From Candidatus Poribacteria bacterium (GTDB lineage Bacteria > Poribacteria > WGA-4E > WGA-3G): DNA of 64,000 nt. Below are positions 1-64,000 of this stretch, one piece after another. The DNA is taken from the NCBI GenBank assembly GCA_028824125.1, contig JAPPES010000140.1, positions 93,359 to 157,358 of the forward strand, given 5' to 3'. The position numbers and the translations under genes were made by a program. Numbering within the stretch: the stretch's first letter is position 1; the number at the start of each line of letters is the position of its first letter. A model generated the notes under the pieces. It saw only the letters and a program-made list of their open reading frames with translations. It did no database searches and had not been told where the DNA came from.

Positions 1-95
1 TTCACACGTGCGATGAAGTCAGCAATTTCTTCGGTGCGTGGGACAACATAGTGTCGATCAGGATACACGCGCCCTTGAGTTCCAAAACGCCTCAT
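1..95 (-). CDS. N-terminus of AAA-like ATPase family protein (partial)
   Basis: An open frame begins with ATG at 95 and runs off the left edge after 31 codons, starting MRRFGTQGRVYPDRHYVVPR. This opening resembles, from memory, AAA-like ATPases of Poribacteria and cyanobacteria that continue into a Walker A motif; that part lies outside the window, so the family call is an inference. It is on the same strand as the beta-helix gene whose stop is at 127, so the two could be co-transcribed. Confidence 0.4.
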   Translation of the reverse strand, partial: MRRFGTQGRVYPDRHYVVPRTEEIADFIARV

Positions 96-126
96 TTTTC
101 CCTCTTGTCAAATCCTTCGTTATCAA

Positions 127-1368
127 TTAAGCAGTCAAACAAGTGTTACCTTCAAAAATCACTTCTGGATTAGCTTTGCCACGAATCAAATCCGCTTTGC
201 CATCTGTTTTAAATGTATTGTTGTAGAAGCGGATGTTGTGAATTCCTTCACTCGCCCAATCAACTGCAGCAGGATTCCCAGTGGCAGATTTGGACGTTGA
301 GATTGTATTCCGATAAATAGTCGTGTTTCTGATACCACCATTTGCCCCAGTAGACCAAAGGTGAATTCCGCCATAACTATTCTTTTGTCCATCATTCTCA
401 CTCATATTGTAGCGGATGATGTTATTGTGAAATGACCTCGCGCCTTCAAATTGTGCTAATAGATATCCTGCACCGTCGTTATCGTGGGAGTAGTTATACT
501 GCACAATTGAATTCCGCACACCCCCATCCAGATCAAACCCACCACCATCTTTACTGCTTCCCGTGCGGTTGTGATGAGATTCGTTGAACTGAATGAGAAC
601 ACAGTTTGAGTCCCATACCCAAATCCCGACTGGGCCGCCGATCTCACAATCGTTTAGCTCGCCGTTTTGATATGCTTCGCAATGCTCAATCGTGACACCA
701 TCTACCTGTGCAAGCACAATGCCATTGCCCGAATGACTTTCTTTACCAGGAATACCTAAGTTTCTGTAGACATGACAGTTACCGACATAAACATCCGTGT
801 GAGAATAGCCCGATACTTCTGGATTCCATGTGCCTATGCAGCTTATCCCCGCATCTCCATTGTCATGAACGTTGGCGTGTGTAATTTTTACATCATTGAA
901 CCCACTCCAACCCTCATCAGTTGGCTGTGCAGCGATACAAATCCCTGCATGCCTAAAACCACTAACATTAACATTATCAATACGTATATGCGTCAACTTT
1001 TTATTGTCCGGCAAAGTGTTGACGAACCAGATTCCGTAACTTCTATTCCGTTCTGTTCCTGCTCCTACGAAGTTAATATCAGATATCTGGACTGCGCCAC
1101 AGTCTTTCGCTAAAAAACCAGTACCGGCGCAAGCATCAATCGTTGCTCTGCCATCCCCGTACGAACCGAATGTTATCACAGCGTCTGCGACATCTGTCCC
1201 CGCACCAGAAAGCGTAAGGTTTCCCTTGAAGGTCTGATTAGCGCTGAACCAAACCGAATCCCCCGGTAGCAATCGGGTTGCATTCACCCTATCAATGCTC
1301 TGCCAAGGTTGCTTTTGGGAAATTCCTGCGTTTGAATCGTCACCAAATTGGCTGATGTAATAATCCAT
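127..1368 (-). CDS. Right-handed parallel beta-helix repeat protein
   Basis: A 413-residue protein. The body carries many Asn-rich turns (NNTF, YNYSHDN and HNNIIRYN types) recurring every 22-30 residues, the signature of right-handed parallel beta-helix proteins (pectate-lyase/chondroitinase-like folds, often binding or cleaving polysaccharides). The N-terminus (MDYYISQFGDDSNAG) resembles the start of many secreted beta-helix proteins, but no classical signal peptide is visible, so location is uncertain. The gene starts 15 bases after the stop of the aminotransferase at 1384-2742 on the same strand, which suggests one transcript. No catalytic residues can be assigned, and substrate is unknown. 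Confidence 0.75.
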   Translation of the reverse strand: MDYYISQFGDDSNAGISQKQPWQSIDRVNATRLLPGDSVWFSANQTFKGNLTLSGAGTDVADAVITFGSYGDGRATIDACAGTGFLAKDCGAVQISDINFVGAGTERNRSYGIWFVNTLPDNKKLTHIRIDNVNVSGFRHAGICIAAQPTDEGWSGFNDVKITHANVHDNGDAGISCIGTWNPEVSGYSHTDVYVGNCHVYRNLGIPGKESHSGNGIVLAQVDGVTIEHCEAYQNGELNDCEIGGPVGIWVWDSNCVLIQFNESHHNRTGSSKDGGGFDLDGGVRNSIVQYNYSHDNDGAGYLLAQFEGARSFHNNIIRYNMSENDGQKNSYGGIHLWSTGANGGIRNTTIYRNTISTSKSATGNPAAVDWASEGIHNIRFYNNTFKTDGKADLIRGKANPEVIFEGNTCLTA

Positions 1369-1383
1369 ACATCTTCGGTCTAC

Positions 1384-2742
1384 TTATTTTGAGTTCGAAA
1401 TTAGTCCATCCGCCTTCAGCCACTCAATTGTTTGTTCAAAGGCATGCACCGTTTTTGTAATGTCCGCTTCTGTGTGGACAGCAGTTGTCATACCTCCGTT
1501 GGTAGCAAGGTCGACACCATTGAGCAACAAGCCGCATCGGAGATGTGTCAGCAACTCTTCATCGTTGCCACCTTTGAGTTTTCGGTAATCCCACGTGTAA
1601 GGGTCAAAATCGGTGGCATGCATATCCTTCTCGCCGTGTCCTATGAGCATTTTGATGCCTGAGAACTCTCCGTAAATCGCCCAATCTAATCTGTACCCGT
1701 CAATAACGCTATTGAGTTCATCACGGAGTTTTTGTGCGATGTAGTTTGCCTGTTCGTGCGGTTTACCGGTCTTGACAATGTTTAGCATCGCAATCCCTGC
1801 CGATGCCGAAAGTGGATTCGCATTAAATGTCCCGGGATGCGGCATCTTCAATCCTTCTTCTTCAGCTTGCATTGAAATTAACTCAAGAATCTCTTTTTTT
1901 CCGACAAGTGCCCCACCAGGAAGTCCGCCCGCCAAAATCTTCGCTAATGTGGTCAGATCAGGAATGACATTGTAATGTGCTTGTGCACCGCCGGGCGCAA
2001 CCCGAAATCCTGTAATCACCTCATCAAAAATGAGGAGAACATCATGTTGATGTGTGAGTTCACGAAGTTGCTGTAAGAACACACCATCGGTTGGCACAAT
2101 TCCGAAAGATGCACCTGTCGGTTCAAGGATAATACATGCTATATCCTTATCTGTTTTCAAGTGCTTTTCAACGGCATCAATATCGTTGGGTGGACAGAGA
2201 AGGGTTGTCTCGCGCACCTCTTGTGGTATGCCCGGAACAGACATATCAAAAGGTGGATATGCACCAAAAATAAGACTGTCGTGCCAACCGTGAAAATGCC
2301 CGGCAAACTTTAATACCTTATTTCTGCGCGTGTAGGTGCGTGCCAAGCGAATTGCCATAAGTGTAGCTTCAGTACCAGAACTAACAAACCTGACGCGTTC
2401 CGCTGATGGAATAAGCTGAGTAACGAGGTTTCCCCATTCTAATTCAAGCGGATGGCAAGCACCGTAATGCGTGCCACGATGCATCTGTGCTGTTACTGCT
2501 TCCACGACTTCAGACGGATTATGACCGAGCAGCAAAGCACCGTGCCCTGCCCAATAGTCAATAAATGTTTTGCCTTCCAGTCCCCATTTTTTCGCACCAT
2601 CCGCACGCGTAATATAAATCGGAAATGGCGACATATAACGACTATCATGCGTAACACCATCAGGAAAAAGTTGATTTGCAGCCAGTGCTAATTCTCTATC
2701 TTTAGCAAAGGCTTTTTGATACCGCTCCAAAATTGTTGGCAT
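1384..2742 (-). CDS. Class III aminotransferase, glutamate-1-semialdehyde aminomutase-like
   Basis: A PLP-dependent class III aminotransferase of 452 residues. The phosphate-binding SSGTEA is near residues 121-126, the cofactor Asp is in IFDEVITGFR near 240, and the Schiff-base Lys is in TLAKILAGG near 268. The family includes HemL and many omega-aminotransferases. The protein is longer than typical HemL, and the downstream partner is a beta-helix protein rather than a heme gene, so I do not call it hemL. I chose the ATG at 2742 (MPTILERY) because the in-frame ATG at 2799 adds a poorly conserved leader. A promoter-like TTGACA-18-TATCAT lies at 2839-2810. Confidence 0.85.
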   Translation of the reverse strand: MPTILERYQKAFAKDRELALAANQLFPDGVTHDSRYMSPFPIYITRADGAKKWGLEGKTFIDYWAGHGALLLGHNPSEVVEAVTAQMHRGTHYGACHPLELEWGNLVTQLIPSAERVRFVSSGTEATLMAIRLARTYTRRNKVLKFAGHFHGWHDSLIFGAYPPFDMSVPGIPQEVRETTLLCPPNDIDAVEKHLKTDKDIACIILEPTGASFGIVPTDGVFLQQLRELTHQHDVLLIFDEVITGFRVAPGGAQAHYNVIPDLTTLAKILAGGLPGGALVGKKEILELISMQAEEEGLKMPHPGTFNANPLSASAGIAMLNIVKTGKPHEQANYIAQKLRDELNSVIDGYRLDWAIYGEFSGIKMLIGHGEKDMHATDFDPYTWDYRKLKGGNDEELLTHLRCGLLLNGVDLATNGGMTTAVHTEADITKTVHAFEQTIEWLKADGLISNSK

Positions 2743-2809
2743 TTTTTGTCTCTGTTTGTTTTCTGTATTTTTTCTGAAAATGTTTAGGCGTTGGTCCAAA
2801 TTTATACCT

Positions 2810-2839
2810 ATGATACACTAACAGAACGGGAAATGTCAA
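2810..2839 (-). promoter_or_regulatory. Sigma70-type promoter for the aminotransferase gene
   Basis: Reading the minus strand, TTGACA (2839-2834) is followed after 18 bases by TATCAT (2815-2810). Transcription would start about 60 bases upstream of the ATG at 2742. Confidence 0.5.
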
Positions 2840-2898
2840 TGAAAATGATGGAACGTTTTCGGTTGGAAGCGTAAGTGGGATGGCTTGCAAAAAGCTAC

Positions 2899-2927
2899 TT
2901 GACAAACCATCAAGAAAAAGGTATCAT
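2899..2927 (+). promoter_or_regulatory. Sigma70-type promoter for the coiled-coil protein gene
   Basis: TTGACA at 2899-2904, a 17-base spacer, and TATCAT at 2922-2927. The predicted start near 2934 gives a leader of about 90 bases before the ATG at 3023. This promoter diverges from the one at 2810-2839. Confidence 0.5.
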
Positions 2928-3022
2928 ATTTATCAATTACTGGTACACCTTGTTGTGTTGTCATCTCGTTGATGGTGAGAAATGAGGTCCGCATAATCGG
3001 CGAACTATCAGAGGCAAACAAA

Positions 3023-3325
3023 ATGACGAATGAAGAACTCTATGAATTAATGAAAGAAGGTTTTGCACAGGTCAATCAGCGTTTAGATCAAGGCTTAGAA
3101 AATGTCAATCAGCGTTTAGATCAAGGCTTAGAAAATGTCAATCAGCGTTTAGATCGGGTTGAGCAGCGTTTAGATACGATGGATGACCGCCTCCGGACAG
3201 TTGAGAGCGGCATCTCCGAACTCAAGGGTGGGCAAAGTGCAATCGCAGGGGTGCGAAGTTGGATTGTCACAGCATGTGCCATCGGCGCATTGGTTATTTC
3301 TATTGTTGTAGCTATCGTCAAGTAA
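3023..3325 (+). CDS. Small coiled-coil protein with C-terminal membrane segment
   Basis: A 100-residue protein. Residues about 10-65 are heptad-rich and contain an 11-residue unit VNQRLDQGLEN present twice plus a partial third copy, encoded by a 33-base tandem repeat. The C-terminus (IVTACAIGALVISIVVAIV) is a single hydrophobic span, so it is probably a tail-anchored coiled coil. I chose the ATG at 3023 because AGAGG sits 8 bases upstream; the frame is open back to 2969. Similar small proteins occur in many bacteria without a known role. Function unknown. Confidence 0.7.
   Translation: MTNEELYELMKEGFAQVNQRLDQGLENVNQRLDQGLENVNQRLDRVEQRLDTMDDRLRTVESGISELKGGQSAIAGVRSWIVTACAIGALVISIVVAIVK
3071..3155 (+). 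repeat. 33-bp tandem repeat inside the coiled-coil gene
   Basis: Two identical 33-base units at 3071-3103 and 3104-3136, followed by a 19-base partial third copy. Each full unit encodes exactly one 11-residue hendecad, so copy-number change would keep the frame. Confidence 0.9.
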
Positions 3326-3657
3326 TTACCAAATTTCGTCGTCCTATCTAATTTTGTTTCTGAATTGGGTAGGAAATACAGAATATTCTTTTCGCATCAC
3401 TCCGTTACAACCGTTTCCTCACCAAGCATATCAATAATCTTTACAGCAACGCGCGCATCGGATGAATAGATAGATATTCTCTTACCCCCAGATTCACCTG
3501 ATCGATTTTAGCAAGAAAACCGCCGACAGAGAAGCGATAATTTTAGGGGATTGTTTTGATTGAAATGTGAACATATTTTCGGATTTTACTATAAATGTAG
3601 AAATAAAAATAAACTAAATTTACCTTATGAGGTGTAATATTATAGCGAGAGGATCTT
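3326..3657. other. Intergenic region, no gene seen
   Basis: About 330 bases between the coiled-coil gene and the PhyH gene. I see no supported ORF or strong repeat here. The last bases supply AGAGGA (3648-3653) as ribosome binding site for the gene at 3658. Confidence 0.5.
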
Positions 3658-4464
3658 ATGCCAAATCCTACAATGAATGCTGACAACTTATCACCAATAC
3701 CGTTGACAGAGGAACAACGTTTTCTCTTTGATACGCGCGGATGGCTTCTGTTTCCCGGTGTGTTAAGCGAAACGGAAGTCAAAGAGATGCGCGAGTTCTG
3801 TTACCAACTTCAACAGGATAAAGAGTCAATTCCAGAACATCATCGTTCATCAATCGGCGGTCCCTTAGAGACATTGATCGACCATCCGGTTGTGTTCGGT
3901 TTTATGAACGAATTTTTGACATCCGGTTATGCCAACGAAAACTGCTACGGCTTCCGATTAGAAGGTTCGTTCCTTACAATTCGCGGAAACGGACACGATA
4001 ACTTTCGTCCGCACGGCGGACGTGGGATGCTCAACTTCCCCGGTAATTCACATACCTATCACTTGCACCATGATAAGGCACACAGCGGTTTGACACGGGT
4101 AGTGTGGGAACTGAACCCTGTTAAAGAACGGGGCGGCGGAACAATGTTCCTGACAGGGAGCCACAAAGGGGCATTTCCCGCACCACAATCAACAGCAGAC
4201 CGAAATTCGCCATTATGGGAGGATTACAGTTGCCCTGCTGGTTCAATGCTGGTTTTTACGGAAGCAATTACACATACCGGTGCAAAATGGACAGATGAAA
4301 TTAATGACCGTGTTGCTATTTTCAGCTGCTACAATACCGTTGGCAACAAATGGCACAGATGGGAACCGCATCCGAAACACATAGAGGAGATGCCGTTCAA
4401 ACGCAAGACGCTTTTCCGACCAGTTTATTGTCAGGACAATACACCAACGTTAGATGCGGTGTAA
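3658..4464 (+). CDS. Phytanoyl-CoA dioxygenase (PhyH) family protein
   Basis: A 268-residue Fe(II)/2-oxoglutarate-dependent oxygenase of the PhyH family. The facial triad is visible: H137-H138-D139 (HxD) and a distal His near 206 in AITHTGAKW, with the likely 2-oxoglutarate-binding Arg near 218. These enzymes hydroxylate diverse small molecules; the substrate cannot be read from sequence. An AGAGGA ribosome site precedes the ATG at 3658. The gene lies 41 bases upstream of an enolase-superfamily dehydratase on the same strand, which suggests a shared catabolic pathway, as PhyH and enolase-superfamily genes also neighbour each other at 19935-22310. Confidence 0.88.
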   Translation: MPNPTMNADNLSPIPLTEEQRFLFDTRGWLLFPGVLSETEVKEMREFCYQLQQDKESIPEHHRSSIGGPLETLIDHPVVFGFMNEFLTSGYANENCYGFRLEGSFLTIRGNGHDNFRPHGGRGMLNFPGNSHTYHLHHDKAHSGLTRVVWELNPVKERGGGTMFLTGSHKGAFPAPQSTADRNSPLWEDYSCPAGSMLVFTEAITHTGAKWTDEINDRVAIFSCYNTVGNKWHRWEPHPKHIEEMPFKRKTLFRPVYCQDNTPTLDAV

Positions 4465-4505
4465 TTATATTGCATCACTTGTCCGCTCTACATAATGAGG
4501 TTTTT

Positions 4506-5639
4506 ATGAAAATTACCGATGTTAAATCGTTCGTTTCAGCATCAGGACATTTCTTTGTCAAAGTAGAAACCGATGCAGGTATATTCGGTGTCGGTGAAGG
4601 CGGCATAAGACGCCGCGCCCTTGCATTAGCTGAAGTTGTGAGATCGTTTGAACCCATTCTCATCGGTGCTAATCCGTTTCAGATTGAACATCTTTGGCAA
4701 GTCATGTTCCGTGGCGGATTTTTCCCCGGTGGTGTCGTTCAATCAGCAGCAGTTAGCGCGGTAGACATCGCTTTGTGGGACATCAAAGGAAAAGCATTGA
4801 ATGTCCCTGTCTATGAACTGTTAGGCGGACGCACAAGAGACAAAGTTGTCTGCTATCCGCATAATGGTGGCGGCACTCTTGATGCTCTCGTTGAAAGCTG
4901 TCGGCAAACACATGAAGCTGGATGGAAATTTGTACGATGGGGTTTAGCTGATAGAACAGGTACAGGCACGTTTGAACCGAGACGTGCTGTGCAGTTTGGA
5001 TTGGAAGAGGTGCAAGCAGTCCGTGAAGCATTAGGTGATGACGTAAATATACTCGTTGATGTGCATACCCGTCTTGACCCTGCGGATAGCCTCGAATTTT
5101 GCAACAAAGTGGAACCGTACAACCCATTCTTTATTGAAGACCCACTGCGAAGTGAAAACCCCGCAAGTCTCAGACGGCTACGTCAACAAACCTCTGTCCC
5201 AATTGCTGTCGGTGAACAATTTGATAGCAAATGGACCTTCAGAGAAGTTATTGAAGAAGACCTGATGGATTATTGTCGCGTTGACCTGTGCATCGCTGGC
5301 GGATTGACTGAAGCGCGCAAAATTGCAGGCTGGTGCGAAACGCATTACATCCATCTTGCACCACACAACCCGCTCGGTCCTGTCTCCACTGCAGCGTGTC
5401 TTCATCTCTGTTTAGCATCATCGCTTGTTGGTGTGCAGGAATTGCCGCGTGCCCCAATGTCTTCATTGACCGATGAATTTCCAGTGCAAGTGCCATTTGA
5501 ATCGGGTTATCTCTTGCCACCTGAAGCCCCGGGACTTGGTATAGAATTCAACGAAGAAGCATTCACGAATGTGTCAACGCAAGAATACGGACCACCGCAC
5601 GGCTATCAACGCGATGATGGCTCTTATACCAACTGGTAG
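4506..5639 (+). CDS. Enolase-superfamily sugar-acid dehydratase, galactonate dehydratase-like
   Basis: A 377-residue mandelate racemase/muconate lactonizing enzyme-type protein. Metal ligands are D185 (LVDVH), E211 (FIEDPL) and E237 (VGEQ); candidate catalytic histidines are H187 and H287 (APHNPLGP). This spacing matches what I recall for D-galactonate dehydratase (D183/E209/E235, H185/H285), so dehydration of an aldonic acid is likely. The ATG at 4506 is preceded by TGAGG; the open frame extends back into the PhyH gene but those residues are not family-like. It is probably co-transcribed with the PhyH gene. Confidence 0.87.
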   Translation: MKITDVKSFVSASGHFFVKVETDAGIFGVGEGGIRRRALALAEVVRSFEPILIGANPFQIEHLWQVMFRGGFFPGGVVQSAAVSAVDIALWDIKGKALNVPVYELLGGRTRDKVVCYPHNGGGTLDALVESCRQTHEAGWKFVRWGLADRTGTGTFEPRRAVQFGLEEVQAVREALGDDVNILVDVHTRLDPADSLEFCNKVEPYNPFFIEDPLRSENPASLRRLRQQTSVPIAVGEQFDSKWTFREVIEEDLMDYCRVDLCIAGGLTEARKIAGWCETHYIHLAPHNPLGPVSTAACLHLCLASSLVGVQELPRAPMSSLTDEFPVQVPFESGYLLPPEAPGLGIEFNEEAFTNVSTQEYGPPHGYQRDDGSYTNW

Positions 5640-5695
5640 ATTTTTTTAAGAAAGATGCTTAATATGGACGAAATGGTATAAATTTGAAAATCTAT

Positions 5696-6961
5696 CTAAC
5701 ATTGTACAGGTGTTTCCAATGCCTTCTCATATAATTCAGTCCATTCTTTTGTACCGTCGTCAAATGTCAACTCAAGACGCGCCCCTTCAACGTAAGCATC
5801 ACCGTTTCCAGCATTGAAATAGCTCAAGCCATCGCCTGCCATGTGGATACGCCTGCCATCCGGATAAACCACTGTTTTGATGATCCGCGGGTGTGGGTGA
5901 ATGGTATATCCATCAACATCCAATTTTTCATCAGGCACACGGAATTTCTCAATTGCTGCTTCGTCAACTTCAACGCCTAATCCCGGCGCATCAGGAACAG
6001 CATGGCAGCCATCCGAAACTACTATCGGTTTTGTCAGTAGATGTTCACTATAGAGATTAAGACAAGTGATTGCGGGCCAGGTAGCATGCGTTAGCACACT
6101 TCCGAGATGTGCCGCCCAAGTCGTTGTTAATCCGTTGCCGACTATCTGTAGCCAGAACGGCATATCGGCAGCTCCGCTGAGATACCCATCATACATCGTC
6201 CGAGATTTGCCACCACCGATGACAAAACCGTCGCAGACATCTTCACGAATACATGTGGTATAAGGCGGTGAACCAAAGTGCATCGCAATTGGGCAGTCAA
6301 CTGCTTGCCGAATCTGTTTGTTGCCCGCTACGTCACCCTGCGGAATCGGGGACTCAAAGATCGCTACATTCGGGTGCGCGGCAAGTTTCCGTAAAATCGG
6401 GATAGCGGTTTCAGCATCGCGTAGAGAACTGTTGGGATCTAAATCCAATTTGAAGTCAGTAGGAACGACTTCTGCTATTGCCTCTACTTGCTTGATAATA
6501 TCCCACCATGGACGCGGTTTGTTTTTAAAACTGGTATAACCGTTTGCCACAGCATCAGCGGCTTCTGCTGCCCAATTTTCAGGCGATGAGTCAATGCTCC
6601 ACCATGAAATTGGCACAACCTCACGGCACTGTGTTCCGAGGAGTCGATATACTGGTACCTCCAAGATTTTGCCCACAACATCAAAGAGTGCCATCTGTAA
6701 TCCAGCACCGAGTGAGTCGTCATTCATGTGTTCAGCGGGACTTTGACCGAGCACACGTTCAACGCTCGAGTCGCTGACCCGTGAATAAGTATAATGAATG
6801 ACCGTCTCACCCCATCCGATGTGTCCAGTATCTGTGGTAACCTTACACAGTTCAAGGAGTGACCAATTGTAAACAGTTGAGACGCTTTGGGTGGTAATTT
6901 CTTGTTGGCGCGGTGTGAACGGAACATCAACTAAGGTCCGTTCTATATTGGTAACTTTCAT
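5696..6961 (-). CDS. Atypical enolase-superfamily protein (mandelate racemase-like)
   Basis: A 421-residue protein with the N-terminal capping domain and barrel of mandelate racemase-like enzymes. D173/D175 in KLDLDPNSS and E203 in IFESP occupy the first two metal positions, but the third, normally Glu or Asp, reads AMHFG (H228). KNK near 146-148 may be the KxK element. The altered third ligand means the usual reaction should not be assumed. The ATG at 6961 follows AAAGGA with 8 bases between; an upstream TTG has no better site. It converges with the dehydratase gene ending at 5639 and lies downstream of dapA on the same strand. Confidence 0.8.
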   Translation of the reverse strand: MKVTNIERTLVDVPFTPRQQEITTQSVSTVYNWSLLELCKVTTDTGHIGWGETVIHYTYSRVSDSSVERVLGQSPAEHMNDDSLGAGLQMALFDVVGKILEVPVYRLLGTQCREVVPISWWSIDSSPENWAAEAADAVANGYTSFKNKPRPWWDIIKQVEAIAEVVPTDFKLDLDPNSSLRDAETAIPILRKLAAHPNVAIFESPIPQGDVAGNKQIRQAVDCPIAMHFGSPPYTTCIREDVCDGFVIGGGKSRTMYDGYLSGAADMPFWLQIVGNGLTTTWAAHLGSVLTHATWPAITCLNLYSEHLLTKPIVVSDGCHAVPDAPGLGVEVDEAAIEKFRVPDEKLDVDGYTIHPHPRIIKTVVYPDGRRIHMAGDGLSYFNAGNGDAYVEGARLELTFDDGTKEWTELYEKALETPVQC

Positions 6962-7032
6962 GAGCAAATTCCTTTACATGAGGGACAGGGTTCTATGCCA
7001 GTCTATTTCTGCTTACTTTTTGTATAGCACAA

Positions 7033-7908
7033 TTAAATCAATCCTGATTCCTCAAGCGTCTTATGGAGAGATTCAAGATTCGTAGGCACCATCGGTGCAA
7101 GCGGAAGTCGGACTTTTCCATTGAGTTTCCCCATCAACATTAACGCTGTTTTTGCTGGAATAGGGTTCGTTTCAATAAACAGATTAACTGCTAACGACAA
7201 TGTTTTATAGTGGAGTTTCCGAGCGAGCTCAAGATTGCCAGCGTGAAAGGCGTTGCACATTTCCGCAACATCAGCGGGTGCAATGTTTGCGACAACCGAG
7301 ATAACTCCTTTTCCACCTACTGCCATAATCGGCAGTGTGTTAACATCATCACCTGATAACACAACAAAGTCATCGGGACATAGATTGACAACTTCACTTG
7401 CGCGTTTGAGTTCACCTGTCGCCTCTTTAAGCGCGACGATGTTTGGATGTTCAGCGAGACGTGCAATCGTGGGAGAGAGGATGTCTGTACCACATCGTCC
7501 GGGAACGTTGTAGACAACAATCGGTATATCTACTGTGTCGGCAATTTTCATATAGTGCGCGTATAACCCCTCTTGTGTCGGTTTATTGTAATAAGGGGTG
7601 ACAATCAGTGCGGCATCTGCACCTGCAGCTTTAGCATGTTCTGTCGCGCGCAGCGTACGTGTCGTTGAATTTGAGCCAGTACCCGCGATGACAGGCACAC
7701 GTCCATTTACTGTCTCAACGGTGATTTCTATGACTCTGTCGTGTTCAGCTTCTGAAAGGGCGGGGGATTCACCTGTTGTCCCACACGGGACGATGCCGTG
7801 TGTGCCGCCTTCAATCTGAAACTGAATCAATTCTTTCAGTTTTGCTTCATCTAACGATTCATCGTCCTTAAATGGTGTGACGAGTGCAACATAAGAGCCC
7901 TCAAACAT
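7033..7908 (-). CDS. dapA: 4-hydroxy-tetrahydrodipicolinate synthase
   Basis: A 291-residue class I aldolase that condenses pyruvate with aspartate semialdehyde, the first committed step of lysine and diaminopimelate synthesis. Schiff-base K161 lies in ALKEATG. Catalytic T44, T45, Y107 and Y133 and the substrate-binding R138 are all at the positions known from E. coli DapA. The length is typical. The ATG at 7908 has a strong AGGAGGG site. It follows dapF by 47 bases on the same strand, forming a dapF-dapA operon driven by the promoter near 8819-8847. Confidence 0.97.
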   Translation of the reverse strand: MFEGSYVALVTPFKDDESLDEAKLKELIQFQIEGGTHGIVPCGTTGESPALSEAEHDRVIEITVETVNGRVPVIAGTGSNSTTRTLRATEHAKAAGADAALIVTPYYNKPTQEGLYAHYMKIADTVDIPIVVYNVPGRCGTDILSPTIARLAEHPNIVALKEATGELKRASEVVNLCPDDFVVLSGDDVNTLPIMAVGGKGVISVVANIAPADVAEMCNAFHAGNLELARKLHYKTLSLAVNLFIETNPIPAKTALMLMGKLNGKVRLPLAPMVPTNLESLHKTLEESGLI

Positions 7909-7955
7909 TTAAATCCCTCCTTGATAACTACGACACAATGAACTGTGCCAGCCTT

Positions 7956-8789
7956 CTAATAATCCCATGCTTCCGATGTAAGTTCGCCTGCAAATATTAC
8001 GCGCGCATCGCCTTCAAGATACACGTTTTCGGCTTCGTCATTTTCCAAATCAAAATGTATTTTCAAAACGACACCGCTCGCTGTTTTGACAGAAACAGGT
8101 GATTTTACCTTCCCCAAAGTTGCAGATACAATAGCTGAGGCAATGGAACCTGTGCCACAAGCGAGTGTCTCATTTTCAACGCCTCGTTCATACGTGCGAA
8201 TTTCAATCAGTTCTTGTGAATGGATACAGATAAAATTCGCATTGGTACCTGCGGGTTTAAAATCGTTATGATAACGTGTTTGTTGTCCGAGATCAAAAAC
8301 ATCAGTCGTTTCCAAATCATCTACAAAGAATACAACATGCGGTACACCGCTATTCGCAAAGCCTACATTATGGACTCCATCCTCAAGGCGAAGTGGGACA
8401 TTAATCCGAATATCTGTCGGATCGCTCATACGTACTTTTACGTTATCATTGACAATTTCCGCTTCATAAATACCAGCATTTGTCAGAAATCGCATCTGTT
8501 CTGACACAATACCGTTCAGGTAAGCGAATTTAGAGATACAACGTGCGCCGTTTCCGCAGGTTTCAACCTCACCACCATCAGCATTGAAGTAGCGCATCCG
8601 AAAATCCACATTCTCTGTCGGTTCAACAAGCAGCACGCCATCAGCACCCACTGACATACGGCGTTGGCATATCTTTGTGACAAAATTCATGAATTCAGAA
8701 TCTGCACTATCAATGACTTGGTTTAGATTGTTGATGATTACAAAGTCATTTCCAGCACCACTGAGTTTCATAAAAGGTATTTTATTCAT
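7956..8789 (-). CDS. dapF: Diaminopimelate epimerase
   Basis: A 277-residue PLP-independent epimerase that converts LL- to meso-diaminopimelate for peptidoglycan and lysine. The catalytic cysteines are C78 in VETCGNGAR and C211 in LACGTGS, and the N-terminal KLSGAGNDFV motif is intact. Length is typical. The ATG at 8789 follows AGGGCAGGA. A consensus-like promoter lies directly upstream, and dapA follows 47 bases downstream. Confidence 0.97.
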   Translation of the reverse strand: MNKIPFMKLSGAGNDFVIINNLNQVIDSADSEFMNFVTKICQRRMSVGADGVLLVEPTENVDFRMRYFNADGGEVETCGNGARCISKFAYLNGIVSEQMRFLTNAGIYEAEIVNDNVKVRMSDPTDIRINVPLRLEDGVHNVGFANSGVPHVVFFVDDLETTDVFDLGQQTRYHNDFKPAGTNANFICIHSQELIEIRTYERGVENETLACGTGSIASAIVSATLGKVKSPVSVKTASGVVLKIHFDLENDEAENVYLEGDARVIFAGELTSEAWDY

Positions 8790-8818
8790 ATCCTGCCCTT
8801 ATTTATGTCTTTTATTAT

Positions 8819-8847
8819 ATGATAGGATTATTCCGCTATTCTGTCAA
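8819..8847 (-). promoter_or_regulatory. Sigma70-type promoter for dapF-dapA
   Basis: On the minus strand, TTGACA (8847-8842), a 17-base spacer and TATCAT (8824-8819). It lies between the dusB stop (8852) and the dapF ATG (8789), so dapF has its own start despite following dusB. Confidence 0.6.
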
Positions 8848-8851
8848 GTTT

Positions 8852-9877
8852 TCAATTGCGTGAAGGACTATGCATAAATTGGTCTGTCCGTTCTGTGGCT
8901 CGGTAAGCATGCATGCGGAGTTCTTCCACGATTCCTAAAACGCCATCGTAACTATCACAGGTGACCAAACGGTAACGGAAAGGTTTGACATGCGGAATGC
9001 TTTTAAAATAGTTTGTATAGTGCCGCCGCATTTCTACTAATCCAAGTTTCAATCCCTTCCACTTGATAGAAAAATCCAAGTGCTTCCTAAATACAGCGAT
9101 GCGCTCATCTATTGAGGGCGGTGGAAGTGGTTCGCCTGTTTCAAAGTAGTGTTTTATCTCATTGAAAATCCACGGGTAGCCAATTGCGGCACGTCCGATC
9201 ATGATACCATCCACACCGTATTGTTGTCGCATCTGTGCGGCTTTCTGAGGACTATCCACATCACCGTTGCCGAAAACGGGGATATTCATACGTGGATTAT
9301 CCTTTATTTTTCCGATGAGCGTCCAATCTGCTTCCCCTTTATACATCTGACACCGTGTCCGTCCGTGAATTGCAATGGCACGGATGCCGACATCTTGCAG
9401 GCGTTCTGCTACCTCAACAATATACTTTGTATTATCGTCCCATCCCAACCGCGTTTTGACGGTGATCGGCAACGTAGTGGTTCTCACCATTTCGGCAGTC
9501 ATTTTGACCATCTTCGGAATGTCCTGCAAGATACCTGCGCCTGCGCCTTTCCGTGTGACTTTTTTGACAGGACATCCATAATTAATGTCAATGATGTCAG
9601 GTTGGACACGTTCAGTAATTTCAACTGATTCTCGCATTACCTCAATATCGTGTCCAAAAATTTGGATGCCAATCGGTTTTTCGTTTTCAAAGATGTCTAA
9701 CTTGGCAACACTCTGCGCAGCATCGCGGATGAGTGCTTCGGAAGAGATGAATTCGGTATACATGAGATCCGCACCGTTTTCCTTACACACAGCGCGAAAA
9801 GGTGGATCACTGACATCTTCCATCGGAGCTAGTAGAAGTGGAAAATCTGATATGTTGAGGTTACCAATTGTTAGCAT
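8852..9877 (-). CDS. dusB: tRNA-dihydrouridine synthase
   Basis: A 341-residue FMN-dependent enzyme that reduces uridine to dihydrouridine in tRNA. APMEDVSDPPFR near the start, NYGCPVKKV with the general-acid C102, VKTRLGWD and the FMN-binding GNGDV and IGRAAIGYPW motifs are all present. The protein is of DusB type. It begins 11 bases after the toxin gene ending at 9889, with no obvious ribosome site of its own, so it is probably translated and transcribed as part of the toxin-antitoxin operon. A copy of its first codons survives upstream at 10482-10532. Confidence 0.93.
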   Translation of the reverse strand: MLTIGNLNISDFPLLLAPMEDVSDPPFRAVCKENGADLMYTEFISSEALIRDAAQSVAKLDIFENEKPIGIQIFGHDIEVMRESVEITERVQPDIIDINYGCPVKKVTRKGAGAGILQDIPKMVKMTAEMVRTTTLPITVKTRLGWDDNTKYIVEVAERLQDVGIRAIAIHGRTRCQMYKGEADWTLIGKIKDNPRMNIPVFGNGDVDSPQKAAQMRQQYGVDGIMIGRAAIGYPWIFNEIKHYFETGEPLPPPSIDERIAVFRKHLDFSIKWKGLKLGLVEMRRHYTNYFKSIPHVKPFRYRLVTCDSYDGVLGIVEELRMHAYRATERTDQFMHSPSRN

Positions 9878-9888
9878 AAGTATAATTT

Positions 9889-10194
9889 TTAGTCGTCTTG
9901 GTGTCGTATTCTTCGGATATATTCATCATGCTTTCCTATCCAAAACCAGACCAATGTCCCATTTTCTTCACGTGCTAAGGCACGGTAATCTCTATTTATT
10001 CGTACAGCCCAACGCTTACCCACTCTCTTCAAATTCAGAGATGGGTGTTTCGAATCTTGCTGCAGGAGTTCAAACTTGTTGTCTGCTTGTTGTTGGACCA
10101 CTCGCGGAAGGTTTTGATAACATCTCCAAAAATAAGGTGTAGTTTTATAGATCTTTGCACCTACCTGCTCGGAGATCTTCAACAGCCTCCTCAA
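9889..10194 (-). CDS. RelE/HigB-like toxin (copy A, intact)
   Basis: A 101-residue protein. The segment with FWRCYQNLP, HPSLNLKRVGKRWAVRIN, DYRALARE and WFWIGKHDEY is typical of the ParE/RelE/HigB-like toxin superfamily of mRNA interferases and gyrase inhibitors. The first 15 or so codons overlap the end of the antitoxin gene by 50 bases; translational coupling is likely, and the true start could be a later codon. The downstream dusB begins 11 bases after the stop. The nearly identical copy B at 10545-10812 is frameshifted. Confidence 0.72.
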   Translation of the reverse strand: MRRLLKISEQVGAKIYKTTPYFWRCYQNLPRVVQQQADNKFELLQQDSKHPSLNLKRVGKRWAVRINRDYRALAREENGTLVWFWIGKHDEYIRRIRHQDD

Positions 10195-10447
10195 TAAGAT
10201 GATCCAATTTTCCTGCTTTTACGTCTTCCTCAAGCTGCTCACACCATTCTTCCCATTCAGCTTTTAAGACCTTATGAAGCCGGTTTTCAAGGGTTTTTAG
10301 CAGTTCTTCTTGGGTGCTTTCTTCGCCCTTAACTTCAGGGATTTCTGGTATCCATCCTATCCACCCATCACCGTTTTTTTGTATGTGAGCAGCATACGTT
10401 TCCATAGGGTCGAGATACTGAATATTAACGGTCTGAATCTGTTCCAT
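10145..10447 (-). CDS. HicB-like antitoxin (copy A)
   Basis: A 100-residue protein. The N-terminal half (YAAHIQKNGDGWIGWIPEIP, then TQEELLKTLE) resembles the partial RNase H fold of HicB-family antitoxins. The C-terminal half is acidic and helical and ends DLRAGRCKDL, likely the toxin-binding tail. It pairs with a RelE/HigB-like toxin rather than HicA. AAGGAGT precedes the ATG. The TATAAT at 10483-10478 is kept, but the matching -35 and operator present in copy B are lost at the duplication junction, so expression probably depends on the upstream promoter. Confidence 0.7.
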   Translation of the reverse strand: MEQIQTVNIQYLDPMETYAAHIQKNGDGWIGWIPEIPEVKGEESTQEELLKTLENRLHKVLKAEWEEWCEQLEEDVKAGKLDHLIEEAVEDLRAGRCKDL

Positions 10448-10481
10448 GGATGACTCCTTGTGTTAAAGTTTAGATTTATTA

Positions 10482-10532
10482 TACCCTTAGAGGTGGAAAA
10501 TCTGAGATGCTGAAGTTGCCAATTGTTAGCAT
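10482..10532 (-). pseudogene. Duplicated 5' remnant of dusB
   Basis: Seventeen codons from the ATG at 10532, reading MLTIGNFSISDFPPLRV and then TAA. The first 14 or so match the real DusB start (MLTIGNLNISDFP) with few changes. It marks the breakpoint of the tandem duplication; its stop codon overlaps the TATAAT of antitoxin copy A. Confidence 0.8.
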
Positions 10533-10544
10533 AAGTATAATTTT

Positions 10545-10812
10545 TTAGTCGTCTTGGTGTCGTATTCTTCGGATGTATTCATCATGCTTTCCTATCCAAA
10601 ACCAGACCAATGTGCCATTTTCTTCACGCGCTAAGGCACGGTAATCTCTACTGAATTCTTGCAGACCAAAGATCTTTTCCTACCTTCTTAAAATCCAAAG
10701 AAGGATGTTTCGAGTCCTGTTTCAAAAGGACGAAACTCTTGTTGCACGTTGTTGAAGTTGTTGTGAAAGATTACGAAAGCATTTCCAAAACGCTTGATCA
10801 GTTCTATAGATC
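10545..10812 (-). pseudogene. RelE/HigB-like toxin (copy B, frameshifted)
   Basis: The sequence aligns throughout with the intact toxin at 9889-10194, and the C-terminal part from DYRAL to the stop is nearly identical. Two single-base indels break it: one missing base near codon 25 (GCAACAAGAG) leads to TGA, and one extra base near ATTCAGTAGAGATTAC creates an in-frame TAG. Correcting both restores a full toxin reading. The gene cannot make a complete toxin as assembled. Confidence 0.8.
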
Positions 10813-11106
10813 GGTACACTTTCCTGCACGCAAATCCTCAAGAGCCTTTTCGGCCAATTTATCAAGCTTTCCAGCTTTGATGTCTTCTTCTAATTGCTTA
10901 TCCCATGCTTTCCAGTCAGCCTCTAAAGTTTCATAAAGCGTTTGTTCAAGAGTTTTCAGGAGTGTTTCTTTTGTGGTATCTTCGCACTTTACTTTAGGAT
11001 ATTCTTGTATCCATCCCATCCAACCATCCCCATTCCTTTGGACATAAGCAGTATAGGTTGTTTCGTATTCCGAATCATAGATTTTGACGGTCTGAATCTG
11101 TTCCAT
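10804..11106 (-). CDS. HicB-like antitoxin (copy B)
   Basis: A 100-residue paralogue of the antitoxin at 10145-10447, same length and same ends (MEQIQTV at the start, DLRAGKCTDL at the stop), with many substitutions in the middle. Its frame is intact although its toxin partner is a pseudogene, so it may survive as a spare antitoxin or regulator of both copies. It has an intact consensus promoter and a palindrome in the promoter spacer, and is the promoter-proximal gene of the whole array leading to dusB. Confidence 0.7.
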   Translation of the reverse strand: MEQIQTVKIYDSEYETTYTAYVQRNGDGWMGWIQEYPKVKCEDTTKETLLKTLEQTLYETLEADWKAWDKQLEEDIKAGKLDKLAEKALEDLRAGKCTDL

Positions 11107-11136
11107 GGATGAATCCTTGTGTTAAAGTTTAGATTT

Positions 11137-11165
11137 ATTATACCTTGCAATAGTGCTATTGTCAA
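11137..11165 (-). promoter_or_regulatory. Consensus promoter with palindromic operator for the antitoxin array
   Basis: On the minus strand, TTGACA (11165-11160), a 17-base spacer and TATAAT (11142-11137), a perfect sigma70 consensus. The spacer contains the palindrome CAATAG-TG-CTATTG (11148-11161), well placed for repression by an antitoxin-toxin complex. A leader of about 25 bases with AAGGA follows. Confidence 0.75.
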
Positions 11166-11186
11166 GTAAATCAAGATGCAGCGGGT

Positions 11187-11566
11187 GTAAAGTTTTTGTC
11201 ACTTATCTGTCTGAATCACGGATTATCGCCAAATCAACGGTATGAATCATGGAGCATGCCACACGCGCATGCTGCTTTAGGCATTCCCCGGATTTCACCG
11301 ATTGCGCGGATTCTATGCTTGGAGATGCCAAGTCGTTTTTCGTCTGGGCGATGTTCCTCGTCCGATAGTCCGTTTCTGTAGCACGGGGAATGCCTAAAGA
11401 CGAATACGCGTATGGTATTCGCCATGATTCATACCGTTGATTTCACTTCCAGATTGCGCTTTGGGGGATAGCACAAACTGGAAGTTCATGGGACAAAACG
11501 CTTGCTTGTTTTGGTGTCATCCGCGATAATCCGCGATTCAGACAACACACATGATAAAAACTTTAC
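11187..11566. repeat. Large nested inverted-repeat element
   Basis: Outer arms of about 43 bases at 11187-11229 and 11523-11566 are inverted copies of each other (GTAAAGTTTTT ... CTGAATC-CGGATTATCGC). Inside them 11231-11252 and 11422-11443 form a perfect 22-base inverted pair containing AATCAACGGTATGAATCATG. A further GGCATTCCCCG/CGGGGAATGCC pair lies inside. No ORF is supported within it. It fills the gap between the antitoxin promoter and argG and shares its inner module with five other loci in the window. Confidence 0.8.
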
Positions 11567-11583
11567 CCCCTTCAGTTTGGATA

Positions 11584-11612
11584 TTGCGAATTATGAATAA
11601 TCGTGATATAAT
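11584..11612 (+). promoter_or_regulatory. argG promoter giving a predicted leaderless transcript
   Basis: TTGCGA (11584-11589), a 17-base spacer and TATAAT (11607-11612). Transcription would start about 7 bases further, at 11619, which is the A of the argG ATG. No ribosome-binding sequence lies between. Confidence 0.6.
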
Positions 11613-11618
11613 TGAGTT

Positions 11619-12857
11619 ATGAATATACATCAATTAAAAGGAAAAACCGTCGGCGCAGCGGTCTCTGGCGGTCTTGATAGCTGCACAATTACGAAGTGGT
11701 TAGTTGATAACGGTGTCAACGTTGTCTGCTTCACAGCGGACCTCGGACAACCCGATGAGCGGGATGTTGAAGAAATCCGAGAACGGATGCTGGCATGCGG
11801 TGCCCAAGAGGCGGTCATCGCTGATGCAAAGGATGACCTCGCTGAAGCGGGAATCCGTCTCATTCAGTGTCAGGCGAAGTATGAAGGCGGATATTGGAAC
11901 ACAACTGGCATTGCTCGACATATTACCGTAAAGGCACTGCTGCCAGAAATGGAAAAACGTGGAATTTCTATTTTAACGCACGGGGCAACAGGACGCGGAA
12001 ACGACCAGGTCCGGTTTCAACTCGCTACGAATATGCTTAATCCCAACTTTTCTGTTTACGCGCCGTGGCGGGATGCTGAATTCCTAAAGCATTTTGGAGG
12101 TAGGAAGGAGATGATTGATTTCTGCCAAGAACACGGTTTACCGATTACCGCTACGCATGAAAAACCTTACTCTACAGATGCAAATTTGTTGGGATTGACG
12201 CATGAGGCGGGCAGGTTAGAATCACTAAAAACACCCGCAGGATTTATTACACCAGGAATGGGGGTGCATCCGAAAGACGCGCCAGATGATGTAGAACATT
12301 TTACCGTCACGTTTGCGCGGGGAACACCTATTGAAGTAAACGGGAGTCCTTGCACACCTTTGATGAGCTTGATAGCAGCAAACCGAATTGGTGGACGAAA
12401 CGGGGTCGGTATTGGGATTCACACTGTTGAAAACAGATTTGTCGGGATTAAGAGCCGTGGCGTTTATGAATCACCTGGGATGGAATTGCTTGGCAGATGT
12501 TATGAGTTTCTGCTGCAACTGATTTTAGATAGGCGCGCACGCCGGCATTTTGATAGTGTAGCTTCTACAATCGCTGAACAGATTTATCAAGGCTATTGGT
12601 TTGATGCTGCTACGCAAGCACTATTAGCTTCAATTGAACCTTTGACGCGTTTAGCAAGTGGGACGATTACGGTAGCACTGTATAAAGGGAATGTAGCATT
12701 TCATGCTGCAACCGGTGTTCCGCATTCACTTTACTCTGAAGAAACGGCTTCAATGGAGGCAATTGGTGATTTCGATCATGCGGATTCGGAAGGGTTTTTG
12801 GCGGTGCTTGGTGTCGGCGCCCGTGCTTCTGCTATTGCAGGACAGACGCAAGAGTAG
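11619..12857 (+). CDS. argG: Argininosuccinate synthase
   Basis: A 412-residue ATP-pyrophosphatase-type enzyme joining citrulline and aspartate to argininosuccinate for arginine synthesis. The P-loop AVSGGLDS is at the N-terminus; the family usually has SGGLDT, so the last residue is a conservative change. ILTHGATGRGNDQVRF and the TLEKPY-like THEKPYSTD motif are intact, and the length is normal. The start is fixed by ATG 11619, with the predicted transcription start at the same base. No other arginine gene is adjacent; hicBA follows after 65 bases. Confidence 0.95.
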   Translation: MNIHQLKGKTVGAAVSGGLDSCTITKWLVDNGVNVVCFTADLGQPDERDVEEIRERMLACGAQEAVIADAKDDLAEAGIRLIQCQAKYEGGYWNTTGIARHITVKALLPEMEKRGISILTHGATGRGNDQVRFQLATNMLNPNFSVYAPWRDAEFLKHFGGRKEMIDFCQEHGLPITATHEKPYSTDANLLGLTHEAGRLESLKTPAGFITPGMGVHPKDAPDDVEHFTVTFARGTPIEVNGSPCTPLMSLIAANRIGGRNGVGIGIHTVENRFVGIKSRGVYESPGMELLGRCYEFLLQLILDRRARRHFDSVASTIAEQIYQGYWFDAATQALLASIEPLTRLASGTITVALYKGNVAFHAATGVPHSLYSEETASMEAIGDFDHADSEGFLAVLGVGARASAIAGQTQE

Positions 12858-12900
12858 TTGAAAAGTGTAAATATGTATGCTATAATATAAGCATATTATA
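12858..12900 (+). promoter_or_regulatory. hicBA promoter overlapped by a palindromic operator
   Basis: TTGAAA (12858-12863), a 17-base spacer and TATAAT (12881-12886), beginning directly at the argG stop codon. TATAATATAAGCATATTATA (12881-12900) is a perfect 8+8 inverted repeat covering the -10 box and the start site, a likely site for HicB autorepression. Confidence 0.7.
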
Positions 12901-12922
12901 CTACAATTCTGAAAGGGGTCAA

Positions 12923-13159
12923 ATGATGAAAACACAAACTTTCACGGCAAGTATCTCGCAAGATGAAGAAATGTATATTGCTCAGTGTTTAGAGGTAGAT
13001 GTTGCAAGTCAAGGTAAAAGTGAAGATGAAGCAGTTGAAAATCTTAAAGAAGCGTTAGAACTCTATTTTGAGCCTCCTTGTCCCACCGTAATGCCGAAAA
13101 TCCGCAAATTTCAAGTATCCGTCAGTGCCAATGAAACCGCTTTCCTATCGTCAGATTAA
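12923..13159 (+). CDS. hicB: HicB family antitoxin
   Basis: A 78-residue protein. The segment FTASISQDEEMYIAQCLE followed by VASQGKSEDEAVENLKEALELY is the classic HicB partial RNase H-like domain that blocks HicA. An AAGGGG site precedes two adjacent ATGs (12923 and 12926). The end overlaps the hicA gene by 29 bases, indicating coupled translation. The order, antitoxin first, is the reverse of the E. coli hicAB order but common elsewhere. Expression is probably autoregulated through the palindrome just upstream. Confidence 0.88.
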   Translation: MMKTQTFTASISQDEEMYIAQCLEVDVASQGKSEDEAVENLKEALELYFEPPCPTVMPKIRKFQVSVSANETAFLSSD

Positions 13160-13346
13160 ACGCAAACTGGAAAAGGCAGGATTTGTATTAATTCATCAGC
13201 GCGGGAGTCATGTAAAGTTTGTTCGTGAAAGCCAAAATGAAGTCTGCACCGTAATGGTTCCAAATCATCGTGAAGTAAAAGTTGGAACTCTACGATCCAT
13301 TATCAGACATGCGGGGCTCACATTAGATGAATTCGAAAGACTTTAA
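13131..13346 (+). CDS. hicA: HicA family toxin (mRNA interferase)
   Basis: A 71-residue double-stranded-RNA-binding-fold toxin that cleaves mRNA during translation. The pattern RQIKRKLEKAGFVL, then RGSHVKF with the catalytic His (H27), then VPNHREVKVGTLRSIIRHAG matches HicA closely. I chose the ATG at 13131; an in-frame GTG lies at 13125. It overlaps hicB and has no strong ribosome site, so it is probably translated by coupling. Confidence 0.92.
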   Translation: MKPLSYRQIKRKLEKAGFVLIHQRGSHVKFVRESQNEVCTVMVPNHREVKVGTLRSIIRHAGLTLDEFERL

Positions 13347-13379
13347 TGATAGGTACGGATTCCTTTCAGTATTTCAAAA

Positions 13380-14372
13380 TTATGGAACTTCAATCTTTGA
13401 AAATACTTGTGTGATTATGCTTTCAACATCAAGCCCTTCCGCTTCCGCTTCATAACTTATGATTACGCGATGCCTTAGCACATCCATTCCTACTTCATGG
13501 ATGTCTTCAGGCGTAACATATCCACGTTGTGAGAGGAATGCCCGCGCCCGTGCGGCAAGTGCAAGAAAAATGGTCGCGCGCGGCGATGCCCCATATTCAA
13601 TCAGCGGACTCAATTCGTCTAATTGATAAGTTTCTGGTGCGCGTGTTGCACACACAAGATCGACGATGTAAGTCTCTAACTGTTCAGCCATATAGATGTC
13701 GCGCGTGAGTTCACGGAATCTGATAATATCTTCACAAGAGACCACTTGTTGAATTTCAGCTATCTCTTCCGTTGTCATCCGCCGCAGGATTTGCAATTCT
13801 TCTGAATGTGATGGGTAGTTAACCTTTACCTTTAGCATAAACCTATCTATTTGTGCTTCAGGGAGTGGATAAGTGCCTTCCTGCTCAATCGGGTTTTGTG
13901 TGGCTAAAACGATAAATGGGTCGTCAAGTGGATAGGTAGTACCGCCAATCGTGACCTGTCGTTCCTGCATTGCTTCTAACAATGCACTTTGTACCTTTGC
14001 TGGTGCGCGGTTTATTTCATCCGCGAGGACTACGTTGACAAAAATAGGACCTTGCTTGGTGTAGAATTCGCCCTTGTGTTGGTCATAAATTAAGGTGCCG
14101 ATAAGGTCCGCAGGGAGCAGGTCAGGTGTAAACTGGAGTCGGTTGTAAGAAGCATCAATCGTTTTTGCAAGCGCCGCAATAGCAGTGGTCTTTGCAAGTC
14201 CAGGGACACCTTCCAGTAAAACGTGTCCGTTACAAAGTAATCCGATAATCAAGCCTTCAAGCAGTGCGCGTTGCCCAACGATAATTTTGCCTGTCTCGTC
14301 CAGTATTTGCTGTATGAGGCTGCTATCTGCCTGAATGCGGGCATTCATTGCGTCTAAATCGTAGTTTTGCAT
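13380..14372 (-). CDS. MoxR family AAA+ ATPase
   Basis: A 330-residue AAA+ ATPase of the MoxR/RavA clade, which acts as a chaperone in assembling enzyme complexes or in envelope stress. Walker A is GVPGLAKT (55-62), Walker B is VVLADEINR (114-122), followed by ALLEAMQERQVTIGG and the ATQNPIEQEGTYPLPEAQIDR sensor region. MoxR genes are usually followed by DUF58 and VWA genes, but none is adjacent here; the next gene upstream on this strand is a WD40 protein, and a VWA protein lies separately at 25389-26612. Confidence 0.93.
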   Translation of the reverse strand: MQNYDLDAMNARIQADSSLIQQILDETGKIIVGQRALLEGLIIGLLCNGHVLLEGVPGLAKTTAIAALAKTIDASYNRLQFTPDLLPADLIGTLIYDQHKGEFYTKQGPIFVNVVLADEINRAPAKVQSALLEAMQERQVTIGGTTYPLDDPFIVLATQNPIEQEGTYPLPEAQIDRFMLKVKVNYPSHSEELQILRRMTTEEIAEIQQVVSCEDIIRFRELTRDIYMAEQLETYIVDLVCATRAPETYQLDELSPLIEYGASPRATIFLALAARARAFLSQRGYVTPEDIHEVGMDVLRHRVIISYEAEAEGLDVESIITQVFSKIEVP

Positions 14373-14452
14373 ATTTTAATAACTGTCAGATCACTAATAT
14401 AGGTAGATAAAACCGTTATTACGTTCCCTGTCCATTCCTCATAGTATCAGGT

Positions 14453-16669
14453 TTATGGGTGTGTAAGGTCCCATATTAGGATAGTGCCATCATCGCTTAC
14501 GCTGATGAGCGTTTGAGCATCGGCACTAAAGAAAATGTGTGATATCCTTTGGCTATGCCCGCGAAGGGTTTTCTTTTTCGCACCAGTGGCAGTTTCCCAG
14601 AGGTGAATATCACCCGACTTCATTCCACTTGCGAGCGTCTCCCCATCAGGACTGAAAGCAAGCGTTGAAGCGACTTTGGCATTGTATCTGTGCTGACTAT
14701 CTGCCCAGCTTGGATCCGTCAAAACTTCACTGCTGCCTGTTTCTATATCCCATATACGCATTGTCTTTTCTTCGCTTCCTCCACTGGCGATCATTCGACC
14801 ATCCGGACTGAAAACAAGTCTAAAAACACCACCAGTATATCCGGTGAGGGTGCGGATATGGGTGCCTGTTTCTACATCGTGAAGCACGATCCCCTTTACC
14901 TGTGGATCCAATCTACCAAATACAATTGCGAGCACTCGTCCATCCGGACTAAATCGTGCCACACCAATATCTGTGTCTCCCACGTTGATGATTTTGTAAT
15001 CTCCTGTGACCAAATTCCAAACAAAAAGATTCGGATCGAAGAATTTTTCGATACCCGCGAACATTTTGTCGTCAAAATATAAGTCTTCCGCACCACTAAA
15101 ATCCTCTTGATCTGTTAGCAGCAAGGTTCGCTCTATGCTTCCGGTATCTACGTTATAGAACTGAATAATATCTTTGCGATTGCCCGCCACCCCCCAACTC
15201 GCGAGCATTCCTCCATCATGACGAAATGCTATACCGGAAACATGCCGCCTGGGTCCCTTCAGTTTACTGTGTTTACCTGTGCTGACATCCCAAAGATGAA
15301 TAGTCCTTTTGAGACCTGAATGGCTCGCAAGCCTTTTACCATTCGGGCTTAAAACAGTGTCCCAAACACTTCTCTTATCTCCTATGAAGTTTTTTTCGTG
15401 CTGACCTGTGTTCGTATTCCATAGACGAATAACGCTGCAGCCAAGATTCATACCCACAAGCGTCTGTGCATCAGCACTTCGCGACACATGCCAAAAGAAA
15501 CCCCCATACCCTATTATTTTTTTCTTTTCTTTGCCTGTGTTGACATCCCAAAAACGTAACGTATCGTCAAAACCTGAACTGACAAGGGTTCGGTTATCTG
15601 GACTGAAAGCGACCGTCGTAACAGCACTTTTATGCCCCTTAAATCTTTTCTTTTCTTTGCCTGTGTTGACATCCCATATACGAATAGCACCATCGATGTG
15701 ACTGGCAATCAAGTTTCCATCCGGGCTGAAAACTAAAAACGGAATTTCAAAAATAAAAGCATCTGTTTCGAGTATTTTCCGCTGCGTTTGGGTGTTGACA
15801 TCCCAAAGATTGATCTCCCAAATCTTGGCACGTCTTTGCCATTGCCCTTTATAACTATAACTTGCGATTGCCACTGTTTGTAAATCTGGACTAAAAGATA
15901 CTAACTCTCCGTGTCTATGCCCCGATGGTTCAACCTTAAGTGTTCGGACCTCTTTTCGTGTCGCAATATTCCAGAAACTTAAGTTGTCGTTACTTCTGTC
16001 ACTTGCGACTGTTTTACCATCCGAACTGAATGAATTGTTATATCCTCCTAAACTCATATACATGTTTGGCATGTTTTTAATGTGATCGTCATTCGTCTCA
16101 TTTTCACCTGCTGATAGTGCCCTTTTGCGCTGCCCCGTTGCAATATCCCACAAGTCAACCATAGAGGTATACACGACTACCAGTGTGCGACCATCGGGCA
16201 TCAAAAAGACAGTATCAACACCATAAAGATAGTCCCGTCTTGTAAAGGTTTTCTTGTGTTCACCGGTAGAAATATCCCAGAGCTGTGCCATTCCATTTTC
16301 AGTTCCTATGGCGAGGATGTTACCATCAGGACTAAATGAGATACTATTGATAACACCGGTATGTGCTGCAAGTAAATGCCGTGGGTTTGCTGTTTGTGCA
16401 TCAAAGATCCAAACACCAATACCACTTACAACGGCTAACAGATTGCCATCTGGAGAATACTGCATCGTACGGATAGTCCCCGAGCCAATACGTGCTTTTA
16501 CGCCTTCCGGTAGATGCCACTGCTTATAGTCAAAACGCATGTTGCGTTCTTCTTCAAGCACCCTCTCGTTATCAAGGCATTTGAAATAATATGTACCGCC
16601 GATAACAGTGAGAATTACACCTGCTAACACGCCTATAAGAAGTCGGTTAGAATAAAGAAATTTCAGCAT
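14453..16669 (-). CDS. Membrane-anchored WD40 repeat protein
   Basis: A 738-residue protein with one N-terminal membrane span (LLIGVLAGVILTVIGGTYYF, residues about 11-30) and then about a dozen WD40 repeats, recognisable by recurring FSPDGxxLA, LWDxxTG and WDI/WDV endings. It would form one or two beta-propellers outside the cytoplasmic membrane and act as an interaction platform. There is no enzymatic domain. GGAGA precedes the ATG at 16669. Several repeats share near-identical DNA (KGKEKKRFKG-type units near 15500-15700), indicating recent repeat duplication. Confidence 0.87.
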   Translation of the reverse strand: MLKFLYSNRLLIGVLAGVILTVIGGTYYFKCLDNERVLEEERNMRFDYKQWHLPEGVKARIGSGTIRTMQYSPDGNLLAVVSGIGVWIFDAQTANPRHLLAAHTGVINSISFSPDGNILAIGTENGMAQLWDISTGEHKKTFTRRDYLYGVDTVFLMPDGRTLVVVYTSMVDLWDIATGQRKRALSAGENETNDDHIKNMPNMYMSLGGYNNSFSSDGKTVASDRSNDNLSFWNIATRKEVRTLKVEPSGHRHGELVSFSPDLQTVAIASYSYKGQWQRRAKIWEINLWDVNTQTQRKILETDAFIFEIPFLVFSPDGNLIASHIDGAIRIWDVNTGKEKKRFKGHKSAVTTVAFSPDNRTLVSSGFDDTLRFWDVNTGKEKKKIIGYGGFFWHVSRSADAQTLVGMNLGCSVIRLWNTNTGQHEKNFIGDKRSVWDTVLSPNGKRLASHSGLKRTIHLWDVSTGKHSKLKGPRRHVSGIAFRHDGGMLASWGVAGNRKDIIQFYNVDTGSIERTLLLTDQEDFSGAEDLYFDDKMFAGIEKFFDPNLFVWNLVTGDYKIINVGDTDIGVARFSPDGRVLAIVFGRLDPQVKGIVLHDVETGTHIRTLTGYTGGVFRLVFSPDGRMIASGGSEEKTMRIWDIETGSSEVLTDPSWADSQHRYNAKVASTLAFSPDGETLASGMKSGDIHLWETATGAKKKTLRGHSQRISHIFFSADAQTLISVSDDGTILIWDLTHP

Positions 16670-16725
16670 TGCAAAGTCTCCTGGCGCAATGGGACCTCAT
16701 TCTTGGTTTTGAACGCGGGTGGTGC

Positions 16726-18120
16726 TTACGAAAAGAAAGGCTGCGTTTCCCCTTCCTGAAAGGACTGTTCAAGCCAAGGATCCTTGGTTTTCTGTCTAAA
16801 TTCAATGACCTTTCGGCGCATTTCGTTGACTGTGTCCTGTAATTCTGGGACATCAATAAGATTTTTCGATTCTGCTGGGTCGTTCTGCATATCAAACAAC
16901 GCTTCACGACTTTGATGTACAAAATCTTCCCGTTGTCGCTCCCCTAACATCTGAATGTTGTCGTTTCGCACAGCTGTCCATGAAATTGAACGGAATAGGT
17001 CGCTTGGCAGTGGTGTTTCCAACTGATATGCAAGGTTGCGGACATACTTATATCTGCGTCCTCGTAATATCCGATATGGATAGTAGTTGGTCACTTCGTG
17101 GAAGCAGTGAGAGTAATAGGTTTCTTCCCACTGTCCGTTGCCTGGATGCGGACTGTCGTCTTCAAGGATGGGGAGCAGAGACCTACCGGGGAACGCGTCT
17201 TCGCCATCTGGATGGAAAACACCGCACCAATCTAACATAGTTGGGGCAAAATCAACCCAGTTGACAAGCGCATGATTGCGGAGTCCACGTCGTTGTTGTG
17301 TAGGACTGGCAATAAGTAACGGACAGTGATGTCCACTATCAAAGCTGGATGCTTTTGCACCAGGGAACGGCATGGCATGGTCTGTTGTTACAAAGACGAG
17401 TGTCTCATCTGCGCGTCCCGATGCGTCAAGCGCATCTAAAGCTGCACCGACAACCGCATCCCATCGCGAAACACTCTCGTAATAGTCCGCGAGGTCTTCG
17501 CGGACAGCAGGAACATCCGGTAGGAAATTCGGCACGATTATCTCATCTGGAGAATAGGAACCTGGCTCAATACCAGCATGTTCCCGATCATTTCCAAACC
17601 CTTTGCCAGCACGATGTGGATAGGTGCATCCGACATGCAAATAAAAAGGTGTCCCCGTGTTTTCTAAAAGGAATTCTTCGATTTTCTCTGCAACTGCCAC
17701 AGGACTGCGAGGGTTAACCTGGGGTTCATAATCAAAAGGGTAAACACTCTTGGGTTCAACGTGCTTTTTTCCGATACACGCGGTGGCAAATCCGTGTGCT
17801 TTCAAAATCTTCGGGACTGACTGCATGTGTTCGTGCGTGCGGAATCCGTGAATGCCGTGGCAATGCCCATATTGCCCGTGTGTATGGCTGTGTTGCCCGG
17901 TGAGAATACAGGCACGACTCACTGCACACGAAGGACTTGTGCAAAATCCGTAGTCAAAAACAACACCGCGTTCCGCAAATTCATCAATGCGGGGTGTTCT
18001 AATGACCTCATTACCGTAACATCTTGCGATACGACTCCAGTCGTCCGCAATAACAAACATAACATTTTTATAGGTATTTTTCATCAATGTTTCAGGCAGG
18101 TGTCCTCGCTGCTTTAGCAT
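16726..18120 (-). CDS. Sulfatase (arylsulfatase/heparan N-sulfatase-like)
   Basis: A 464-residue sulfatase that hydrolyses sulfate esters or N-sulfates. Metal ligands D26-D27 lie in FVIADDWSR. The formylglycine motif reads C65-A-V-S-R with downstream CILTG; the family norm is C-x-P/A-x-R, so Val at the third position is unusual. TTDHAMPFPGAK gives the second metal site and Lys, and DSGHHCPLLI the later His. No signal peptide is visible. The first ATG is at 18120; another in-frame ATG at 18084 (MKNTYKNVMF) fits the family start as well. Neither has a clear ribosome site. Confidence 0.9.
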   Translation of the reverse strand: MLKQRGHLPETLMKNTYKNVMFVIADDWSRIARCYGNEVIRTPRIDEFAERGVVFDYGFCTSPSCAVSRACILTGQHSHTHGQYGHCHGIHGFRTHEHMQSVPKILKAHGFATACIGKKHVEPKSVYPFDYEPQVNPRSPVAVAEKIEEFLLENTGTPFYLHVGCTYPHRAGKGFGNDREHAGIEPGSYSPDEIIVPNFLPDVPAVREDLADYYESVSRWDAVVGAALDALDASGRADETLVFVTTDHAMPFPGAKASSFDSGHHCPLLIASPTQQRRGLRNHALVNWVDFAPTMLDWCGVFHPDGEDAFPGRSLLPILEDDSPHPGNGQWEETYYSHCFHEVTNYYPYRILRGRRYKYVRNLAYQLETPLPSDLFRSISWTAVRNDNIQMLGERQREDFVHQSREALFDMQNDPAESKNLIDVPELQDTVNEMRRKVIEFRQKTKDPWLEQSFQEGETQPFFS

Positions 18121-18172
18121 GAGGAGGAATGCCCATCCCCTTTTGCTTCATAAAATATATGAACCTGTGTTA

Positions 18173-18245
18173 TATAGTGAACTTTGAAAGTATTGGGACA
18201 CTTTCATAAACCTGTTTAGAAACATAACAGACAACAGAAGTGGTA
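18173..18245 (+). repeat. Single end of a TATAGT-type MITE-like repeat
   Basis: TATAGTGAACTTTGAAAGTA starts here and continues TTGGGACACTTT and a CCTGTTTAGAAACATAACAGACAACAGAAG segment shared with 51904-51980 and, inverted, 57078-57151. No matching opposite end was found nearby. Confidence 0.6.
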
Positions 18246-18280
18246 GCATAAACTTCCAGTAAAGAAAATTATAATTTTAG

Positions 18281-18312
18281 AAAAACAGCAAAATTTTTCG
18301 GTATTTTGCTGT
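18281..18312 (-). terminator. Rho-independent terminator after the SRPBCC gene
   Basis: On the minus strand, ACAGCAAAAT pairs with ATTTTGCTGT (18312-18303 with 18294-18285) around an 8-base loop and is followed by TTTTTC. It lies 8 bases beyond the stop of the gene at 18320-18766. Confidence 0.75.
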
Positions 18313-18319
18313 TGCTGCG

Positions 18320-18766
18320 CTACGTATTCAGTAATTCCCGTAATTTCTGAGAACGGTACGCAAAAATCTTTTCTATATCCGGACGCACAAAAAGTTTGTT
18401 AATCAGTTGGCCTCCCAGCACAGCATATTGAACCTCATCTCCGACAAGTGTTCCCCCCTCAGTTTCAACAAATGTGTGTTTATGTATCCAGCATCGATAG
18501 GGGCCTCTGCGTTGTTCATCTGCGAAAAAATGTGGCGGGTTCCATTCGGTGATTTCGCTCTGCCATCGGACAGGAATACCGCGAAGTTTCAAACGATAAT
18601 CTATCAGCGTGCCAACCGCCATCTCAATTGGACGAGGTGTTAGCACTACAAATTTGAGCCATGGTGGTGTAATCTCTGCAAGATTATGCGCATCCGAAAA
18701 GTATGAAAAGACCTCGTCACGCGGCTTTTCCATTAGCTGCTCTGTTGAAAGCGTAAAAGTTTTCAT
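18320..18766 (-). CDS. SRPBCC family ligand-binding protein
   Basis: A 148-residue protein of the START/Bet v 1-like SRPBCC fold. FSYFSDAHNLAEITPPWL near the start and the YRLKLRGIPVRWQSEITEW and HTFVETEGGT segments are typical of the small polyketide-cyclase/CoxG-like proteins that bind hydrophobic ligands. No catalytic residues can be assigned. It is followed by a convincing terminator, and the cytochrome gene 37 bases upstream on the same strand may share its transcript. Confidence 0.82.
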   Translation of the reverse strand: MKTFTLSTEQLMEKPRDEVFSYFSDAHNLAEITPPWLKFVVLTPRPIEMAVGTLIDYRLKLRGIPVRWQSEITEWNPPHFFADEQRRGPYRCWIHKHTFVETEGGTLVGDEVQYAVLGGQLINKLFVRPDIEKIFAYRSQKLRELLNT

Positions 18767-18802
18767 TTTATCCCCACAGATTTTCCATTTGTCTAATAAC
18801 AG

Positions 18803-19864
18803 CTATTCTTCAAGATAGTTGTCATTTATATAACGCGTAATCAACTCAATCTCTTTTTCTGTAAGATAAAGTCCGTTCTCAATCATCCGAGTGATCATCT
18901 CGGTTGTGTCTTCCTTGGATAGAGGCGGATAATCTTCAACATCGCCAAGAGGATGACATTGTGAGCATTTGTCCTCAAAGAGCATTTTTGCTACGGCTTC
19001 ATCGTAAGTATCCGCTGTTCCAACACTTGCCGATTCGTCTTCCATTATAGAGACTGCAATTTCGGCAGCTGCTTTTGCTTCATCGGTTCGCATCTTTTCT
19101 GCACGCTGCTGTTTGACTGCTGTCTTAATGTCAGGTGTAATTGCGATAAGATATGTGGAAACGCTCCACTGCTCTTCTTCGAAGATCGGTTCTCCGATAA
19201 CAGGCTTTATCGCCATACGATTAACCAGACGCACCCAGTCTGGCGGTGTGCGTGGTTTAGCAAGAATCGTCCGCATATCATGACAGACAACGCATTTTCG
19301 CTGTAAAACATGTTGTCCTTCACGTAATTTCCGCTTTGATGCAAGTTGGTCGAGTGGTGCATCCGCTGGTAAACCAGCGGTTTCAATCAACTTTCGGGTT
19401 CTGGCGATACCTTCGTCACTAAATGCCCGTGTTTGGCTACGAAGCACAGTTTCACGAAATGTGAACGGCACTGATAACCCTATCAATAGATAGGTACAAA
19501 TCAGTAAGGATACGCCGATATACGGCATTGCTTCTTCAAAATGCCGAAAAAATCGCAGAATGGCAACCTTAACCAAAATCAACACACCGATAGTAATCCC
19601 GAGCATTAAATGCGCCACAGTGCGCGGTGGTAATTCTACCTGATAATTCCATAGACGCGGTATCATGTGCCACATCATAAAGATATAAAGTATAGAGTAT
19701 GCATAACCGAGGCACCGATGTAGCAGCATCAATGATCGCGGTGCTTCACTTTTATGGGTTTCTTGATTAAATGGGTAGCCCCATAACTTGAACATCAAGA
19801 AAACGGAAGCATTCGCTAAGCCCAAGAAAATTAATCCGAGAATTGCACTTGTTGAAGTAGACAT
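18803..19864 (-). CDS. Membrane diheme cytochrome c-like protein
   Basis: A 353-residue protein. The first 150 residues have four or five membrane spans with several His residues (LLHRCLGYAY, MMWHMIPRLW) that could hold b-type heme. The soluble C-terminal part has two CxxCH heme-c sites, CVVCH and CSQCH, each in a short cytochrome-like segment, separated by a Lys/Ala-rich helix. It is likely a periplasm-facing electron-transfer protein. AAAGGA precedes the ATG by 8 bases. The neighbours do not reveal its redox partner. Confidence 0.78.
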   Translation of the reverse strand: MSTSTSAILGLIFLGLANASVFLMFKLWGYPFNQETHKSEAPRSLMLLHRCLGYAYSILYIFMMWHMIPRLWNYQVELPPRTVAHLMLGITIGVLILVKVAILRFFRHFEEAMPYIGVSLLICTYLLIGLSVPFTFRETVLRSQTRAFSDEGIARTRKLIETAGLPADAPLDQLASKRKLREGQHVLQRKCVVCHDMRTILAKPRTPPDWVRLVNRMAIKPVIGEPIFEEEQWSVSTYLIAITPDIKTAVKQQRAEKMRTDEAKAAAEIAVSIMEDESASVGTADTYDEAVAKMLFEDKCSQCHPLGDVEDYPPLSKEDTTEMITRMIENGLYLTEKEIELITRYINDNYLEE

Positions 19865-19934
19865 TGAAATATTCCTTTCGCGGAAAGTTGGGGGTTGATT
19901 TTATATTTTCCCGATCAAGTTCACGCTGGCTCAA

Positions 19935-20735
19935 TTACACATCCAGCACAGGTCTATTTAATCTTGAATGATATGGCGGTTCCATAACTGCGCGCTGCCG
20001 TTCATTTGCCCATTCGGGGACTGGATACGCTGGCACATAAGCCATATTACCTGCAGTGTAGCGCGTTAAAATTGAACGCCTCGGATGATCGGCTGTCCAT
20101 GGAAGTGTGCCATGCGTCACCGCCTCTGTGAAGATTATGACATCGCCTGCATCACAGACGAGTTGTCGGATGTGTTCCTGATGCTTCTGATAAAGCCGCA
20201 TCTCTTGCGGACACGGGTAGTTGCTTTTATGACTTCCCGGTATCACAATCAGTCCGCCAGCACCAGGTGGTACATCGGTAAGTTGAAATGTGACAACAGT
20301 CAAACCGTTGTGCATCCTTCCATCGCGAAAAATATAATACTGATTCGGATCGAACCCAGGCCCTGATGAACCGTGAAAAATAAAACCCTCAGCCCCTTTG
20401 TCCATAGAGAGAAGAAACATCTGATGATCCATACGAAAACCTTTACCCAATATTTCGTTCAGATATGGAACAAGGGTAGGATGTGCCAACATGTGCCGAA
20501 ACGGATTACACCACGGTTCCTCCCATCCGAGCATTCCGCCGAGTTCGCCTCTACCGTGTTCCCCTCTTAATTCTGGCGAACCGCCATCAAGCGTTTGCTC
20601 ACGCGGACGAATATTCATGTTTTCGCCATGCTTGTCAATTGCTTCATTTGCTAATGCGACCTCTTCAGGTGTTAACACATTCTTTATAACGAGATAACCG
20701 TTCAGATCAAATAGATATTTTTCATCGGCATTCAT
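19935..20735 (-). CDS. Phytanoyl-CoA dioxygenase family protein with altered iron motif
   Basis: A 266-residue PhyH-family protein. GLTVVTFQLTDVPPGAGG and VIPGSHKSNYP match the family core, with distal His 208 in AVTHGTLPW and Arg 220. The HxD iron motif is not at its usual place: where the paralogue at 3658 has HHD, this one has RDG, and the only upstream candidate is H121-G-S in FIFHGSSG. It may use a different ligand set or be inactive in the usual sense. GAGGAGA precedes the ATG. It lies on the same strand as the enolase-superfamily gene at 21183-22310. Confidence 0.85.
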   Translation of the reverse strand: MNADEKYLFDLNGYLVIKNVLTPEEVALANEAIDKHGENMNIRPREQTLDGGSPELRGEHGRGELGGMLGWEEPWCNPFRHMLAHPTLVPYLNEILGKGFRMDHQMFLLSMDKGAEGFIFHGSSGPGFDPNQYYIFRDGRMHNGLTVVTFQLTDVPPGAGGLIVIPGSHKSNYPCPQEMRLYQKHQEHIRQLVCDAGDVIIFTEAVTHGTLPWTADHPRRSILTRYTAGNMAYVPAYPVPEWANERQRAVMEPPYHSRLNRPVLDV

Positions 20736-20808
20736 TTCAATCTCCTCGCAAGTTCTTTGGGACGCTATGTTAACCTAATCTTCCCGATCAATGGTATTAT
20801 AGTTCGTT

Positions 20809-20946
20809 TATAGTAGATTTTAGAATTTTTTATACACTCTGCACCAGCGAGGTTAGGAAGAAATCAACGGTATGAACGCCTATAGGCGTTCCCCGCCTCG
20901 CCTACCGTGGGAGGTAAGTGTATAATTATTTGTATTTTTCACCATA
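20809..20946. repeat. MITE-like element with TATAGT ends
   Basis: The left end TATAGTAGATTTTAGAA, leading to TATACACT, is mirrored by the right end (AGTGTATAATTATTTG ... CACCATA). The interior holds the AATCAACGGTATGAA module and a CGAGG/CCTCG inverted pair. No ORF. Confidence 0.6.
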
Positions 20947-20960
20947 GTTCCAAACTCTTA

Positions 20961-21024
20961 CTGTAGGAGCGAGCTGTGCTCGCGACATCGGACGAACGGT
21001 CGCGAGCACAGCTCGCTCCTACAG
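20961..21024. repeat. Perfect 25-bp-arm inverted repeat
   Basis: The arms 20961-20985 and 21000-21024 are exact reverse complements (CTGTAGGAGCGAGCTGTGCT... and its inverse) around a 14-base loop. The short TAGGAGCGA core also occurs near 26887 as GATCGCTCCTA. No T-tract follows directly, so it is probably a REP-like element rather than a terminator. The rest of 21025-21182 shows nothing I can name. Confidence 0.75.
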
Positions 21025-21182
21025 AAAACATCGGGCTTGAAAAGCCCTCCCACAAGAAAATCAGGTGCTAAATTGACAGTTATGGGTTTCGGAAACTCTA
21101 CCCGACCTACGAAATAAACTCTCAGTAACACTCATCAATTGATAATTCTTAAAACTAAATAACCCTGGCTCAATTACTGGGA

Positions 21183-22310
21183 TTACACCGCATAAGCAAC
21201 AGAACCGTCTTCACGCAAAGGCGTAGAACCGGTATTCATTGGTTGAAATGGAGTCGCTTCAATTAAACTATCGTCAAGTTCAACACCTAAGCCCGGCACT
21301 TCTGGAATCGGGATGTAGCCGCCTTCTCGCTGATACGCAACTTTGTAGACCGCAAAACGATCAGATTCATCAGCTTTGGTATATTCCTGTGTGACAAAGT
21401 TCGGAATGCTTGCATCTAAATGAAGCGAAGCAGCAGTAATCAGTGGGCCAAGAAAGTTATGTGTGACAACCGCGCTGTGATACGCCTCTGCTATCGCAGC
21501 AATCTTTTTACAGTGTGTCAACCCACCTGCTAATCCGACATCCGGACGGACATATTGTGGTCCACCTGCTTCAAGAAGTTCACGGAATTCCCAGATACTT
21601 ACATTGCGTTCGCCAATACCGAGAGGAGTTGTCATCCGTTTTGCTAATTCTGCTTGTGTTGTGATGGTATCTATCTGAATCGGGTCTTCAATGAAATAGA
21701 GATTAAAGGGTGCTAATGCAGCCTCTAATACGATACTGTTCATCGGTGTCAGTTTTCGATGCACCTCAACAATTAGATCAAGATCGGGGCCGCCGCCTTC
21801 TCTTGCTGCAGCAACAAGGTCTCGCGCTGTTTTCACAAGTCGATCTAACCCCATATCTTGAAAATTACCGACCAATGGATCAAACTTAAGTGCGGTGAAG
21901 CCTTCCGCTACCGCAGCTTTTGCTGCTTCAAACATCGTTTCCGGCGTGCCACCGCCGCCAAGCAGGTGCAATCGGATTTTATCACGACAGTTTCCACCTA
22001 ACAATTCCCAGATCGGCACACCGAGATGTTTGCCTTTGATATCCCACAAGGCAATGTCGACTGCACTGATAGCCCCACTCAGCGCAGTTCCCTTAAATGG
22101 ACCCATACGGTAGAGATATTGCCAATGATGTTCAATACGTAACGGATTTTGTCCAATGAGATATTTCTCAAAGGTATTCACAATCTTCTCAACTGCCTCA
22201 GGATACCCCCAACACGCTGTCTGTCCAATGCCACTCAGACCCGTATCGGTCCGAATCCGGACCACATAACCGTTTCCAATGAAAAACGACTCAATTTTGT
22301 CAATTTTCAT
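21183..22310 (-). CDS. Enolase-superfamily sugar-acid dehydratase (galactonate dehydratase-like)
   Basis: A 375-residue paralogue of the enzyme at 4506. Metal ligands are E182 (LIVEVH), E208 (FIEDPI) and E234 (IGER); histidines are H184 and H284 (VTHNFLGPL). The spacing equals that of galactonate dehydratase-type enzymes, with Asp replaced by Glu at the first position. The ATG at 22310 follows TTGGAGGACTAT; the longer frame starts with TTG inside that ribosome site. It precedes a PhyH gene on the same strand, with repeats between them. Confidence 0.87.
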   Translation of the reverse strand: MKIDKIESFFIGNGYVVRIRTDTGLSGIGQTACWGYPEAVEKIVNTFEKYLIGQNPLRIEHHWQYLYRMGPFKGTALSGAISAVDIALWDIKGKHLGVPIWELLGGNCRDKIRLHLLGGGGTPETMFEAAKAAVAEGFTALKFDPLVGNFQDMGLDRLVKTARDLVAAAREGGGPDLDLIVEVHRKLTPMNSIVLEAALAPFNLYFIEDPIQIDTITTQAELAKRMTTPLGIGERNVSIWEFRELLEAGGPQYVRPDVGLAGGLTHCKKIAAIAEAYHSAVVTHNFLGPLITAASLHLDASIPNFVTQEYTKADESDRFAVYKVAYQREGGYIPIPEVPGLGVELDDSLIEATPFQPMNTGSTPLREDGSVAYAV

Positions 22311-22413
22311 ATAGTCCTCCAAAAAAGTGGTTTTCTCTTGCTGCAGATTATTGTATCATAAGAACTTAAAATTTGACAATAAATAAGCAACGATGCCTTA
22401 ACGAACTTTTTTT

Positions 22414-22442
22414 GTTGAATAGTTGTCGTAACTATGTTAAAA
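22414..22442 (+). promoter_or_regulatory. Sigma70-type promoter upstream of the Uma2 gene
   Basis: TTGAAT (22414-22419), a 17-base spacer and TAAAAT (22437-22442). It would give a long leader of about 168 bases before the ATG at 22617. Confidence 0.4.
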
Positions 22443-22616
22443 TATAGTTTTGAGTAGAAGAGAGAACAAACTTTAAATTCTATTTGGAACTAAATATACA
22501 TAACGGGAGTTCGGTATAATCAATTTTGGGAAACCGCACCTATCGGAGTTTTTTATATCATTTTGACTAAAACCGTCGAAAGCATATTTGATCACGTATC
22601 ATAGGAGAATAGGATA

Positions 22617-23186
22617 ATGGAAGCACAAGAAATTCACACAATCCCACATGAAAACCTACCATCTGAATATAAAAAAATGACGTTAGAGGAATTTCTTGAA
22701 AGCGGTTTAGAGGGATATGAATACATCAAAGGAGAATTAGTGCCGATGCCGCCTACGTCTGTAGAACACGGTGATATTAGTATGAATTTGATTTCACCGT
22801 TAAACTCGTACGTTCATGAGAATAAGTTAGGACGTGTTTATGTACCAGATACAGGCTTTCGAATTGGTGAAAGGGTACTGATGCCCGATATAGCCTTCGT
22901 TTCAACTGACCGACTCCCAGATGACCGGAGCAAAGCATTTCCAATTCCACCAGACCTTGCTGTTGAAGTTATTTCTCCATCAGACACATTACATCGCGTT
23001 GAAGAAAAGGTTTTTGCTTACCTTGAAGCAGGCACACAGTTGGTATGGGTAATTAAACCAAGTTCCAAAACCGTATCAGTCTACCGTTCTGAAGTAGACA
23101 TCACAGTCCTTACACGAAATGACATGCTCAGCGGTGAGGAAGTTGTCAAAGGATTTTCTTGTCAGGTGGTTGAACTCTTTGAATAG
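22617..23186 (+). CDS. Uma2 family endonuclease-like protein (DUF820)
   Basis: A 189-residue protein of the Uma2/DUF820 family, PD-(D/E)XK nuclease-fold proteins abundant in cyanobacteria and Poribacteria and often linked to mobile DNA. The core is recognisable: EYIKGELVPMPP, then MPDIAFVSTDR, PPDLAVEVISPSDT and YLEAGTQLVWVI. The D/E residues in PDLAVEVISP fit the nuclease signature. AGGAGAATAGGATA precedes the ATG. Cellular role is unproven. Confidence 0.88.
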   Translation: MEAQEIHTIPHENLPSEYKKMTLEEFLESGLEGYEYIKGELVPMPPTSVEHGDISMNLISPLNSYVHENKLGRVYVPDTGFRIGERVLMPDIAFVSTDRLPDDRSKAFPIPPDLAVEVISPSDTLHRVEEKVFAYLEAGTQLVWVIKPSSKTVSVYRSEVDITVLTRNDMLSGEEVVKGFSCQVVELFE

Positions 23187-23327
23187 GGGATCATTAAAAT
23201 TTGCTCAAAAAACGTAAGTTCGGTGTCCGAGATATGTAGTTCTTAATGCTTGAAATCTACTTTCATCGCTCCGATTTTCAAAATTGCTTATACCGAACTC
23301 GCGGTATATATTAAAAAGGACATCACG

Positions 23328-24602
23328 TTGAAAATTCTGGTAATTGGGCAAGGAGGCCGCGAACATACTCTCGTTTGGAAAATTGCCCAGAGTCCGCTGG
23401 TAGAAAAAATCTATTGCGCACCTGGGAACGCAGGCATCGCCCAAATCGCTGAACCGATTTCGATAGGAGATGATTTTGCTGAACTCGCGAGTTGGGCAGA
23501 ATCCACTCACATTGACTTAACGGTTGTCGGTCCTGAAAACCCTTTAGCAGCAGGTATCGTTGATGTGTTTGGTGAACGCGGTTTAAAAGCGTTCGGACCT
23601 AATAAACAAGCGGCACGACTTGAAGGGAGTAAAGATTTTGCCAAACAGTTGATGGTAAAAAACAACATTCCTACTGCGTCATATCACACTCTTGTAGATG
23701 CAGAAGAAGCAATTGACTATATCAAAACGAAAAACACGCCTGTTTTTGTCAAAGCGGATGGATTAGCAGCTGGCAAAGGTGTTATCCCCGGCCGGACAAT
23801 TGATGAGGCAACTCAGGCAGTCAAGACAATTTTAGTAGATAAGGCGTTTGGAGACGCAGGGAATAGTGTTGTCATAGAAGAAGAGTTAATCGGCGAAGAA
23901 GCTTCGTTTACTGTCCTTGTTGATGGGGCTTACTGTTTACCGTTCGTCAGCTCACAGGATCACAAGATGTCGCACGATAGAGATACCGGCAAGAATACTG
24001 GTGGGATGGGGGCATACTCCCCTGCACCTGTTATGACGCCTGAGCTGCACGATTATGTAATGGAACGCGTTGTTTATCCCACCGTCAACGGTATGGCAAA
24101 CATCGGATGTTCATTCAAAGGTGTGTTATATGTTGGACTAATGATTACAGACGCAGGTCCAAAGGTGCTGGAGTTCAACTGTCGTTTTGGAGACCCTGAG
24201 GCGCAAGTGCTTTTGCCACGACTCGAAAGCGATCTTGTGCCGTTATTGATGGCATGTATTGATGGCACGCTTGATCAACATGCTGATGTAGATTGGCACA
24301 CTGAATCAGCTGCTTGTGTTGTGATGGCTTCTGGAGGATATCCAAACCCGTATCAGACGGGAAAGATTATTACCGGTTTAACAGATGCTGAATCAATTGA
24401 TGGCGTAACCGTTTTTCACGCGGGAACAAAACAGGATGGAGAGAACGTAGTTACAGCAGGTGGACGCGTGTTAGGTGTAACCGCGTTGGCAGATGATCTA
24501 AAATCGGCTATAGAACAAGCATATCATGGTGTTTCTGCCATCCATTTTGATGACGCATATTGGCGAACCGACATCGGCTATCGGGCATTATCAAGAATCT
24601 GA
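23328..24602 (+). CDS. purD: Phosphoribosylamine-glycine ligase
   Basis: A 424-residue ATP-grasp enzyme that joins phosphoribosylamine and glycine in purine synthesis. ILVIGQGGREH at the start, LRAFGPNK-like KAFGPNKQAARLEGSK, VKADGLAAGKGV, SFTVLVDG, DHKMSHDRDTGKNTGGMGAYSP and EFNCRFGDPEAQ are all family hallmarks. I start it at the TTG at 23328 because AAAAGGA lies 7 bases upstream and the family begins with KILVIG; the longer ATG at 23250 adds 26 unrelated residues. No other pur gene is adjacent. Confidence 0.93.
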   Translation: MKILVIGQGGREHTLVWKIAQSPLVEKIYCAPGNAGIAQIAEPISIGDDFAELASWAESTHIDLTVVGPENPLAAGIVDVFGERGLKAFGPNKQAARLEGSKDFAKQLMVKNNIPTASYHTLVDAEEAIDYIKTKNTPVFVKADGLAAGKGVIPGRTIDEATQAVKTILVDKAFGDAGNSVVIEEELIGEEASFTVLVDGAYCLPFVSSQDHKMSHDRDTGKNTGGMGAYSPAPVMTPELHDYVMERVVYPTVNGMANIGCSFKGVLYVGLMITDAGPKVLEFNCRFGDPEAQVLLPRLESDLVPLLMACIDGTLDQHADVDWHTESAACVVMASGGYPNPYQTGKIITGLTDAESIDGVTVFHAGTKQDGENVVTAGGRVLGVTALADDLKSAIEQAYHGVSAIHFDDAYWRTDIGYRALSRI

Positions 24603-24643
24603 AATATCAATCTTGTTTGATAAAGGTTGTAAGGTTTCAGGAA

Positions 24644-25159
24644 ATGGTAAATGAACTCACATATAAAATCGCGAAGTGTTGCACACCCGAAGAAGATAAT
24701 ACAATTATCGGCTATTTCAAGGAGGATGGCATCATCACTGTCCACGATTCATCATGTTCCGCAGTTCCCAGTTTGAGAACGGAAAGGTTATTAGATGTGT
24801 CGTGGGACGAAATTCATAAGTCCAAAATTCCTGATACTTCACATGATATTCCAGCTGAAGTTACAGAATTAGATGAAACCGATTACTTTATACTGAAACA
24901 CCATCAAGAATTAGGAATGGACTATTCAATCGTTGTTGCTGAAACTTTAAGAATTCCACTTGAAGAGATGCAGCAACGGCATCGCAAATTAAGGGAACTT
25001 GGTGGCTTGAAACGTGTCCAAGGACGTATCATCCATTACAGAAAAAATATCGTCAAAGGAAAATGGATAAAACACCGAAACCATACATACTATGAACTGA
25101 CACCCGAAGGCAGTCAATGGATTGATGCCTTTGAAAAACTATCTTGTAGTAACGATTAA
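24644..25159 (+). CDS. RelA/SpoT RIS-like zinc-finger domain fused to DUF2250 winged helix
   Basis: A 171-residue protein. Residues about 5-55 (YKIAKCCTPEEDN, IIGYF, GIITVHDSSC) match the CC-containing RIS/zinc-finger domain that sits near the C-terminus of RelA/SpoT stringent factors; the Cys-Cys, His and Cys pattern is intact. From about residue 75 (LDETDYFILKHHQELGMDYS, LRELGGLKRVQGR, ELTPEGSQW) it resembles the DUF2250 winged-helix domain. There is no synthetase or hydrolase domain. The start ATG at 24644 lies 41 bases after purD, so co-transcription is likely. Role unknown; a regulator is a reasonable guess. Confidence 0.65.
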   Translation: MVNELTYKIAKCCTPEEDNTIIGYFKEDGIITVHDSSCSAVPSLRTERLLDVSWDEIHKSKIPDTSHDIPAEVTELDETDYFILKHHQELGMDYSIVVAETLRIPLEEMQQRHRKLRELGGLKRVQGRIIHYRKNIVKGKWIKHRNHTYYELTPEGSQWIDAFEKLSCSND

Positions 25160-25178
25160 GACCTTTATTTTCGTGAAT

Positions 25179-25367
25179 TATAGTGAAATCCACAATTACC
25201 TGGACATTGGCGAGGTTAGGAAGAAATCAACGGTATGAATGCCATTGGGCGAATACGCGTGTGGTATTCGCCATGATTCCCCGCCTCACCAGCGGAGGGC
25301 CTCTTTGCTGACGAGGTTTCCTAACCTCGTCAGTGCAGAGTGCCAAATAATTTCATAATCTACTATA
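25179..25367. repeat. MITE-like element with TATAGT ends
   Basis: The left end (TATAGTGAAATCC ... AATTACCTGGACA) and the right end (TGCCAAATAATTTCATAATC then TACTATA) are inverted relatives. Inside are CGAGGTTAGG and its inverse CCTAACCTCG, plus the AATCAACGGTATGAAT module. About 189 bases, non-coding; it lies just upstream of the VWA gene's ribosome site. Confidence 0.7.
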
Positions 25368-25388
25368 AAATCATTGGAGGAAACCAAA

Positions 25389-26612
25389 ATGTTAGATGAA
25401 ATGAAAGACCGGTATTTTCAAAAAGAACAGCGCAAAACTCGGATGCGCTCAATAATTTTGCTGTCGCTTATTTTTCACATGACTGTAGCTATTGTTTACC
25501 TTTTCATGCCTTTGAATCCGGTAGCGAACGACCAATCAGACGCGCTCGCTTTTGACCTGTTCAAAGAAGCTGATCCGTTATTGGAACGAAGACTTAGACC
25601 GAAACCGCCTCTAAGCAAAAAACGTCTTGATCCAAAGCAAAAGCTCGCGAAAGACGCGGAGCAGAAGAGAGTTAATGCCGCAAAGAACGAGCGCGATGAA
25701 GTTGTCAAATTGAGTGAAAAGATTGTCATTCATGACGTTGAAGTCAACAATGCACCTATAGAAGAATTAGTGCCAGATTTGATGACAGACGCAAAGTTAA
25801 GGGAAGCTGAAGCTTCAAACATGAGCCGCCTTGTTTCACAGCCTGGACGCACCGATGGCAAAGGGCTTGTAACAGGACGGGTTCGCGCAAAAGGTGACGG
25901 AACCGGCAAGTATCGCGGGGTTTCACAAGGTGGTGGCGGTGGACTTCTTGAAGGGGGTGGACGTTCTGGCGTTAACGACCCACTCGGTGTTATTAATTTT
26001 CTCAACAGTCTTGACGGTCCGCAAGATGTCGTTTTCTGTCTTGATGTCTCTGTAAGTATGCAAGCTGCTGGCTTACAAATAAAACTGGAATTGGCTCTAA
26101 ATTCGATCAGAGATTCAATTTTGATGCTCGGAAGTGAGTCCACTTTTAATATTGTGCCGTTTGATAAGACGGCTAAAATGATGAGTGAGAAACTACTCCC
26201 CGCAGACGACGTAAATATCAATCGTGCTTTATTTTATCTTGATTCTTTCACGCCTGAAAGCATCCAAAATAATACGGGGACTAATATCCTTGCCGCACTT
26301 GAAAAAGCTTTCGCGCTGGACTCTTCTGTGGTTGTCCTTGTGACAGATGGTCTTCCAATTGCACGCGAAGGGCTAAATATTGAAGAAGACCCAGAGAAAA
26401 TTTTAGAATTCGTACGTGAACAAAATACCAAAAATGCCAGAATCTATGTCGTTGCCTTGGAAATTGATCTGCAGCGTTCCCCTGGTGCTTATTTACTCAC
26501 CTCCCTCGCTCAGGAGCATAACGGAGAAATTAAGGCTGTTGGTTCGGAACAGTTGCAGGAGCTAAACAAAAAAGTCCGACGTACTAAAGACATACCTTTT
26601 TCATCACAGTAG
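25389..26612 (+). CDS. Membrane-anchored VWA domain protein
   Basis: A 407-residue protein with one N-terminal membrane span (SIILLSLIFHMTVAIVYLFM, about 21-40), a Pro/Lys-rich linker and a glycine-rich stretch near 170-192. A von Willebrand factor A domain follows, with MIDAS residues D219-x-S221-x-S223 and a later VTDGLPIA. The layout resembles TonB-like or Bacteroidetes-type anchored VWA proteins that bind partners through a metal ion. GGAGGAAACC precedes the ATG at 25389. It stands alone between repeats; partners are unknown. Confidence 0.85.
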   Translation: MLDEMKDRYFQKEQRKTRMRSIILLSLIFHMTVAIVYLFMPLNPVANDQSDALAFDLFKEADPLLERRLRPKPPLSKKRLDPKQKLAKDAEQKRVNAAKNERDEVVKLSEKIVIHDVEVNNAPIEELVPDLMTDAKLREAEASNMSRLVSQPGRTDGKGLVTGRVRAKGDGTGKYRGVSQGGGGGLLEGGGRSGVNDPLGVINFLNSLDGPQDVVFCLDVSVSMQAAGLQIKLELALNSIRDSILMLGSESTFNIVPFDKTAKMMSEKLLPADDVNINRALFYLDSFTPESIQNNTGTNILAALEKAFALDSSVVVLVTDGLPIAREGLNIEEDPEKILEFVREQNTKNARIYVVALEIDLQRSPGAYLLTSLAQEHNGEIKAVGSEQLQELNKKVRRTKDIPFSSQ

Positions 26613-26673
26613 TTCGTTCCGGACACATAGTGAATTGAGACAAGGACATAATAATTGGTGTAGTCACGTAATT

Positions 26674-26789
26674 CAGGACTTTACGCATCCCCCTTGATAA
26701 GGGGTTAGGGGGTTAAAAGGCGTTATTTTAGCTATTTAACCCCCTAAATCCCCTTGTCAAGGGACTTCAAGAGAAGATGCGTAAGTTCT
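26674..26789. repeat. Inverted-repeat element with GGACTTACGCA-type ends
   Basis: CAGGACTTTACGCATC at the left is inverted as GATGCGTAAGTTCTG at the right. The interior has a long GGGG-TTAGGGGGTTAAA / TTTAACCCCCTAAATCCCC pairing. The same element occurs at 40089-40219 and, shorter, at 42229-42330. Confidence 0.7.
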
Positions 26790-26800
26790 GCAGATTTTAC

Positions 26801-26933
26801 TATAGTAAACTATAGAATTAACAGGACATTTTCAGTTAATGGAACTCCGATTCCCGCCTATCAGTGGGTTGGGTCGCGATTCGGAGATCGCTCCTACAAA
26901 AAATGTGTCCCAATAATTTCAAAGTTTACTATA
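26801..26933. repeat. MITE-like element with TATAGTAAACT ends
   Basis: The left end TATAGTAAACTATAGAATTA and the right end (inverted: TATAGTAAACTTTGAAATTA) match in most of their first 28 positions, both leading to GGACA. 133 bases, no ORF. It sits 11 bases after the element at 26674-26789. Confidence 0.75.
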
Positions 26934-26985
26934 TATGAACACTCCTCAGTTAACCCTATGAATGCTGTCTACTGGTAACAAAAAT

Positions 26986-27792
26986 ATGAATCAAAAATCC
27001 GCTTCAGATACTATCCAACACTTTCGATTAGATGGCAAGGTGAGTCTTGTGAGTGGGGCAAGCCGCGGCATCGGCAGGGCAATGGCGGAAGGACTTGCAG
27101 GTGCTGGTTCACAACTTATCATCGCTGGTAGAGAGATGGGGACGCTTACACCTGTTGCTGAACAAATTGCTGATGAAACAGGCAGCACCGTCCTGCCAAT
27201 TCAGGCAGATGTCGGTAATCTTCAGGAGATTGACTCTCTCGTTGATCAAACCGTCAAAACTTTCGGCAGGCTTGATGTGCTGGTGAACAATGCGGGTGTT
27301 AATGTCCGAAATCCCGCATTGGAATTCAGTGAAGAAGATTGGGACTTCGTTACGGATGTCAATTTGAAGGGTGCGTTTTTCCTTGCCAAAGCCTGTGGCA
27401 AAGTCATGGAAAAACAGGGTGGCGGTAAAGTTATCAACACGTTATCCCTTACATCAGCCATAGGGCTTCCCACAAGTGTGGCATATACTGCTGCGAAAGG
27501 CGGTCTCTTACAACTTACAAAACTGCTCGCAGTTGAATGGGCAGAACACAATATACAGGTCAACGGAATTGCACCGGGATTCATACGGACAGAGATGACT
27601 GCACCTGCACGGGAAGACAACCGAAACGAATGGATACTCAACCGCACACCTGCATATCGCTGGGGTGAACCTGAAGATTTGGCTGGATTGACGATTTTCT
27701 TTGCCTCAAACGCTTCCGATTTCGTTACCGGTCAAATGGTATTCGTTGATGGTGGATTTATGGCAGGCAGCGACTGGAGAAAACGCACATAG
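26986..27792 (+). CDS. SDR family NAD(P)-dependent oxidoreductase
   Basis: A 268-residue classical short-chain dehydrogenase/reductase. The cofactor motif is SGASRGIGRA, NNAGVN follows, and the catalytic Tyr and Lys are in YTAAKGG, with the Ser probably in TLSLTSAIG. The C-terminal VTGQMVFVDGGF is typical. It resembles gluconate 5-dehydrogenase/2-deoxy-D-gluconate 3-dehydrogenase types, fitting a sugar-acid metabolism, but the substrate is not certain. Two in-frame ATGs (26962 and 26986) lack good ribosome sites; I prefer 26986. The next small gene begins 1 base after the stop. Confidence 0.9.
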   Translation: MNQKSASDTIQHFRLDGKVSLVSGASRGIGRAMAEGLAGAGSQLIIAGREMGTLTPVAEQIADETGSTVLPIQADVGNLQEIDSLVDQTVKTFGRLDVLVNNAGVNVRNPALEFSEEDWDFVTDVNLKGAFFLAKACGKVMEKQGGGKVINTLSLTSAIGLPTSVAYTAAKGGLLQLTKLLAVEWAEHNIQVNGIAPGFIRTEMTAPAREDNRNEWILNRTPAYRWGEPEDLAGLTIFFASNASDFVTGQMVFVDGGFMAGSDWRKRT

Positions 27793-27793
27793 T

Positions 27794-28015
27794 ATGGAAA
27801 CCCAGCCAGCACTTTCAGCTTTGGAACAAGCAGAACAACTTATCCAAGAATTTAACATTGAAAGTGCTACGTTATTTGACCATAAACCTGTTTTAAGAAT
27901 ACAGGTGCCTGACTCTGAGTTTGCGCGTGTACTGGAACTGCGCACCACGCTTGTTGAAAAACTCAAACCCGCCGGATTTCGTTTTATCGCCCTCGACCTT
28001 GACCACAATTCATAA
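27794..28015 (+). CDS. Small protein resembling the LarE C-terminal region
   Basis: A 73-residue protein starting with ATG immediately after the SDR stop. Its second half (VPDSEFARVLE, LRTTLVEKLKPAGFRFIALD) resembles the C-terminal tail of LarE/ATP-dependent sulfur transferase family proteins, where a similar segment ends in VTLDLEG. The ATP-binding PP-loop part of LarE is absent, so this is either a truncated relative or an unrelated small protein with the same fold. It is tightly coupled to the SDR gene. Confidence 0.45.
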   Translation: METQPALSALEQAEQLIQEFNIESATLFDHKPVLRIQVPDSEFARVLELRTTLVEKLKPAGFRFIALDLDHNS

Positions 28016-28192
28016 GCGTAGGATGCACGGTGGCTCTATTCATGTTTTACAAATTTGTCCACCAAAGCTGGGAATTAATTTGATATTTGGAACTCAGTAT
28101 TATACAATGAAAATATAGTATTGGTGTCAAAGTTTTTGTGTTGATATTTTCTTTATCTGACAAATTCAATTCTTATAAAAGGAGTCTAAGCA

Positions 28193-28447
28193 ATGACTGA
28201 TGCAGTTAATTATATCCCCTTCCAACGTATAAAAGATTGGAAAGTTGGCGATAGGATTGTAGTAGATGGAAATCCTGGGAAAATTCGTGATATTATTGAA
28301 TTCGAAAATCCCTCGGGAACCGGAGAAACAATTGCATCCATCGGGGTAGTGTATGACAATGAACCCGGCGTAATTAGGCTTGTTGAATTTGATTTTCATC
28401 AGGTCAAGTTAGAACGTGAACATCACACTGCTAATCTTTCCAGATAA
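28193..28447 (+). CDS. Hypothetical small protein
   Basis: An 84-residue acidic protein with no motif I recognise. The beta-rich middle (WKVGDRIVVDGNPGKIRDII, then IASIGVVYD) hints at a small SH3-like barrel. AAGGAGT lies 8 bases before the ATG, which supports a real gene. It is flanked by non-coding DNA on both sides. Confidence 0.6.
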   Translation: MTDAVNYIPFQRIKDWKVGDRIVVDGNPGKIRDIIEFENPSGTGETIASIGVVYDNEPGVIRLVEFDFHQVKLEREHHTANLSR

Positions 28448-28799
28448 ACAAATTCTTCCACCGTTATCAATCTGTAAGTGTCTCTCTTATCAACAAAGTT
28501 TCTTGCGGATAATGTTGATCGTCTAATCGAAATGATTAGAGTTAACTTGCGAAATAGTAATTGGTTGGAAATTTTCAGTTAATAGGATAACGTGAGTTTG
28601 CTCTAAACACTTTTCAAGCCTAAAAAAAGCAGTATTTTTGTAGCATAACCTGTTAGGTTGTGCCGTTTTTGCCAAAAATAACAGAGAATGCTGCGGGTGA
28701 AAACTTTTTCAAACTCACGTTAGGATAGACTCTTTCAAATAGCTACACTGGACCGTTGAATAATAGTGGACGAAAGAAGGTAATGTGTAAAGGATTGAA
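28448..28799. other. Intergenic region with a degenerate inverted repeat
   Basis: TAACGTGAGTTTG (28588-28600) is inverted as CAAACTCACGTTA (28711-28723). Between them lies GTAGCATAACCTGTTAGGTTG, which recurs near 58626 as GTAGCACAACCTGTTAGGTT. No ORF is supported. AAAGGA near the end serves the gene at 28800. Confidence 0.55.
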
Positions 28800-29669
28800 A
28801 TGGAACAACAAAATCGAGCAATCTTGACAACGGAGTTATCGGAACAGATTACAGCATGCACTCTTACCAAAGAGGATTTGAAAACACTCTGTGAAATATT
28901 GCAAGAATCAAGTCGTGCAGCGGCGGAAGAAGAAATATCTTATTATGCTCCACTTGACCGATCTGCAGAACAAATTCCTGCTGATAAAGAATTGTTAAGG
29001 TCTGGGTTTGAATTAAAGATTACCGTTCGTGGAGCAGATGATGAAAGAATTTATGGTACAATTCCAGCTGTGTTTGATTCTCCTCGTTTTCCGAATAAGG
29101 TTAAAAGTCTATATATCAATAGTGAAACGGATTTGAGAAACTTGTACAATTGGTATCCCAGAAATCGTTTTGAACTTTTGTTGGATTTCACCAAATCTGA
29201 ACTTTTTAATCTATCACTGTCACCTTCAATATCAACACCAAACGCAAGTAATATTTCTGTCTCAGGTCTAAATTCCGATTGGGTTAGCGGAGTATTTCGT
29301 AAAGTTACCGATTTCATAAAAGAAAAAAGAACACACCGTCGATTTCTTCACAGACATAGTGTTTATGACATATTTGTTCTTTGTGGAGGTCTCCCATTTG
29401 CGTTTTCAATAGCATATAAGTTATCAGGATGGATCAGGAACACTTCTGGGGAAATATCGAGAATATTGGAAAGTGCCGCGTATGTCTATGTGTTTTTCCT
29501 ATCCATACATTTATTTAAAGCTTTATTTGACTATACCAGATGGGTTTTTCCAATTGTTGAGTACACTGGAACGAAATCTGCTGTGGGTAAACATAGAATT
29601 ATCTTGGGTAGTTTAATCTGTGGAGTTTTAGCAAATTTCATCTATGATCTGATAAAAATAGTCTTCTAA
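28800..29669 (+). CDS. Hypothetical membrane protein
   Basis: A 289-residue protein that I do not recognise. The first 190 residues are soluble and polar. The last 100 carry three likely membrane spans (SVYDIFVLCGGLPFAFSIAY, AAYVYVFFLSIHLFKALF, IILGSLICGVLANFIYDL). AAAGGATTGAA precedes the ATG. It is flanked by non-coding DNA and a promoter for the next gene, so it appears monocistronic. Confidence 0.7.
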   Translation: MEQQNRAILTTELSEQITACTLTKEDLKTLCEILQESSRAAAEEEISYYAPLDRSAEQIPADKELLRSGFELKITVRGADDERIYGTIPAVFDSPRFPNKVKSLYINSETDLRNLYNWYPRNRFELLLDFTKSELFNLSLSPSISTPNASNISVSGLNSDWVSGVFRKVTDFIKEKRTHRRFLHRHSVYDIFVLCGGLPFAFSIAYKLSGWIRNTSGEISRILESAAYVYVFFLSIHLFKALFDYTRWVFPIVEYTGTKSAVGKHRIILGSLICGVLANFIYDLIKIVF

Positions 29670-29730
29670 AACATTGAAACCTTATAGGCTTTTTCTGAAA
29701 TGCCTCATTAGGAACACCCCTACAAAAAAC

Positions 29731-29759
29731 TTGATTTTCACCGCACAATATGGTATACT
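29731..29759 (+). promoter_or_regulatory. Sigma70-type promoter for the polyprenyl synthase operon
   Basis: TTGATT (29731-29736), a 17-base spacer and TATACT (29754-29759). A leader of about 53 bases with AAGGAGA precedes the ATG at 29819. Confidence 0.5.
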
Positions 29760-29818
29760 TTAACAACTGATACATGCAATTATAGGAGAACCGACTGGAA
29801 GTAGAAATAAGGAGACCC

Positions 29819-30883
29819 ATGCCAAAACCCGGGCGTGAACCAGCACCAACAAAAGACCTCGTCACCGCATATCTCAAGGAAGTCAAAACAAAAGTAGATG
29901 CATGTATCTTTGACTTTCTTCCCACCACCCATAAGCATCAGGATGTCCATCAACTATACCAAATGATGTTAGATTATCCGCGACGTGCGGGCAAAGGATT
30001 GAGACCTGCGCTCTGCTTGCTGATCTGTGAGGTATTCGGTGGAGATGCAGAACGTGCTGTTAACACTGCTGCAGCACTTGAACTGCTGCAGAATTGGCTG
30101 CTTATTCACGATGACATTGAAGATGGTTCTGAACTCCGACGGGGTGAACCGTGTCTACATCAAAAGCATGGAATCCCGATGGCTATCAATGTAGGAGACG
30201 CACTGCACTGTAAAATGTGGGAGATGCTTCATCAAAACACTGATATCCTCGGACATGAGCTCGCCTTCCAGATCCTATCCGAATTTATACAACTGAGCAA
30301 TCAAGTCGTTGAAGGACAACACATTGAATTGAGCTGGGTCCACAATAATCAATGGAATCTCAACGAAAACGATTATTGGACTATGTGTATCCAAAAAACT
30401 GCGTGGTACACTTGCATCACACCGTGTCGCGTGGGGGCAATCATCGGCGGCGCAAGTGTTGAAGAAACCGATGTCTTTATTGAAATCGGAAAATCTCTGG
30501 GAGTTGCCTTCCAAATTCAGGACGATGTTCTCAATCTAATTGGCGATATCGGTAGATATGGCAAAGAGATCGCTGGTGACATTAGTGAAGGTAAACGTAC
30601 ACTTGTGCTTATTCATCTCTTCAATTCATGCACTCCATCAGAGGCGCAAAACGTAATTGACATCATGGCACGACCACGAACTGAAAAAACGGAAGCAGAG
30701 GTGCAAAGTGTCCTGCAATTGATGCAAAAATACAACTCTATTCAATATGCACAAGAGTGCTCTAATACACTATTAAAAGAAGCAGTAGAAAAGTTTAATC
30801 AGAATTTTGCCCACCTTCCAGATAGTAGGGCAAAGCATCTATTTTTATCCCTAATTCACTTTTTCGTTGAACGCGAATATTAG
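29819..30883 (+). CDS. Polyprenyl (geranylgeranyl-type) diphosphate synthase
   Basis: A 354-residue trans-prenyltransferase that condenses isopentenyl and allylic diphosphates. The first Asp-rich motif is D98-D-I-E-D102 with GSELRRGEPCLHQKHG. The second, normally DDxxD, reads D235-D-V-L-N239, so its last Asp is Asn. Lys/Arg substrate sites GKGLRPAL and the Lys in GKRTLVLIHL are present. AAGGAGACCC precedes the ATG. The next gene follows after 18 bases, so the two form an operon. Chain length cannot be predicted with confidence. Confidence 0.88.
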   Translation: MPKPGREPAPTKDLVTAYLKEVKTKVDACIFDFLPTTHKHQDVHQLYQMMLDYPRRAGKGLRPALCLLICEVFGGDAERAVNTAAALELLQNWLLIHDDIEDGSELRRGEPCLHQKHGIPMAINVGDALHCKMWEMLHQNTDILGHELAFQILSEFIQLSNQVVEGQHIELSWVHNNQWNLNENDYWTMCIQKTAWYTCITPCRVGAIIGGASVEETDVFIEIGKSLGVAFQIQDDVLNLIGDIGRYGKEIAGDISEGKRTLVLIHLFNSCTPSEAQNVIDIMARPRTEKTEAEVQSVLQLMQKYNSIQYAQECSNTLLKEAVEKFNQNFAHLPDSRAKHLFLSLIHFFVEREY

Positions 30884-30901
30884 TAAGGAGAACACATTTT
30901 A

Positions 30902-31975
30902 ATGGCTAACACTGGTATTTCATCTGGCAAATTGAGAGGACTCATGAAACTCGCCGATGCAAGCGGCAAGTTTAAAATGATGGCGATTGACCAACGCGGT
31001 TCTATGGTAACCAAACTTGCAGAAGTCCTTGGCACCGACAAGACGAATGTCCAATATTCTGATGTCGCATCACTCAAAACCTTAATAACACGAATTCTTG
31101 CGCCAAATTCTACCGCAGTTTTGACTGACCCTATCTATGGACACCCATTTTCAATTACGGAGATTCCACGGGATGTGGCACTACTTCTTGCCTATGAAGA
31201 ATCTGGCTACGTAAGTGAAGGTGTCAGTGAAAATGAGCGCCTCTCCAATCCTATTAAAAATTGGACTATTGAAAAAGCACAGCGCGCCGGTGCAGACGCT
31301 ATCAAACTACTCGCTTATTATCATCCCGATGCTTCTGAAGCAACCTTGCAGCATCAGCAAGCCTTTGTACGTCATGTTGGAGATGAATGTGAAAAACATG
31401 ACCTGCCGTTTCTTCTCGAACTCGTAAGTTATGCCCTTGAAGGCACAACAAAAAGCGTTGCGTTTGCGAAACAGAAACCGGACTTGGTTATCCGTAGCGT
31501 CGAAGAATTTACTGTCCCATCCTATAAAGTTGATATTCTAAAATTAGAATTTCCAGCAGATCTAAAATATACGGCTGAATACCAAGATCGTGCATTTTAT
31601 GCAGGCGAATCTGCTTATGACTTGAGTGAGGTTAAAGATGTCTGCTACAAATTGAATGAGACGTCAACGTTACCATGGGTCATTTTGAGTGCTGGTGTAG
31701 ATATTGAGGAATTCATTGAAAACGTTCAACTCGCCACAGCAGCAGGCGCGAGCGGGTTCTTGTGTGGACGTGCTATCTGGAAAGATGCTGTTGATTTTTA
31801 TCCTGACATCAGCGCAGTTACGCAGTTCCTCGAAAATGAGGCAACAACCAATTTCCATAATGCAAATACAGCCGCAGAAAACGCGTTACCGTGGTTTGAG
31901 CATCGCCACTTTGGAGGTGTTGAGAACATCCATCTTGCCAAACAATCTGAAAATTGGTTCCAAGACTACCAGTAA
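30902..31975 (+). CDS. Tagatose 1,6-bisphosphate aldolase-like protein
   Basis: A 357-residue class I aldolase of the LacD/DeoC-like group. KLRGLMKLADASGKFKMMAI followed by DQRG is the characteristic start, and KVDILKLEFP likely carries the Schiff-base Lys. The C-terminal GASGFLCGRAIWKDA phosphate-binding loop is conserved. It would cleave tagatose bisphosphate or a related ketose, which fits the sugar-acid enzymes nearby. TAAGGAG precedes the ATG, 18 bases after the prenyl synthase. Confidence 0.85.
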   Translation: MANTGISSGKLRGLMKLADASGKFKMMAIDQRGSMVTKLAEVLGTDKTNVQYSDVASLKTLITRILAPNSTAVLTDPIYGHPFSITEIPRDVALLLAYEESGYVSEGVSENERLSNPIKNWTIEKAQRAGADAIKLLAYYHPDASEATLQHQQAFVRHVGDECEKHDLPFLLELVSYALEGTTKSVAFAKQKPDLVIRSVEEFTVPSYKVDILKLEFPADLKYTAEYQDRAFYAGESAYDLSEVKDVCYKLNETSTLPWVILSAGVDIEEFIENVQLATAAGASGFLCGRAIWKDAVDFYPDISAVTQFLENEATTNFHNANTAAENALPWFEHRHFGGVENIHLAKQSENWFQDYQ

Positions 31976-31996
31976 CGGACAGGCAACGGATTTGTC

Positions 31997-32467
31997 CTAC
32001 TGGAGCACATTTTCAATTTTATCGAGAATTTTGCGCGCTATATCAAGGGTAATCTCATCGGAAACTTGCCCGCCGATTTCGGCGACAAGGACAACAACAG
32101 TGTCCCGAACGAAAAGCCAATTCGCACCCGCTTGCCACACTGAGTCTCCAAGTGTAACCTGATCTTTGGATACTGGTTGATAAATAGATTCGTGGCCACC
32201 GAATTTTGAGATGGTCCGTGGAGACAATCGAGCGCGCCCCTCATCAGCTGCCGTGTAAGCCTCATCAACGGATTGAAAAAACCAATAATTTAGCACAACT
32301 TGCGAGGCAGGCGCATTATTCAGCCACCACCGATCACGCCAACCGAATTGCGCAATGGGTTTCGCAGGCGCAGTCGGAGAATAGAGTTCTTGAGTAGAAC
32401 TCAGACGTGCCGAATACTCTGATAAATCTGCTACAGTTAACCGAATTGATTCCAGTGTAATATTCAT
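31997..32467 (-). CDS. Hypothetical protein
   Basis: A 156-residue protein converging on the aldolase gene. I recognise no family. It is Trp- and Ala-rich in the middle (FGWRDRWWLNNAPASQVVL) and has a hydrophobic strand near the C-terminus (WLFVRDTVVVLVAEIGG), suggesting a globular beta-rich domain. I start it at the ATG at 32467; the frame is open to 32497 with two more ATGs. No signal peptide. Confidence 0.55.
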   Translation of the reverse strand: MNITLESIRLTVADLSEYSARLSSTQELYSPTAPAKPIAQFGWRDRWWLNNAPASQVVLNYWFFQSVDEAYTAADEGRARLSPRTISKFGGHESIYQPVSKDQVTLGDSVWQAGANWLFVRDTVVVLVAEIGGQVSDEITLDIARKILDKIENVLQ

Positions 32468-32637
32468 AATAAACATGATAACATGTCCACAGCACAATTT
32501 CTAATTAAAAACACAAATTTATTAAACATTTTCTACGTGAAAAGCAACTAACGATTAAAGTTTTTATGTATCCTGTTAAATTAACCTAAGTTGCTACGGA
32601 AAAGATTTTAGACATCCAGATACCGTTTTAATCAAAA

Positions 32638-32860
32638 TATAGTGTATTATTTGCGAAAGTTTTGTAGGGCAAACTGTCAGTTTGCCCTCACATGCACAAT
32701 GTAAATGAAGTTTAAGAAAATAAATTGGTAATGTGGTGAGGTTCGGAAGAAATCAACGGTATGAATGCGCGTATGGCATTCCCCGCCTCGCCAGCAAGGA
32801 TTACACCTGCCGCGTGCGGGCAGGAAATTACCGAATTAATCTTCGGACAGATTGTGCTAT
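32638..32860. repeat. Mosaic of intergenic repeats with a MITE-like end
   Basis: TATAGTGTATTATTTGCGAAAG begins at 32638, followed by a hairpin AGGGCAAACTG-TCAGTTTGCCCT (32668-32690). The module GGAAGAAATCAACGGTATGA (from 32745) leads to GGCATTCCCCGCCTCGCC. The region 32468-32907 has no supported ORF. Confidence 0.55.
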
Positions 32861-32907
32861 AAAGATGGCAACTTAGGTTTAAATATCCGTCAATCTAAAC
32901 GAAAAAT

Positions 32908-34092
32908 ATGAAAATTCTTTCACGTTATTGTCTTAAAGAGTTCATTCCACCCTTTTTAATTACACTTATCTGTTTCACTTGTATTATACTTTTTGATGAA
33001 CTTTTTCGACTTGTTAAGCTTTTCGTTAAAAAAGGAGTAAGTCCGCTTTATCTAATTGAATCGCTGTTGTATGTGATGCCGGCAACGGTTATTCTGTCAA
33101 TTCCGATGGCGGCGTTAGTTGCAATTCTGCTGGCATTAGGCCGCCTCTCCACAGATTCAGAAATTATGGCAATGCGGGCGCACGGAGTCGGCTTCCATCA
33201 ACTTATGGTACCTCTCTTGATTGTAACAGTCTTTTTAAGTGTAATTGACTTAGCGTTGATGGAATATGTGCTGCCGAAAGCCACTCTTGCATCTGTCTCA
33301 CTCAAACGCGACATCCAAAGACACAATCCTGCCCTCATTTTGGAAGAAGATACCGTCATGAAAGAACTGGAAAGTGAAGGTAAACTTTGGATGTACGAAT
33401 CCACGGATCCAAAAACAGAACGTCTGCAGAATGTGAAAATCTGGGATGAAATTTTGCCGGGACAACCGCGTTTCACCCTTGCACAATCTGCCCGCCTCGG
33501 TTTTGAAGATGGCAATGCCAAGTTGACGCTTTACGATGGACACACCTATGAGCCGTTAACCGACGGTTCCGAAGGGTTCAGAATTACCAAATTTCAGGAA
33601 CAGCAACTCGCTCTCGACTTTAAAAAAGACCTACAACGCGGCGAATATAAGACACAACATCCGCAAACAATGCGCTTTGAAGAGCTCAAAACATACATCG
33701 GAAAATTGGAAGCTGCTCAGAGCCCCGATAAAATATCTGAATATACTACCAATAGAATTCGTTATGCTAAGGTAGAATACTACAAAAAATTTGCTCTTCC
33801 GTTTGCCTGCTTAGCATTTGGTATAATCGGCATTCCCCTCGGATTTATGGTGCAAAAGAACGGAAGAATGATTGGATTTGGTATCGGATTAGCTATAATA
33901 TTGCTATATTATCTGCTACTACAGATTGGGCAAAGTAGTGGCCTAAGCGGTAAATTACACCCCGCCTTGGCAATGTGGTTTCCAAACCTTGTTGTTGGAA
34001 TGCTCGGAATAGCACTTATTACAAGGATGTTTAGCGAAGGCAAACTAAACGCATGGCGAAATAAAGAGCAAAGTCCCGCTGGTTATCAATAG
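32908..34092 (+). CDS. lptF: LptF/LptG family permease
   Basis: A 394-residue membrane subunit of the LptBFG lipopolysaccharide transporter (YjgP/YjgQ family). RYCLKEFIPPFLITL at the start, three early membrane spans with the SIPMAALVAILLALGRLSTDSE loop, a periplasmic beta-jellyroll segment (about 135-260), and three C-terminal spans with KFALPFACLAFGIIGIPLG fit the family. It forms an operon with the second permease at 34130. The pair implies an outer membrane with LPS. Assignment of F versus G is by order and similarity only. Confidence 0.85.
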   Translation: MKILSRYCLKEFIPPFLITLICFTCIILFDELFRLVKLFVKKGVSPLYLIESLLYVMPATVILSIPMAALVAILLALGRLSTDSEIMAMRAHGVGFHQLMVPLLIVTVFLSVIDLALMEYVLPKATLASVSLKRDIQRHNPALILEEDTVMKELESEGKLWMYESTDPKTERLQNVKIWDEILPGQPRFTLAQSARLGFEDGNAKLTLYDGHTYEPLTDGSEGFRITKFQEQQLALDFKKDLQRGEYKTQHPQTMRFEELKTYIGKLEAAQSPDKISEYTTNRIRYAKVEYYKKFALPFACLAFGIIGIPLGFMVQKNGRMIGFGIGLAIILLYYLLLQIGQSSGLSGKLHPALAMWFPNLVVGMLGIALITRMFSEGKLNAWRNKEQSPAGYQ

Positions 34093-34129
34093 AAAAGCAG
34101 AATCTTAACGAGTAAAATAGGGAAATCGC

Positions 34130-35191
34130 TTGAACATTTTAGACCGGTACCTTATAAAAGAATACCTCAAAGCCTTTCTTATAGGTTTTTTCTTTTTCAG
34201 CGCGCTTGTTGTTGTTGTTCGTTTATTAGATAAGGACATCAAAAACTTTGAGGACGGTATCACTTATCTCACCGCGGTGAAAATTATCCTATACCAAGCA
34301 CCACGGCGGATAATGGAGATTGTACCGGTATCAGGTTTTGTCGCTACCTTTTTCGTTCTTGGGCGGATGATTCGGAATAACGAATTTGTTGCGATGAAAG
34401 CGGGGGGAATGAGTGTCTACCGAATTCTCACTCCTATTCTTATTGTAACACTCGTCATTTGCGCGTTCTTTGCACTTTTTTATGACCGTATTGCATCTCC
34501 TGCTTACCATGAAGCGAATCTTTTACAAAAAAAAATAGGACCTAGCTACGGTAAACACCTCGTCTTTAAAAGTAGAGGTAATCGTATCTTTTATTCGCAT
34601 CGAATCAATTTAAAAAAGAAAGAAATTCGTAATTTGACTATTTGGGAATCGAATGAGGTGGGACAACTTGAGCGAACAATTTATGCGAAGGCAGCAACGT
34701 GGACACCGGCACATTGGGAACTCACCGATGGACACATTCGTCAATTCAAAAATGAAGCAGAAGTCAGTTATGAAATTTTTGATCAGAAGTCTATAGAACG
34801 CTACGAAGACCCTGCACATTTTATCGGCAGCGACAAAGACCCAAAGGCAATGACGATTAAGGAACTTAAAGAGCAGATTGCCTATAAAAAAGAAGCAGGG
34901 CAGATTTCACGGATAGAACAAGTAAAATTGCATCACAAAACGGCATATCCGTTTGCAGCAGTTGTTGTTGTTCTGTTAGGCGCGCCGATTGCAATCCGTT
35001 TCGGAAAAGCTGGCTTTTTTGCTGGATTAGTCATTGCTTTCTTCCTTGTTTTTATCTATTGGGCGCTCTCTTTTGCGACGCTTGAAGGACTCAGTGAGAA
35101 CGGCAAACTTCATCCGTTTTTAGCGTGTTGGGGAGCAAACATTCTATACGGTATTGTCGGCAGTATTCTAATATGGCGCACGCCAAAATAG
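34130..35191 (+). CDS. lptG: LptF/LptG family permease
   Basis: A 353-residue second permease of the LPS export complex. NILDRYLIKEYLKAFLIGFF is the typical start, EFVAMKAGGMSVYRI the coupling-loop region and KTAYPFAAVVVVLLGAPIAI the C-terminal membrane motif. It appears to start with TTG at 34130, after AGGGAAATCGC. It lies 37 bases downstream of the first permease. The LptB ATPase and LptA/C are not in the window. Confidence 0.85.
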   Translation: MNILDRYLIKEYLKAFLIGFFFFSALVVVVRLLDKDIKNFEDGITYLTAVKIILYQAPRRIMEIVPVSGFVATFFVLGRMIRNNEFVAMKAGGMSVYRILTPILIVTLVICAFFALFYDRIASPAYHEANLLQKKIGPSYGKHLVFKSRGNRIFYSHRINLKKKEIRNLTIWESNEVGQLERTIYAKAATWTPAHWELTDGHIRQFKNEAEVSYEIFDQKSIERYEDPAHFIGSDKDPKAMTIKELKEQIAYKKEAGQISRIEQVKLHHKTAYPFAAVVVVLLGAPIAIRFGKAGFFAGLVIAFFLVFIYWALSFATLEGLSENGKLHPFLACWGANILYGIVGSILIWRTPK

Positions 35192-35274
35192 AGATTTAAA
35201 GGCAGAGTTATAGAAAAATAATCTACGCGCGGTCAGCTCTGGTTTAAGTCTTTCCCACAGTTTCAACATCTATC

Positions 35275-35847
35275 ATGATTTCCCAAAAACTCGGCAATTT
35301 CTTCTTCAAAATCCGTAGTTTTACTCCGATTCCATTTATCCTCGCGTTGTTCTATTTCGCTGAACCAGCATGGCATACCATACTAATAGGTATCCCATTA
35401 ACCGCTATAGGCGAATTTCTTCGAATGTGGGCAGTCGGATATGCGGGCGGTACTACACGTGCCACATCTCTCGGCGCCGCTCGTGACCTCGTCACAACAG
35501 GCCCCTATAGTTATGTCCGCAACCCGCTTTATCTCGGCAACTTCTTGCTCAGCTTCGGAATCTGCATTGTTGCCAATGTCCTTTGGTTAATACCTGTTCT
35601 GGTAGTCGGATATTTTATTCAGTATCTCCCCATCATCGCTGTAGAAGAGACATATCTATTGGAATCATGTGGGTCCATCTATCAGGTATATCAGGAACAG
35701 GTGCCGCGCTTCTTCCCCCAGTTTATCCCCTATTCCTCCCCATCGGCACACGATTTTTCTTGGGCACGCGCTATTAAAAGTGAAAAACGCACTTGGACTG
35801 CAATTGTTTGTGTTATCGGATTAATTTTTACAAGAGGACTTGTTTAA
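35275..35847 (+). CDS. Isoprenylcysteine carboxyl methyltransferase-type membrane methyltransferase
   Basis: A 190-residue membrane protein of the ICMT/PEMT family. GPYSYVRNPLYLGNFLLSFG is the conserved SAM-binding signature of the family, followed by EETYLLESCGSIYQVYQEQVPRF-type sequence with the second acidic motif. Four or five membrane spans are visible. Such bacterial enzymes methylate small isoprenoid or phospholipid substrates; the target here is unknown. It lies 83 bases after the LptG-like gene, possibly in the same transcript. Confidence 0.8.
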   Translation: MISQKLGNFFFKIRSFTPIPFILALFYFAEPAWHTILIGIPLTAIGEFLRMWAVGYAGGTTRATSLGAARDLVTTGPYSYVRNPLYLGNFLLSFGICIVANVLWLIPVLVVGYFIQYLPIIAVEETYLLESCGSIYQVYQEQVPRFFPQFIPYSSPSAHDFSWARAIKSEKRTWTAIVCVIGLIFTRGLV

Positions 35848-35908
35848 TTCTACTTTTATAGGATACATTGGCAGATAATTTCATCATATCAAGAACTCAA
35901 AATTTTCC

Positions 35909-35937
35909 TTGACAAAAATGCGCTAAAGACATATCAT
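35909..35937 (+). promoter_or_regulatory. Sigma70-type promoter for queG
   Basis: TTGACA (35909-35914), a 17-base spacer and TATCAT (35932-35937). The leader to the ATG at 36077 would be about 130 bases. Confidence 0.55.
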
Positions 35938-36076
35938 TTCAAAAGTTTAGTAAGCACGTTTTAACTTATTCCGCTTGTAGTTGTGAAATCTGTGAACAAT
36001 TCCTCTTATCCCAAATCTACCGTCCGAAAATGGGACAAATCCGGTTAATTTGGTATTAATTCCCGAATAAAGAACA

Positions 36077-37240
36077 ATGACAAACACATTAACCCAACGA
36101 ATTCAAACTCGTGCTTACGAACTTGGGTTTGAACTTGTCGGGATTACCCCTGCCGAACAGAGCCAAACCATTCAGCGTTATCAGCAATGGATTGAAAGCG
36201 GATATGCTGGCAAAATGGACTATCTTGAAAGACACCTACCCCTCAAGGAAGATACGCGAAGACTCCTTGAAGAAGCTAAATCTATTATTAGTCTCGCGAT
36301 GAACTATTATACGTTGGATACACCAAAAGCGTTAGTAGAAGATCCCAGTCGTGGACAAATATCTCGCTACGCGTGGGGTGACGACTACCACGATATTATC
36401 CGAGAACGTCTTCTACTACTTGTAGAATTCATCAAAGACACTGCTGAAACTGATCTTAAAAGTCGTGTTTTTGTGGACTCTGGACCGATTTTGGAAAGGG
36501 AATATGCCCAAAAAGCCACACTCGGTTGGATAGGGAAAAACACGAATCTGATTAATTGGCGTTCAGGGTCATGGTACTTCCTGGCAGAGGTGCTTGTGAG
36601 CATTGAGTTGGAATATGAAACGCAAACGCTTCGTGGCAGTTGCGGCACCTGCACGAAGTGCATTGAAGCATGTCCAACAGATGCGATTATTGAACCGAAT
36701 TTGCTTGACTCTCGGCTATGCATTTCCTATTTGACAATTGAATTAAAAGATAGCATTCCGAAAGAACTCCGTCCCCAAATCGGAAACCTGATTTTTGGGT
36801 GTGACATCTGCCAAGAGGTTTGTCCCTGGAACAGCAAAGCGATACCAACAACTGAACCTGCGTTTCAACCACGCGACGGAAACCTCGCCCCTGAGCTGCT
36901 AAGCCTTATCAACATGACACAAACCGAATTTAGCAAAAAGTTCAAAGGAAGCCCCATCAAACGCGCGAAGCGCAGAGGATTCTTACGAAATGTTATCGTT
37001 GCTATCGGCAATTGGCGGTCACGTGCTGCTGTGCCTGCTCTCCAAAAGGCATTAACTGACGATGAACCCTTACTCCGCGGACATGCAGCATGGGCATTAG
37101 GACAGATCGGTGGGAAAACTGCTAAACACACATTGGAAACTCGGTTAGCATGTGAAAGCGATTCAGAAGTAATCTCCGAAATTCAGGAAGCGCTGCAAGT
37201 AATTGCGGGTGAGGATGAAAACCCTCATGTGTCAATTTAG
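36077..37240 (+). CDS. queG: Epoxyqueuosine reductase
   Basis: A 387-residue cobalamin- and iron-sulfur-dependent enzyme for the last step of queuosine synthesis in tRNA. VDSGPILEREYAQKATLGWI and GKNTNLI are the active-site region. The two [4Fe-4S] clusters are bound by CGTCTKCIEACPTDAI and CDICQEVCPWN. The C-terminal 80 residues form a HEAT-like repeat (ALQKALTDDEPLLRGHAAWA), as in longer QueG proteins. Its own promoter lies upstream. Confidence 0.95.
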   Translation: MTNTLTQRIQTRAYELGFELVGITPAEQSQTIQRYQQWIESGYAGKMDYLERHLPLKEDTRRLLEEAKSIISLAMNYYTLDTPKALVEDPSRGQISRYAWGDDYHDIIRERLLLLVEFIKDTAETDLKSRVFVDSGPILEREYAQKATLGWIGKNTNLINWRSGSWYFLAEVLVSIELEYETQTLRGSCGTCTKCIEACPTDAIIEPNLLDSRLCISYLTIELKDSIPKELRPQIGNLIFGCDICQEVCPWNSKAIPTTEPAFQPRDGNLAPELLSLINMTQTEFSKKFKGSPIKRAKRRGFLRNVIVAIGNWRSRAAVPALQKALTDDEPLLRGHAAWALGQIGGKTAKHTLETRLACESDSEVISEIQEALQVIAGEDENPHVSI

Positions 37241-37261
37241 TATCCTTTTCTCCTGTCAGAA

Positions 37262-38332
37262 TCACGGATGAGCGCGGATTTCTATGAATTTCTGAATAGC
37301 ATCAACTAACTTCTCAGCGCCAAACCGCACTACATCCGTTGCAGGCAAACCAGTTTCTGCTTCCGCTGCAGCGATTGCTTGATATGCTTGCTTTTCAGAC
37401 AGGTCGAAACAATTGAGCGCTAATCCGATCACCTTAGCTGGCTTTATAGGCGCAGTTAACATCTCATACTGTGCGATCATCTCAGATAAAGATGGCAACG
37501 GCACTGTATACCGCGCGACCTCTTTCCGCGAGGGTTGATGACAAAATATCATTGCATCAGGCATGCTGCCATGGAGTAGGCTCAATGTCACACCGGAATA
37601 TCCCGGATGCACCAAAGATCCTTGTCCTTCAACGATGAGAAGGTCGTGATTTTTCGCGCCTTCAAGGACAATTTGCTCAGCAGCACCAGCGGTGAAGTCA
37701 GAGACAACAGCATCAATCGCAATACCCCACCCCCATACCATAATACCGTTCTGCCCTGTCGGACAAAATTCAGCATTGAGTTTCCGTGCCTTTGCAGAAT
37801 TTGTAATCTCTATGCCAGATAACATTTTCCCAACGCGGCAATCTGAACCAACAGTGAGAATAACAGTCGCATCTACATCCGCAGCTTTACATGTTGCCAC
37901 AGGTAAATTATCTGGTGGTTTCCTTGCATCCCATAGCACTACATTGTGTGCCTCTGCCAACTCAGCCAGTTCAGCATTCTCACTCAGAAAATGGTGGAGT
38001 CCGCTCATGACATGTAATCCACTTTTGATCGCTTCACGTAGAATTCCACGCCATGCCTCAGGCAACTCACCACCGGGGGGTGCTATACCGATAGCCAACA
38101 TTGTCGGTTCAAACTGCATTGCCTCAGCAAGATCGCGAACAACCGGAATTCCTTTGCCGATTTCAATTATTTCACTGACATCTTTTCCCGATTTTGTACT
38201 ATCAATGACTGCAACAACATTATCAGGCAGATAACGCACCAAAACAGTGGCAGTCTTCGATTCAAGAACGCCGAACGATCCTTCAGCAAGAATAGCGATT
38301 TTATGTGATTTGGGGTGTAATTGTTTATTCAT
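37262..38332 (-). CDS. DUF1611 family P-loop protein (D-glutamate N-acetyltransferase-like)
   Basis: A 356-residue DUF1611 protein. An N-terminal Rossmann-like part (AILAEGSFGVLESKTATVLV) precedes a P-loop NTPase-like domain with VGSDCRVGKMLSG and LIVEGQGSLVHPGYSG. Members include DgcN, reported as a D-glutamate N-acetyltransferase acting with an enolase-superfamily epimerase. No adjacent epimerase is seen here, so the substrate is left open. It converges with queG, 21 bases apart. Confidence 0.82.
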   Translation of the reverse strand: MNKQLHPKSHKIAILAEGSFGVLESKTATVLVRYLPDNVVAVIDSTKSGKDVSEIIEIGKGIPVVRDLAEAMQFEPTMLAIGIAPPGGELPEAWRGILREAIKSGLHVMSGLHHFLSENAELAELAEAHNVVLWDARKPPDNLPVATCKAADVDATVILTVGSDCRVGKMLSGIEITNSAKARKLNAEFCPTGQNGIMVWGWGIAIDAVVSDFTAGAAEQIVLEGAKNHDLLIVEGQGSLVHPGYSGVTLSLLHGSMPDAMIFCHQPSRKEVARYTVPLPSLSEMIAQYEMLTAPIKPAKVIGLALNCFDLSEKQAYQAIAAAEAETGLPATDVVRFGAEKLVDAIQKFIEIRAHP

Positions 38333-38430
38333 TTATCAATAAAATATCACAAATTGAGAGTAATTTCAAGGGAGATATAAAAGAACAAAAAGGTGTGTAA
38401 ATATTTTAGCATTAACTTATGTCATCTTTC

Positions 38431-38520
38431 TTGTTGGAGGGCTTTGTCCGCCCGATTTATCCAAATCAACGCCGAATACGCTTTTGGTATTCGGCGGGGT
38501 TGAAAACCCCGCCAACAAGG
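38431..38520. repeat. Intergenic palindromic element
   Basis: CTTGTTGG at the left (from 38430) is mirrored by CCAACAAGG at the right. Inside are two hairpins: GCCGAATAC-GCTTTTG-GTATTCGGC (38471-38495) and GGCGGGGTT-GAA-AACCCCGCC (38493-38513). No ORF of its own. Confidence 0.65.
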
Positions 38521-38571
38521 GTAAGAAGTATTTTTGTCAAAAACTTTACATACCCGAACAAAAACACTCTC

Positions 38572-38600
38572 TTGACATCACAAACCCATTATGTTAAAAT
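38572..38600 (+). promoter_or_regulatory. rimI promoter giving a predicted leaderless transcript
   Basis: TTGACA (38572-38577), a 17-base spacer and TAAAAT (38595-38600). Transcription would start at about 38607-38608, the position of the rimI ATG. No ribosome-binding sequence is present. Confidence 0.6.
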
Positions 38601-38607
38601 TCCGAAA

Positions 38608-39078
38608 ATGACAATTGAGAAACCTTATCCAGAAATTACCTTTGAACGGATGCAACAAAAAGACCTTGAACAGGTGATGGCAATAGAAGAGGAAGCCTTC
38701 CCCGATCCCTGGTCTAAATCATTTTTTACACAGGAACTTCGGAAAAGAAAAACGTACATACATTTATATATCGTGCGGTTAAATAATGAAGTTATCGGAT
38801 ATATTGTTTTTTATCTCTTCCGGGGTGAAGGACACATCATGAATATTGCCGTAACCTCTGAATATAGGCGCCGCGGTGTGGCAAAATATCTACTTGCATC
38901 AGCCTTAGAGGTTGTTCGAAAAAATGCGGGGGAAGAAGTATTTCTTGAAGTTTCTGTCAATAATACTGCAGCACAGGAACTTTACAAGCAATTTGGATTT
39001 GAAGTTTACGGTATCCGTAAAAGATACTATAGCAACGGTGAAGATGCGTACGTCTTGCGAAAAGAGGTGCAACGTTAA
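38608..39078 (+). CDS. rimI: Ribosomal-protein-alanine N-acetyltransferase
   Basis: A 156-residue GNAT-fold acetyltransferase. EEEAFPDPWSKSFFTQELRK, HIMNIAVTSEYRRRGVAKYL (acetyl-CoA binding) and FLEVSVNNTAAQELYKQFGF with YYSNGEDAYVLRKEV are the RimI signatures. It acetylates the N-terminus of ribosomal protein S18. The frame extends upstream to 38419 through a palindromic repeat, but the family start and the promoter position support the ATG at 38608. Confidence 0.92.
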   Translation: MTIEKPYPEITFERMQQKDLEQVMAIEEEAFPDPWSKSFFTQELRKRKTYIHLYIVRLNNEVIGYIVFYLFRGEGHIMNIAVTSEYRRRGVAKYLLASALEVVRKNAGEEVFLEVSVNNTAAQELYKQFGFEVYGIRKRYYSNGEDAYVLRKEVQR

Positions 39079-39141
39079 TCTTCGCAAACTTTGTCAAGAC
39101 ACTCAAGGTCATAAAACTTTCTTACAAAAGAGGTATTAATT

Positions 39142-39933
39142 ATGAAATTCGATATAGCACGTTCTGCTTTTTTCGCCACACCTTCCGAAGAGACGCTTTC
39201 ACTTTCAATACGAAGGCAAGAAGCCCGTACTGCTGGTAGGAACGGCTGGCGAATCATTGAGGAGGAGGTCAATTGGCAGGCAGCTGAAACCGCTATTATT
39301 GTCGTTGACATGTGGAATAAACATTGGTCCTGGGGAGCAACTGAACGCGTCAACATCATGGCACCGAGAATGAATATTGTTCTACAGCGCGCAAGGCAGC
39401 AAGGTGTCCAGATAATCCACGCACCTTCTGATACTATGGATTTCTACAAGGACCATCCTGCACGTACCGCTATACTTGAGATTCCGAAGGCAGAACCTCC
39501 ACAGGAACGGGAAATGCCCGATCCACCTCAGCCTGTAGACGCATCCGATGGTGGGTCAGACACAGGTGAGACACACATGTATGGCGCTTGGCACCGTCAA
39601 CATCCAGCTATTGAAATCGATAACACGGATGCTATTAGTGACAACGGACACGAGGTGTACAACCTACTCGCGCACAAAGGAATTCAGAACATTATTATTA
39701 TGGGCGTGCATACCAATATGTGTGTGCTGGGGCGTTCCTTTGCTATTAAGCAGATGGTTCGGTGGGGGTTTAACGTTGTATTAGTCCGTGATTTAACTGA
39801 TGCAATGTATAATCCTTTCAAACCTCCCTATGTGAGCCATGAAGAAGGTACGCAGTTAGTCGTTCAATATATTGAGAAATTCTGGTGTCCCTCAATTTTG
39901 AGTGGTGATCTAACCACCCCTGAACCAGAATAG
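39142..39933 (+). CDS. Isochorismatase-like cysteine hydrolase
   Basis: A 263-residue alpha/beta protein of the isochorismatase/nicotinamidase family. Catalytic Asp is D56 in AIIVVDMWNKHW and the nucleophilic Cys lies in MGVHTNMCVLGRS. The usual Lys is not obvious; RDLTDAMYN follows at the expected place. An insertion of about 60 residues between the Asp and the core is longer than in nicotinamidases. AGAGGT precedes the ATG. The substrate is unknown. Confidence 0.85.
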   Translation: MKFDIARSAFFATPSEETLSLSIRRQEARTAGRNGWRIIEEEVNWQAAETAIIVVDMWNKHWSWGATERVNIMAPRMNIVLQRARQQGVQIIHAPSDTMDFYKDHPARTAILEIPKAEPPQEREMPDPPQPVDASDGGSDTGETHMYGAWHRQHPAIEIDNTDAISDNGHEVYNLLAHKGIQNIIIMGVHTNMCVLGRSFAIKQMVRWGFNVVLVRDLTDAMYNPFKPPYVSHEEGTQLVVQYIEKFWCPSILSGDLTTPEPE

Positions 39934-40043
39934 CGTCAAATCCTCAACTGATACGACAGGAAATCGGGCTTTGTGATCACTCAGGTTTTCTTCTTCAAAC
40001 ATGGTGAGGCACAGCGATCTCGCGCTACATCGAGAGAAGTCAC

Positions 40044-40081
40044 AAAAAAAGCCCACGACACTAAAGCACCGCGAGCTTTTT
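40044..40081. terminator. Bidirectional terminator between convergent genes
   Basis: GCCCACG (40051-40057) pairs, with G-U pairs, with CGCGAGC (40070-40076). A tract of A lies on the left (40044-40050) and T on the right (40077-40081), so it could stop transcripts from both the isochorismatase-like gene and the malectin-like genes. Confidence 0.6.
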
Positions 40082-40088
40082 CTTGAAT

Positions 40089-40219
40089 AGGACTTACGCA
40101 TTTTTTCTTTAAAGTCCCACTGATAAGGGGGATTTAGGGGGTTAAAAAGACTCAAAACACTGAAATACCGGACTATTTAACCCCCTGCCCCCTTATCAAG
40201 GGGTAGTGCGTAAGTCCTG
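40089..40219. repeat. Inverted-repeat element with GGACTTACGCA ends
   Basis: AGGACTTACGCA (40089-40100) is inverted as TGCGTAAGTCCT (40208-40219). The interior holds GGGGGATTTAGGGGGTTAAA and TTTAACCCCCTGCCCCC. It is a close relative of 26674-26789. It lies in the gap between the terminator and the malectin-like gene. Confidence 0.75.
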
Positions 40220-40235
40220 CTTGAATATGAATTAA

Positions 40236-40883
40236 TCATTGACGATTATTTTTCAACGCACCCCATGTCGTTGTCAACTTAGCTTTTGCATCTACAGCTG
40301 TGCTGACACTCGGCACTGCCTCTAAGGCACTGAACATGGCGTTTCTATCACTTGCACCCGTTTCCGGGTTCCCGGCGAAATCAAAATCAAGCGTGCCATC
40401 AGTGACCTCAATTGCTTCATACTTCTTGATATCTATCTCGTCTTTACCAGGTGTTACATAGAGCGGTTCAACAATCTCGTCTTCAATGATAATATCAAAA
40501 CCTCGATTGTTCGGAGACCAATGTTCACCAACAAGATAGGTCACATCAAAAGAACCGTTGCCTGTTTTGAATTGGTACTTAACGGTGGCAGGATATTGTG
40601 CCCAACTCACAGCGTAGAAAAGCTCAATATCGTAACCAGCTTCTTGCGCTTGTGCTTTTGCTTCATCAGTCAAATTAGCGACTTCAGCAGTACGTGGAGC
40701 TGCTTCAATCCATCCACCCCAGGCCTGGTCGGCTTGTTGCGCACCGCGCCACACCCGGCCTTTCGAATCGGTAAAGTCGTCCACCTTTCCACCTCTCACA
40801 CGGTATTCCTCTGCAGAGAGCAAACACGGTACCGCAAAGACCGCGAGAAAAATCGTTAATGTCAATATACTCAGTAATTTCAT
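40236..40883 (-). CDS. Secreted malectin-like protein with C-terminal KLTTTWG tail (paralogue 1)
   Basis: A 215-residue protein with a Sec signal peptide (LLSILTLTIFLAVFAVPCLLSA) and a body resembling the malectin carbohydrate-binding fold, opening RGGKVDDFTDSKGRVW. It ends AKLTTTWGALKNNRQ, a tail shared with the next gene and with the LamG protein at 59075. GGAGG precedes the ATG at 40883. It shares an almost identical 40-residue core (GEHWSPNNRGFDIII and following) with the upstream paralogue, 16 bases away. Likely a periplasmic or surface sugar-binding protein. Confidence 0.72.
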   Translation of the reverse strand: MKLLSILTLTIFLAVFAVPCLLSAEEYRVRGGKVDDFTDSKGRVWRGAQQADQAWGGWIEAAPRTAEVANLTDEAKAQAQEAGYDIELFYAVSWAQYPATVKYQFKTGNGSFDVTYLVGEHWSPNNRGFDIIIEDEIVEPLYVTPGKDEIDIKKYEAIEVTDGTLDFDFAGNPETGASDRNAMFSALEAVPSVSTAVDAKAKLTTTWGALKNNRQ

Positions 40884-40899
40884 ATTTACCTCCGTTATG

Positions 40900-41553
40900 T
40901 TAATCTTGTCGTTGCCCTTTAAGAGCACCCCAGGTTGTGGTTAGTTTCTGTTTCGGATCAACTGCTAATTGTGAGGGGACTACCTCTATCCCACTAAACA
41001 TCGCGTTGAGATCGCCTTTGCCAGTGTCCCTATTACCAGCAAATACAAGACTCATCACTTTGTCCTTAACCTCAATGCCTTCATACCGTTTGATGTCTAT
41101 CTCATCTTTGCCCGGTGTTACATAGAGCGGTTCAACAATCTCATCTTCAATGATAATGTCAAAACCTCGATTGTTTGGGGACCAATGCTCACCAACGAGA
41201 TAGGTTACATCAAAAAGACCTTTACCCGTATTCAAATCAACTTTGACGACATCAGGGAACTGTGCCCAACTCACAGCATGGAAGATTACTTCATCGTACC
41301 CTTCCTGCTTCGCTAATTTTTTAGCATCAGCCGTGAGATTGGCGACCACTGCTGTCCGAGGTAGTTTCTCAATCCAACCACCCCAATCTTGCTTTTCTTT
41401 TTGTCCACCGTACCAGATTCGTCCCTTGGAGTCGGTAAAATCATTTGCTACACCACCAATCACACGAATCTCTTCTTTGGCAGGCATCCCATCAAGGACA
41501 AGGCCCGCTACAAATGCGGTACACAAAAGTATTAAGAATAATTTTCGTTGCAT
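40900..41553 (-). CDS. Secreted malectin-like protein with C-terminal KLTTTWG tail (paralogue 2)
   Basis: A 217-residue paralogue of the previous gene, with signal peptide (KLFLILLCTAFVAGLVLDG), the same malectin-like opening (FTDSKGRIWYGGQKEKQDWG) and the same tail (KLTTTWGALKGQRQD). GGAGG precedes the ATG at 41553. The two genes are tandem, 16 bases apart and surely co-transcribed. Identity is far higher in the middle core than in the flanks. No enzymatic residues are seen. Confidence 0.72.
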   Translation of the reverse strand: MQRKLFLILLCTAFVAGLVLDGMPAKEEIRVIGGVANDFTDSKGRIWYGGQKEKQDWGGWIEKLPRTAVVANLTADAKKLAKQEGYDEVIFHAVSWAQFPDVVKVDLNTGKGLFDVTYLVGEHWSPNNRGFDIIIEDEIVEPLYVTPGKDEIDIKRYEGIEVKDKVMSLVFAGNRDTGKGDLNAMFSGIEVVPSQLAVDPKQKLTTTWGALKGQRQD

Positions 41554-41645
41554 TATTTCCTCCGTGAAAAAAATTACTATACAATGCTTCTGAATTTAAT
41601 CAGAGGAGAATTCTCTTTTGTTAAATTCAGGACTTACACACTTTA

Positions 41646-42029
41646 TCAAATTTTAGTCCTATCCTTGCTCAAGTTTAGAGTTAGAATTCCTAAAATGACA
41701 TTATGAACTCTAACGGGTTGTATTAATAAATATTGGTGGGAATATCCCACCTTCTGCAAATAAAATAGCCCGCAACAAAACTCCCCAAGGAAGGTAGAGA
41801 GCGCACGGGCGTGATGAACAGATCTACGGTTACTACCGATATTCGCTTGTTCGTTAGCGAACGTATTATTACAATCGTTAAATTCAGTGAAGGGGGGGGT
41901 AAACTTATAGTTAATAAATCGGATAATAGACGAAGGCATAGAAGGGGTGGGAATAGACCAAATGTAGTGTTGACTTAGTCTCATTAAGGTCGTTTTTTTT
42001 ACATTATGGTCACTATTAGTATTTTGCAT
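41646..42029 (-). CDS. Doubtful hypothetical ORF
   Basis: A 127-codon frame from the ATG at 42029, preceded by AAGGA. It encodes a basic, Ser/Asn/Tyr-rich sequence without visible domains and includes a run of eight Gs on the plus strand. I recognise nothing similar. The gap 41554-42440 otherwise holds only repeats, so this may be spurious. Confidence 0.25.
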   Translation of the reverse strand: MQNTNSDHNVKKTTLMRLSQHYIWSIPTPSMPSSIIRFINYKFTPPFTEFNDCNNTFANEQANIGSNRRSVHHARALSTFLGEFCCGLFYLQKVGYSHQYLLIQPVRVHNVILGILTLNLSKDRTKI

Positions 42030-42228
42030 TTTGTCATCCTTTGTAAGGTTTGAGCGTTTATCCCGATACTGACCGGATAACAATTACCCCTCATGTTGCC
42101 TAAAATAGACAAAACATTTGTTTTTGCAGAACAAATTGTATCTATAGTTTCTATTACACAAATTTTCTGAACTCGTTTATAATTATACACAACTTAAAAA
42201 AAATGTCAAGAAAAACAAATTATATTTA

Positions 42229-42330
42229 GGATTTACGCATTCTACTTGTTTTTTTAAGCGTTACTGTATTCGTAGTAGCACAATTTATCGTGCTACTTTT
42301 AGAAATGCAGACTCATTTTTGCGTAAGTCC
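42229..42330. repeat. Short inverted-repeat element with GGACTTACGCA-type ends
   Basis: AGGATTTACGCAT at the left is inverted as TGCGTAAGTCC at the right (42320-42330). The inside has GTAGCACAATTTATCGTGCTAC, a small hairpin. A single similar end, AGGACTTACACA, lies near 41628. Confidence 0.6.
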
Positions 42331-42440
42331 CGAATTGTAAGAGAAATCATACAAAATTTCGCAAAAAAAGTCAATCAATTTAAGTTTTTAACATGCAACC
42401 GATCCAAAAAAGGTTATGAATGATTATGCAGTTCAGCACC

Positions 42441-44057
42441 TCACTCCGCGTTTTCTGTTATAACTAATCTTTGATTCACAGCGATGTTATCCAATGTCTG
42501 AACAATACCGCTGGGCCACTTAATAATAATTTTATCAACCTTGTTATAGTTTGCGAGTCCAAACTCTACTTCCGGACTGTTCTGTGATAGGTAGCTGCTG
42601 CCTGCGGTAACTTCACGAATCTGATGGATATCACCAGTGATAACCTCAATGCGCGCGCCAATTCCATCACGGTTGCTCTCCACACCAACAGTACGGATAT
42701 AGATCCAATTTTGTCGATTTCCACCATCATTGCGGAGTAACCTCGGTTTTTCTCCGTTGTTAACGATTAGCAGATCTAAATCTCCATCTGCATCATAGTC
42801 TGCAGCAGCGACACCTCTGCCTACACCCGGTGATTCAAGTTGTCGGAGGCCTACCTGTTCAGATATATCAGTAAAAGTGCCATCTCCGTTGTTGCGTAAC
42901 ATAACATCTGGCTGACCGTGGGGTTCCCACGACGCAGGATCAATATGTCCAGCGGAAAAGAATAGATCGAGGTCTGTGTCGTTATCCATATCAAAAAACA
43001 CCGTTCCCCAACATGTCTTCCCAAGCCCAGACTCAAAAACACCACTTTGCGCGGAGACATCTGTAAAAGTACCGTCTCCATTATTTCGGTAGAGGACGTT
43101 GTTTTCGTCAAGCCAATTTGTGACGAAAAGATCTAACTTACCATCGTTGTCATAATCTCCCCAAGCAACACCCATTCCGCTGCGAATATCTCCTGTCCGA
43201 CTTCTCGCATCGGGTTGGTTCGTATTCGTAAACGTCATTTCCCCACCGTTTCGATAGAGAATATTCTGATCAGTGTCATTCGCGAGGTAGATATCTAAAT
43301 CTCCATCAGTGTCATAGTCTGCTGCGGCGACACCGAGTGTTAAGTGGAATCCTCCATTGACCTTAGATGCATCAGTAACATCAATGAACCCACCATCCCC
43401 TTTATTTACATAAAGGATGTTTGCTTGTCCAAAAAAATCGTAAGGAAAGAAAACCTCATCCCCTTGTGGAACTTTGGTGTATTCAATATAGTTGCCCACG
43501 TAAAAATCAAGGTAGCCATCGACATCAAAGTCGCCCCAGGCAATACCTGACCCAAAGCCTGTATGCCCAATTCCTCCCGCACCCGAAGTAAAACGTTTGA
43601 ACGTTCCATCGCCTCTGTTTAAGTAGAATACATTCGCTTTATAGTTTGTAACGTAAAAATCTGCATCGCCATCGTTATCATAATCAGCGAAGGCACATCC
43701 CATTCCCCAACCTGTGTCACCAACACCCGCGATGTCTGTCACATCCGTGAACGTTCCATTGCCATTATTTTGGTAAAGCACGTTTTTGGGAAGAATTGCT
43801 CCGGGTTCTGGTCTCACTGCAGTGCTATTGACAATATATAGATCAAGCGTGCCATTGTTATCATAATCTCGCCACGCTGCGCCAGAACCCACCAGCGCAG
43901 GCACTACACGATGATCTATACCACCAGCATGTATGAAATGGATACCTGCTTCTTCGGTAACATCCACAAACTGGATTTCAGCGGTGTATCCGTTCCACAT
44001 AAGGATTATGTTTGAAAATATTATAATGGTGAAAACAGTAACATTCCTGTTTAGCAT
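42441..44057 (-). CDS. CRTAC1 family FG-GAP repeat protein with ASPIC/UnbV domain
   Basis: A 538-residue exported protein. After a signal sequence (VTVFTIIIFSNIILMWNGYTA) come about seven FG-GAP-type repeats with calcium-binding loops of the form DYDNDGDADFYV and DFDVDGYLDFYV, forming a beta-propeller. The C-terminal 90 residues (VGVESNRDGIGARIEV ... PEVEFGLANY) are the ASPIC/UnbV domain. The family is common in planctomycetes, Poribacteria and Acidobacteria and is thought to act at the cell surface. The ATG at 44057 follows GAAGG; one at 44084 has no ribosome site. Confidence 0.9.
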   Translation of the reverse strand: MLNRNVTVFTIIIFSNIILMWNGYTAEIQFVDVTEEAGIHFIHAGGIDHRVVPALVGSGAAWRDYDNNGTLDLYIVNSTAVRPEPGAILPKNVLYQNNGNGTFTDVTDIAGVGDTGWGMGCAFADYDNDGDADFYVTNYKANVFYLNRGDGTFKRFTSGAGGIGHTGFGSGIAWGDFDVDGYLDFYVGNYIEYTKVPQGDEVFFPYDFFGQANILYVNKGDGGFIDVTDASKVNGGFHLTLGVAAADYDTDGDLDIYLANDTDQNILYRNGGEMTFTNTNQPDARSRTGDIRSGMGVAWGDYDNDGKLDLFVTNWLDENNVLYRNNGDGTFTDVSAQSGVFESGLGKTCWGTVFFDMDNDTDLDLFFSAGHIDPASWEPHGQPDVMLRNNGDGTFTDISEQVGLRQLESPGVGRGVAAADYDADGDLDLLIVNNGEKPRLLRNDGGNRQNWIYIRTVGVESNRDGIGARIEVITGDIHQIREVTAGSSYLSQNSPEVEFGLANYNKVDKIIIKWPSGIVQTLDNIAVNQRLVITENAE

Positions 44058-44156
44058 CTGAAGTGCCTTCTTAATCAGAGTCATTTTCTGACTTTGTTCA
44101 GTGTTTAAGTGTAGATTCTACTATAATGGAACTTGGAAAAATCAGGAAGGATAACC

Positions 44157-44870
44157 TTATTGAACAACATCACCTTCAACAGGTTCAACTTGGACTTGGA
44201 TATTTTTCAGGTACTCAATGGCGCGTTCAATTTCATCTGAAGTACCCCGTATTTCTAACATCACCCAGCCCGATTCTTCAGTTACGTTAGCGCGCCGGAT
44301 ATTGGTGATTACTCGAAACTGTTGTCCAATATTGTAAACAATAGGCTCAGTGATTTTTTGGGGTGGAAAAGTTAGGCGCACCTTTAAAGAGGTCATTTGA
44401 ATTGCTCCTGATGGAGTCTTTTGGACTGGAACTTCAACAAAATCTGATGTAATTTCATCCCATGCAAAAGCTTTGACAACACGGATTGTGTCTTCGTAGA
44501 TAGAAATAACGAGGTATACCACGCCTGGATATGCAGGTTCGTCCCACATCATCGCATCCGATTTATCCTTTTCAGAGAAATAAGCCTCGTGATTCGGGTG
44601 TGAATGGTAAAACGCCTTAATCGGACGATGCTCCATTTCTGCCTCTTTATGAATGGCAATTAAGTCATCGGGGTGCATTAAATATGCTGTGCGCGCATCG
44701 CGCGGGTATGCGGCGGGGTCCTCCCGATGCTTTTCATTTTGGATATTGCGGCACGGCTTGACAAATTCCTGCGTCCCTGTGTGCAGTATTACACCACAGC
44801 ATTCCTCAGGAAATTGTGCTTTTGCATGTGCACAAATTTCATTTAAAGTTTTCGGTAGTAAAGTAACCAT
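44157..44870 (-). CDS. JAMM/MPN metalloprotease with C-terminal NIL domain
   Basis: A 237-residue protein in two parts. Residues 1-150 form a JAMM zinc isopeptidase: E22/E23 in FPEECCG and H89-x-H91-x7-S99-x2-D102 (HSHPNHEAYFSEKD) are the complete motif. Residues about 155-237 (LKVRLTFPPQKITEPIVYNI ... TSDEIERAIEYL) match the NIL domain known from the tail of MetN. Prokaryotic JAMM proteins of this kind (Mec+, QbsD) trim or release sulfur-carrier proteins, and the carrier gene lies 70 bases upstream in the same operon. The NIL domain suggests sulfur-amino-acid sensing, an inference. Confidence 0.85.
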   Translation of the reverse strand: MVTLLPKTLNEICAHAKAQFPEECCGVILHTGTQEFVKPCRNIQNEKHREDPAAYPRDARTAYLMHPDDLIAIHKEAEMEHRPIKAFYHSHPNHEAYFSEKDKSDAMMWDEPAYPGVVYLVISIYEDTIRVVKAFAWDEITSDFVEVPVQKTPSGAIQMTSLKVRLTFPPQKITEPIVYNIGQQFRVITNIRRANVTEESGWVMLEIRGTSDEIERAIEYLKNIQVQVEPVEGDVVQ

Positions 44871-44940
44871 ATTGTGAAAAACTTAATGGGTAATCGCACT
44901 CAGGCAGATTCTGGATCCGCCCGAATGCGACAATAGTATT

Positions 44941-45228
44941 TTAGGAAAGGTTTTTGCCGCCAGCAATGGCAGGAATTATTGATATTTCAGCACCATCGGT
45001 GACCGGAGTCGCTTTTCCATCAAGAAATCGGATATCTTCGTCATTGAGATAGATATTCACAAACCTACGGATGTTTCCACCCTCATCACAAAGACGTTCT
45101 TTCATTCCTGGATAATCTGAGTCCAAATTTTCAATGATGGTTTCAATATCAGTACCTTCAGTTTTAATCTCCGCGAGATTTTGCGTTAAACGTCTCAGCG
45201 GGGTTGGAATACGAACTGTAACAGCCAT
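44941..45228 (-). CDS. MoaD/ThiS-like sulfur-carrier protein with capped C-terminus
   Basis: A 95-residue ubiquitin-fold sulfur carrier. The body (VRIPTPLRRLTQN ... RFVNIYLNDEDIRFLDG) and SIIPAIAGG match the CysO/MoaD group. The Gly-Gly is not terminal: four residues, KNLS, follow. In related systems a JAMM protease removes such a cap before thiocarboxylation, and a JAMM gene is directly downstream. A strong GAGGAGG site precedes the ATG. It would donate sulfur for cysteine synthesis. No adenylating E1-like partner is in the window. Confidence 0.88.
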   Translation of the reverse strand: MAVTVRIPTPLRRLTQNLAEIKTEGTDIETIIENLDSDYPGMKERLCDEGGNIRRFVNIYLNDEDIRFLDGKATPVTDGAEISIIPAIAGGKNLS

Positions 45229-45315
45229 ATTTTCCTCCTCTATCGGCTCAGAGTTCTGATGCCGTGCTTTTTGTAATTATGGTAGTGGTAAAGAATTCCA
45301 CTGTTCTATTTAGTG

Positions 45316-46074
45316 TTAAATGGCGTAATGTAATCCACACTCTTTGTTGTTTTCTTCAGTATCTATTCCGTTTTGCCAACGCCATCGCCCCGCTCTTTTG
45401 GGTTCACCTGGGCGAATTCGCGTTGTACAAATCATACATCCGAGTGAATCATAATAGTGTCCATGAGCATCCGGTTTAAAGAGCGGATTCACAGGCACAT
45501 CGTTCTCACGTACAAAATCCCACACCTGTTCGGTTGTCCAGTGAATTAATGGGCTCACCTTGAGGATAGGATGCGTCTTAGATGAGATGATTTCTGTCTT
45601 CTGGAAATTTTGTCGAGTTTCAGATTGATCTCTTCGCGTGCCAGTAATCCAAACATCTAACGTTTCTAAAAGTTTCTGCATCGGTCTAATTTTTCGGATT
45701 TCACAACAATACTTCTGTTTTGCTTTGCTGTCAAAAAAGAGGTGTTCTCCGTGTTCAGCCACCATATTTTTGACCTCAGTCGTGTCAGGTTGAATGCGTT
45801 CAATCTTAATACCGTAGCGTTCTTCAACTTGATCAAAGAAAGCGTAGGTTTCAGGAAAGAGACGATGTGTGTCTATCGTACACACTCTAAAAGGTAATTT
45901 GTTTTCTGCAGCGAGATGTATTTGAACCATGCCCGACAACTGCCCACTTGTTACAATAGCTGCTCGATCATTAAACTGCTTAAAGAGACAGAAAAGGATT
46001 TCCTGAGGGTCTTTCTTTAAGCTTATTTGCTGCTTCAATCTCATCATTGAAACAGTTTCAATTTGAAATGCCAT
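45316..46074 (-). CDS. cysH: Adenylyl-sulfate (APS) reductase, CysH family
   Basis: A 252-residue reductase of the PAPS/APS reductase family. C123-C124 in KYCCEIRK, C213-x-x-C216 in GCMICT and the active-site Cys C246 in ECGLHY are all present. The paired cysteines bind a [4Fe-4S] cluster and mark APS rather than PAPS reductases. TGTRRDQSETR binds the nucleotide. It makes sulfite for cysteine synthesis. The nucleotide loop reads VTSGQLSG, a little unusual. AGGAAAAAG precedes the ATG; cysK lies 25 bases upstream in the operon. Confidence 0.93.
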   Translation of the reverse strand: MAFQIETVSMMRLKQQISLKKDPQEILFCLFKQFNDRAAIVTSGQLSGMVQIHLAAENKLPFRVCTIDTHRLFPETYAFFDQVEERYGIKIERIQPDTTEVKNMVAEHGEHLFFDSKAKQKYCCEIRKIRPMQKLLETLDVWITGTRRDQSETRQNFQKTEIISSKTHPILKVSPLIHWTTEQVWDFVRENDVPVNPLFKPDAHGHYYDSLGCMICTTRIRPGEPKRAGRWRWQNGIDTEENNKECGLHYAI

Positions 46075-46099
46075 TCGCTTTTTCCTGTTTAGACTCCTT

Positions 46100-47050
46100 T
46101 CATGATAGCGTTTCCATTATATCGGTTTCAAGCTCAAAATAGCGACTTAAACTGAAGTAACGCTCTCCAGTATCTGGCAGAATAGTGACGACAGTTTTAT
46201 CAGGTCCCTGTGCTTTAGCTACCTGTAAAGCCGCATGTACATTTGCACCAGACGACATGCCCACCAATAAACCCTCTTTTTTTGAAATATCCTTCATACT
46301 TTGATACGCTACCTCTTCAGAAACCGCAATCACATCATCAATAATATCCACATTTAAAACCTCTGGGACCATTCCTGCCCCCAATCCATCAATCCGTGTT
46401 GGTCCAGGCATTCCACCTGAAAGTACTGATGAAACCAAAGGTTCTACAGCGATAACCTTAGTTTTAGGGTTATGCGATTTAAGTACTTCCCCAACACCTG
46501 TTAACGTTCCCCCTGTTCCTACTCCAATCACAACAAAATCGATGTTACTGCCTACTGCCTCTAAAATTTCAACCGCTGTTGTTTCACGATGGATCTGTGG
46601 GTTGGCAGCATTCGTAAATTGGTTCGGCATATAGTGTCGTGAATTTCGACGAAGGATTTCTTCTGCTTCCCAGATTGCACTTGCCATCCCGCCGTGTTCT
46701 GGTGTAAGCACTATTTCGGCACCAAAAGCGGAAAGGAGCGCATATTTTTCACTACTAACGTACTCGGGCATTGTCAAAATTACACGATAACCGCGTGCTA
46801 CCCCAACAATAGAGAGCCCGATTCCTGTGTTGCCTGCTGTCGGTTCTACTATTGTATCACCCGGTTTTAGGACACCGCGCTCCTCAGCATCAACTATCAT
46901 GCTATAACTGATACGATCTTTGATACTACCACCAGGGTTATAGAATTCCAACTTCGCAAAGATTGTTGCATCCTCTTTACCTGGCAACGCATTGAGTCGG
47001 ATCATCGGCGTATTTCCGATAAGTTTTGTCAGGTCTTTAGCAACTTTCAT
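46100..47050 (-). CDS. cysK: Cysteine synthase
   Basis: A 316-residue PLP-dependent O-acetylserine (or O-phosphoserine) sulfhydrylase. The PLP Lys is K44 in GGSIKDR; PTAGNTGIG binds substrate and GVGTGGTLTGVGEVL binds phosphate. In mycobacteria a CysM paralogue uses a protein thiocarboxylate as sulfur donor; given the neighbouring carrier and JAMM protease, that donor is possible here. Its ATG overlaps the stop of the Rrf2 gene (ATGA), showing translational coupling. Confidence 0.94.
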   Translation of the reverse strand: MKVAKDLTKLIGNTPMIRLNALPGKEDATIFAKLEFYNPGGSIKDRISYSMIVDAEERGVLKPGDTIVEPTAGNTGIGLSIVGVARGYRVILTMPEYVSSEKYALLSAFGAEIVLTPEHGGMASAIWEAEEILRRNSRHYMPNQFTNAANPQIHRETTAVEILEAVGSNIDFVVIGVGTGGTLTGVGEVLKSHNPKTKVIAVEPLVSSVLSGGMPGPTRIDGLGAGMVPEVLNVDIIDDVIAVSEEVAYQSMKDISKKEGLLVGMSSGANVHAALQVAKAQGPDKTVVTILPDTGERYFSLSRYFELETDIMETLS

Positions 47051-47484
47051 ATAAAGAATGGATGCGAATGTGTCGGTTGCGACAACTTTTCATATTTTCG
47101 CGCATGACAACAGAGTTCATGCAGGGTTTTTGTGTTTAATGCCTCGCGGACATTTTCCTCAATCTCCGCAAAAAACGTAACTAATTCAAATGATTCCTGT
47201 GCTTCAAATCCCTCCGTAAAATTTACAGGACCTTCTACAGCAGTAAAAATATCCCCTATCCGAATTTTCTCTGGTGCCAGTGCTAAACTATATCCACCAT
47301 CAGGCCCGCGTCGACTTGTCGTCAACCCAGCATGTTTGAGTTGTAACAGAAGTTTTTCCAAAAATGGGCCAGGGATACAACGTTTTTCGGCTAACACTGT
47401 GACCGATACGAATTCTTTGCGATATTGCAGACCGAGCTCTAACATCGCGCAAACTGCATATTTCAACTTAGCGGACAACTGCAT
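47047..47484 (-). CDS. Rrf2 family transcriptional regulator
   Basis: A 145-residue winged-helix regulator of the Rrf2 family (IscR/CymR/RirA relatives). KLKYAVCAMLELG at the start, IPGPFLEKLLLQLKHAGL as recognition region and RRGPDGGYSLA wing are typical. Two adjacent cysteines occur in HELCCHARK, but the three-Cys cluster pattern of IscR is not evident. Position at the head of a cysteine operon suggests a CymR-like role in sensing sulfur. AGGAGGG precedes the ATG, and a promoter with two copies of a 19-bp repeat lies just upstream. Confidence 0.92.
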   Translation of the reverse strand: MQLSAKLKYAVCAMLELGLQYRKEFVSVTVLAEKRCIPGPFLEKLLLQLKHAGLTTSRRGPDGGYSLALAPEKIRIGDIFTAVEGPVNFTEGFEAQESFELVTFFAEIEENVREALNTKTLHELCCHARKYEKLSQPTHSHPFFI

Positions 47485-47527
47485 CTGACACCCTCCTTTT
47501 TAATAGCAACCAATTCAGGTTACTACA

Positions 47528-47586
47528 ATTATAACATATCTTACCAAAAAAGTCAAATAATTATGCTATATCTTACCAAAAAAGTC
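47528..47586 (-). promoter_or_regulatory. Cysteine operon promoter with two 19-bp operator-like repeats
   Basis: On the minus strand, TTGACT (47556-47551), a 17-base spacer and TATAAT (47533-47528). ATATCTTACCAAAAAAGTC (plus-strand reading) occurs exactly twice, at 47536-47554 inside the promoter and at 47568-47586 upstream. The two copies are 32 bases apart, about three helical turns. They are probable binding sites of the Rrf2 regulator. Confidence 0.75.
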
Positions 47587-47756
47587 GGGTTTATTCTTGT
47601 ATTAGCGTGTTGAAGTTTTTGCAGCAGTTTCACACTTAGTCTTGACATGAACCAATCAAATATTAATGAAAAAATAAAAACTGTTAATAATGATACTTCA
47701 ACTTATTAAAAAAGAATATCCTTGACAAATACCTAATTTATGTGTCACAATAAATA

Positions 47757-47920
47757 TATAGTGTACTTTGAAAGTATTGGGAAACTTTGTTTTAGAACAG
47801 AGCGGATAACAGAAGTTGTCCAACACACAAACTGTTAGTTTGTGCCGATGAGACACGGGAAATGCCATTGGGCGAATGCGCGTATGGCATTCGCCATGAT
47901 TCATACCGTTGATTTACTAA
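47757..47920. repeat. MITE-like end followed by dispersed repeat modules
   Basis: TATAGTGTACTTTGAAAGTA starts at 47757, then a CACAAACTGTTAGTTTGTG hairpin near 47825, then GAATGCGCGTATGGCATTCG and the inverse AATCAACGGTATGAATCATG module (47893-47915). The region 47587-47976 has no supported ORF. Confidence 0.6.
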
Positions 47921-47976
47921 CAGTTTGCGCTACAGAAGTATCCTACAAGGCTTGGAAGGCAGTTTGAGGGTTTCAC

Positions 47977-48624
47977 ATGCAAACGGATCTAAATCACATA
48001 AAAGAGCTTCCGCTTTTTCCGTTGAATGTTGTACTGTTTCCTGGCGGTTTGCTACCGTTACACATTTTTGAGCAACGGTATCGCGAAATGGTGAAGTTTT
48101 GTATCAGAAACGAATCGTCTTTTGGTATTGTAATGATTAAAGAAGGTGAAGAGGTAGGAGACGCGGCAACACCGTGTAAAGTTGGTACAGCGGTTGATTT
48201 AGTTGACGTTAATCGGTTCCCAGATGGACGTATGAACATCATGATATCTGGACACTCTCGGTTTGAGATATTAGAAGTTCACAATGAACTTCCGTATTTA
48301 GTCGGACAAGTGCGGATGTTAGATTCGTTAAACGCTGAGCCTGACACAAATTTGGAAGATATTGCTGCCGAGACGCGTAAACTTTATATTGAATATGAAA
48401 CTTTATCAAGCTACTTGATATTTAGCTGGCAGCCGCCGGATGAAAATCCAGAACATCCCCAACAATTAGCATATCAAATTGGAACGCGCCTGCGTTTACC
48501 ATTAAATGAGAAACAAGAACTTTTAGAAATCATCTCATTTGACGAACTCCTTAAACGCGAAATTGAAATTTTGAAAATACAGAATCAACAAATAGCTTTC
48601 CAATTGAAATCACGAAATAATTGA
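47977..48624 (+). CDS. LON peptidase substrate-binding domain protein
   Basis: A 215-residue protein consisting of the N-terminal LON domain only. ELPLFPLNVVLFPGGLLPLH with IFEQRYREM is its hallmark, followed by GTAVDLVDVNRFPDGRMNI and GHSRFEI. There is no ATPase or protease part. Stand-alone LON-domain proteins are widespread in bacteria; the role is uncertain. The C-terminus is a helical segment, as usual. Confidence 0.92.
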   Translation: MQTDLNHIKELPLFPLNVVLFPGGLLPLHIFEQRYREMVKFCIRNESSFGIVMIKEGEEVGDAATPCKVGTAVDLVDVNRFPDGRMNIMISGHSRFEILEVHNELPYLVGQVRMLDSLNAEPDTNLEDIAAETRKLYIEYETLSSYLIFSWQPPDENPEHPQQLAYQIGTRLRLPLNEKQELLEIISFDELLKREIEILKIQNQQIAFQLKSRNN

Positions 48625-48774
48625 AAGATAATCAACAAGACACGTTTTTAATGATAAGTAATTATAAGATTCGAGATTAAGTTTCTTGACATATTGCCAA
48701 TGTATAATTGTTATACGAAACGACTTCAATAGTGTTAACATTGGTGCATATCACATCAGTAGGTCAACAGATTC

Positions 48775-49404
48775 ATGGCGCTCAAGGCTCCTATTCACCA
48801 ATTCACTGAAACTCGAACGATCCATATTTCGGGGAGAGATTTCTTATATATCAGCAATCTGATTTCTATGTTCAGGCTGCTGATTGCTCCACTCATCTTT
48901 TGGGTAATTTACAAAGGAAATTATGAACTTGCTGTTGTCATAGGAGGTATAGCGATTGTTTCGGATCTGCTGGATGGGTTCTTTGCGCGTGTGCTAAATC
49001 AACACTCGGAACTTGGTTATATCCTTGATCCTGTTGCGGACAAGTTTGCTATTGGTGCAGGAATTTTCGCCCTTGTCTTATCAAATACCACTTTTCCAAA
49101 ATGGGCATTCGCTGCTGTGATTTTCCGAGACGTCGCAATTGTGTTGGGCAACGTCTATCTGGCGTATAAGGCAAAAATGATTACGCGTTCTAATTGGTGG
49201 GGAAAATGTACAAGTTTTTCTTTGTCAATTGCTGTGATACTTTATCTTATTCGTGCGATACAACCAAACCTGTTCCCGGAGCGGATCGCCTTTTTTACCC
49301 TCTGCGTTGCTCTTGTGTTTGTTGTAATTTCAGCGGTGAGTTATGCACGGCACATGTTTCGTGTGCTAAAAACGGAGGCAATTCAAACGAAAGTTAAACA
49401 TTAA
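48775..49404 (+). CDS. pgsA: CDP-alcohol phosphatidyltransferase (PgsA-like)
   Basis: A 209-residue membrane enzyme that transfers a phosphatidyl group from CDP-diacylglycerol to an alcohol, probably glycerol 3-phosphate. The signature D67-G-x2-A-R-x8-G81-x3-D85-x3-D89 (DGFFARVLNQHSELGYILDP then VADK) is complete. Five or six membrane spans are visible. The symbol is the likeliest one, but head-group specificity is not proven by sequence. TTGACA (48686-48691) with nearby TATAAT-like sequences lies upstream. Confidence 0.85.
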   Translation: MALKAPIHQFTETRTIHISGRDFLYISNLISMFRLLIAPLIFWVIYKGNYELAVVIGGIAIVSDLLDGFFARVLNQHSELGYILDPVADKFAIGAGIFALVLSNTTFPKWAFAAVIFRDVAIVLGNVYLAYKAKMITRSNWWGKCTSFSLSIAVILYLIRAIQPNLFPERIAFFTLCVALVFVVISAVSYARHMFRVLKTEAIQTKVKH

Positions 49405-49489
49405 AATTATCATAGGAATTGACGTAATCTACAGAAGTAACATAAGAAATTATCGTAGAAACAAATTATAACAGTTTAGGAAATATAAT

Positions 49490-49921
49490 ATGGAACTTTA
49501 TTTGAAGCCATCAGATATTGCTGAAGTGATCGGTGTTGATCAAGAAATTATAAAACAGACATTAGATCGGAAACATCCAGAGATTGAACCTTTTCTACGG
49601 ACTGTCGCTGCACCTGCAGAAGAGGCAGAAGGGAAACCTAAGGCGATTCTCCAGTTAAGGATCGACGGTTTAGCACCATTGATAACTCAGCTTAGTTATA
49701 ACATCCCAACAAACGAGATAATTGAAAACCTTATTTGCCAAGTTGTCCACATCGCCTACCTTCGTGAAAACACCGAAAATTTGGAAATAGAAATTGCTGA
49801 ACTTCAAGAAAAAGTAAAATCTCTTCAAGAGGAAAGGGCTGATTTGCGGGTACAGATTAACAACTTACAAGAAGAACAATCGAAGAGTTGGAAAAACCGA
49901 TTATTCAAACTCGGCGGTTGA
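49490..49921 (+). CDS. Hypothetical coiled-coil protein
   Basis: A 143-residue protein. Residues about 1-85 look globular (LYLKPSDIAEVIGVDQEII), and 85-135 form a clear coiled coil (NLEIEIAELQEKVKSLQEER). AGGAAATATAAT precedes the ATG. It may be cotranscribed with the membrane-protein gene 32 bases downstream. No family recognised. Confidence 0.65.
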   Translation: MELYLKPSDIAEVIGVDQEIIKQTLDRKHPEIEPFLRTVAAPAEEAEGKPKAILQLRIDGLAPLITQLSYNIPTNEIIENLICQVVHIAYLRENTENLEIEIAELQEKVKSLQEERADLRVQINNLQEEQSKSWKNRLFKLGG

Positions 49922-49953
49922 ACGCACAAAGTGAATATACTAATTGATTACTT

Positions 49954-50580
49954 ATGGGAAAACAGAAACGAAATCAGCTAATTGCTATCAGTTTTTTTAT
50001 TATTAGTTTTATTTTTCTTTATGTAGAACCAGAAAACATATCTTGGCTACCGGATCGCATAGCGCAAAGTAGTGTTTTGCTAAAAGGCATCTCGTTTGTC
50101 CTGCTGAGTATCGCAGCGATTCTCGCAAGCATTGCTTTTGATAATAAGCGGCGAATTGCAATAATATCAGCCATCGGTTTAGCAATAGGACTCGGTTTTC
50201 TTTATTTTCCTGTTCCTCTGATTTTGCGCGGTTCAGCGTTTCATCTTCTATTTGCAAGTGCAATTTCGTTTGGCATGACAACCCCTGCAACACGACTTGC
50301 GACAGCTGTATCTATAATTTGTACTTGTATCGGCATTGGTTTTCTCTATCAACCAGCATTCCCATCACTTAGTGGAACAGCACTATATCTTCTACTGCCG
50401 GGGATTACTGTTTTTTCGATCGTCTATTCACAAAAAGCTATATGCGAACGGATCTCAATTGGCTTAATAACACTCGGTTTAATTTCTCTCTGTCAACCGT
50501 TTTTTATACTGTTTTACCAAACCGGTTTTCAATTGCTGCTTGCTGGCTTAACAGGATTTATTGTAGTGGCACATCGCTAA
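49954..50580 (+). CDS. Hypothetical polytopic membrane protein
   Basis: A 208-residue highly hydrophobic protein with six or seven predicted membrane spans and very short loops, starting MGKQKRNQLIAISFFIISFI. The positive N-terminus suggests a cytoplasmic start. No family is recognised. It follows the coiled-coil gene by 32 bases and is followed by a TCTCCTTT/AAAGGAGA inverted repeat (50583-50603). Confidence 0.65.
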   Translation: MGKQKRNQLIAISFFIISFIFLYVEPENISWLPDRIAQSSVLLKGISFVLLSIAAILASIAFDNKRRIAIISAIGLAIGLGFLYFPVPLILRGSAFHLLFASAISFGMTTPATRLATAVSIICTCIGIGFLYQPAFPSLSGTALYLLLPGITVFSIVYSQKAICERISIGLITLGLISLCQPFFILFYQTGFQLLLAGLTGFIVVAHR

Positions 50581-50681
50581 TTCTCCTTTTTAATTAAAGG
50601 AGACGTAATTCCGCTCTTCACTTAATATCTAATTGGTACTAAATCAGTAAATTGTTTTTAGACGAGATATAAAAGTTGCTT

Positions 50682-51818
50682 ATGGCATCAGCAAAAACCA
50701 CAAAAATTGTCATTATCGGTGCTGGTGTTATTGGTGCTTGTTTAGCCTACCACCTTTCCCTTCGCCCCCAAAATGTTGTTACTGTCCTTGAACGTGATAT
50801 TCCCGGTGCTGGAGCATCTGAACACTCCTTCGCTTGGGTGAATGCTTTTGGAAAAGATCCGCGTGATTATCACACACTTAATCGACGTTCTTTAGATATG
50901 TGGTATCGATTGGCGCATGAACTTGATGCGGATATCGGTATCCATTACGGTGGTGAAATGCGATGGGAGCACAGGACTGAGCGCGCAGCGCAGTTGAAAC
51001 GACGTATCCAGCAACTCCAAACATGGGGCTATCCGTGCAAACTTATAACACGCGAACAAATGTTCGCATTAGAACCAGAACTAAGTCCGGGTGCCTTGCT
51101 TGCTGCATCTCATTCCGAAGCAGACATTCACATAGAAACCGACAAATTCATATCCGCATGTCTTGAGCGCGCACAGGAATCTGGTGTAATTGTGCATTCA
51201 AAAACCTGTGTCACAGATTTTGTTATTCGCAACGGAAGGATTGCTGCCGTTAAAGCAACTGATACAGAATATCAGTGTGATTTCGTAGTTTTGGCAAGTG
51301 GCGTTCAGACTACCGAACTTGCATCCTTCGCTGGTCTCCACATACCGCAGCAGCAAAGTCCTGGGATTGTTATTAAGACAACACCGTGTACCCCTGTCTT
51401 AAAAAGTGTCGCAGTCATTCACGCGCCGCCAGTAGATGACAATCATCAACATCTACATCTGAGACAACTCGCTGATGGCACACTTAGAATCGGACAGGGA
51501 ACACAGGAAGGCATAAACCGTGACGATTCACAGGCACATGCTGATGCGCTCCTTGCGCAAGCCAAAACCTATCTGCCAGCAATCGCAGATGCCGATACCG
51601 TTCCTACGCCTGTGGGGTATCGTCCAATGCCGCTTGATGGATTCCCAATACTCGGATTTACTGCGGCTGTACCGAATCTGTATGTTGCCCTAATGCACAG
51701 TGGCGTGACCTTAGCACCTTTGGTAGGTGAAACGGCAACTTTGGAAATTGTTGATGGTGTTCAGGTGGATTGGTTTTCACCCTATCGATTAGAGCGGTTT
51801 AGGAAGACTGCTAAATAA
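50682..51818 (+). CDS. FAD-dependent oxidoreductase (DAO family)
   Basis: A 378-residue flavoenzyme of the D-amino-acid oxidase/glycine oxidase fold. The dinucleotide-binding G13-x-G15-x-x-G18 lies in IVIIGAGVIGACLAYHLS, followed by the acidic ribose-binding end in TVLERD. GYRPMPLDGFPILGF and ALMHSGVTLAPLVGE are the C-terminal FAD/substrate signatures. It would oxidise an amine or amino acid. I start it at the ATG at 50682; the frame extends to a TTG at 50676. Confidence 0.9.
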   Translation: MASAKTTKIVIIGAGVIGACLAYHLSLRPQNVVTVLERDIPGAGASEHSFAWVNAFGKDPRDYHTLNRRSLDMWYRLAHELDADIGIHYGGEMRWEHRTERAAQLKRRIQQLQTWGYPCKLITREQMFALEPELSPGALLAASHSEADIHIETDKFISACLERAQESGVIVHSKTCVTDFVIRNGRIAAVKATDTEYQCDFVVLASGVQTTELASFAGLHIPQQQSPGIVIKTTPCTPVLKSVAVIHAPPVDDNHQHLHLRQLADGTLRIGQGTQEGINRDDSQAHADALLAQAKTYLPAIADADTVPTPVGYRPMPLDGFPILGFTAAVPNLYVALMHSGVTLAPLVGETATLEIVDGVQVDWFSPYRLERFRKTAK

Positions 51819-51903
51819 TAAGAATTGGCCTTGTGTTACGATTGACAAGAGATCGGTTCAACCTATAATATAACGCATCAATTTGAAACAAAAAACAACC
51901 ACT

Positions 51904-52000
51904 ATAGTGAACTTTGAAAGTACTGGGACACTTTGATAAACTTGTTTCGGAACATAACGGACAACAGTAGTTGAGCATCAAACTTTTAGTTTGTGCATCC
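51904..52000 (+). repeat. Single end of a TATAGT-type MITE-like repeat
   Basis: TATAGTGAACTTTGAAAGTA begins here and continues CTGGGACACTTTGATAAAC and GGAACATAACGGACAACAG. The right end is absent; the IS3 remnant begins about 30 bases beyond, so it may have replaced it. Confidence 0.6.
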
Positions 52001-52086
52001 ATAGAATGTACTGCCATCGGAAATTTAGGCCGCTACCTTAGACAAGATTGTGATATAATGACAATCTAATTGAAAGGAGAAATCCG

Positions 52087-52365
52087 ATGGCAAAACGAAG
52101 AAACTTCACTCCCGAATTTAAAGCGGAAGTTGTGTTTGAAGCACTGAGTGGTGAAAGTTCACAAGCGGAACTCTGCCGTAAACATAACCTCAGCGATGTT
52201 CAACTCTCAAAGTGGAAACGCCAACTTCTTGAAAATGCGGCAACCCTCTTTGAACCTATTGATAAACAGACGCATGCGTCTCAACAGCGGATCGCTCAAC
52301 TTAAACAACTTGTCAGTAGGTTGACTTTGGAATTGGATATCCAAAAAAAGTCTCAACCTTGCTGA
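52087..52365 (+). CDS. IS3-family transposase OrfA (helix-turn-helix)
   Basis: A 92-residue protein. RNFTPEFKAEVVFEALSGE, QAELCRKHNLSDVQLSKWKR is the classic HTH of IS3-family OrfA, followed by a leucine-rich coil (RIAQLKQLVSRLTLELDIQK). AAAGGAG precedes the ATG. In active elements OrfA fuses to OrfB by -1 frameshifting at the A run near its end. Here the partner is a pseudogene, so it can at most repress. Confidence 0.9.
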   Translation: MAKRRNFTPEFKAEVVFEALSGESSQAELCRKHNLSDVQLSKWKRQLLENAATLFEPIDKQTHASQQRIAQLKQLVSRLTLELDIQKKSQPC

Positions 52366-52916
52366 GTTGACCTTGGCTGAAAAACGAGGGATTGTCCAAA
52401 CTTTGCGAACCGATTACCCAGTGCGACAAATTTGCGATGTTCTCGGTTTCAATAGGAGTAGTCTCTATTATGCCCGCAAAAAGGATCCTTGTGAAGCACT
52501 GCTTCAACAGGAGATAGAAATGTTAGCTGCCCTTTATCCAAGATAGGGTTATAGGCGTCCCACAGAGGAACTCTTGCGTCCGGGATACACCCTTGGATAC
52601 CGACGCGTCGCACGATTGATGAAATCAGCTAATCTATTGGTTTCTGTCAAACGCTCCTGTCAAACCACGCAATCCATGGAATTGAGATCTCCTTAGCTCA
52701 TAGAGGGCGTCCTTGGAAGAACGTTTATGCCGAACGGTTTATCCGCACTCTCAAGGAGGAAGAAGTCTACCTGAAGACTATGATGATTTAGCAGACGCTA
52801 ATACTTACATTGGACATTTTATTGAACAAGTCTATAACCAGAAACGACCTCACTCGGCTTTAGGGTATTTGACACCTATTGAATTTGAGAAAAAAACTTG
52901 TCTTAACTATAACTGA
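52345..52916 (+). pseudogene. IS3-family transposase OrfB, internally deleted
   Basis: In the -1 frame after the slippery site the sequence reads SLNLAELTLAEKRGIVQTLR and SSLYYARKKDP, normal for OrfB. An in-frame TAG follows near 52545. After KSANLLVSVKRS the sequence jumps to HGIEISLAHRGRPWKNVYAE, so the segment with the first two catalytic Asp residues is deleted. A further frameshift lies before the conserved end (DYDDLADANTYIGHFIEQVY ... RPHSALGYLTPIEF). Confidence 0.85.
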
Positions 52917-53301
52917 ATTCTGGACTAAAAATCGATGGCACTTCAAAGTCTCCTTCGTCCAGATTAGACAAAAACTCAAAAGTCTTCTTTAATTCTGAAG
53001 AAGTAATCATATTCCAAGAAGATAAATAATACAAATATTCAGATAATTCATATAACACCTTTTGCTTATTGTCATATGCATTAAAGGATATATGAGGCAA
53101 GCTCGACTTGTCCTTTTCCTTGTCTATCAGAGAATAACCTATTTGCCATTCAACATAATTGTTTAGGCCAAATGGCACACTTCTAGTTGAATGATTCAGT
53201 CCATACTCATGAAACATACTTCTTGACTTTATCCTTACTTTACGGGTATGTGTTGTAAGCGGAATATCTACAAGAATTCTTTTGTTCTCATTATCAAACA
53301 T
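52903..53301 (-). CDS. Putative restriction-modification accessory protein, possibly truncated
   Basis: A 132-residue protein following the DNA methyltransferase gene on the same strand, with start ATG at 53301 inside the end of that gene. Position suggests a cognate restriction enzyme or a small accessory protein, but I recognise no nuclease motif. Its last codons (FSPEFSYS, stop) lie at the right end of the IS3 remnant, so the original C-terminus may have been removed by the insertion. The gene is AT-rich compared with its neighbours. Confidence 0.5.
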   Translation of the reverse strand: MFDNENKRILVDIPLTTHTRKVRIKSRSMFHEYGLNHSTRSVPFGLNNYVEWQIGYSLIDKEKDKSSLPHISFNAYDNKQKVLYELSEYLYYLSSWNMITSSELKKTFEFLSNLDEGDFEVPSIFSPEFSYS

Positions 53302-54427
53302 GGTGTTTCCCAAATAATAATTTGAAATACATATCCAGTTTAGTCTCCACCTGTTCCTTCTCCATCGGCTCTATCTGAAAATGCTTTTCAAGAAAAGGAT
53401 GGTGCTGGATAGTATCACTAATGAAATAGTGTTTAGACTGCTTGAAAAGCGCATCATCTATAGGAACATCACAGTTTCCAAAATAGAAGGGTAGTCTGTC
53501 AAGGTTTCTTTTGAAGACATCCACATAAGTATAATAATCCAGTTTGCTCTTGTCAATTACAATAGTGTTAGTGCTATAGTTTTTAACAAACGTTCGATTC
53601 CTTCTTAATGCGTTAATATCTCTCATTGTCCAGAAAAATAGAGAATCATCAGGTATCGGTTGGTGCTGCTTACTCGGATATTTGCGAATATAACCTGGGA
53701 TATAATCAAAATCGCTTAGACAGAAACGAAAACCATCTTCGATTCTAAATGAGAAGGAACGGATAAAACTGTCCTCCATCCCTTTGGTGTAGCGCTGATA
53801 ATAGGCGATGATAATAGGAAAAGGTGTAAGTTTTGCAGACTCCGGAAATTCTCCACTACTAATAAGTAAGCCATCTATCAATTTATAATTTGCAGCAAAT
53901 TCCTTTAATTGTTTAAAATTGGTTGGTTTAATTAAATAAGATAACGGATGCAAAACACAGATAAAATCCGCTTCAAGTTTATTATAGGAACGGAGAAATG
54001 ATATTCCTAAGTCTCGACTTACTAAATCTTCATCAACCTCAAATTCAGCACTTTTAATCTTTTGGCGAATAAGAGAGGTCTTGTCATTATAGGGTGGGTT
54101 CCCGACGACTATCAATCTTTTGCACTGCTGAGGAATACCAAATTTTTCCCTTGATACGTTGGATAAAGAGTTCGTCTGAAAGAAACGGACATTATCTGTG
54201 TTCTTTTTTGCTACATCAATTGCAGCTTCGTCTATATCACATCCGATTGTGAGAGACTGCCCATGATTTTTTAGAAAATCGCCGTATCCACAAGCACTGT
54301 CAATTACGGTAGTCTGTGAATCTATGTGTGATCCAATAAATTCCCATGCCTGCTCCACAAATGTAGCAGGGGTATAATAACTACCTAAGTTGACCCTATC
54401 TTTATATTCTAAATGTACTTGACTCAT
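53294..54427 (-). CDS. N6-adenine-type DNA methyltransferase
   Basis: A 377-residue SAM-dependent methyltransferase. Motif I is VIDSACGYGDFL, motif II GCDIDEAAIDVA, and the catalytic motif IV is VVGNPPYND, the NPPY form of N6-adenine or N4-cytosine enzymes. The C-terminal part is a probable target-recognition domain. It belongs to a restriction-modification-like operon with the gene at 52903-53301, which overlaps it by 8 bases. Base composition is AT-rich, consistent with transfer. Recognition site unknown. Confidence 0.85.
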   Translation of the reverse strand: MSQVHLEYKDRVNLGSYYTPATFVEQAWEFIGSHIDSQTTVIDSACGYGDFLKNHGQSLTIGCDIDEAAIDVAKKNTDNVRFFQTNSLSNVSREKFGIPQQCKRLIVVGNPPYNDKTSLIRQKIKSAEFEVDEDLVSRDLGISFLRSYNKLEADFICVLHPLSYLIKPTNFKQLKEFAANYKLIDGLLISSGEFPESAKLTPFPIIIAYYQRYTKGMEDSFIRSFSFRIEDGFRFCLSDFDYIPGYIRKYPSKQHQPIPDDSLFFWTMRDINALRRNRTFVKNYSTNTIVIDKSKLDYYTYVDVFKRNLDRLPFYFGNCDVPIDDALFKQSKHYFISDTIQHHPFLEKHFQIEPMEKEQVETKLDMYFKLLFGKHHV

Positions 54428-54438
54428 GAGACTTACTT

Positions 54439-54500
54439 TATAGTAGATTTTTGAATTAATTAGGCACCCCGCAACGGCGAGGTTAGGAAACCTCGCCTAC
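54439..54500. repeat. TATAGT-type repeat end with GAGGTT hairpin
   Basis: TATAGTAGATTTTTGAATTA begins here and leads to the hairpin GGCGAGGTT-AGGA-AACCTCGCC (54476-54497). It lies between the methyltransferase start and the lipoprotein gene end. The same GAGGTTAGG core is in the elements at 20809 and 25179. Confidence 0.55.
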
Positions 54501-54521
54501 CATAGGATAAAAGTGTTTCTA

Positions 54522-56738
54522 CTACGGAGACAGGTTAACAGGCACAATCCAACCTTTAGTATCTGCAGTCTGATAGACATTATTTCGCAAATAATCTGAA
54601 GTGTGCCATAAACATAAGTTTTTACCGCCCGGCATCCAGACAATAGAGGCGAGTTTCATAGATGTACGGGCAATCGGATAACCCTTACCAGTATCCAAGT
54701 CATATACCCAAATTTTCCAGCGGAGACCTACACAATCTTCACGTTCTAAGTATGCTAACTGATTTCCTGTTGGGGACCATGCGGGTGCGGTGTGTTTCAA
54801 AACCCGATGTTTCACCGATTCGTCTGTGATTCCAGCGATGTGGAGACGTTTATCCAGAACCGGATCCTGTCGATTACTACCAGAAAGCACATAGGCAAGC
54901 CGTGTTCCATCGGGCGACCACCGCATCTGCCGTGTCCGTTGGTGTTGCGTTGGAATCTGTTTCAGACGTTCTCCTTCAACACTCTGGATACGGATCGCCG
55001 CGTACGGAACTGTTCCGTTGCCGACTTTATGACTCTGTGTTACCTCAAAAGCGAGTTGGTTTCCATCTGGGGACCAGGAAGGTGCGTGCAAATAGAGGGG
55101 CGTTTGCCCAAGTCGTTTATATAGGACTCGCGCAACGGTTCTACCACCGCTGCCATCACTGTTAATCCGATAAACTAAATCATAACCTTTTTCGCGGCGT
55201 CTAAATGCCAATTGATTAGCAGTAGGTGACCATGCTGGCCCCGCGCCTTTTACCAGTTTTTTGATATGTCCCAAGTTCCAATCGGCAGTAAAAATAAAAC
55301 TATCATCATCTACTTCGGCTTCAAATGCTATTAGACGACTATCCAGTGACCAAGAAACATGTGGATTGTAAAACTGACCGGTATAGAGTTTTCGCGCTTG
55401 TTCTCCTTTTTTGTCCATAATCCAGAGCTCACTCGCCTTCCAATAACTTCCACTCAGATCAGTTCTCTTTAGCATGGCAATACGTTCACCATCAGGGCTC
55501 CAATACGGATATTCTGCACCTTTGATCAGATGGACTATCCGAGGTTCCCCACAAAAGTTGGTGTTCAACAGCATCCCATCTGTCTCTTTAAATTGTCCAA
55601 AAGCGAATTTATCTATCCATACTTTTTCCTTGTTCGGTAGTTCGACCTGATACCCATCCTGTGTTGTCTGCAGGATGGGTAAGTTCGTGCCATCATTGAG
55701 ATGTAACAATGGTGAGGTCCCGTCTTTTTCTGCATAAACAGGGGCATTATCACGCGTAACAACACCATGTTGCCGGATATCAATTTCAGAGGGGCGGCTT
55801 TCAGTTGCATTAGCAAATGCATAGATTGATCCATCAGTAGATGCGGCATATAAAACACCGTCGGCAATCGCAGGCGCAGCATTAACAGCCCCTGCAACCT
55901 GATGAGACCAAACTTCTGTTTTGGACGCAACATCAATAGCATGTATCTTTCCGTTTCCCGCACCGATATAGACGAAACCGTTTGCGGTAATAGGATAGCT
56001 TTCACTTCCTGCTGTATATTTACGCCATAAATTCGTGTTGTACTGTGGGAAAACCGGACGAAACTCTGCATTCACACATCCATATTCGACGCCGTTGATG
56101 GTAACCGCGCGTTTTCGTTCCGATTTAAGTTTGCCAGTAATCGCATCCAGCATGTATATACGTGCAGGGTATGCGCCAGTATAAACAGTCCTATTAAAAA
56201 CAACGGGGGGTGAGTCCATCCAACCTTTAGTCTTGAATTCCCAAAGCAGGTCTCCTGTTTTGGCATCAAGTGCATAAAACATATTATCCCGTGTACTGAA
56301 ATAGACGCGTCCACCCCAAACAGCAGCAGAATATCGGACAGCACTTTTCGCATTGAAAACCCATTTAATTTCCCATTCCTTGGCATTTAAAGCATAAAGT
56401 TTGCCGTCCGCGGAACCGATATAAAGAATCCCATTCGCTATCACTGGTGATGCACTTATAGGACCGCCAGTTTTAAATTGCCACAACAACTGTAGTGGAG
56501 GCTTAATTGTTTTGTCCGGGCTTTTTCCAGATAGCTGCAAGTCGTGCATGAACATGTGCCAATCTTCTGCACGAAGAGGAGTGATGGGAGGCGTAATGAC
56601 TTCAGGCGAATCAGTTTTTGGGGTTGATGCGGGTGACTTTTGAGGTTTTTCTTCGGAATTACAACCCGACAGAAGCAGTAAAGGAACAAACAGAGATATA
56701 AATGGTAAAACCGTTCTGAATTTTGTGGTTTGAAGCAT
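54522..56738 (-). CDS. Lipoprotein with PQQ-like propeller, SH3-like linker and TolB-like propeller
   Basis: A 738-residue lipoprotein; the signal peptide ends in the lipobox LLSGC with Cys 26. Residues about 65-310 hold PQQ-type repeats (GILYIGSADGKLYALNA, GRVYFSTRDNMFYALDAKTG). About 320-380 look like a bacterial SH3 domain (APVYAEKDGTSPLL ... VWIDKFAFG). From 390 on come PD40/TolB-type repeats (YPYWSPDGERIAML, PAWSPTGNQLAYL). The ATG at 56738 gives a proper signal peptide; the longer frame begins with TTG at 56783. It may be a surface binding scaffold; no catalytic site is visible. Confidence 0.85.
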   Translation of the reverse strand: MLQTTKFRTVLPFISLFVPLLLLSGCNSEEKPQKSPASTPKTDSPEVITPPITPLRAEDWHMFMHDLQLSGKSPDKTIKPPLQLLWQFKTGGPISASPVIANGILYIGSADGKLYALNAKEWEIKWVFNAKSAVRYSAAVWGGRVYFSTRDNMFYALDAKTGDLLWEFKTKGWMDSPPVVFNRTVYTGAYPARIYMLDAITGKLKSERKRAVTINGVEYGCVNAEFRPVFPQYNTNLWRKYTAGSESYPITANGFVYIGAGNGKIHAIDVASKTEVWSHQVAGAVNAAPAIADGVLYAASTDGSIYAFANATESRPSEIDIRQHGVVTRDNAPVYAEKDGTSPLLHLNDGTNLPILQTTQDGYQVELPNKEKVWIDKFAFGQFKETDGMLLNTNFCGEPRIVHLIKGAEYPYWSPDGERIAMLKRTDLSGSYWKASELWIMDKKGEQARKLYTGQFYNPHVSWSLDSRLIAFEAEVDDDSFIFTADWNLGHIKKLVKGAGPAWSPTANQLAFRRREKGYDLVYRINSDGSGGRTVARVLYKRLGQTPLYLHAPSWSPDGNQLAFEVTQSHKVGNGTVPYAAIRIQSVEGERLKQIPTQHQRTRQMRWSPDGTRLAYVLSGSNRQDPVLDKRLHIAGITDESVKHRVLKHTAPAWSPTGNQLAYLEREDCVGLRWKIWVYDLDTGKGYPIARTSMKLASIVWMPGGKNLCLWHTSDYLRNNVYQTADTKGWIVPVNLSP

Positions 56739-56964
56739 GGTTTGCAAAATAGTCGGAAACGTGCAGAATTTGTGTAATACCAATTCTATAAATTATTTTT
56801 TCTTTTGAAATGAAATGTCCGAGGCGCAATGAATTGCGCGACTACGAACAGACTATTTCTTTAAGAGAGGTTATTTTTGAGAAATGGTATAATAACGAAA
56901 ATCCATTACTACTAATATAACATGTGAGCAGTTATATGTCAACTTTTGATTTACCAGGGTAATT

Positions 56965-57151
56965 TATAGTAGACTTTAGAATTAATGGGACACTTCTGTA
57001 GCGCAAACATCTTGTTTGCGTCTTTGTATCGCGAACTGTTAGATTGTGTCTGTGAGTGCGCAAACTGGAAGTTTACGCTACAACTTCTGTTGCCCGTTAT
57101 GTTCCAAAATAGGTTTATTAAAGTGTCCCAATACTTTCAAAGTTCACTATA
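56965..57151. repeat. Complete MITE-like element with TATAGT ends
   Basis: Left end TATAGTAGACTTTAGAATTA leading to ATGGGACACTT; the right end inverted reads TATAGTGAACTTTGAAAGTA leading to TTGGGACACTTT. 187 bases, non-coding, with the GCGCAAAC modules inside. It is the clearest example in the window of the full element. The rest of 56739-57255 shows no gene. Confidence 0.8.
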
Positions 57152-57255
57152 GTTTTAAAAACCCTCAGTTATCGAGTTAACTTCAAGTATCAGTTTGTTT
57201 CACATAAGACGATCGTTTTTCTTATCAGTTGTTAGCTGATGGCTTATTGTTTCGC

Positions 57256-58470
57256 TTAAATTAAGATGAATGCGGGGTACAGTGGCATTTCTTGGACTTC
57301 GGAGGGCCATATTGTACTATATTTATCTCGGATTTTCCTTGCTGTTGCCCCAAGTGCTTGCAGATACCCGTATTCTTCAGTTAACTCTGCCAACATTCCC
57401 AGCCGGTAAAAAACACGCCTGCGTACAGCAGGTAAGCCCCAATGATTGTAGTTCGGATCAGTCCTCAATGCCTCATAATCGCCAGCGGGACGATTATTTA
57501 TGATATTGCTAAACACATTTTTTGGAGGTTCAAAAAATCGGTAAATACAACGTATCGTCTCATAAGCACATGCTTCTATGGTACGTTGATAAAACCATTG
57601 GTCATCTTGTGCTTCAGGACAAGTTGTGGCAAGTTCAGATCGGTATATCCTTTCCATTTCTTGCATTACGTCGTCAGGAAACCGCGAAACCTCCGCCCAC
57701 ATATCAAGATGCACACGGATCTGGAAACCATCAACAAGCACATGTTGGAAGTGTCCAAACTCGTAGTCGAAAACATATACTTTTGATTTTGAAGTAGACT
57801 GATAGACATTTACAGGGTAAAGGTCCCCGTGTGTTAGCCCATGGAAACGATTAGAAGACTCAAGGAATTCAACAAGGGATTTTAACTCAGAAAAGGCTTC
57901 TTGGTAGGGGATAATCCCTGCGGCATCGCATATCTCCGTCAACTTTTCAGCATAAACAGTAAGTAAATCTTCAGGTCTCTCTTCAATAGAGATAATCAAA
58001 TCCCGGACTTTGAGGAATGCCTCCGCTTTCCCAATTGAGTGAGCATTGATCTTTCCAAGCTTCTCAGCACATTCAATCAGAACTGTTTTTGCGTTTTGAC
58101 TATCATCAGAAAGTAATATTGCCCTCAGATTCTGACCGCTCCCCATATCTTCCATAACAATAAGAGGTGCGTTATTTTTTCCAGTATATCCACCACCATA
58201 AAAGCGCGGTGTAACAACACTCTCACCCATCTGTTCATCCAAGAATTGTAAACACGCCCATTCAATACGAATTCGCCGCGCACGTTTCCGTTTAACAAAA
58301 ACACTTTCAGGTATTCCTTCAGGTCCGGAAAGAACTCTAAAGCGATATAGGCATTGGGGATGAATATTCTCACTCTTATCAAGACGAACCTCTCCACCAA
58401 ATTTTTGCGACAGTATCGTCTGAACTGCTGAATTCATACTTTTGAAAGACGGACTGTTATTTGTTACCAT
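57256..58470 (-). CDS. Aminoglycoside phosphotransferase (APH)-fold kinase
   Basis: A 404-residue protein with the APH/choline-kinase fold. The Brenner motif is H214-G-D216-x4-N221 (THGDLYPVN), followed by the Mg-binding D235 in VYVFDYEFGH. The N-terminal lobe has VFVKRKRARR as a possible ATP-binding Lys. Related enzymes phosphorylate small alcohols such as choline, homoserine, methylthioribose or sugars. Substrate is unknown, and antibiotic resistance should not be assumed. The upstream ribosome site is weak. Confidence 0.82.
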   Translation of the reverse strand: MVTNNSPSFKSMNSAVQTILSQKFGGEVRLDKSENIHPQCLYRFRVLSGPEGIPESVFVKRKRARRIRIEWACLQFLDEQMGESVVTPRFYGGGYTGKNNAPLIVMEDMGSGQNLRAILLSDDSQNAKTVLIECAEKLGKINAHSIGKAEAFLKVRDLIISIEERPEDLLTVYAEKLTEICDAAGIIPYQEAFSELKSLVEFLESSNRFHGLTHGDLYPVNVYQSTSKSKVYVFDYEFGHFQHVLVDGFQIRVHLDMWAEVSRFPDDVMQEMERIYRSELATTCPEAQDDQWFYQRTIEACAYETIRCIYRFFEPPKNVFSNIINNRPAGDYEALRTDPNYNHWGLPAVRRRVFYRLGMLAELTEEYGYLQALGATARKIRDKYSTIWPSEVQEMPLYPAFILI

Positions 58471-58554
58471 AAGAGATTCTCAGGGAAAAGTCTCATAATA
58501 AATTCTACGGACATTTTCGGGAATTGTTACATCCTCAAATCTAATTACTGATTA

Positions 58555-58660
58555 TATAGTAGATTTTAGAATTACCTGAACACTTTTGAGCTGCGCGTTT
58601 AGCAAACTTAACGGACTGCATGTGTTGTAGCACAACCTGTTAGGTTGTGTTCCGTTTCAA
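58555..58660. repeat. TATAGT-type repeat end with CAACCTGTTAGGTTG hairpin
   Basis: TATAGTAGATTTTAGAATTA starts at 58555 and continues CCTGAACACTTT; near 58626 is GTAGCACAACCTGTTAGGTT, a small hairpin shared with 28640. No opposite end is found. Confidence 0.55.
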
Positions 58661-58707
58661 CACAACCATAACTGTCAATTTAAGGATTTTCAAATATGGG
58701 AACCTTC

Positions 58708-58878
58708 TTTAGTCCCGTAGGGACGCAATGTTTATAGAAAACGGATAATTCATCTTTTGAGCCCCGTAGGGGCGGTATGTTGTCCGATCATTAGCCAATC
58801 AGAATATGTCGCTCCTACGGAGCTAAAGAGGCGTTTTAAAACGGAGTGCTATAAACATTTCGTCCCTACGGGACTAAA
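58708..58878. repeat. GTCCCTACGGGAC nested palindrome
   Basis: Arms 58708-58737 and 58849-58878 are inverted copies with one mismatch (TTTAGTCCCGTAGGGACG ... and its inverse). A second pair with GCCCCGTAGGGGC and GCTCCTACGGAGC lies inside. Such palindromes are dispersed in many bacteria. The region 58471-59074 has no supported gene. Confidence 0.8.
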
Positions 58879-58971
58879 TATGGGAAAGTCTCAGTAATAA
58901 TGGGTATTGAACCATGTTCAAAAAATGCAATCGTTCAACAGGAATTATATCTGTGTGTCCAGTATTTTCAC

Positions 58972-59000
58972 TTGTCAATTTTACACAATTTTGCTAAAAT
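58972..59000 (+). promoter_or_regulatory. Sigma70-type promoter for the LamG protein gene
   Basis: TTGTCA (58972-58977), a 17-base spacer and TAAAAT (58995-59000). The leader to the ATG at 59075 is about 68 bases. Confidence 0.45.
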
Positions 59001-59074
59001 TCTTTTCAAAACCTTGAATCAGATAAATGATTTAGCGTTCCACATTTTAGTGAACATTTACAATGGAGGGAAAA

Positions 59075-59875
59075 ATGAAAATTAGTAATCAAAGTATATT
59101 GATGGTCTTATGGTTAAGTATCATCATCCTTACAGTGTCAGTTGCCAGTGGAAGTTACGCTGCAGCTATTGAAAAAGATACGCTGGAGGTAGCTTACCTG
59201 TTTGACGGAAATAGTGCCGACGTTGTCAAAGATATATCTGGAAATGATCTACATGGTGCACTCACTGGGGCAAAACGTGTTGAAGGTGTGTTCGGAAAGG
59301 GTTTAGAATACGATGGTGTTGATGACAACGTTATTGTCACAGGTTTTAAAGGTATAGGTGGCACAGAACCAAGAACTACCGTCTTCTGGTTTAAATCTGA
59401 TGTAGTGCGCGAGCATTCATGGGTAAAATGGGGAATAAATTCTCCTGAACAAAAATACTACATCCGATCCCACATCCGAGGTGATGCCTGTAATTTACGG
59501 GTAGAAGTCAACGGGGGGCAAAATTTCGGGATGGACAACGTCTGCGATGGTGAATGGCACCATTGTGCGGTGGTTTTCCCGGAAGGGTCAGATGCAGTGA
59601 AAGACCATGATCTCTATGTAGACGGTAAACTTCAAAACAAAGAGGGTACCGATAAAGCTATGAACACCAATATTGATACACAAGATGTTAATATGGGTGC
59701 GCGGTTGGCTAACCACGTCTTTATGCTTGGCTCATTTGATGAAGTCGCTATCTTCAATGTAGCATTGGATTTGAATCAGATTAATGCTATCCGGAAAACT
59801 GGGTTACAAACAGCACTTGGTGTAGACCCGCAAGACAAATTAACCACACGTTGGGCAACAATTAAGAAATATTAA
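59075..59875 (+). CDS. Secreted LamG/concanavalin A-like protein with KLTTxW tail
   Basis: A 266-residue protein. A signal peptide (MVLWLSIIILTVSVASGSYA) precedes a LamG/Laminin_G_3 domain: VAYLFDGNSADVVKDISGND, GKGLEYDGVDDNVIV, DGEWHHCAVVF, DLYVDGKLQ and FDEVAIFNVAL are its typical strands. The C-terminus, DPQDKLTTRWATIKKY, resembles the tails of the two malectin-like proteins. GGAGG precedes the ATG at 59075; the ATG at 59063 overlaps that site. Its stop overlaps that of the convergent PhyH gene. Likely carbohydrate-binding outside the cytoplasm. Confidence 0.85.
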   Translation: MKISNQSILMVLWLSIIILTVSVASGSYAAAIEKDTLEVAYLFDGNSADVVKDISGNDLHGALTGAKRVEGVFGKGLEYDGVDDNVIVTGFKGIGGTEPRTTVFWFKSDVVREHSWVKWGINSPEQKYYIRSHIRGDACNLRVEVNGGQNFGMDNVCDGEWHHCAVVFPEGSDAVKDHDLYVDGKLQNKEGTDKAMNTNIDTQDVNMGARLANHVFMLGSFDEVAIFNVALDLNQINAIRKTGLQTALGVDPQDKLTTRWATIKKY

Positions 59876-60705
59876 TTCCACAAATCAAGTCCCAATAGTT
59901 TTCGCCCTAAAGGTGTCAATTCCGGTGATCCGTAGTTTTTTGCTTCCCATCCCCTTGGGTCACCGGGATAAGGCCCGTGTCCTAATGCTCTGCGCTCTCG
60001 CCAAAGCGTAAGTCGCTCTTGACGTCGTTCTTCATTCATCGGATTAGGTGCGCGATAATAGTTCATATATTGCGCTAATCTCGGTTTGTCGGAAGTATTA
60101 CGACCGTTGCCGTGTGGAAGTGCTACATGCCATATAAGGAGTGAACCCGCCTTCGCTGGCACTTGTCTGAATTTTTCCCGATATACTTCTGGCGTAAGTT
60201 CCGGTACCCATGGATTTTCTTCGTCAATCAAGGACTTATGCGCGCCGGGCCAACAGACAAAAGAACCTTGATTAGCTGCTGTATCTCTGAGGAACAAAAC
60301 ACCCTGTGTGCTGAAGTGAACCGGAAGTTTCGTGGTGTCCGCATCCCAATGATACATCCCAAGATGATCCCATTCCGGAAAATCAGGATGTTTAGGAGGT
60401 TTCATGTTGACTCTATCAATATGAACCCAAATTCGCTCTGTGCCGTATACCTCACTATAAATCTGATGAATCGGCGGATGTTGATAGACGTTCCACATGG
60501 CTTGATGAAAATACATCTCTACCATACCCGCACCGGGTTTGTGTGGTGCGCGATACCAATCATTCGGATCTGAAGAATCCATCTCCAAAAACGCGAAAAT
60601 CGCATCAACAACTGCCTCGCAAAGTTCAATCGGGACAGCATTTTCAATGACCATATAGCCGTATTCGTCAAAATGATCGTGATGTGCTTGTGTTAATATT
60701 GGCAT
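59872..60705 (-). CDS. Phytanoyl-CoA dioxygenase family protein
   Basis: A 277-residue PhyH-family oxygenase. The iron motif is complete: H119-x-D121 in GMYHWDAD, with the distal His in VALPHGNGRN and an Arg in KPRLAQYMNYYR. CWPGAHKSLI matches the family GSHK region. AAGGAAAGC precedes the ATG at 60705; the longer frame to 60765 overlaps the phosphatase gene. It starts 37 bases after the phosphatase gene on the same strand, so the two may be co-transcribed. Substrate unknown. Confidence 0.87.
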   Translation of the reverse strand: MPILTQAHHDHFDEYGYMVIENAVPIELCEAVVDAIFAFLEMDSSDPNDWYRAPHKPGAGMVEMYFHQAMWNVYQHPPIHQIYSEVYGTERIWVHIDRVNMKPPKHPDFPEWDHLGMYHWDADTTKLPVHFSTQGVLFLRDTAANQGSFVCWPGAHKSLIDEENPWVPELTPEVYREKFRQVPAKAGSLLIWHVALPHGNGRNTSDKPRLAQYMNYYRAPNPMNEERRQERLTLWRERRALGHGPYPGDPRGWEAKNYGSPELTPLGRKLLGLDLWN

Positions 60706-60742
60706 TGCTTTCCTTTTGGTGTTTTCGTGAGGTAGCAAGTTC

Positions 60743-63700
60743 TCATAGTGCTTTAATGACCACAATAGTCATATCATCGTTTTGTTGCGTGCCACCAGAA
60801 AAATCACGGACATCGTTAATAATTGCCTCAACCACCGCTTCTGCGTTCATCGTTTTATCCAGTCCCTTAATAAGGCGGGGTAAGCGGTCAGTTTCCATGT
60901 AAAGTAGGTCAGGGTTGTCCCTCTGAGATGCTTCGGTAATACCATCGCTGAAAAGAATTATTAAATTTCCGGATTTCAGTTCAATGGGAGGTGTCTCTTC
61001 ATATTCAGAAGATTTAAATGCACCTAACGGCATTCCATCTATCGTGAGTTCTTCAATATCGTTACTGCCGCGCTTGATAATAGGATAAGGGATTCCGGCG
61101 TTGGCATATCTAAATGCCTTATCCGTTGGGTCAATGGTCAGTATCGCCATTGCACAATTAGTATATTGTTGAAATCGAGGATAAAGGTTCTGGTTTAATG
61201 CCCACAACATTTCAGATGGAGACATCTCCAACTGCGCCACAGAATAAAGCGCACCAGAAGATAAAATAGCATTCATTGCCCCTTTCATACCTTTACCGGT
61301 GACATCTGCCAATACAACTGCAAGCGCGTCATTACCAAGAGGCACATAGTCAAAGAAATCCCCACTAACTGTTCGGGCGGAGATACAAACACCTGAAATC
61401 TCAAACCCCGGAACTTCAGGTGCCGTTTGCGGGATTAACCCCATCTGCATCTCTCGCGCATCGGCGAGTTCGGAAACCGCTTCTCGCTGATAGGCTAAAA
61501 CCTGTTGACGCTGGTTATAGTAGCGATAAGCAAAAATGCCACAAAGGAACAATAATACCATAATCGCGCCACCTGAAGGATAAAGTATCCATCCATTTTG
61601 GTGCCACGGTAATACAGGTAATACAACGGTCAACGTTAGACCCGCAGGGGCAGAGTAGTTTAGGTCCCGGTCAATGGAAACGACCTCAAAAGTATAAGTG
61701 CCGGGTTTGTCAAAGCTGATACTGAACGTATCTGAGCGAGTCGGTTCACGCCAATCGGAGTCAATTTCTTTAAGACGAACCCGATACTGTCGTTTTTCTT
61801 TCACGGTTTTGAAGTCGATACTGCTGTACTTGATAGTTATGCGAGTATCGGTGCTGTACTCGATAGTTACACGAGTATCGGTAGTAATATCTGTAATTGT
61901 CTCAAGAGAACCGCCTTGTGCCAATATTTTGTGGCTCTGAACTGAAACGATACGCACACGCGGTGGAACTCGATTTGGATTATACTGGGACACCCCTTCA
62001 AGTGTTGCAAACCAGAGTCTCCCGTCCGAATCTTGGCTAATTCCTACGACCCGATTACTTATGAGTCCATCTCGCGTATCTAAAGATGTCCATGAGGTGC
62101 CATTATATCGGGAGACTCCGCCGCTCTGCGTCCCAAACCAGAGAGAACCCTCTCGGTCTTGGTAAATTGAGGACACATCATTTTGTGCGAGTCCATCATC
62201 AGTTGTGAAGTTGACAAACTTTTCACCGTCATAACGAGAAACTCCACCAGTGGTTCCAAACCAAAAAAATCCATCTTGGTCTTGATGAATCGCCCATACA
62301 GAATTAGATGCGAGTCCTTTAGTGGTCGTAAAGTTGACAAACTCATTACCATCATATCGGGAGACTCCGCCGTTCTGCGTCCCAAACCAGAGGAAACCTT
62401 CCCGGTCCTGATAAATTGAGAACACACCGTTTTGCACTAATCCCTCATTGATCGTAAAGTTGACAAACTCTTCACCATCATATCGAGAAACTCCACTCAC
62501 CAAAGTTCCGAACCATAGGAATCCGTCTTGGTCTTGATAAATCGAACGTACTAAATTATGTGCGAGTCCATCATCAGTTGTAAAGTTGATAAACTTCTTC
62601 CCATCATATTGACTAATTCCGTTGTCTGTCGCAAACCAGAGGTGCCCCTCCCGATCTTGATAAATCGAACGTACTAAATTATGTGCGAGTCCATCATCAG
62701 TTGTAAAGTTGATAAACTTCTTCCCATCATATTGACTAATTCCGTTGTCTGTTCCGAACCATAAGAGTCCGTCTCGGTCTTGAAAAATGGTGGAAACAGT
62801 GTTGCCCGCGAGTCCATCAGCAGTCGTCAAGTTAATAAATCCGCTGTTATCGTATTGGCTGAGTCCCTCACTGAGACTTGAAATCCAAAAAAAACCTTCT
62901 CTGTCTTGAAAAATGGACAATACGGAGTTCGTTGCGAGTCCATCGTTGGTTGTGAAGTTGACGATCTTTTCGCCATCGTATCGAGAGATCCCATTATCCC
63001 TGGTCCCAATCCAAAGGAATCCGTCTCGGTCTTGATGGATCGTCTCAACAAGGTCACTAACAAGTCCATCCCTGGTTGTGAGGTTCACAAACTGATTACC
63101 ATCATATTGAGAAACACCGCCATCTGTCCCGAACCAAAGGAGTCCATCTTGATCTTGATGAATCGACCACACAAAATTGTGGGCGAGTCCCTTATTGGTC
63201 GTAAAGTTAACAAACTGATCACCGTCGTAGCGAGAGAGTCCCTCGAGTGTCCCGAACCATAGGAAACCCTCTCTGTCTTGATAGATTGACAATATAGAGT
63301 TAGTAATGAGTCCATCATCGATTGTGAAGTTGACAAACTCTTCACCATCATATCGAGAAACCCCATTTTTCAGAGTTCCGAACCATAGGAATCCGTCTCT
63401 GTCTTGATAGATTGACAATACGTCGTTAGCAGCGAGTCCATCATCGGTTGTAAAGTTGATAAACTTCTTCCCATCATATTGACTAATTCCGTTGTCTGTC
63501 CCAAACCATAGGAATCCGTCTCTGTCTTGATAGATTGACAATACAGTGTTGTGTGCGAGTCCATCATCAGTTGTAAAGTTGACGAACTCTTCGCCATCGT
63601 ATCGAGAAACCCCACCGTTGCGGGTGCCAAACCATAGGAATCCATCTCTGTCTTGATAAATCGACGGGACGTTGTTACTTCCTAACCCGTCAAGATAAGT

Positions 63701-64000
63701 ATAGTGCTTCCATGTCCCATGTTTGAAAGGTGGAAAACGGAAGTCAACATTCTTAAGTGTATTTTGTCTGTCAACAGAAACAATCTTGTTTGGATTTTCG
63801 CTATGCGCCTTCAAGGTGTGACAACGTAACTGATACCGTCCAGTTCTGAGATTGATGAATTTATATTGACCTCTATTATCCGAGAGGGTCGTTGCCTGTC
63901 TTTGACTGGAACCGTTTTTTTCGAGTAATAATGCTTCGACAACAACATTGACATGTGGCGTATTATCAAACTTGAACAGGGACCCAGAGATGCTAACAGC
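60743..64000 (-). CDS. Regulator-propeller/Y_Y_Y/SpoIIE phosphatase sensor protein (5' partial)
   Basis: At least 1085 residues; the frame stays open to the right edge, so the start lies outside. Residues encoded at 63815-64000 resemble a carboxypeptidase regulatory-like domain (SDNRGQYKFINLRTGRYQL). About 13 regulator-propeller repeats (SIYQDRDGFLWFGT, GVSRYDG) follow, then a Y_Y_Y domain (DFKTVKEKRQYRVRLKEID), one membrane span (GGAIMVLLFLCGIFAYRYY) and a PP2C/SpoIIE phosphatase with LADVTGKGMKGAMNA, LFSDGITEA and QNDDMTIVVI. It looks like a transmembrane sensor that dephosphorylates an anti-sigma antagonist or similar target. Confidence 0.9.
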   Translation of the reverse strand, partial: AVSISGSLFKFDNTPHVNVVVEALLLEKNGSSQRQATTLSDNRGQYKFINLRTGRYQLRCHTLKAHSENPNKIVSVDRQNTLKNVDFRFPPFKHGTWKHYTYLDGLGSNNVPSIYQDRDGFLWFGTRNGGVSRYDGEEFVNFTTDDGLAHNTVLSIYQDRDGFLWFGTDNGISQYDGKKFINFTTDDGLAANDVLSIYQDRDGFLWFGTLKNGVSRYDGEEFVNFTIDDGLITNSILSIYQDREGFLWFGTLEGLSRYDGDQFVNFTTNKGLAHNFVWSIHQDQDGLLWFGTDGGVSQYDGNQFVNLTTRDGLVSDLVETIHQDRDGFLWIGTRDNGISRYDGEKIVNFTTNDGLATNSVLSIFQDREGFFWISSLSEGLSQYDNSGFINLTTADGLAGNTVSTIFQDRDGLLWFGTDNGISQYDGKKFINFTTDDGLAHNLVRSIYQDREGHLWFATDNGISQYDGKKFINFTTDDGLAHNLVRSIYQDQDGFLWFGTLVSGVSRYDGEEFVNFTINEGLVQNGVFSIYQDREGFLWFGTQNGGVSRYDGNEFVNFTTTKGLASNSVWAIHQDQDGFFWFGTTGGVSRYDGEKFVNFTTDDGLAQNDVSSIYQDREGSLWFGTQSGGVSRYNGTSWTSLDTRDGLISNRVVGISQDSDGRLWFATLEGVSQYNPNRVPPRVRIVSVQSHKILAQGGSLETITDITTDTRVTIEYSTDTRITIKYSSIDFKTVKEKRQYRVRLKEIDSDWREPTRSDTFSISFDKPGTYTFEVVSIDRDLNYSAPAGLTLTVVLPVLPWHQNGWILYPSGGAIMVLLFLCGIFAYRYYNQRQQVLAYQREAVSELADAREMQMGLIPQTAPEVPGFEISGVCISARTVSGDFFDYVPLGNDALAVVLADVTGKGMKGAMNAILSSGALYSVAQLEMSPSEMLWALNQNLYPRFQQYTNCAMAILTIDPTDKAFRYANAGIPYPIIKRGSNDIEELTIDGMPLGAFKSSEYEETPPIELKSGNLIILFSDGITEASQRDNPDLLYMETDRLPRLIKGLDKTMNAEAVVEAIINDVRDFSGGTQQNDDMTIVVIKAL
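62532..62755 (-). repeat. Near-identical propeller repeat units in DNA
   Basis: Two successive repeat units, at about 62532-62630 and 62657-62755, are almost identical over about 100 bases, and another close relative lies at 63410-63510. The repeat period is 123-126 bases, equal to one propeller unit. Confidence 0.75.

Follow-up and report, generated by a model that had tools for sequence, protein, structure and literature searches.

A conserved operon of Poribacteria as a probable variant of the carrier-protein route to cysteine, with a JAMM-NIL fusion in part of one genus

Gene content and sequence together suggest that an operon in the window (the whole 64,000-nucleotide stretch of Candidatus Poribacteria DNA analysed) encodes a form of the CysO/Mec+/CysM route, whose sulfur would reach cysteine as a carrier-protein thiocarboxylate; we put the probability of this reading at about two in three. 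The five genes named in the preliminary description, i.e. rrf2, cysK, a four-cysteine cysH, a ThiS/MoaD-like carrier gene and a gene for a JAMM-NIL fusion protein, are all present as minus-strand open reading frames, and the compact spacing given for them is borne out, rrf2 and cysK overlapping by 4 bases (ATGA) with gaps of 25, 87 and 70 bases thereafter.

The order CysK-CysH-carrier-JAMM, on one strand, is found in 50 of the 54 JAMM-bearing loci fetched, and the grouping of these four genes is therefore not due to chance. The exceptions are two loci cut by contig ends (L046, L065) and two (L081, L085) in which JAMM and NIL are present without CysK, CysH and carrier. The cysK neighbours, whose conservation in relatives had been set as a test of the original proposal, are thus retained. 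With respect to the proposed coupling of sulfate reduction to a carrier route, a CysO-like carrier, a JAMM protein, a sulfate-reduction gene and a cysteine synthase do form a conserved unit, but the coupling itself is argued from sequence and gene order. Were it correct, a route best known from mycobacteria would also be present in the majority of genomes sampled from an uncultured phylum, with gene order linking it to sulfate reduction. Other searches gave little: a scan of positions 42000-50000 against Rfam returned 0 matches, a plasmid search one weak record (a phage tail protein), and PADLOC nothing for JAMM or carrier and weak E1-E2 matches for the E1.

The carrier (44941..45228, minus strand) is, on sequence comparison, CysO-like; it scores 53.5 bits with the Pfam ThiS model (cut-off 22.5), and its best solved relative is CysO (3dwg_C; 78 bits over residues 1-91). 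All 12 aligned rows keep the Gly-Gly, and the protein ends in AIAGGKNLS (AIAGG-KNLS), not in Gly-Gly. Since such tails, of 1-7 residues, follow the Gly-Gly in 42 of 52 carriers, the JAMM protein probably also trims the carrier, i.e. it would cut the short C-terminal tail from the newly made protein; the 10 carriers that end at Gly-Gly would need no trimming. The genome has three ThiS-family carriers in all; of the other two, as judged by eye, one (L004) lies with a MoaE-like gene and the other (L006) with a ThiO-like gene.

The JAMM-NIL protein (44157..44870, minus strand; 237 residues) carries matches to both Prok-JAB (66.3 bits, cut-off 25) and NIL (PF09383; 53 bits, cut-off 24) in a single open reading frame, the JAMM metalloprotease domain comprising residues 1-147 (44430..44870) and the NIL domain residues 159-237 (44160..44396). 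The JAMM motif is complete, as had been claimed, with H89-x-H91-x7-S99-x2-D102 accompanied by E23, and all five residues are invariant in 11 aligned rows. An AlphaFold2 model of the fusion has a pLDDT of 86.9 and a pTM of 0.63, and the best Foldseek match of the JAMM domain is Pyrococcus furiosus JAMM1 (5lda). In the proposed route JAMM would hydrolyse a carrier-cysteine adduct to give cysteine and carrier. That JAMM1 was solved with SAMP2, and that the best NCBIfam models are desampylase for JAMM (56.2 bits, cut-off 130) and SAMP1 for the carrier (52.6 bits, cut-off 60), would also suit a ubiquitin-like modifier that is conjugated to proteins and removed by JAMM, as with the archaeal SAMPs and desampylase, its linkage to sulfur genes then reflecting a signal of sulfur status; both scores, however, fall under their cut-offs and the conserved neighbours are metabolic genes, so we regard this as very unlikely.

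The preliminary description singled out the JAMM-NIL fusion, but the wider comparison does not uphold it as a defining trait of the operon: of the 54 JAMM loci, 9 have NIL fused and 22 have it as an adjacent gene of its own, and at the other 23 no NIL was found beside JAMM. An ancient or defining fusion is rejected given the 22 loci with a separate gene, as is an assembly artefact given that 9 genomes carry the fusion. The fusion is real but recent. It occurs in part of one genus, and its NIL domain starts at the Met at which the separate NIL gene starts in several relatives. A tree built from CysK+CysH+carrier for 23 selected rows requires 2 changes of the fused label, compatible with a single origin. 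The accessory, MetN-like NIL would once have been a separate neighbour gene, later tethered to JAMM. In the literature searched, which left most subscription journals outside, no paper used 'NIL domain' alongside any of 'JAB domain', 'JAMM' and 'sulfur carrier'.

The NIL domain, the sole NIL match in its own genome, possibly binds a sulfur amino acid. The basis is homology to the MetN C2 domain (chains 2qsw, 3dhx and 3dhw were matched in a profile search) and one mostly conserved residue, i.e. the Asn at the place of Escherichia coli MetN N295 in 29 of 35 NIL motifs (Ser in the other 6), the positions being paired by arithmetic from search table coordinates. The presence of a NIL partner points to possible feedback control of the release step. 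Binding of methionine by the MetN C2 (NIL) domain, reported in the available part of PMC12357092, could also be taken to favour delivery of carrier sulfur to homocysteine, along the lines of the protein-thiocarboxylate methionine pathway that has been reported, with NIL sensing or binding methionine or homocysteine; homocysteine synthesis in Desulfovibrio needs NIL/ferredoxin proteins (PMC5764234, available part), and the genome has one strong PF01053 match. The PF01053 gene, however, is on another contig and scores under the cut-off of all 25 NCBIfam models listed, methionine gamma-lyase first, whereas cysteine synthases are present in the operon itself and in those of L086 and L087. A methionine branch therefore appears very unlikely, and incorporation of the carrier-borne sulfur into cysteine is preferred.

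The operon synthase (cysK; 46100..47050, minus strand) is a PLP enzyme of the CysK type, scoring 398.7 bits with TIGR01139 (cut-off 350.95) and 248.5 bits with Pfam PALP; among solved structures, the chains nearest to it bear the names cysteine synthase or O-acetylserine sulfhydrylase, and it is not of the CysM (O-phosphoserine-using) type of the cited pathway. A CysM-like gene is present on another contig (C30), shares 48-49% identity with the CysM of L086/L087, has counterparts in 72 of 84 genomes, and scores under each NCBIfam cut-off among the models listed. The counterpart of the CysM in the pathway cited by the preliminary description is probably that gene and not the operon cysK. The CysM-like enzyme, perhaps with the operon CysK too, would convert thiocarboxylate and activated serine to carrier-cysteine.

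As to the nature of the activated serine, no CysE match above cut-off was found in the genome, and such matches occur in 6 of 84 genomes of the phylum. The argument that a missing CysE proves the use of phosphoserine is nevertheless rejected; a divergent CysE-like protein (424 residues; 67 bits, cut-off 210.65) is present and widespread, so that an acetylserine route is compatible with the gene content. Free sulfide and CysK could suffice, given that the operon synthase fits the CysK model and that a sulfite reductase is present. CysK would then make cysteine from sulfide and acetylserine, the latter perhaps via the CysE-like protein, with carrier and JAMM serving another sulfur-transfer product (a thiolated cofactor, base or metabolite). 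We consider this unlikely, in view of the resemblance of the carrier to CysO, the two other ThiS-family carriers beside MoaE-like and ThiO-like genes, and the linkage of CysM, JAMM and carrier in L086-L089 and, outside this phylum, at some further loci.

The cysH product (45316..46074, minus strand), predicted to reduce APS or PAPS to sulfite, is a four-cysteine reductase as originally described, with the CC and CxxC cluster ligands and the catalytic ECG (in ECGLH) read directly from the open reading frame. It scores 146 bits with Pfam PAPS_reduct, 223.3 bits with PRK02090 (cut-off 154) and 201.8 bits with an APS-reductase model; as the last is under its cut-off of 235.3, the substrate is given as APS or PAPS. 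Reduced sulfur might be made and passed on by a protein of the sulfite-reductase family that carries a fused TusA domain and is encoded on contig C77 of the same genome; in 2 of the 7 loci listed (L197, L202), open reading frames with a beginning like that of this protein are found close to the E1, on its upstream side.

An E1, the presence of which in the genome was another test of the proposal, was found as two full-length ThiF matches, one of them read across a TGA; the genome having three ThiS-family carriers, this presence is not specific to the operon carrier. The candidate E1, unlinked to the operon (contig C11), would adenylate and sulfurate the Gly-Gly end of the carrier. At 4 of 54 loci (L086-L089) the operon itself includes an E1, 70-72% identical to the L001 E1 of the present genome; all four operons also contain APS kinase, CysM-type synthase and DsrE/DsrF/DsrH-like genes, and three of them TusA, which was not found in L089. 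For L088 these genes were read from L177, taken from its length to be that very contig. Among 34 loci not titled Poribacteria, JAMM is near CysM, CysK, carrier or E1 genes in 7; in the other 27, several with short flanks, none of these was found in the flanks. A 192-residue protein before the E1 is rejected as a second Gly-Gly carrier, since no more than 3 of 9 rows end in GG; it gave no Pfam match, and sequence and fold comparisons produced nothing convincing.

The L001 E1 lacks a rhodanese domain, whereas L002 is an N-terminal rhodanese-E1 fusion with the TGA at the position of the active-site Cys; tRNA-Sec and SelB are present in the genome. In L170, on a contig not titled Poribacteria, a TGA-containing E1 is within a CysM-JAMM-E1-carrier operon. 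It is conceivable, if rather doubtful, that two E1s charge the cysteine carrier of Poribacteria, one being a selenoprotein with selenocysteine for the active-site Cys and forming a selenoester, and that JAMM, gated by a tethered methionine- or cysteine-sensing NIL, releases the product. A selenoprotein so far assigned to molybdopterin synthesis would in that case belong to the cysteine pathway; with a selenocysteine E1 in or beside the route, there is a definite proposal for the role of a family that was described from sequence data in 2005.

The rrf2 product (47047..47484, minus strand) is CymR-like and scores 98 bits with Pfam Rrf2; as it reaches 81.1 bits with the CymR model, under the cut-off of 195, its assignment stands at the superfamily level only. 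A putative sigma-70-type promoter, TTGACT-N17-TATAAT (47528..47556, minus strand), lies 43 nt before rrf2, and such a pattern, a predicted promoter by raw pattern count, is present 36-50 nt before rrf2 in 19 of 19 rrf2-bearing loci examined. TTGGT elements are at -171, -95, -63 and -29 before rrf2 in the window. A search for a dyad after the -10 box as an Rrf2 operator gave nothing convincing, with mean best scores of 4.7 (3.5 in shuffles) for 19 loci with rrf2 and 4.2 (3.8 in shuffles) for 13 without, few single loci being persuasive. Control of the operon by Rrf2, which the preliminary description proposed, is plausible, probably as repression under sulfur sufficiency, but is not supported in that form, as rrf2 was found with the operon at no more than 20 of 54 loci and there was no convincing operator.

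Compared with the mycobacterial CysO/Mec+/CysM/MoeZR pathway, as set out in the available part of PMC3227635, the Poribacteria system is alike in its CysO-like Gly-Gly carrier, JAMM protein, PLP cysteine synthase and an E1 elsewhere in the genome. It differs in having cysH and rrf2 in the operon, a CysK-type synthase there with the CysM-like gene elsewhere, a C-terminal carrier tail in most loci, a NIL gene or domain, and an E1 without rhodanese (L001) plus the TGA-bearing N-terminal rhodanese-E1 (L002). Operons of JAB, ThiS/MoaD, E1 and cysteine synthase or PAPS reductase were predicted by Iyer et al. in 2006 (PMC1779556, rows 4c-4e); the part available covers the same gene types and already predicts coupling of sulfate assimilation to a JAB-linked carrier. 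By contrast with those rows, the E1 is unlinked here, and cysteine synthase and PAPS reductase, in separate rows there, share one operon; 'NIL' has 0 occurrences in that text. The NIL domain is like MetN C2 in profile matches and in the Asn at the N295 place, but is here an 80-100-residue soluble protein or a JAMM tail, not the tail of an ABC ATPase, has Ser at that place in a minority of motifs, and has a conserved C-terminal EGDVV(Q) outside the MetN-matched range. The selenoprotein MoeB of marine metagenomes (11 sequences, 2005), tied to molybdopterin biosynthesis in the available part of PMC1088965, is likewise a MoeB/ThiF-type E1 with selenocysteine, predicted here from the TGA; the L170 copy differs in residing in a CysM-JAMM-E1-carrier operon.

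The rrf2-cysK-cysH-carrier-JAMM-NIL operon of the window (44157..47586, minus strand) probably works like the CysO/Mec+/CysM cysteine pathway, in which sulfur is held as a thiocarboxylate on a small carrier protein, a reading we put at about two in three. The five genes of the preliminary description are present, their open reading frames and spacing having been checked in the window, and family scans assign Rrf2, CysK, an APS/PAPS reductase, a ThiS-family carrier, and Prok-JAB plus NIL in a single open reading frame. The host genome (5.59 Mb, 162 contigs) is 94.4% complete. Across the phylum, 80 of 84 genomes have a match to the JAMM-NIL protein, covering the JAMM part in 75 and the NIL part alone in 5 (rows read by eye); in a collection of named species, JAMM relatives were retrieved at 80 loci, 46 titled Poribacteria, including all the closest, and 34 titled otherwise. 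A metagenome record titled Klebsiella pneumoniae (L159) encodes a JAMM 49% identical to that of the window; its title is probably misassigned. Neighbourhoods were compared in 60 stretches from 56 genomes, with JAMM in 54, one per genome, a sample leaving out 21 further JAMM genomes, all of genus g3. The expectation that relatives would keep the cysK neighbours is borne out, with CysK, CysH, carrier and JAMM in the same order on one strand in 50/54 JAMM loci; two of the four exceptions (L046, L065) are truncated by contig ends, and L081 and L085 differ otherwise.

Rrf2 is recognised with the operon in 20/54 JAMM loci. The pattern TTGAC-N16..19-TATA(A/C)T lies 36-50 nt before rrf2 in 19/19 loci examined, and before cysK in 13/23 examined loci lacking rrf2, both counts being given without a shuffle control. 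In the window, CTTACCAAAAAAGTC occurs twice before rrf2 (47540-47554 and 47572-47586, 32 bases apart), one copy overlapping the predicted promoter. A dyad after the -10 box is only suggestive as an Rrf2 operator.

A single JAMM-NIL reading frame is present in 9/54 JAMM loci, i.e. the window and eight others of the same genus, NIL is a separate next gene in 22, and it was not found beside JAMM in 23. Where separate, the two genes overlap slightly, have an in-frame stop between them, or lie up to ~200 bases apart. Judged from gene order and phylogeny, the fusion arose recently, when neighbouring genes were joined, because NIL is so often the next gene, the fused NIL part starts at the Met position of the separate gene in several relatives, and the fused label needs two changes on a tree of CysK, CysH and carrier (23 chosen rows); a single origin of the fused state is conceivable. 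JAMM and NIL occur together away from the operon in L081 and L085, without CysK, CysH or carrier, which argues for a shared function. NIL was not found in the available flanks, several of them short, of the 34 loci not titled Poribacteria. In distant phylum members (L090, L091, L093, L094), a stand-alone NIL gene apart from JAMM adjoins a DnaJ/CbpA-like gene, identified by eye.

In a search of solved chains, a profile of 15 NIL sequences matched MetN (E 1e-6 to 4e-4), the sole other match having E 0.36. By arithmetic from the aligned ranges, MetN N295 falls on N of the NIL motif TNIRRAN, a position occupied by N in 29/35 sequences and S in 6/35; in the available part of PMC12357092, E. coli MetN N295A shows no methionine binding at that domain. 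An AlphaFold2 model of JAMM-NIL (pTM 0.63) is well predicted within the two domains but poorly at residues 153-157, a pattern as expected of a flexible tether. In a Foldseek search with this model, Pyrococcus furiosus JAMM1 ranked top, and the NIL part matched MetN. In the literature searched there was no report joining NIL to JAMM, a JAB domain or a sulfur carrier.

The best solved relative of the carrier is CysO (3dwg_C, 78 bits). A tail of 1-7 residues follows Gly-Gly in 42/52 carriers, the other 10 ending at Gly-Gly, and L165, L170 and L181 have tailed carriers as well. The E1 of this carrier family acts on a free Gly-Gly end, thus a tailed carrier needs a peptidase, and the natural candidate is JAMM. 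In two known sulfur-transfer pathways, tails of this kind are trimmed by JAMM proteins. Among 24 loci compared, a tail is missing from all five with JAMM more than 1 kb away, which represent three lineages on the tree, and is present in all of the remaining 19. The link is not strict, since three loci outside that comparison (L073, L076, L078) are tail-less although JAMM is near. The very similar operons of L043 and L044 differ in that the L043 carrier has the tail ISLS and the L044 carrier none. By eye, an M48 peptidase-like gene lies between carrier and JAMM in L044, L055, L056, L058 and L059, whose carriers have no tail, with a caspase-like gene also there in L044, L058 and L059.

An E1 elsewhere in the genome, which the preliminary description called for, was found as two full-length ThiF matches. 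The one on contig C11 (L001; 268 aa) lacks a rhodanese domain and shares 70-72% identity with the E1 that four other Poribacteria loci (L086-L089) carry in the operon itself, and an E1 at ≥70% identity without a stop occurs in 71/84 genomes among the matches listed. The genome has three ThiS-family carriers, so the E1s may serve others too; as the E1 findings do not point to the carrier of the operon in particular, confidence in the overall reading is slightly reduced. A conserved 192-193-aa protein (DLQQINIKVF...; L192:9537-10112, minus strand; also L196-L203) lies upstream of the Cys-type E1 in 9/9 loci examined (families f1-f4), with no Pfam match and no clear fold match.

The second E1 (L002:1408-2646, contig C6, minus strand) is a rhodanese-MoeB protein, the rhodanese domain N-terminal, with an in-frame TGA at the active-site Cys codon and a SECIS-like hairpin. 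An E1 match containing one TGA occurs in at least 69/84 genomes, and TGA occupies that codon in 10/12 phylum loci inspected (L002, L204-L211, L213), the surrounding motif not being seen in L212 and L214. The same arrangement is present in L170 (6471-7718, plus strand), a contig not titled Poribacteria. A CCxGGG hairpin lies 17 nt downstream of TGA in 9/11 TGA genes (the 10 phylum loci and L170), with no full match in L211 and L213, and in 0/12 Cys-type E1 genes, including three encoding the same VLGVL stretch. The genome also encodes SelB (349.8 bits, above cut-off), with tRNA-Sec in the same 4.9-kb locus. The available passages report a selenoprotein MoeB in 2005 (PMC1088965) and list it in review tables (PMC13188914; PMC9312934); relative to these, its placement in a CysM-JAMM-E1-carrier operon, seen in L170 on one contig, is new.

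A CysM-like gene (contig C30), matched in 72/84 phylum genomes, shares 48-49% identity with the CysM-type enzyme adjoining JAMM in L086/L087. It falls under every NCBIfam cut-off shown, and mycobacterial CysM is absent from its 32 solved matches (E 1e-45); the L086 enzyme does match mycobacterial CysM (3dki/3dwg). Elsewhere in the genome, an 814-aa protein of the sulfite/nitrite reductase family carries a TusA domain fused at its C terminus (family scan; L189:5149-7593, contig C77, plus strand). A 424-aa hexapeptide protein (L224:1255-2529, contig C140, minus strand) is CysE-like but divergent and has an extended N-terminal part; weak matches akin to it are widespread in the phylum.

The operons of L086-L089 keep the CysK/CysH/carrier/JAMM order with extra genes interspersed (CysK-CysH-CysC-carrier-E1-DsrE/F/H-like-CysM-JAMM), plus TusA in three of the four (L086, L087, and L088, also numbered L177) and an oxidoreductase-like gene in L086; from their gene content they would be close to a full sulfate-to-cysteine set. 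The APS kinase in these operons speaks against a simple reading, as its product would be PAPS; the four-Cys CysH may thus accept APS or PAPS as substrate.

The available part of a 2006 study (PMC1779556) predicted a common theme for the genes of JAB, the carrier, cysteine synthase and PAPS reductase. Compared with the CysO route, the operon of the window differs in that CysM is not inside it; its proposed membership, resting on sequence features, comes from the three that the two share, namely the carrier, JAMM and the presence of an E1.
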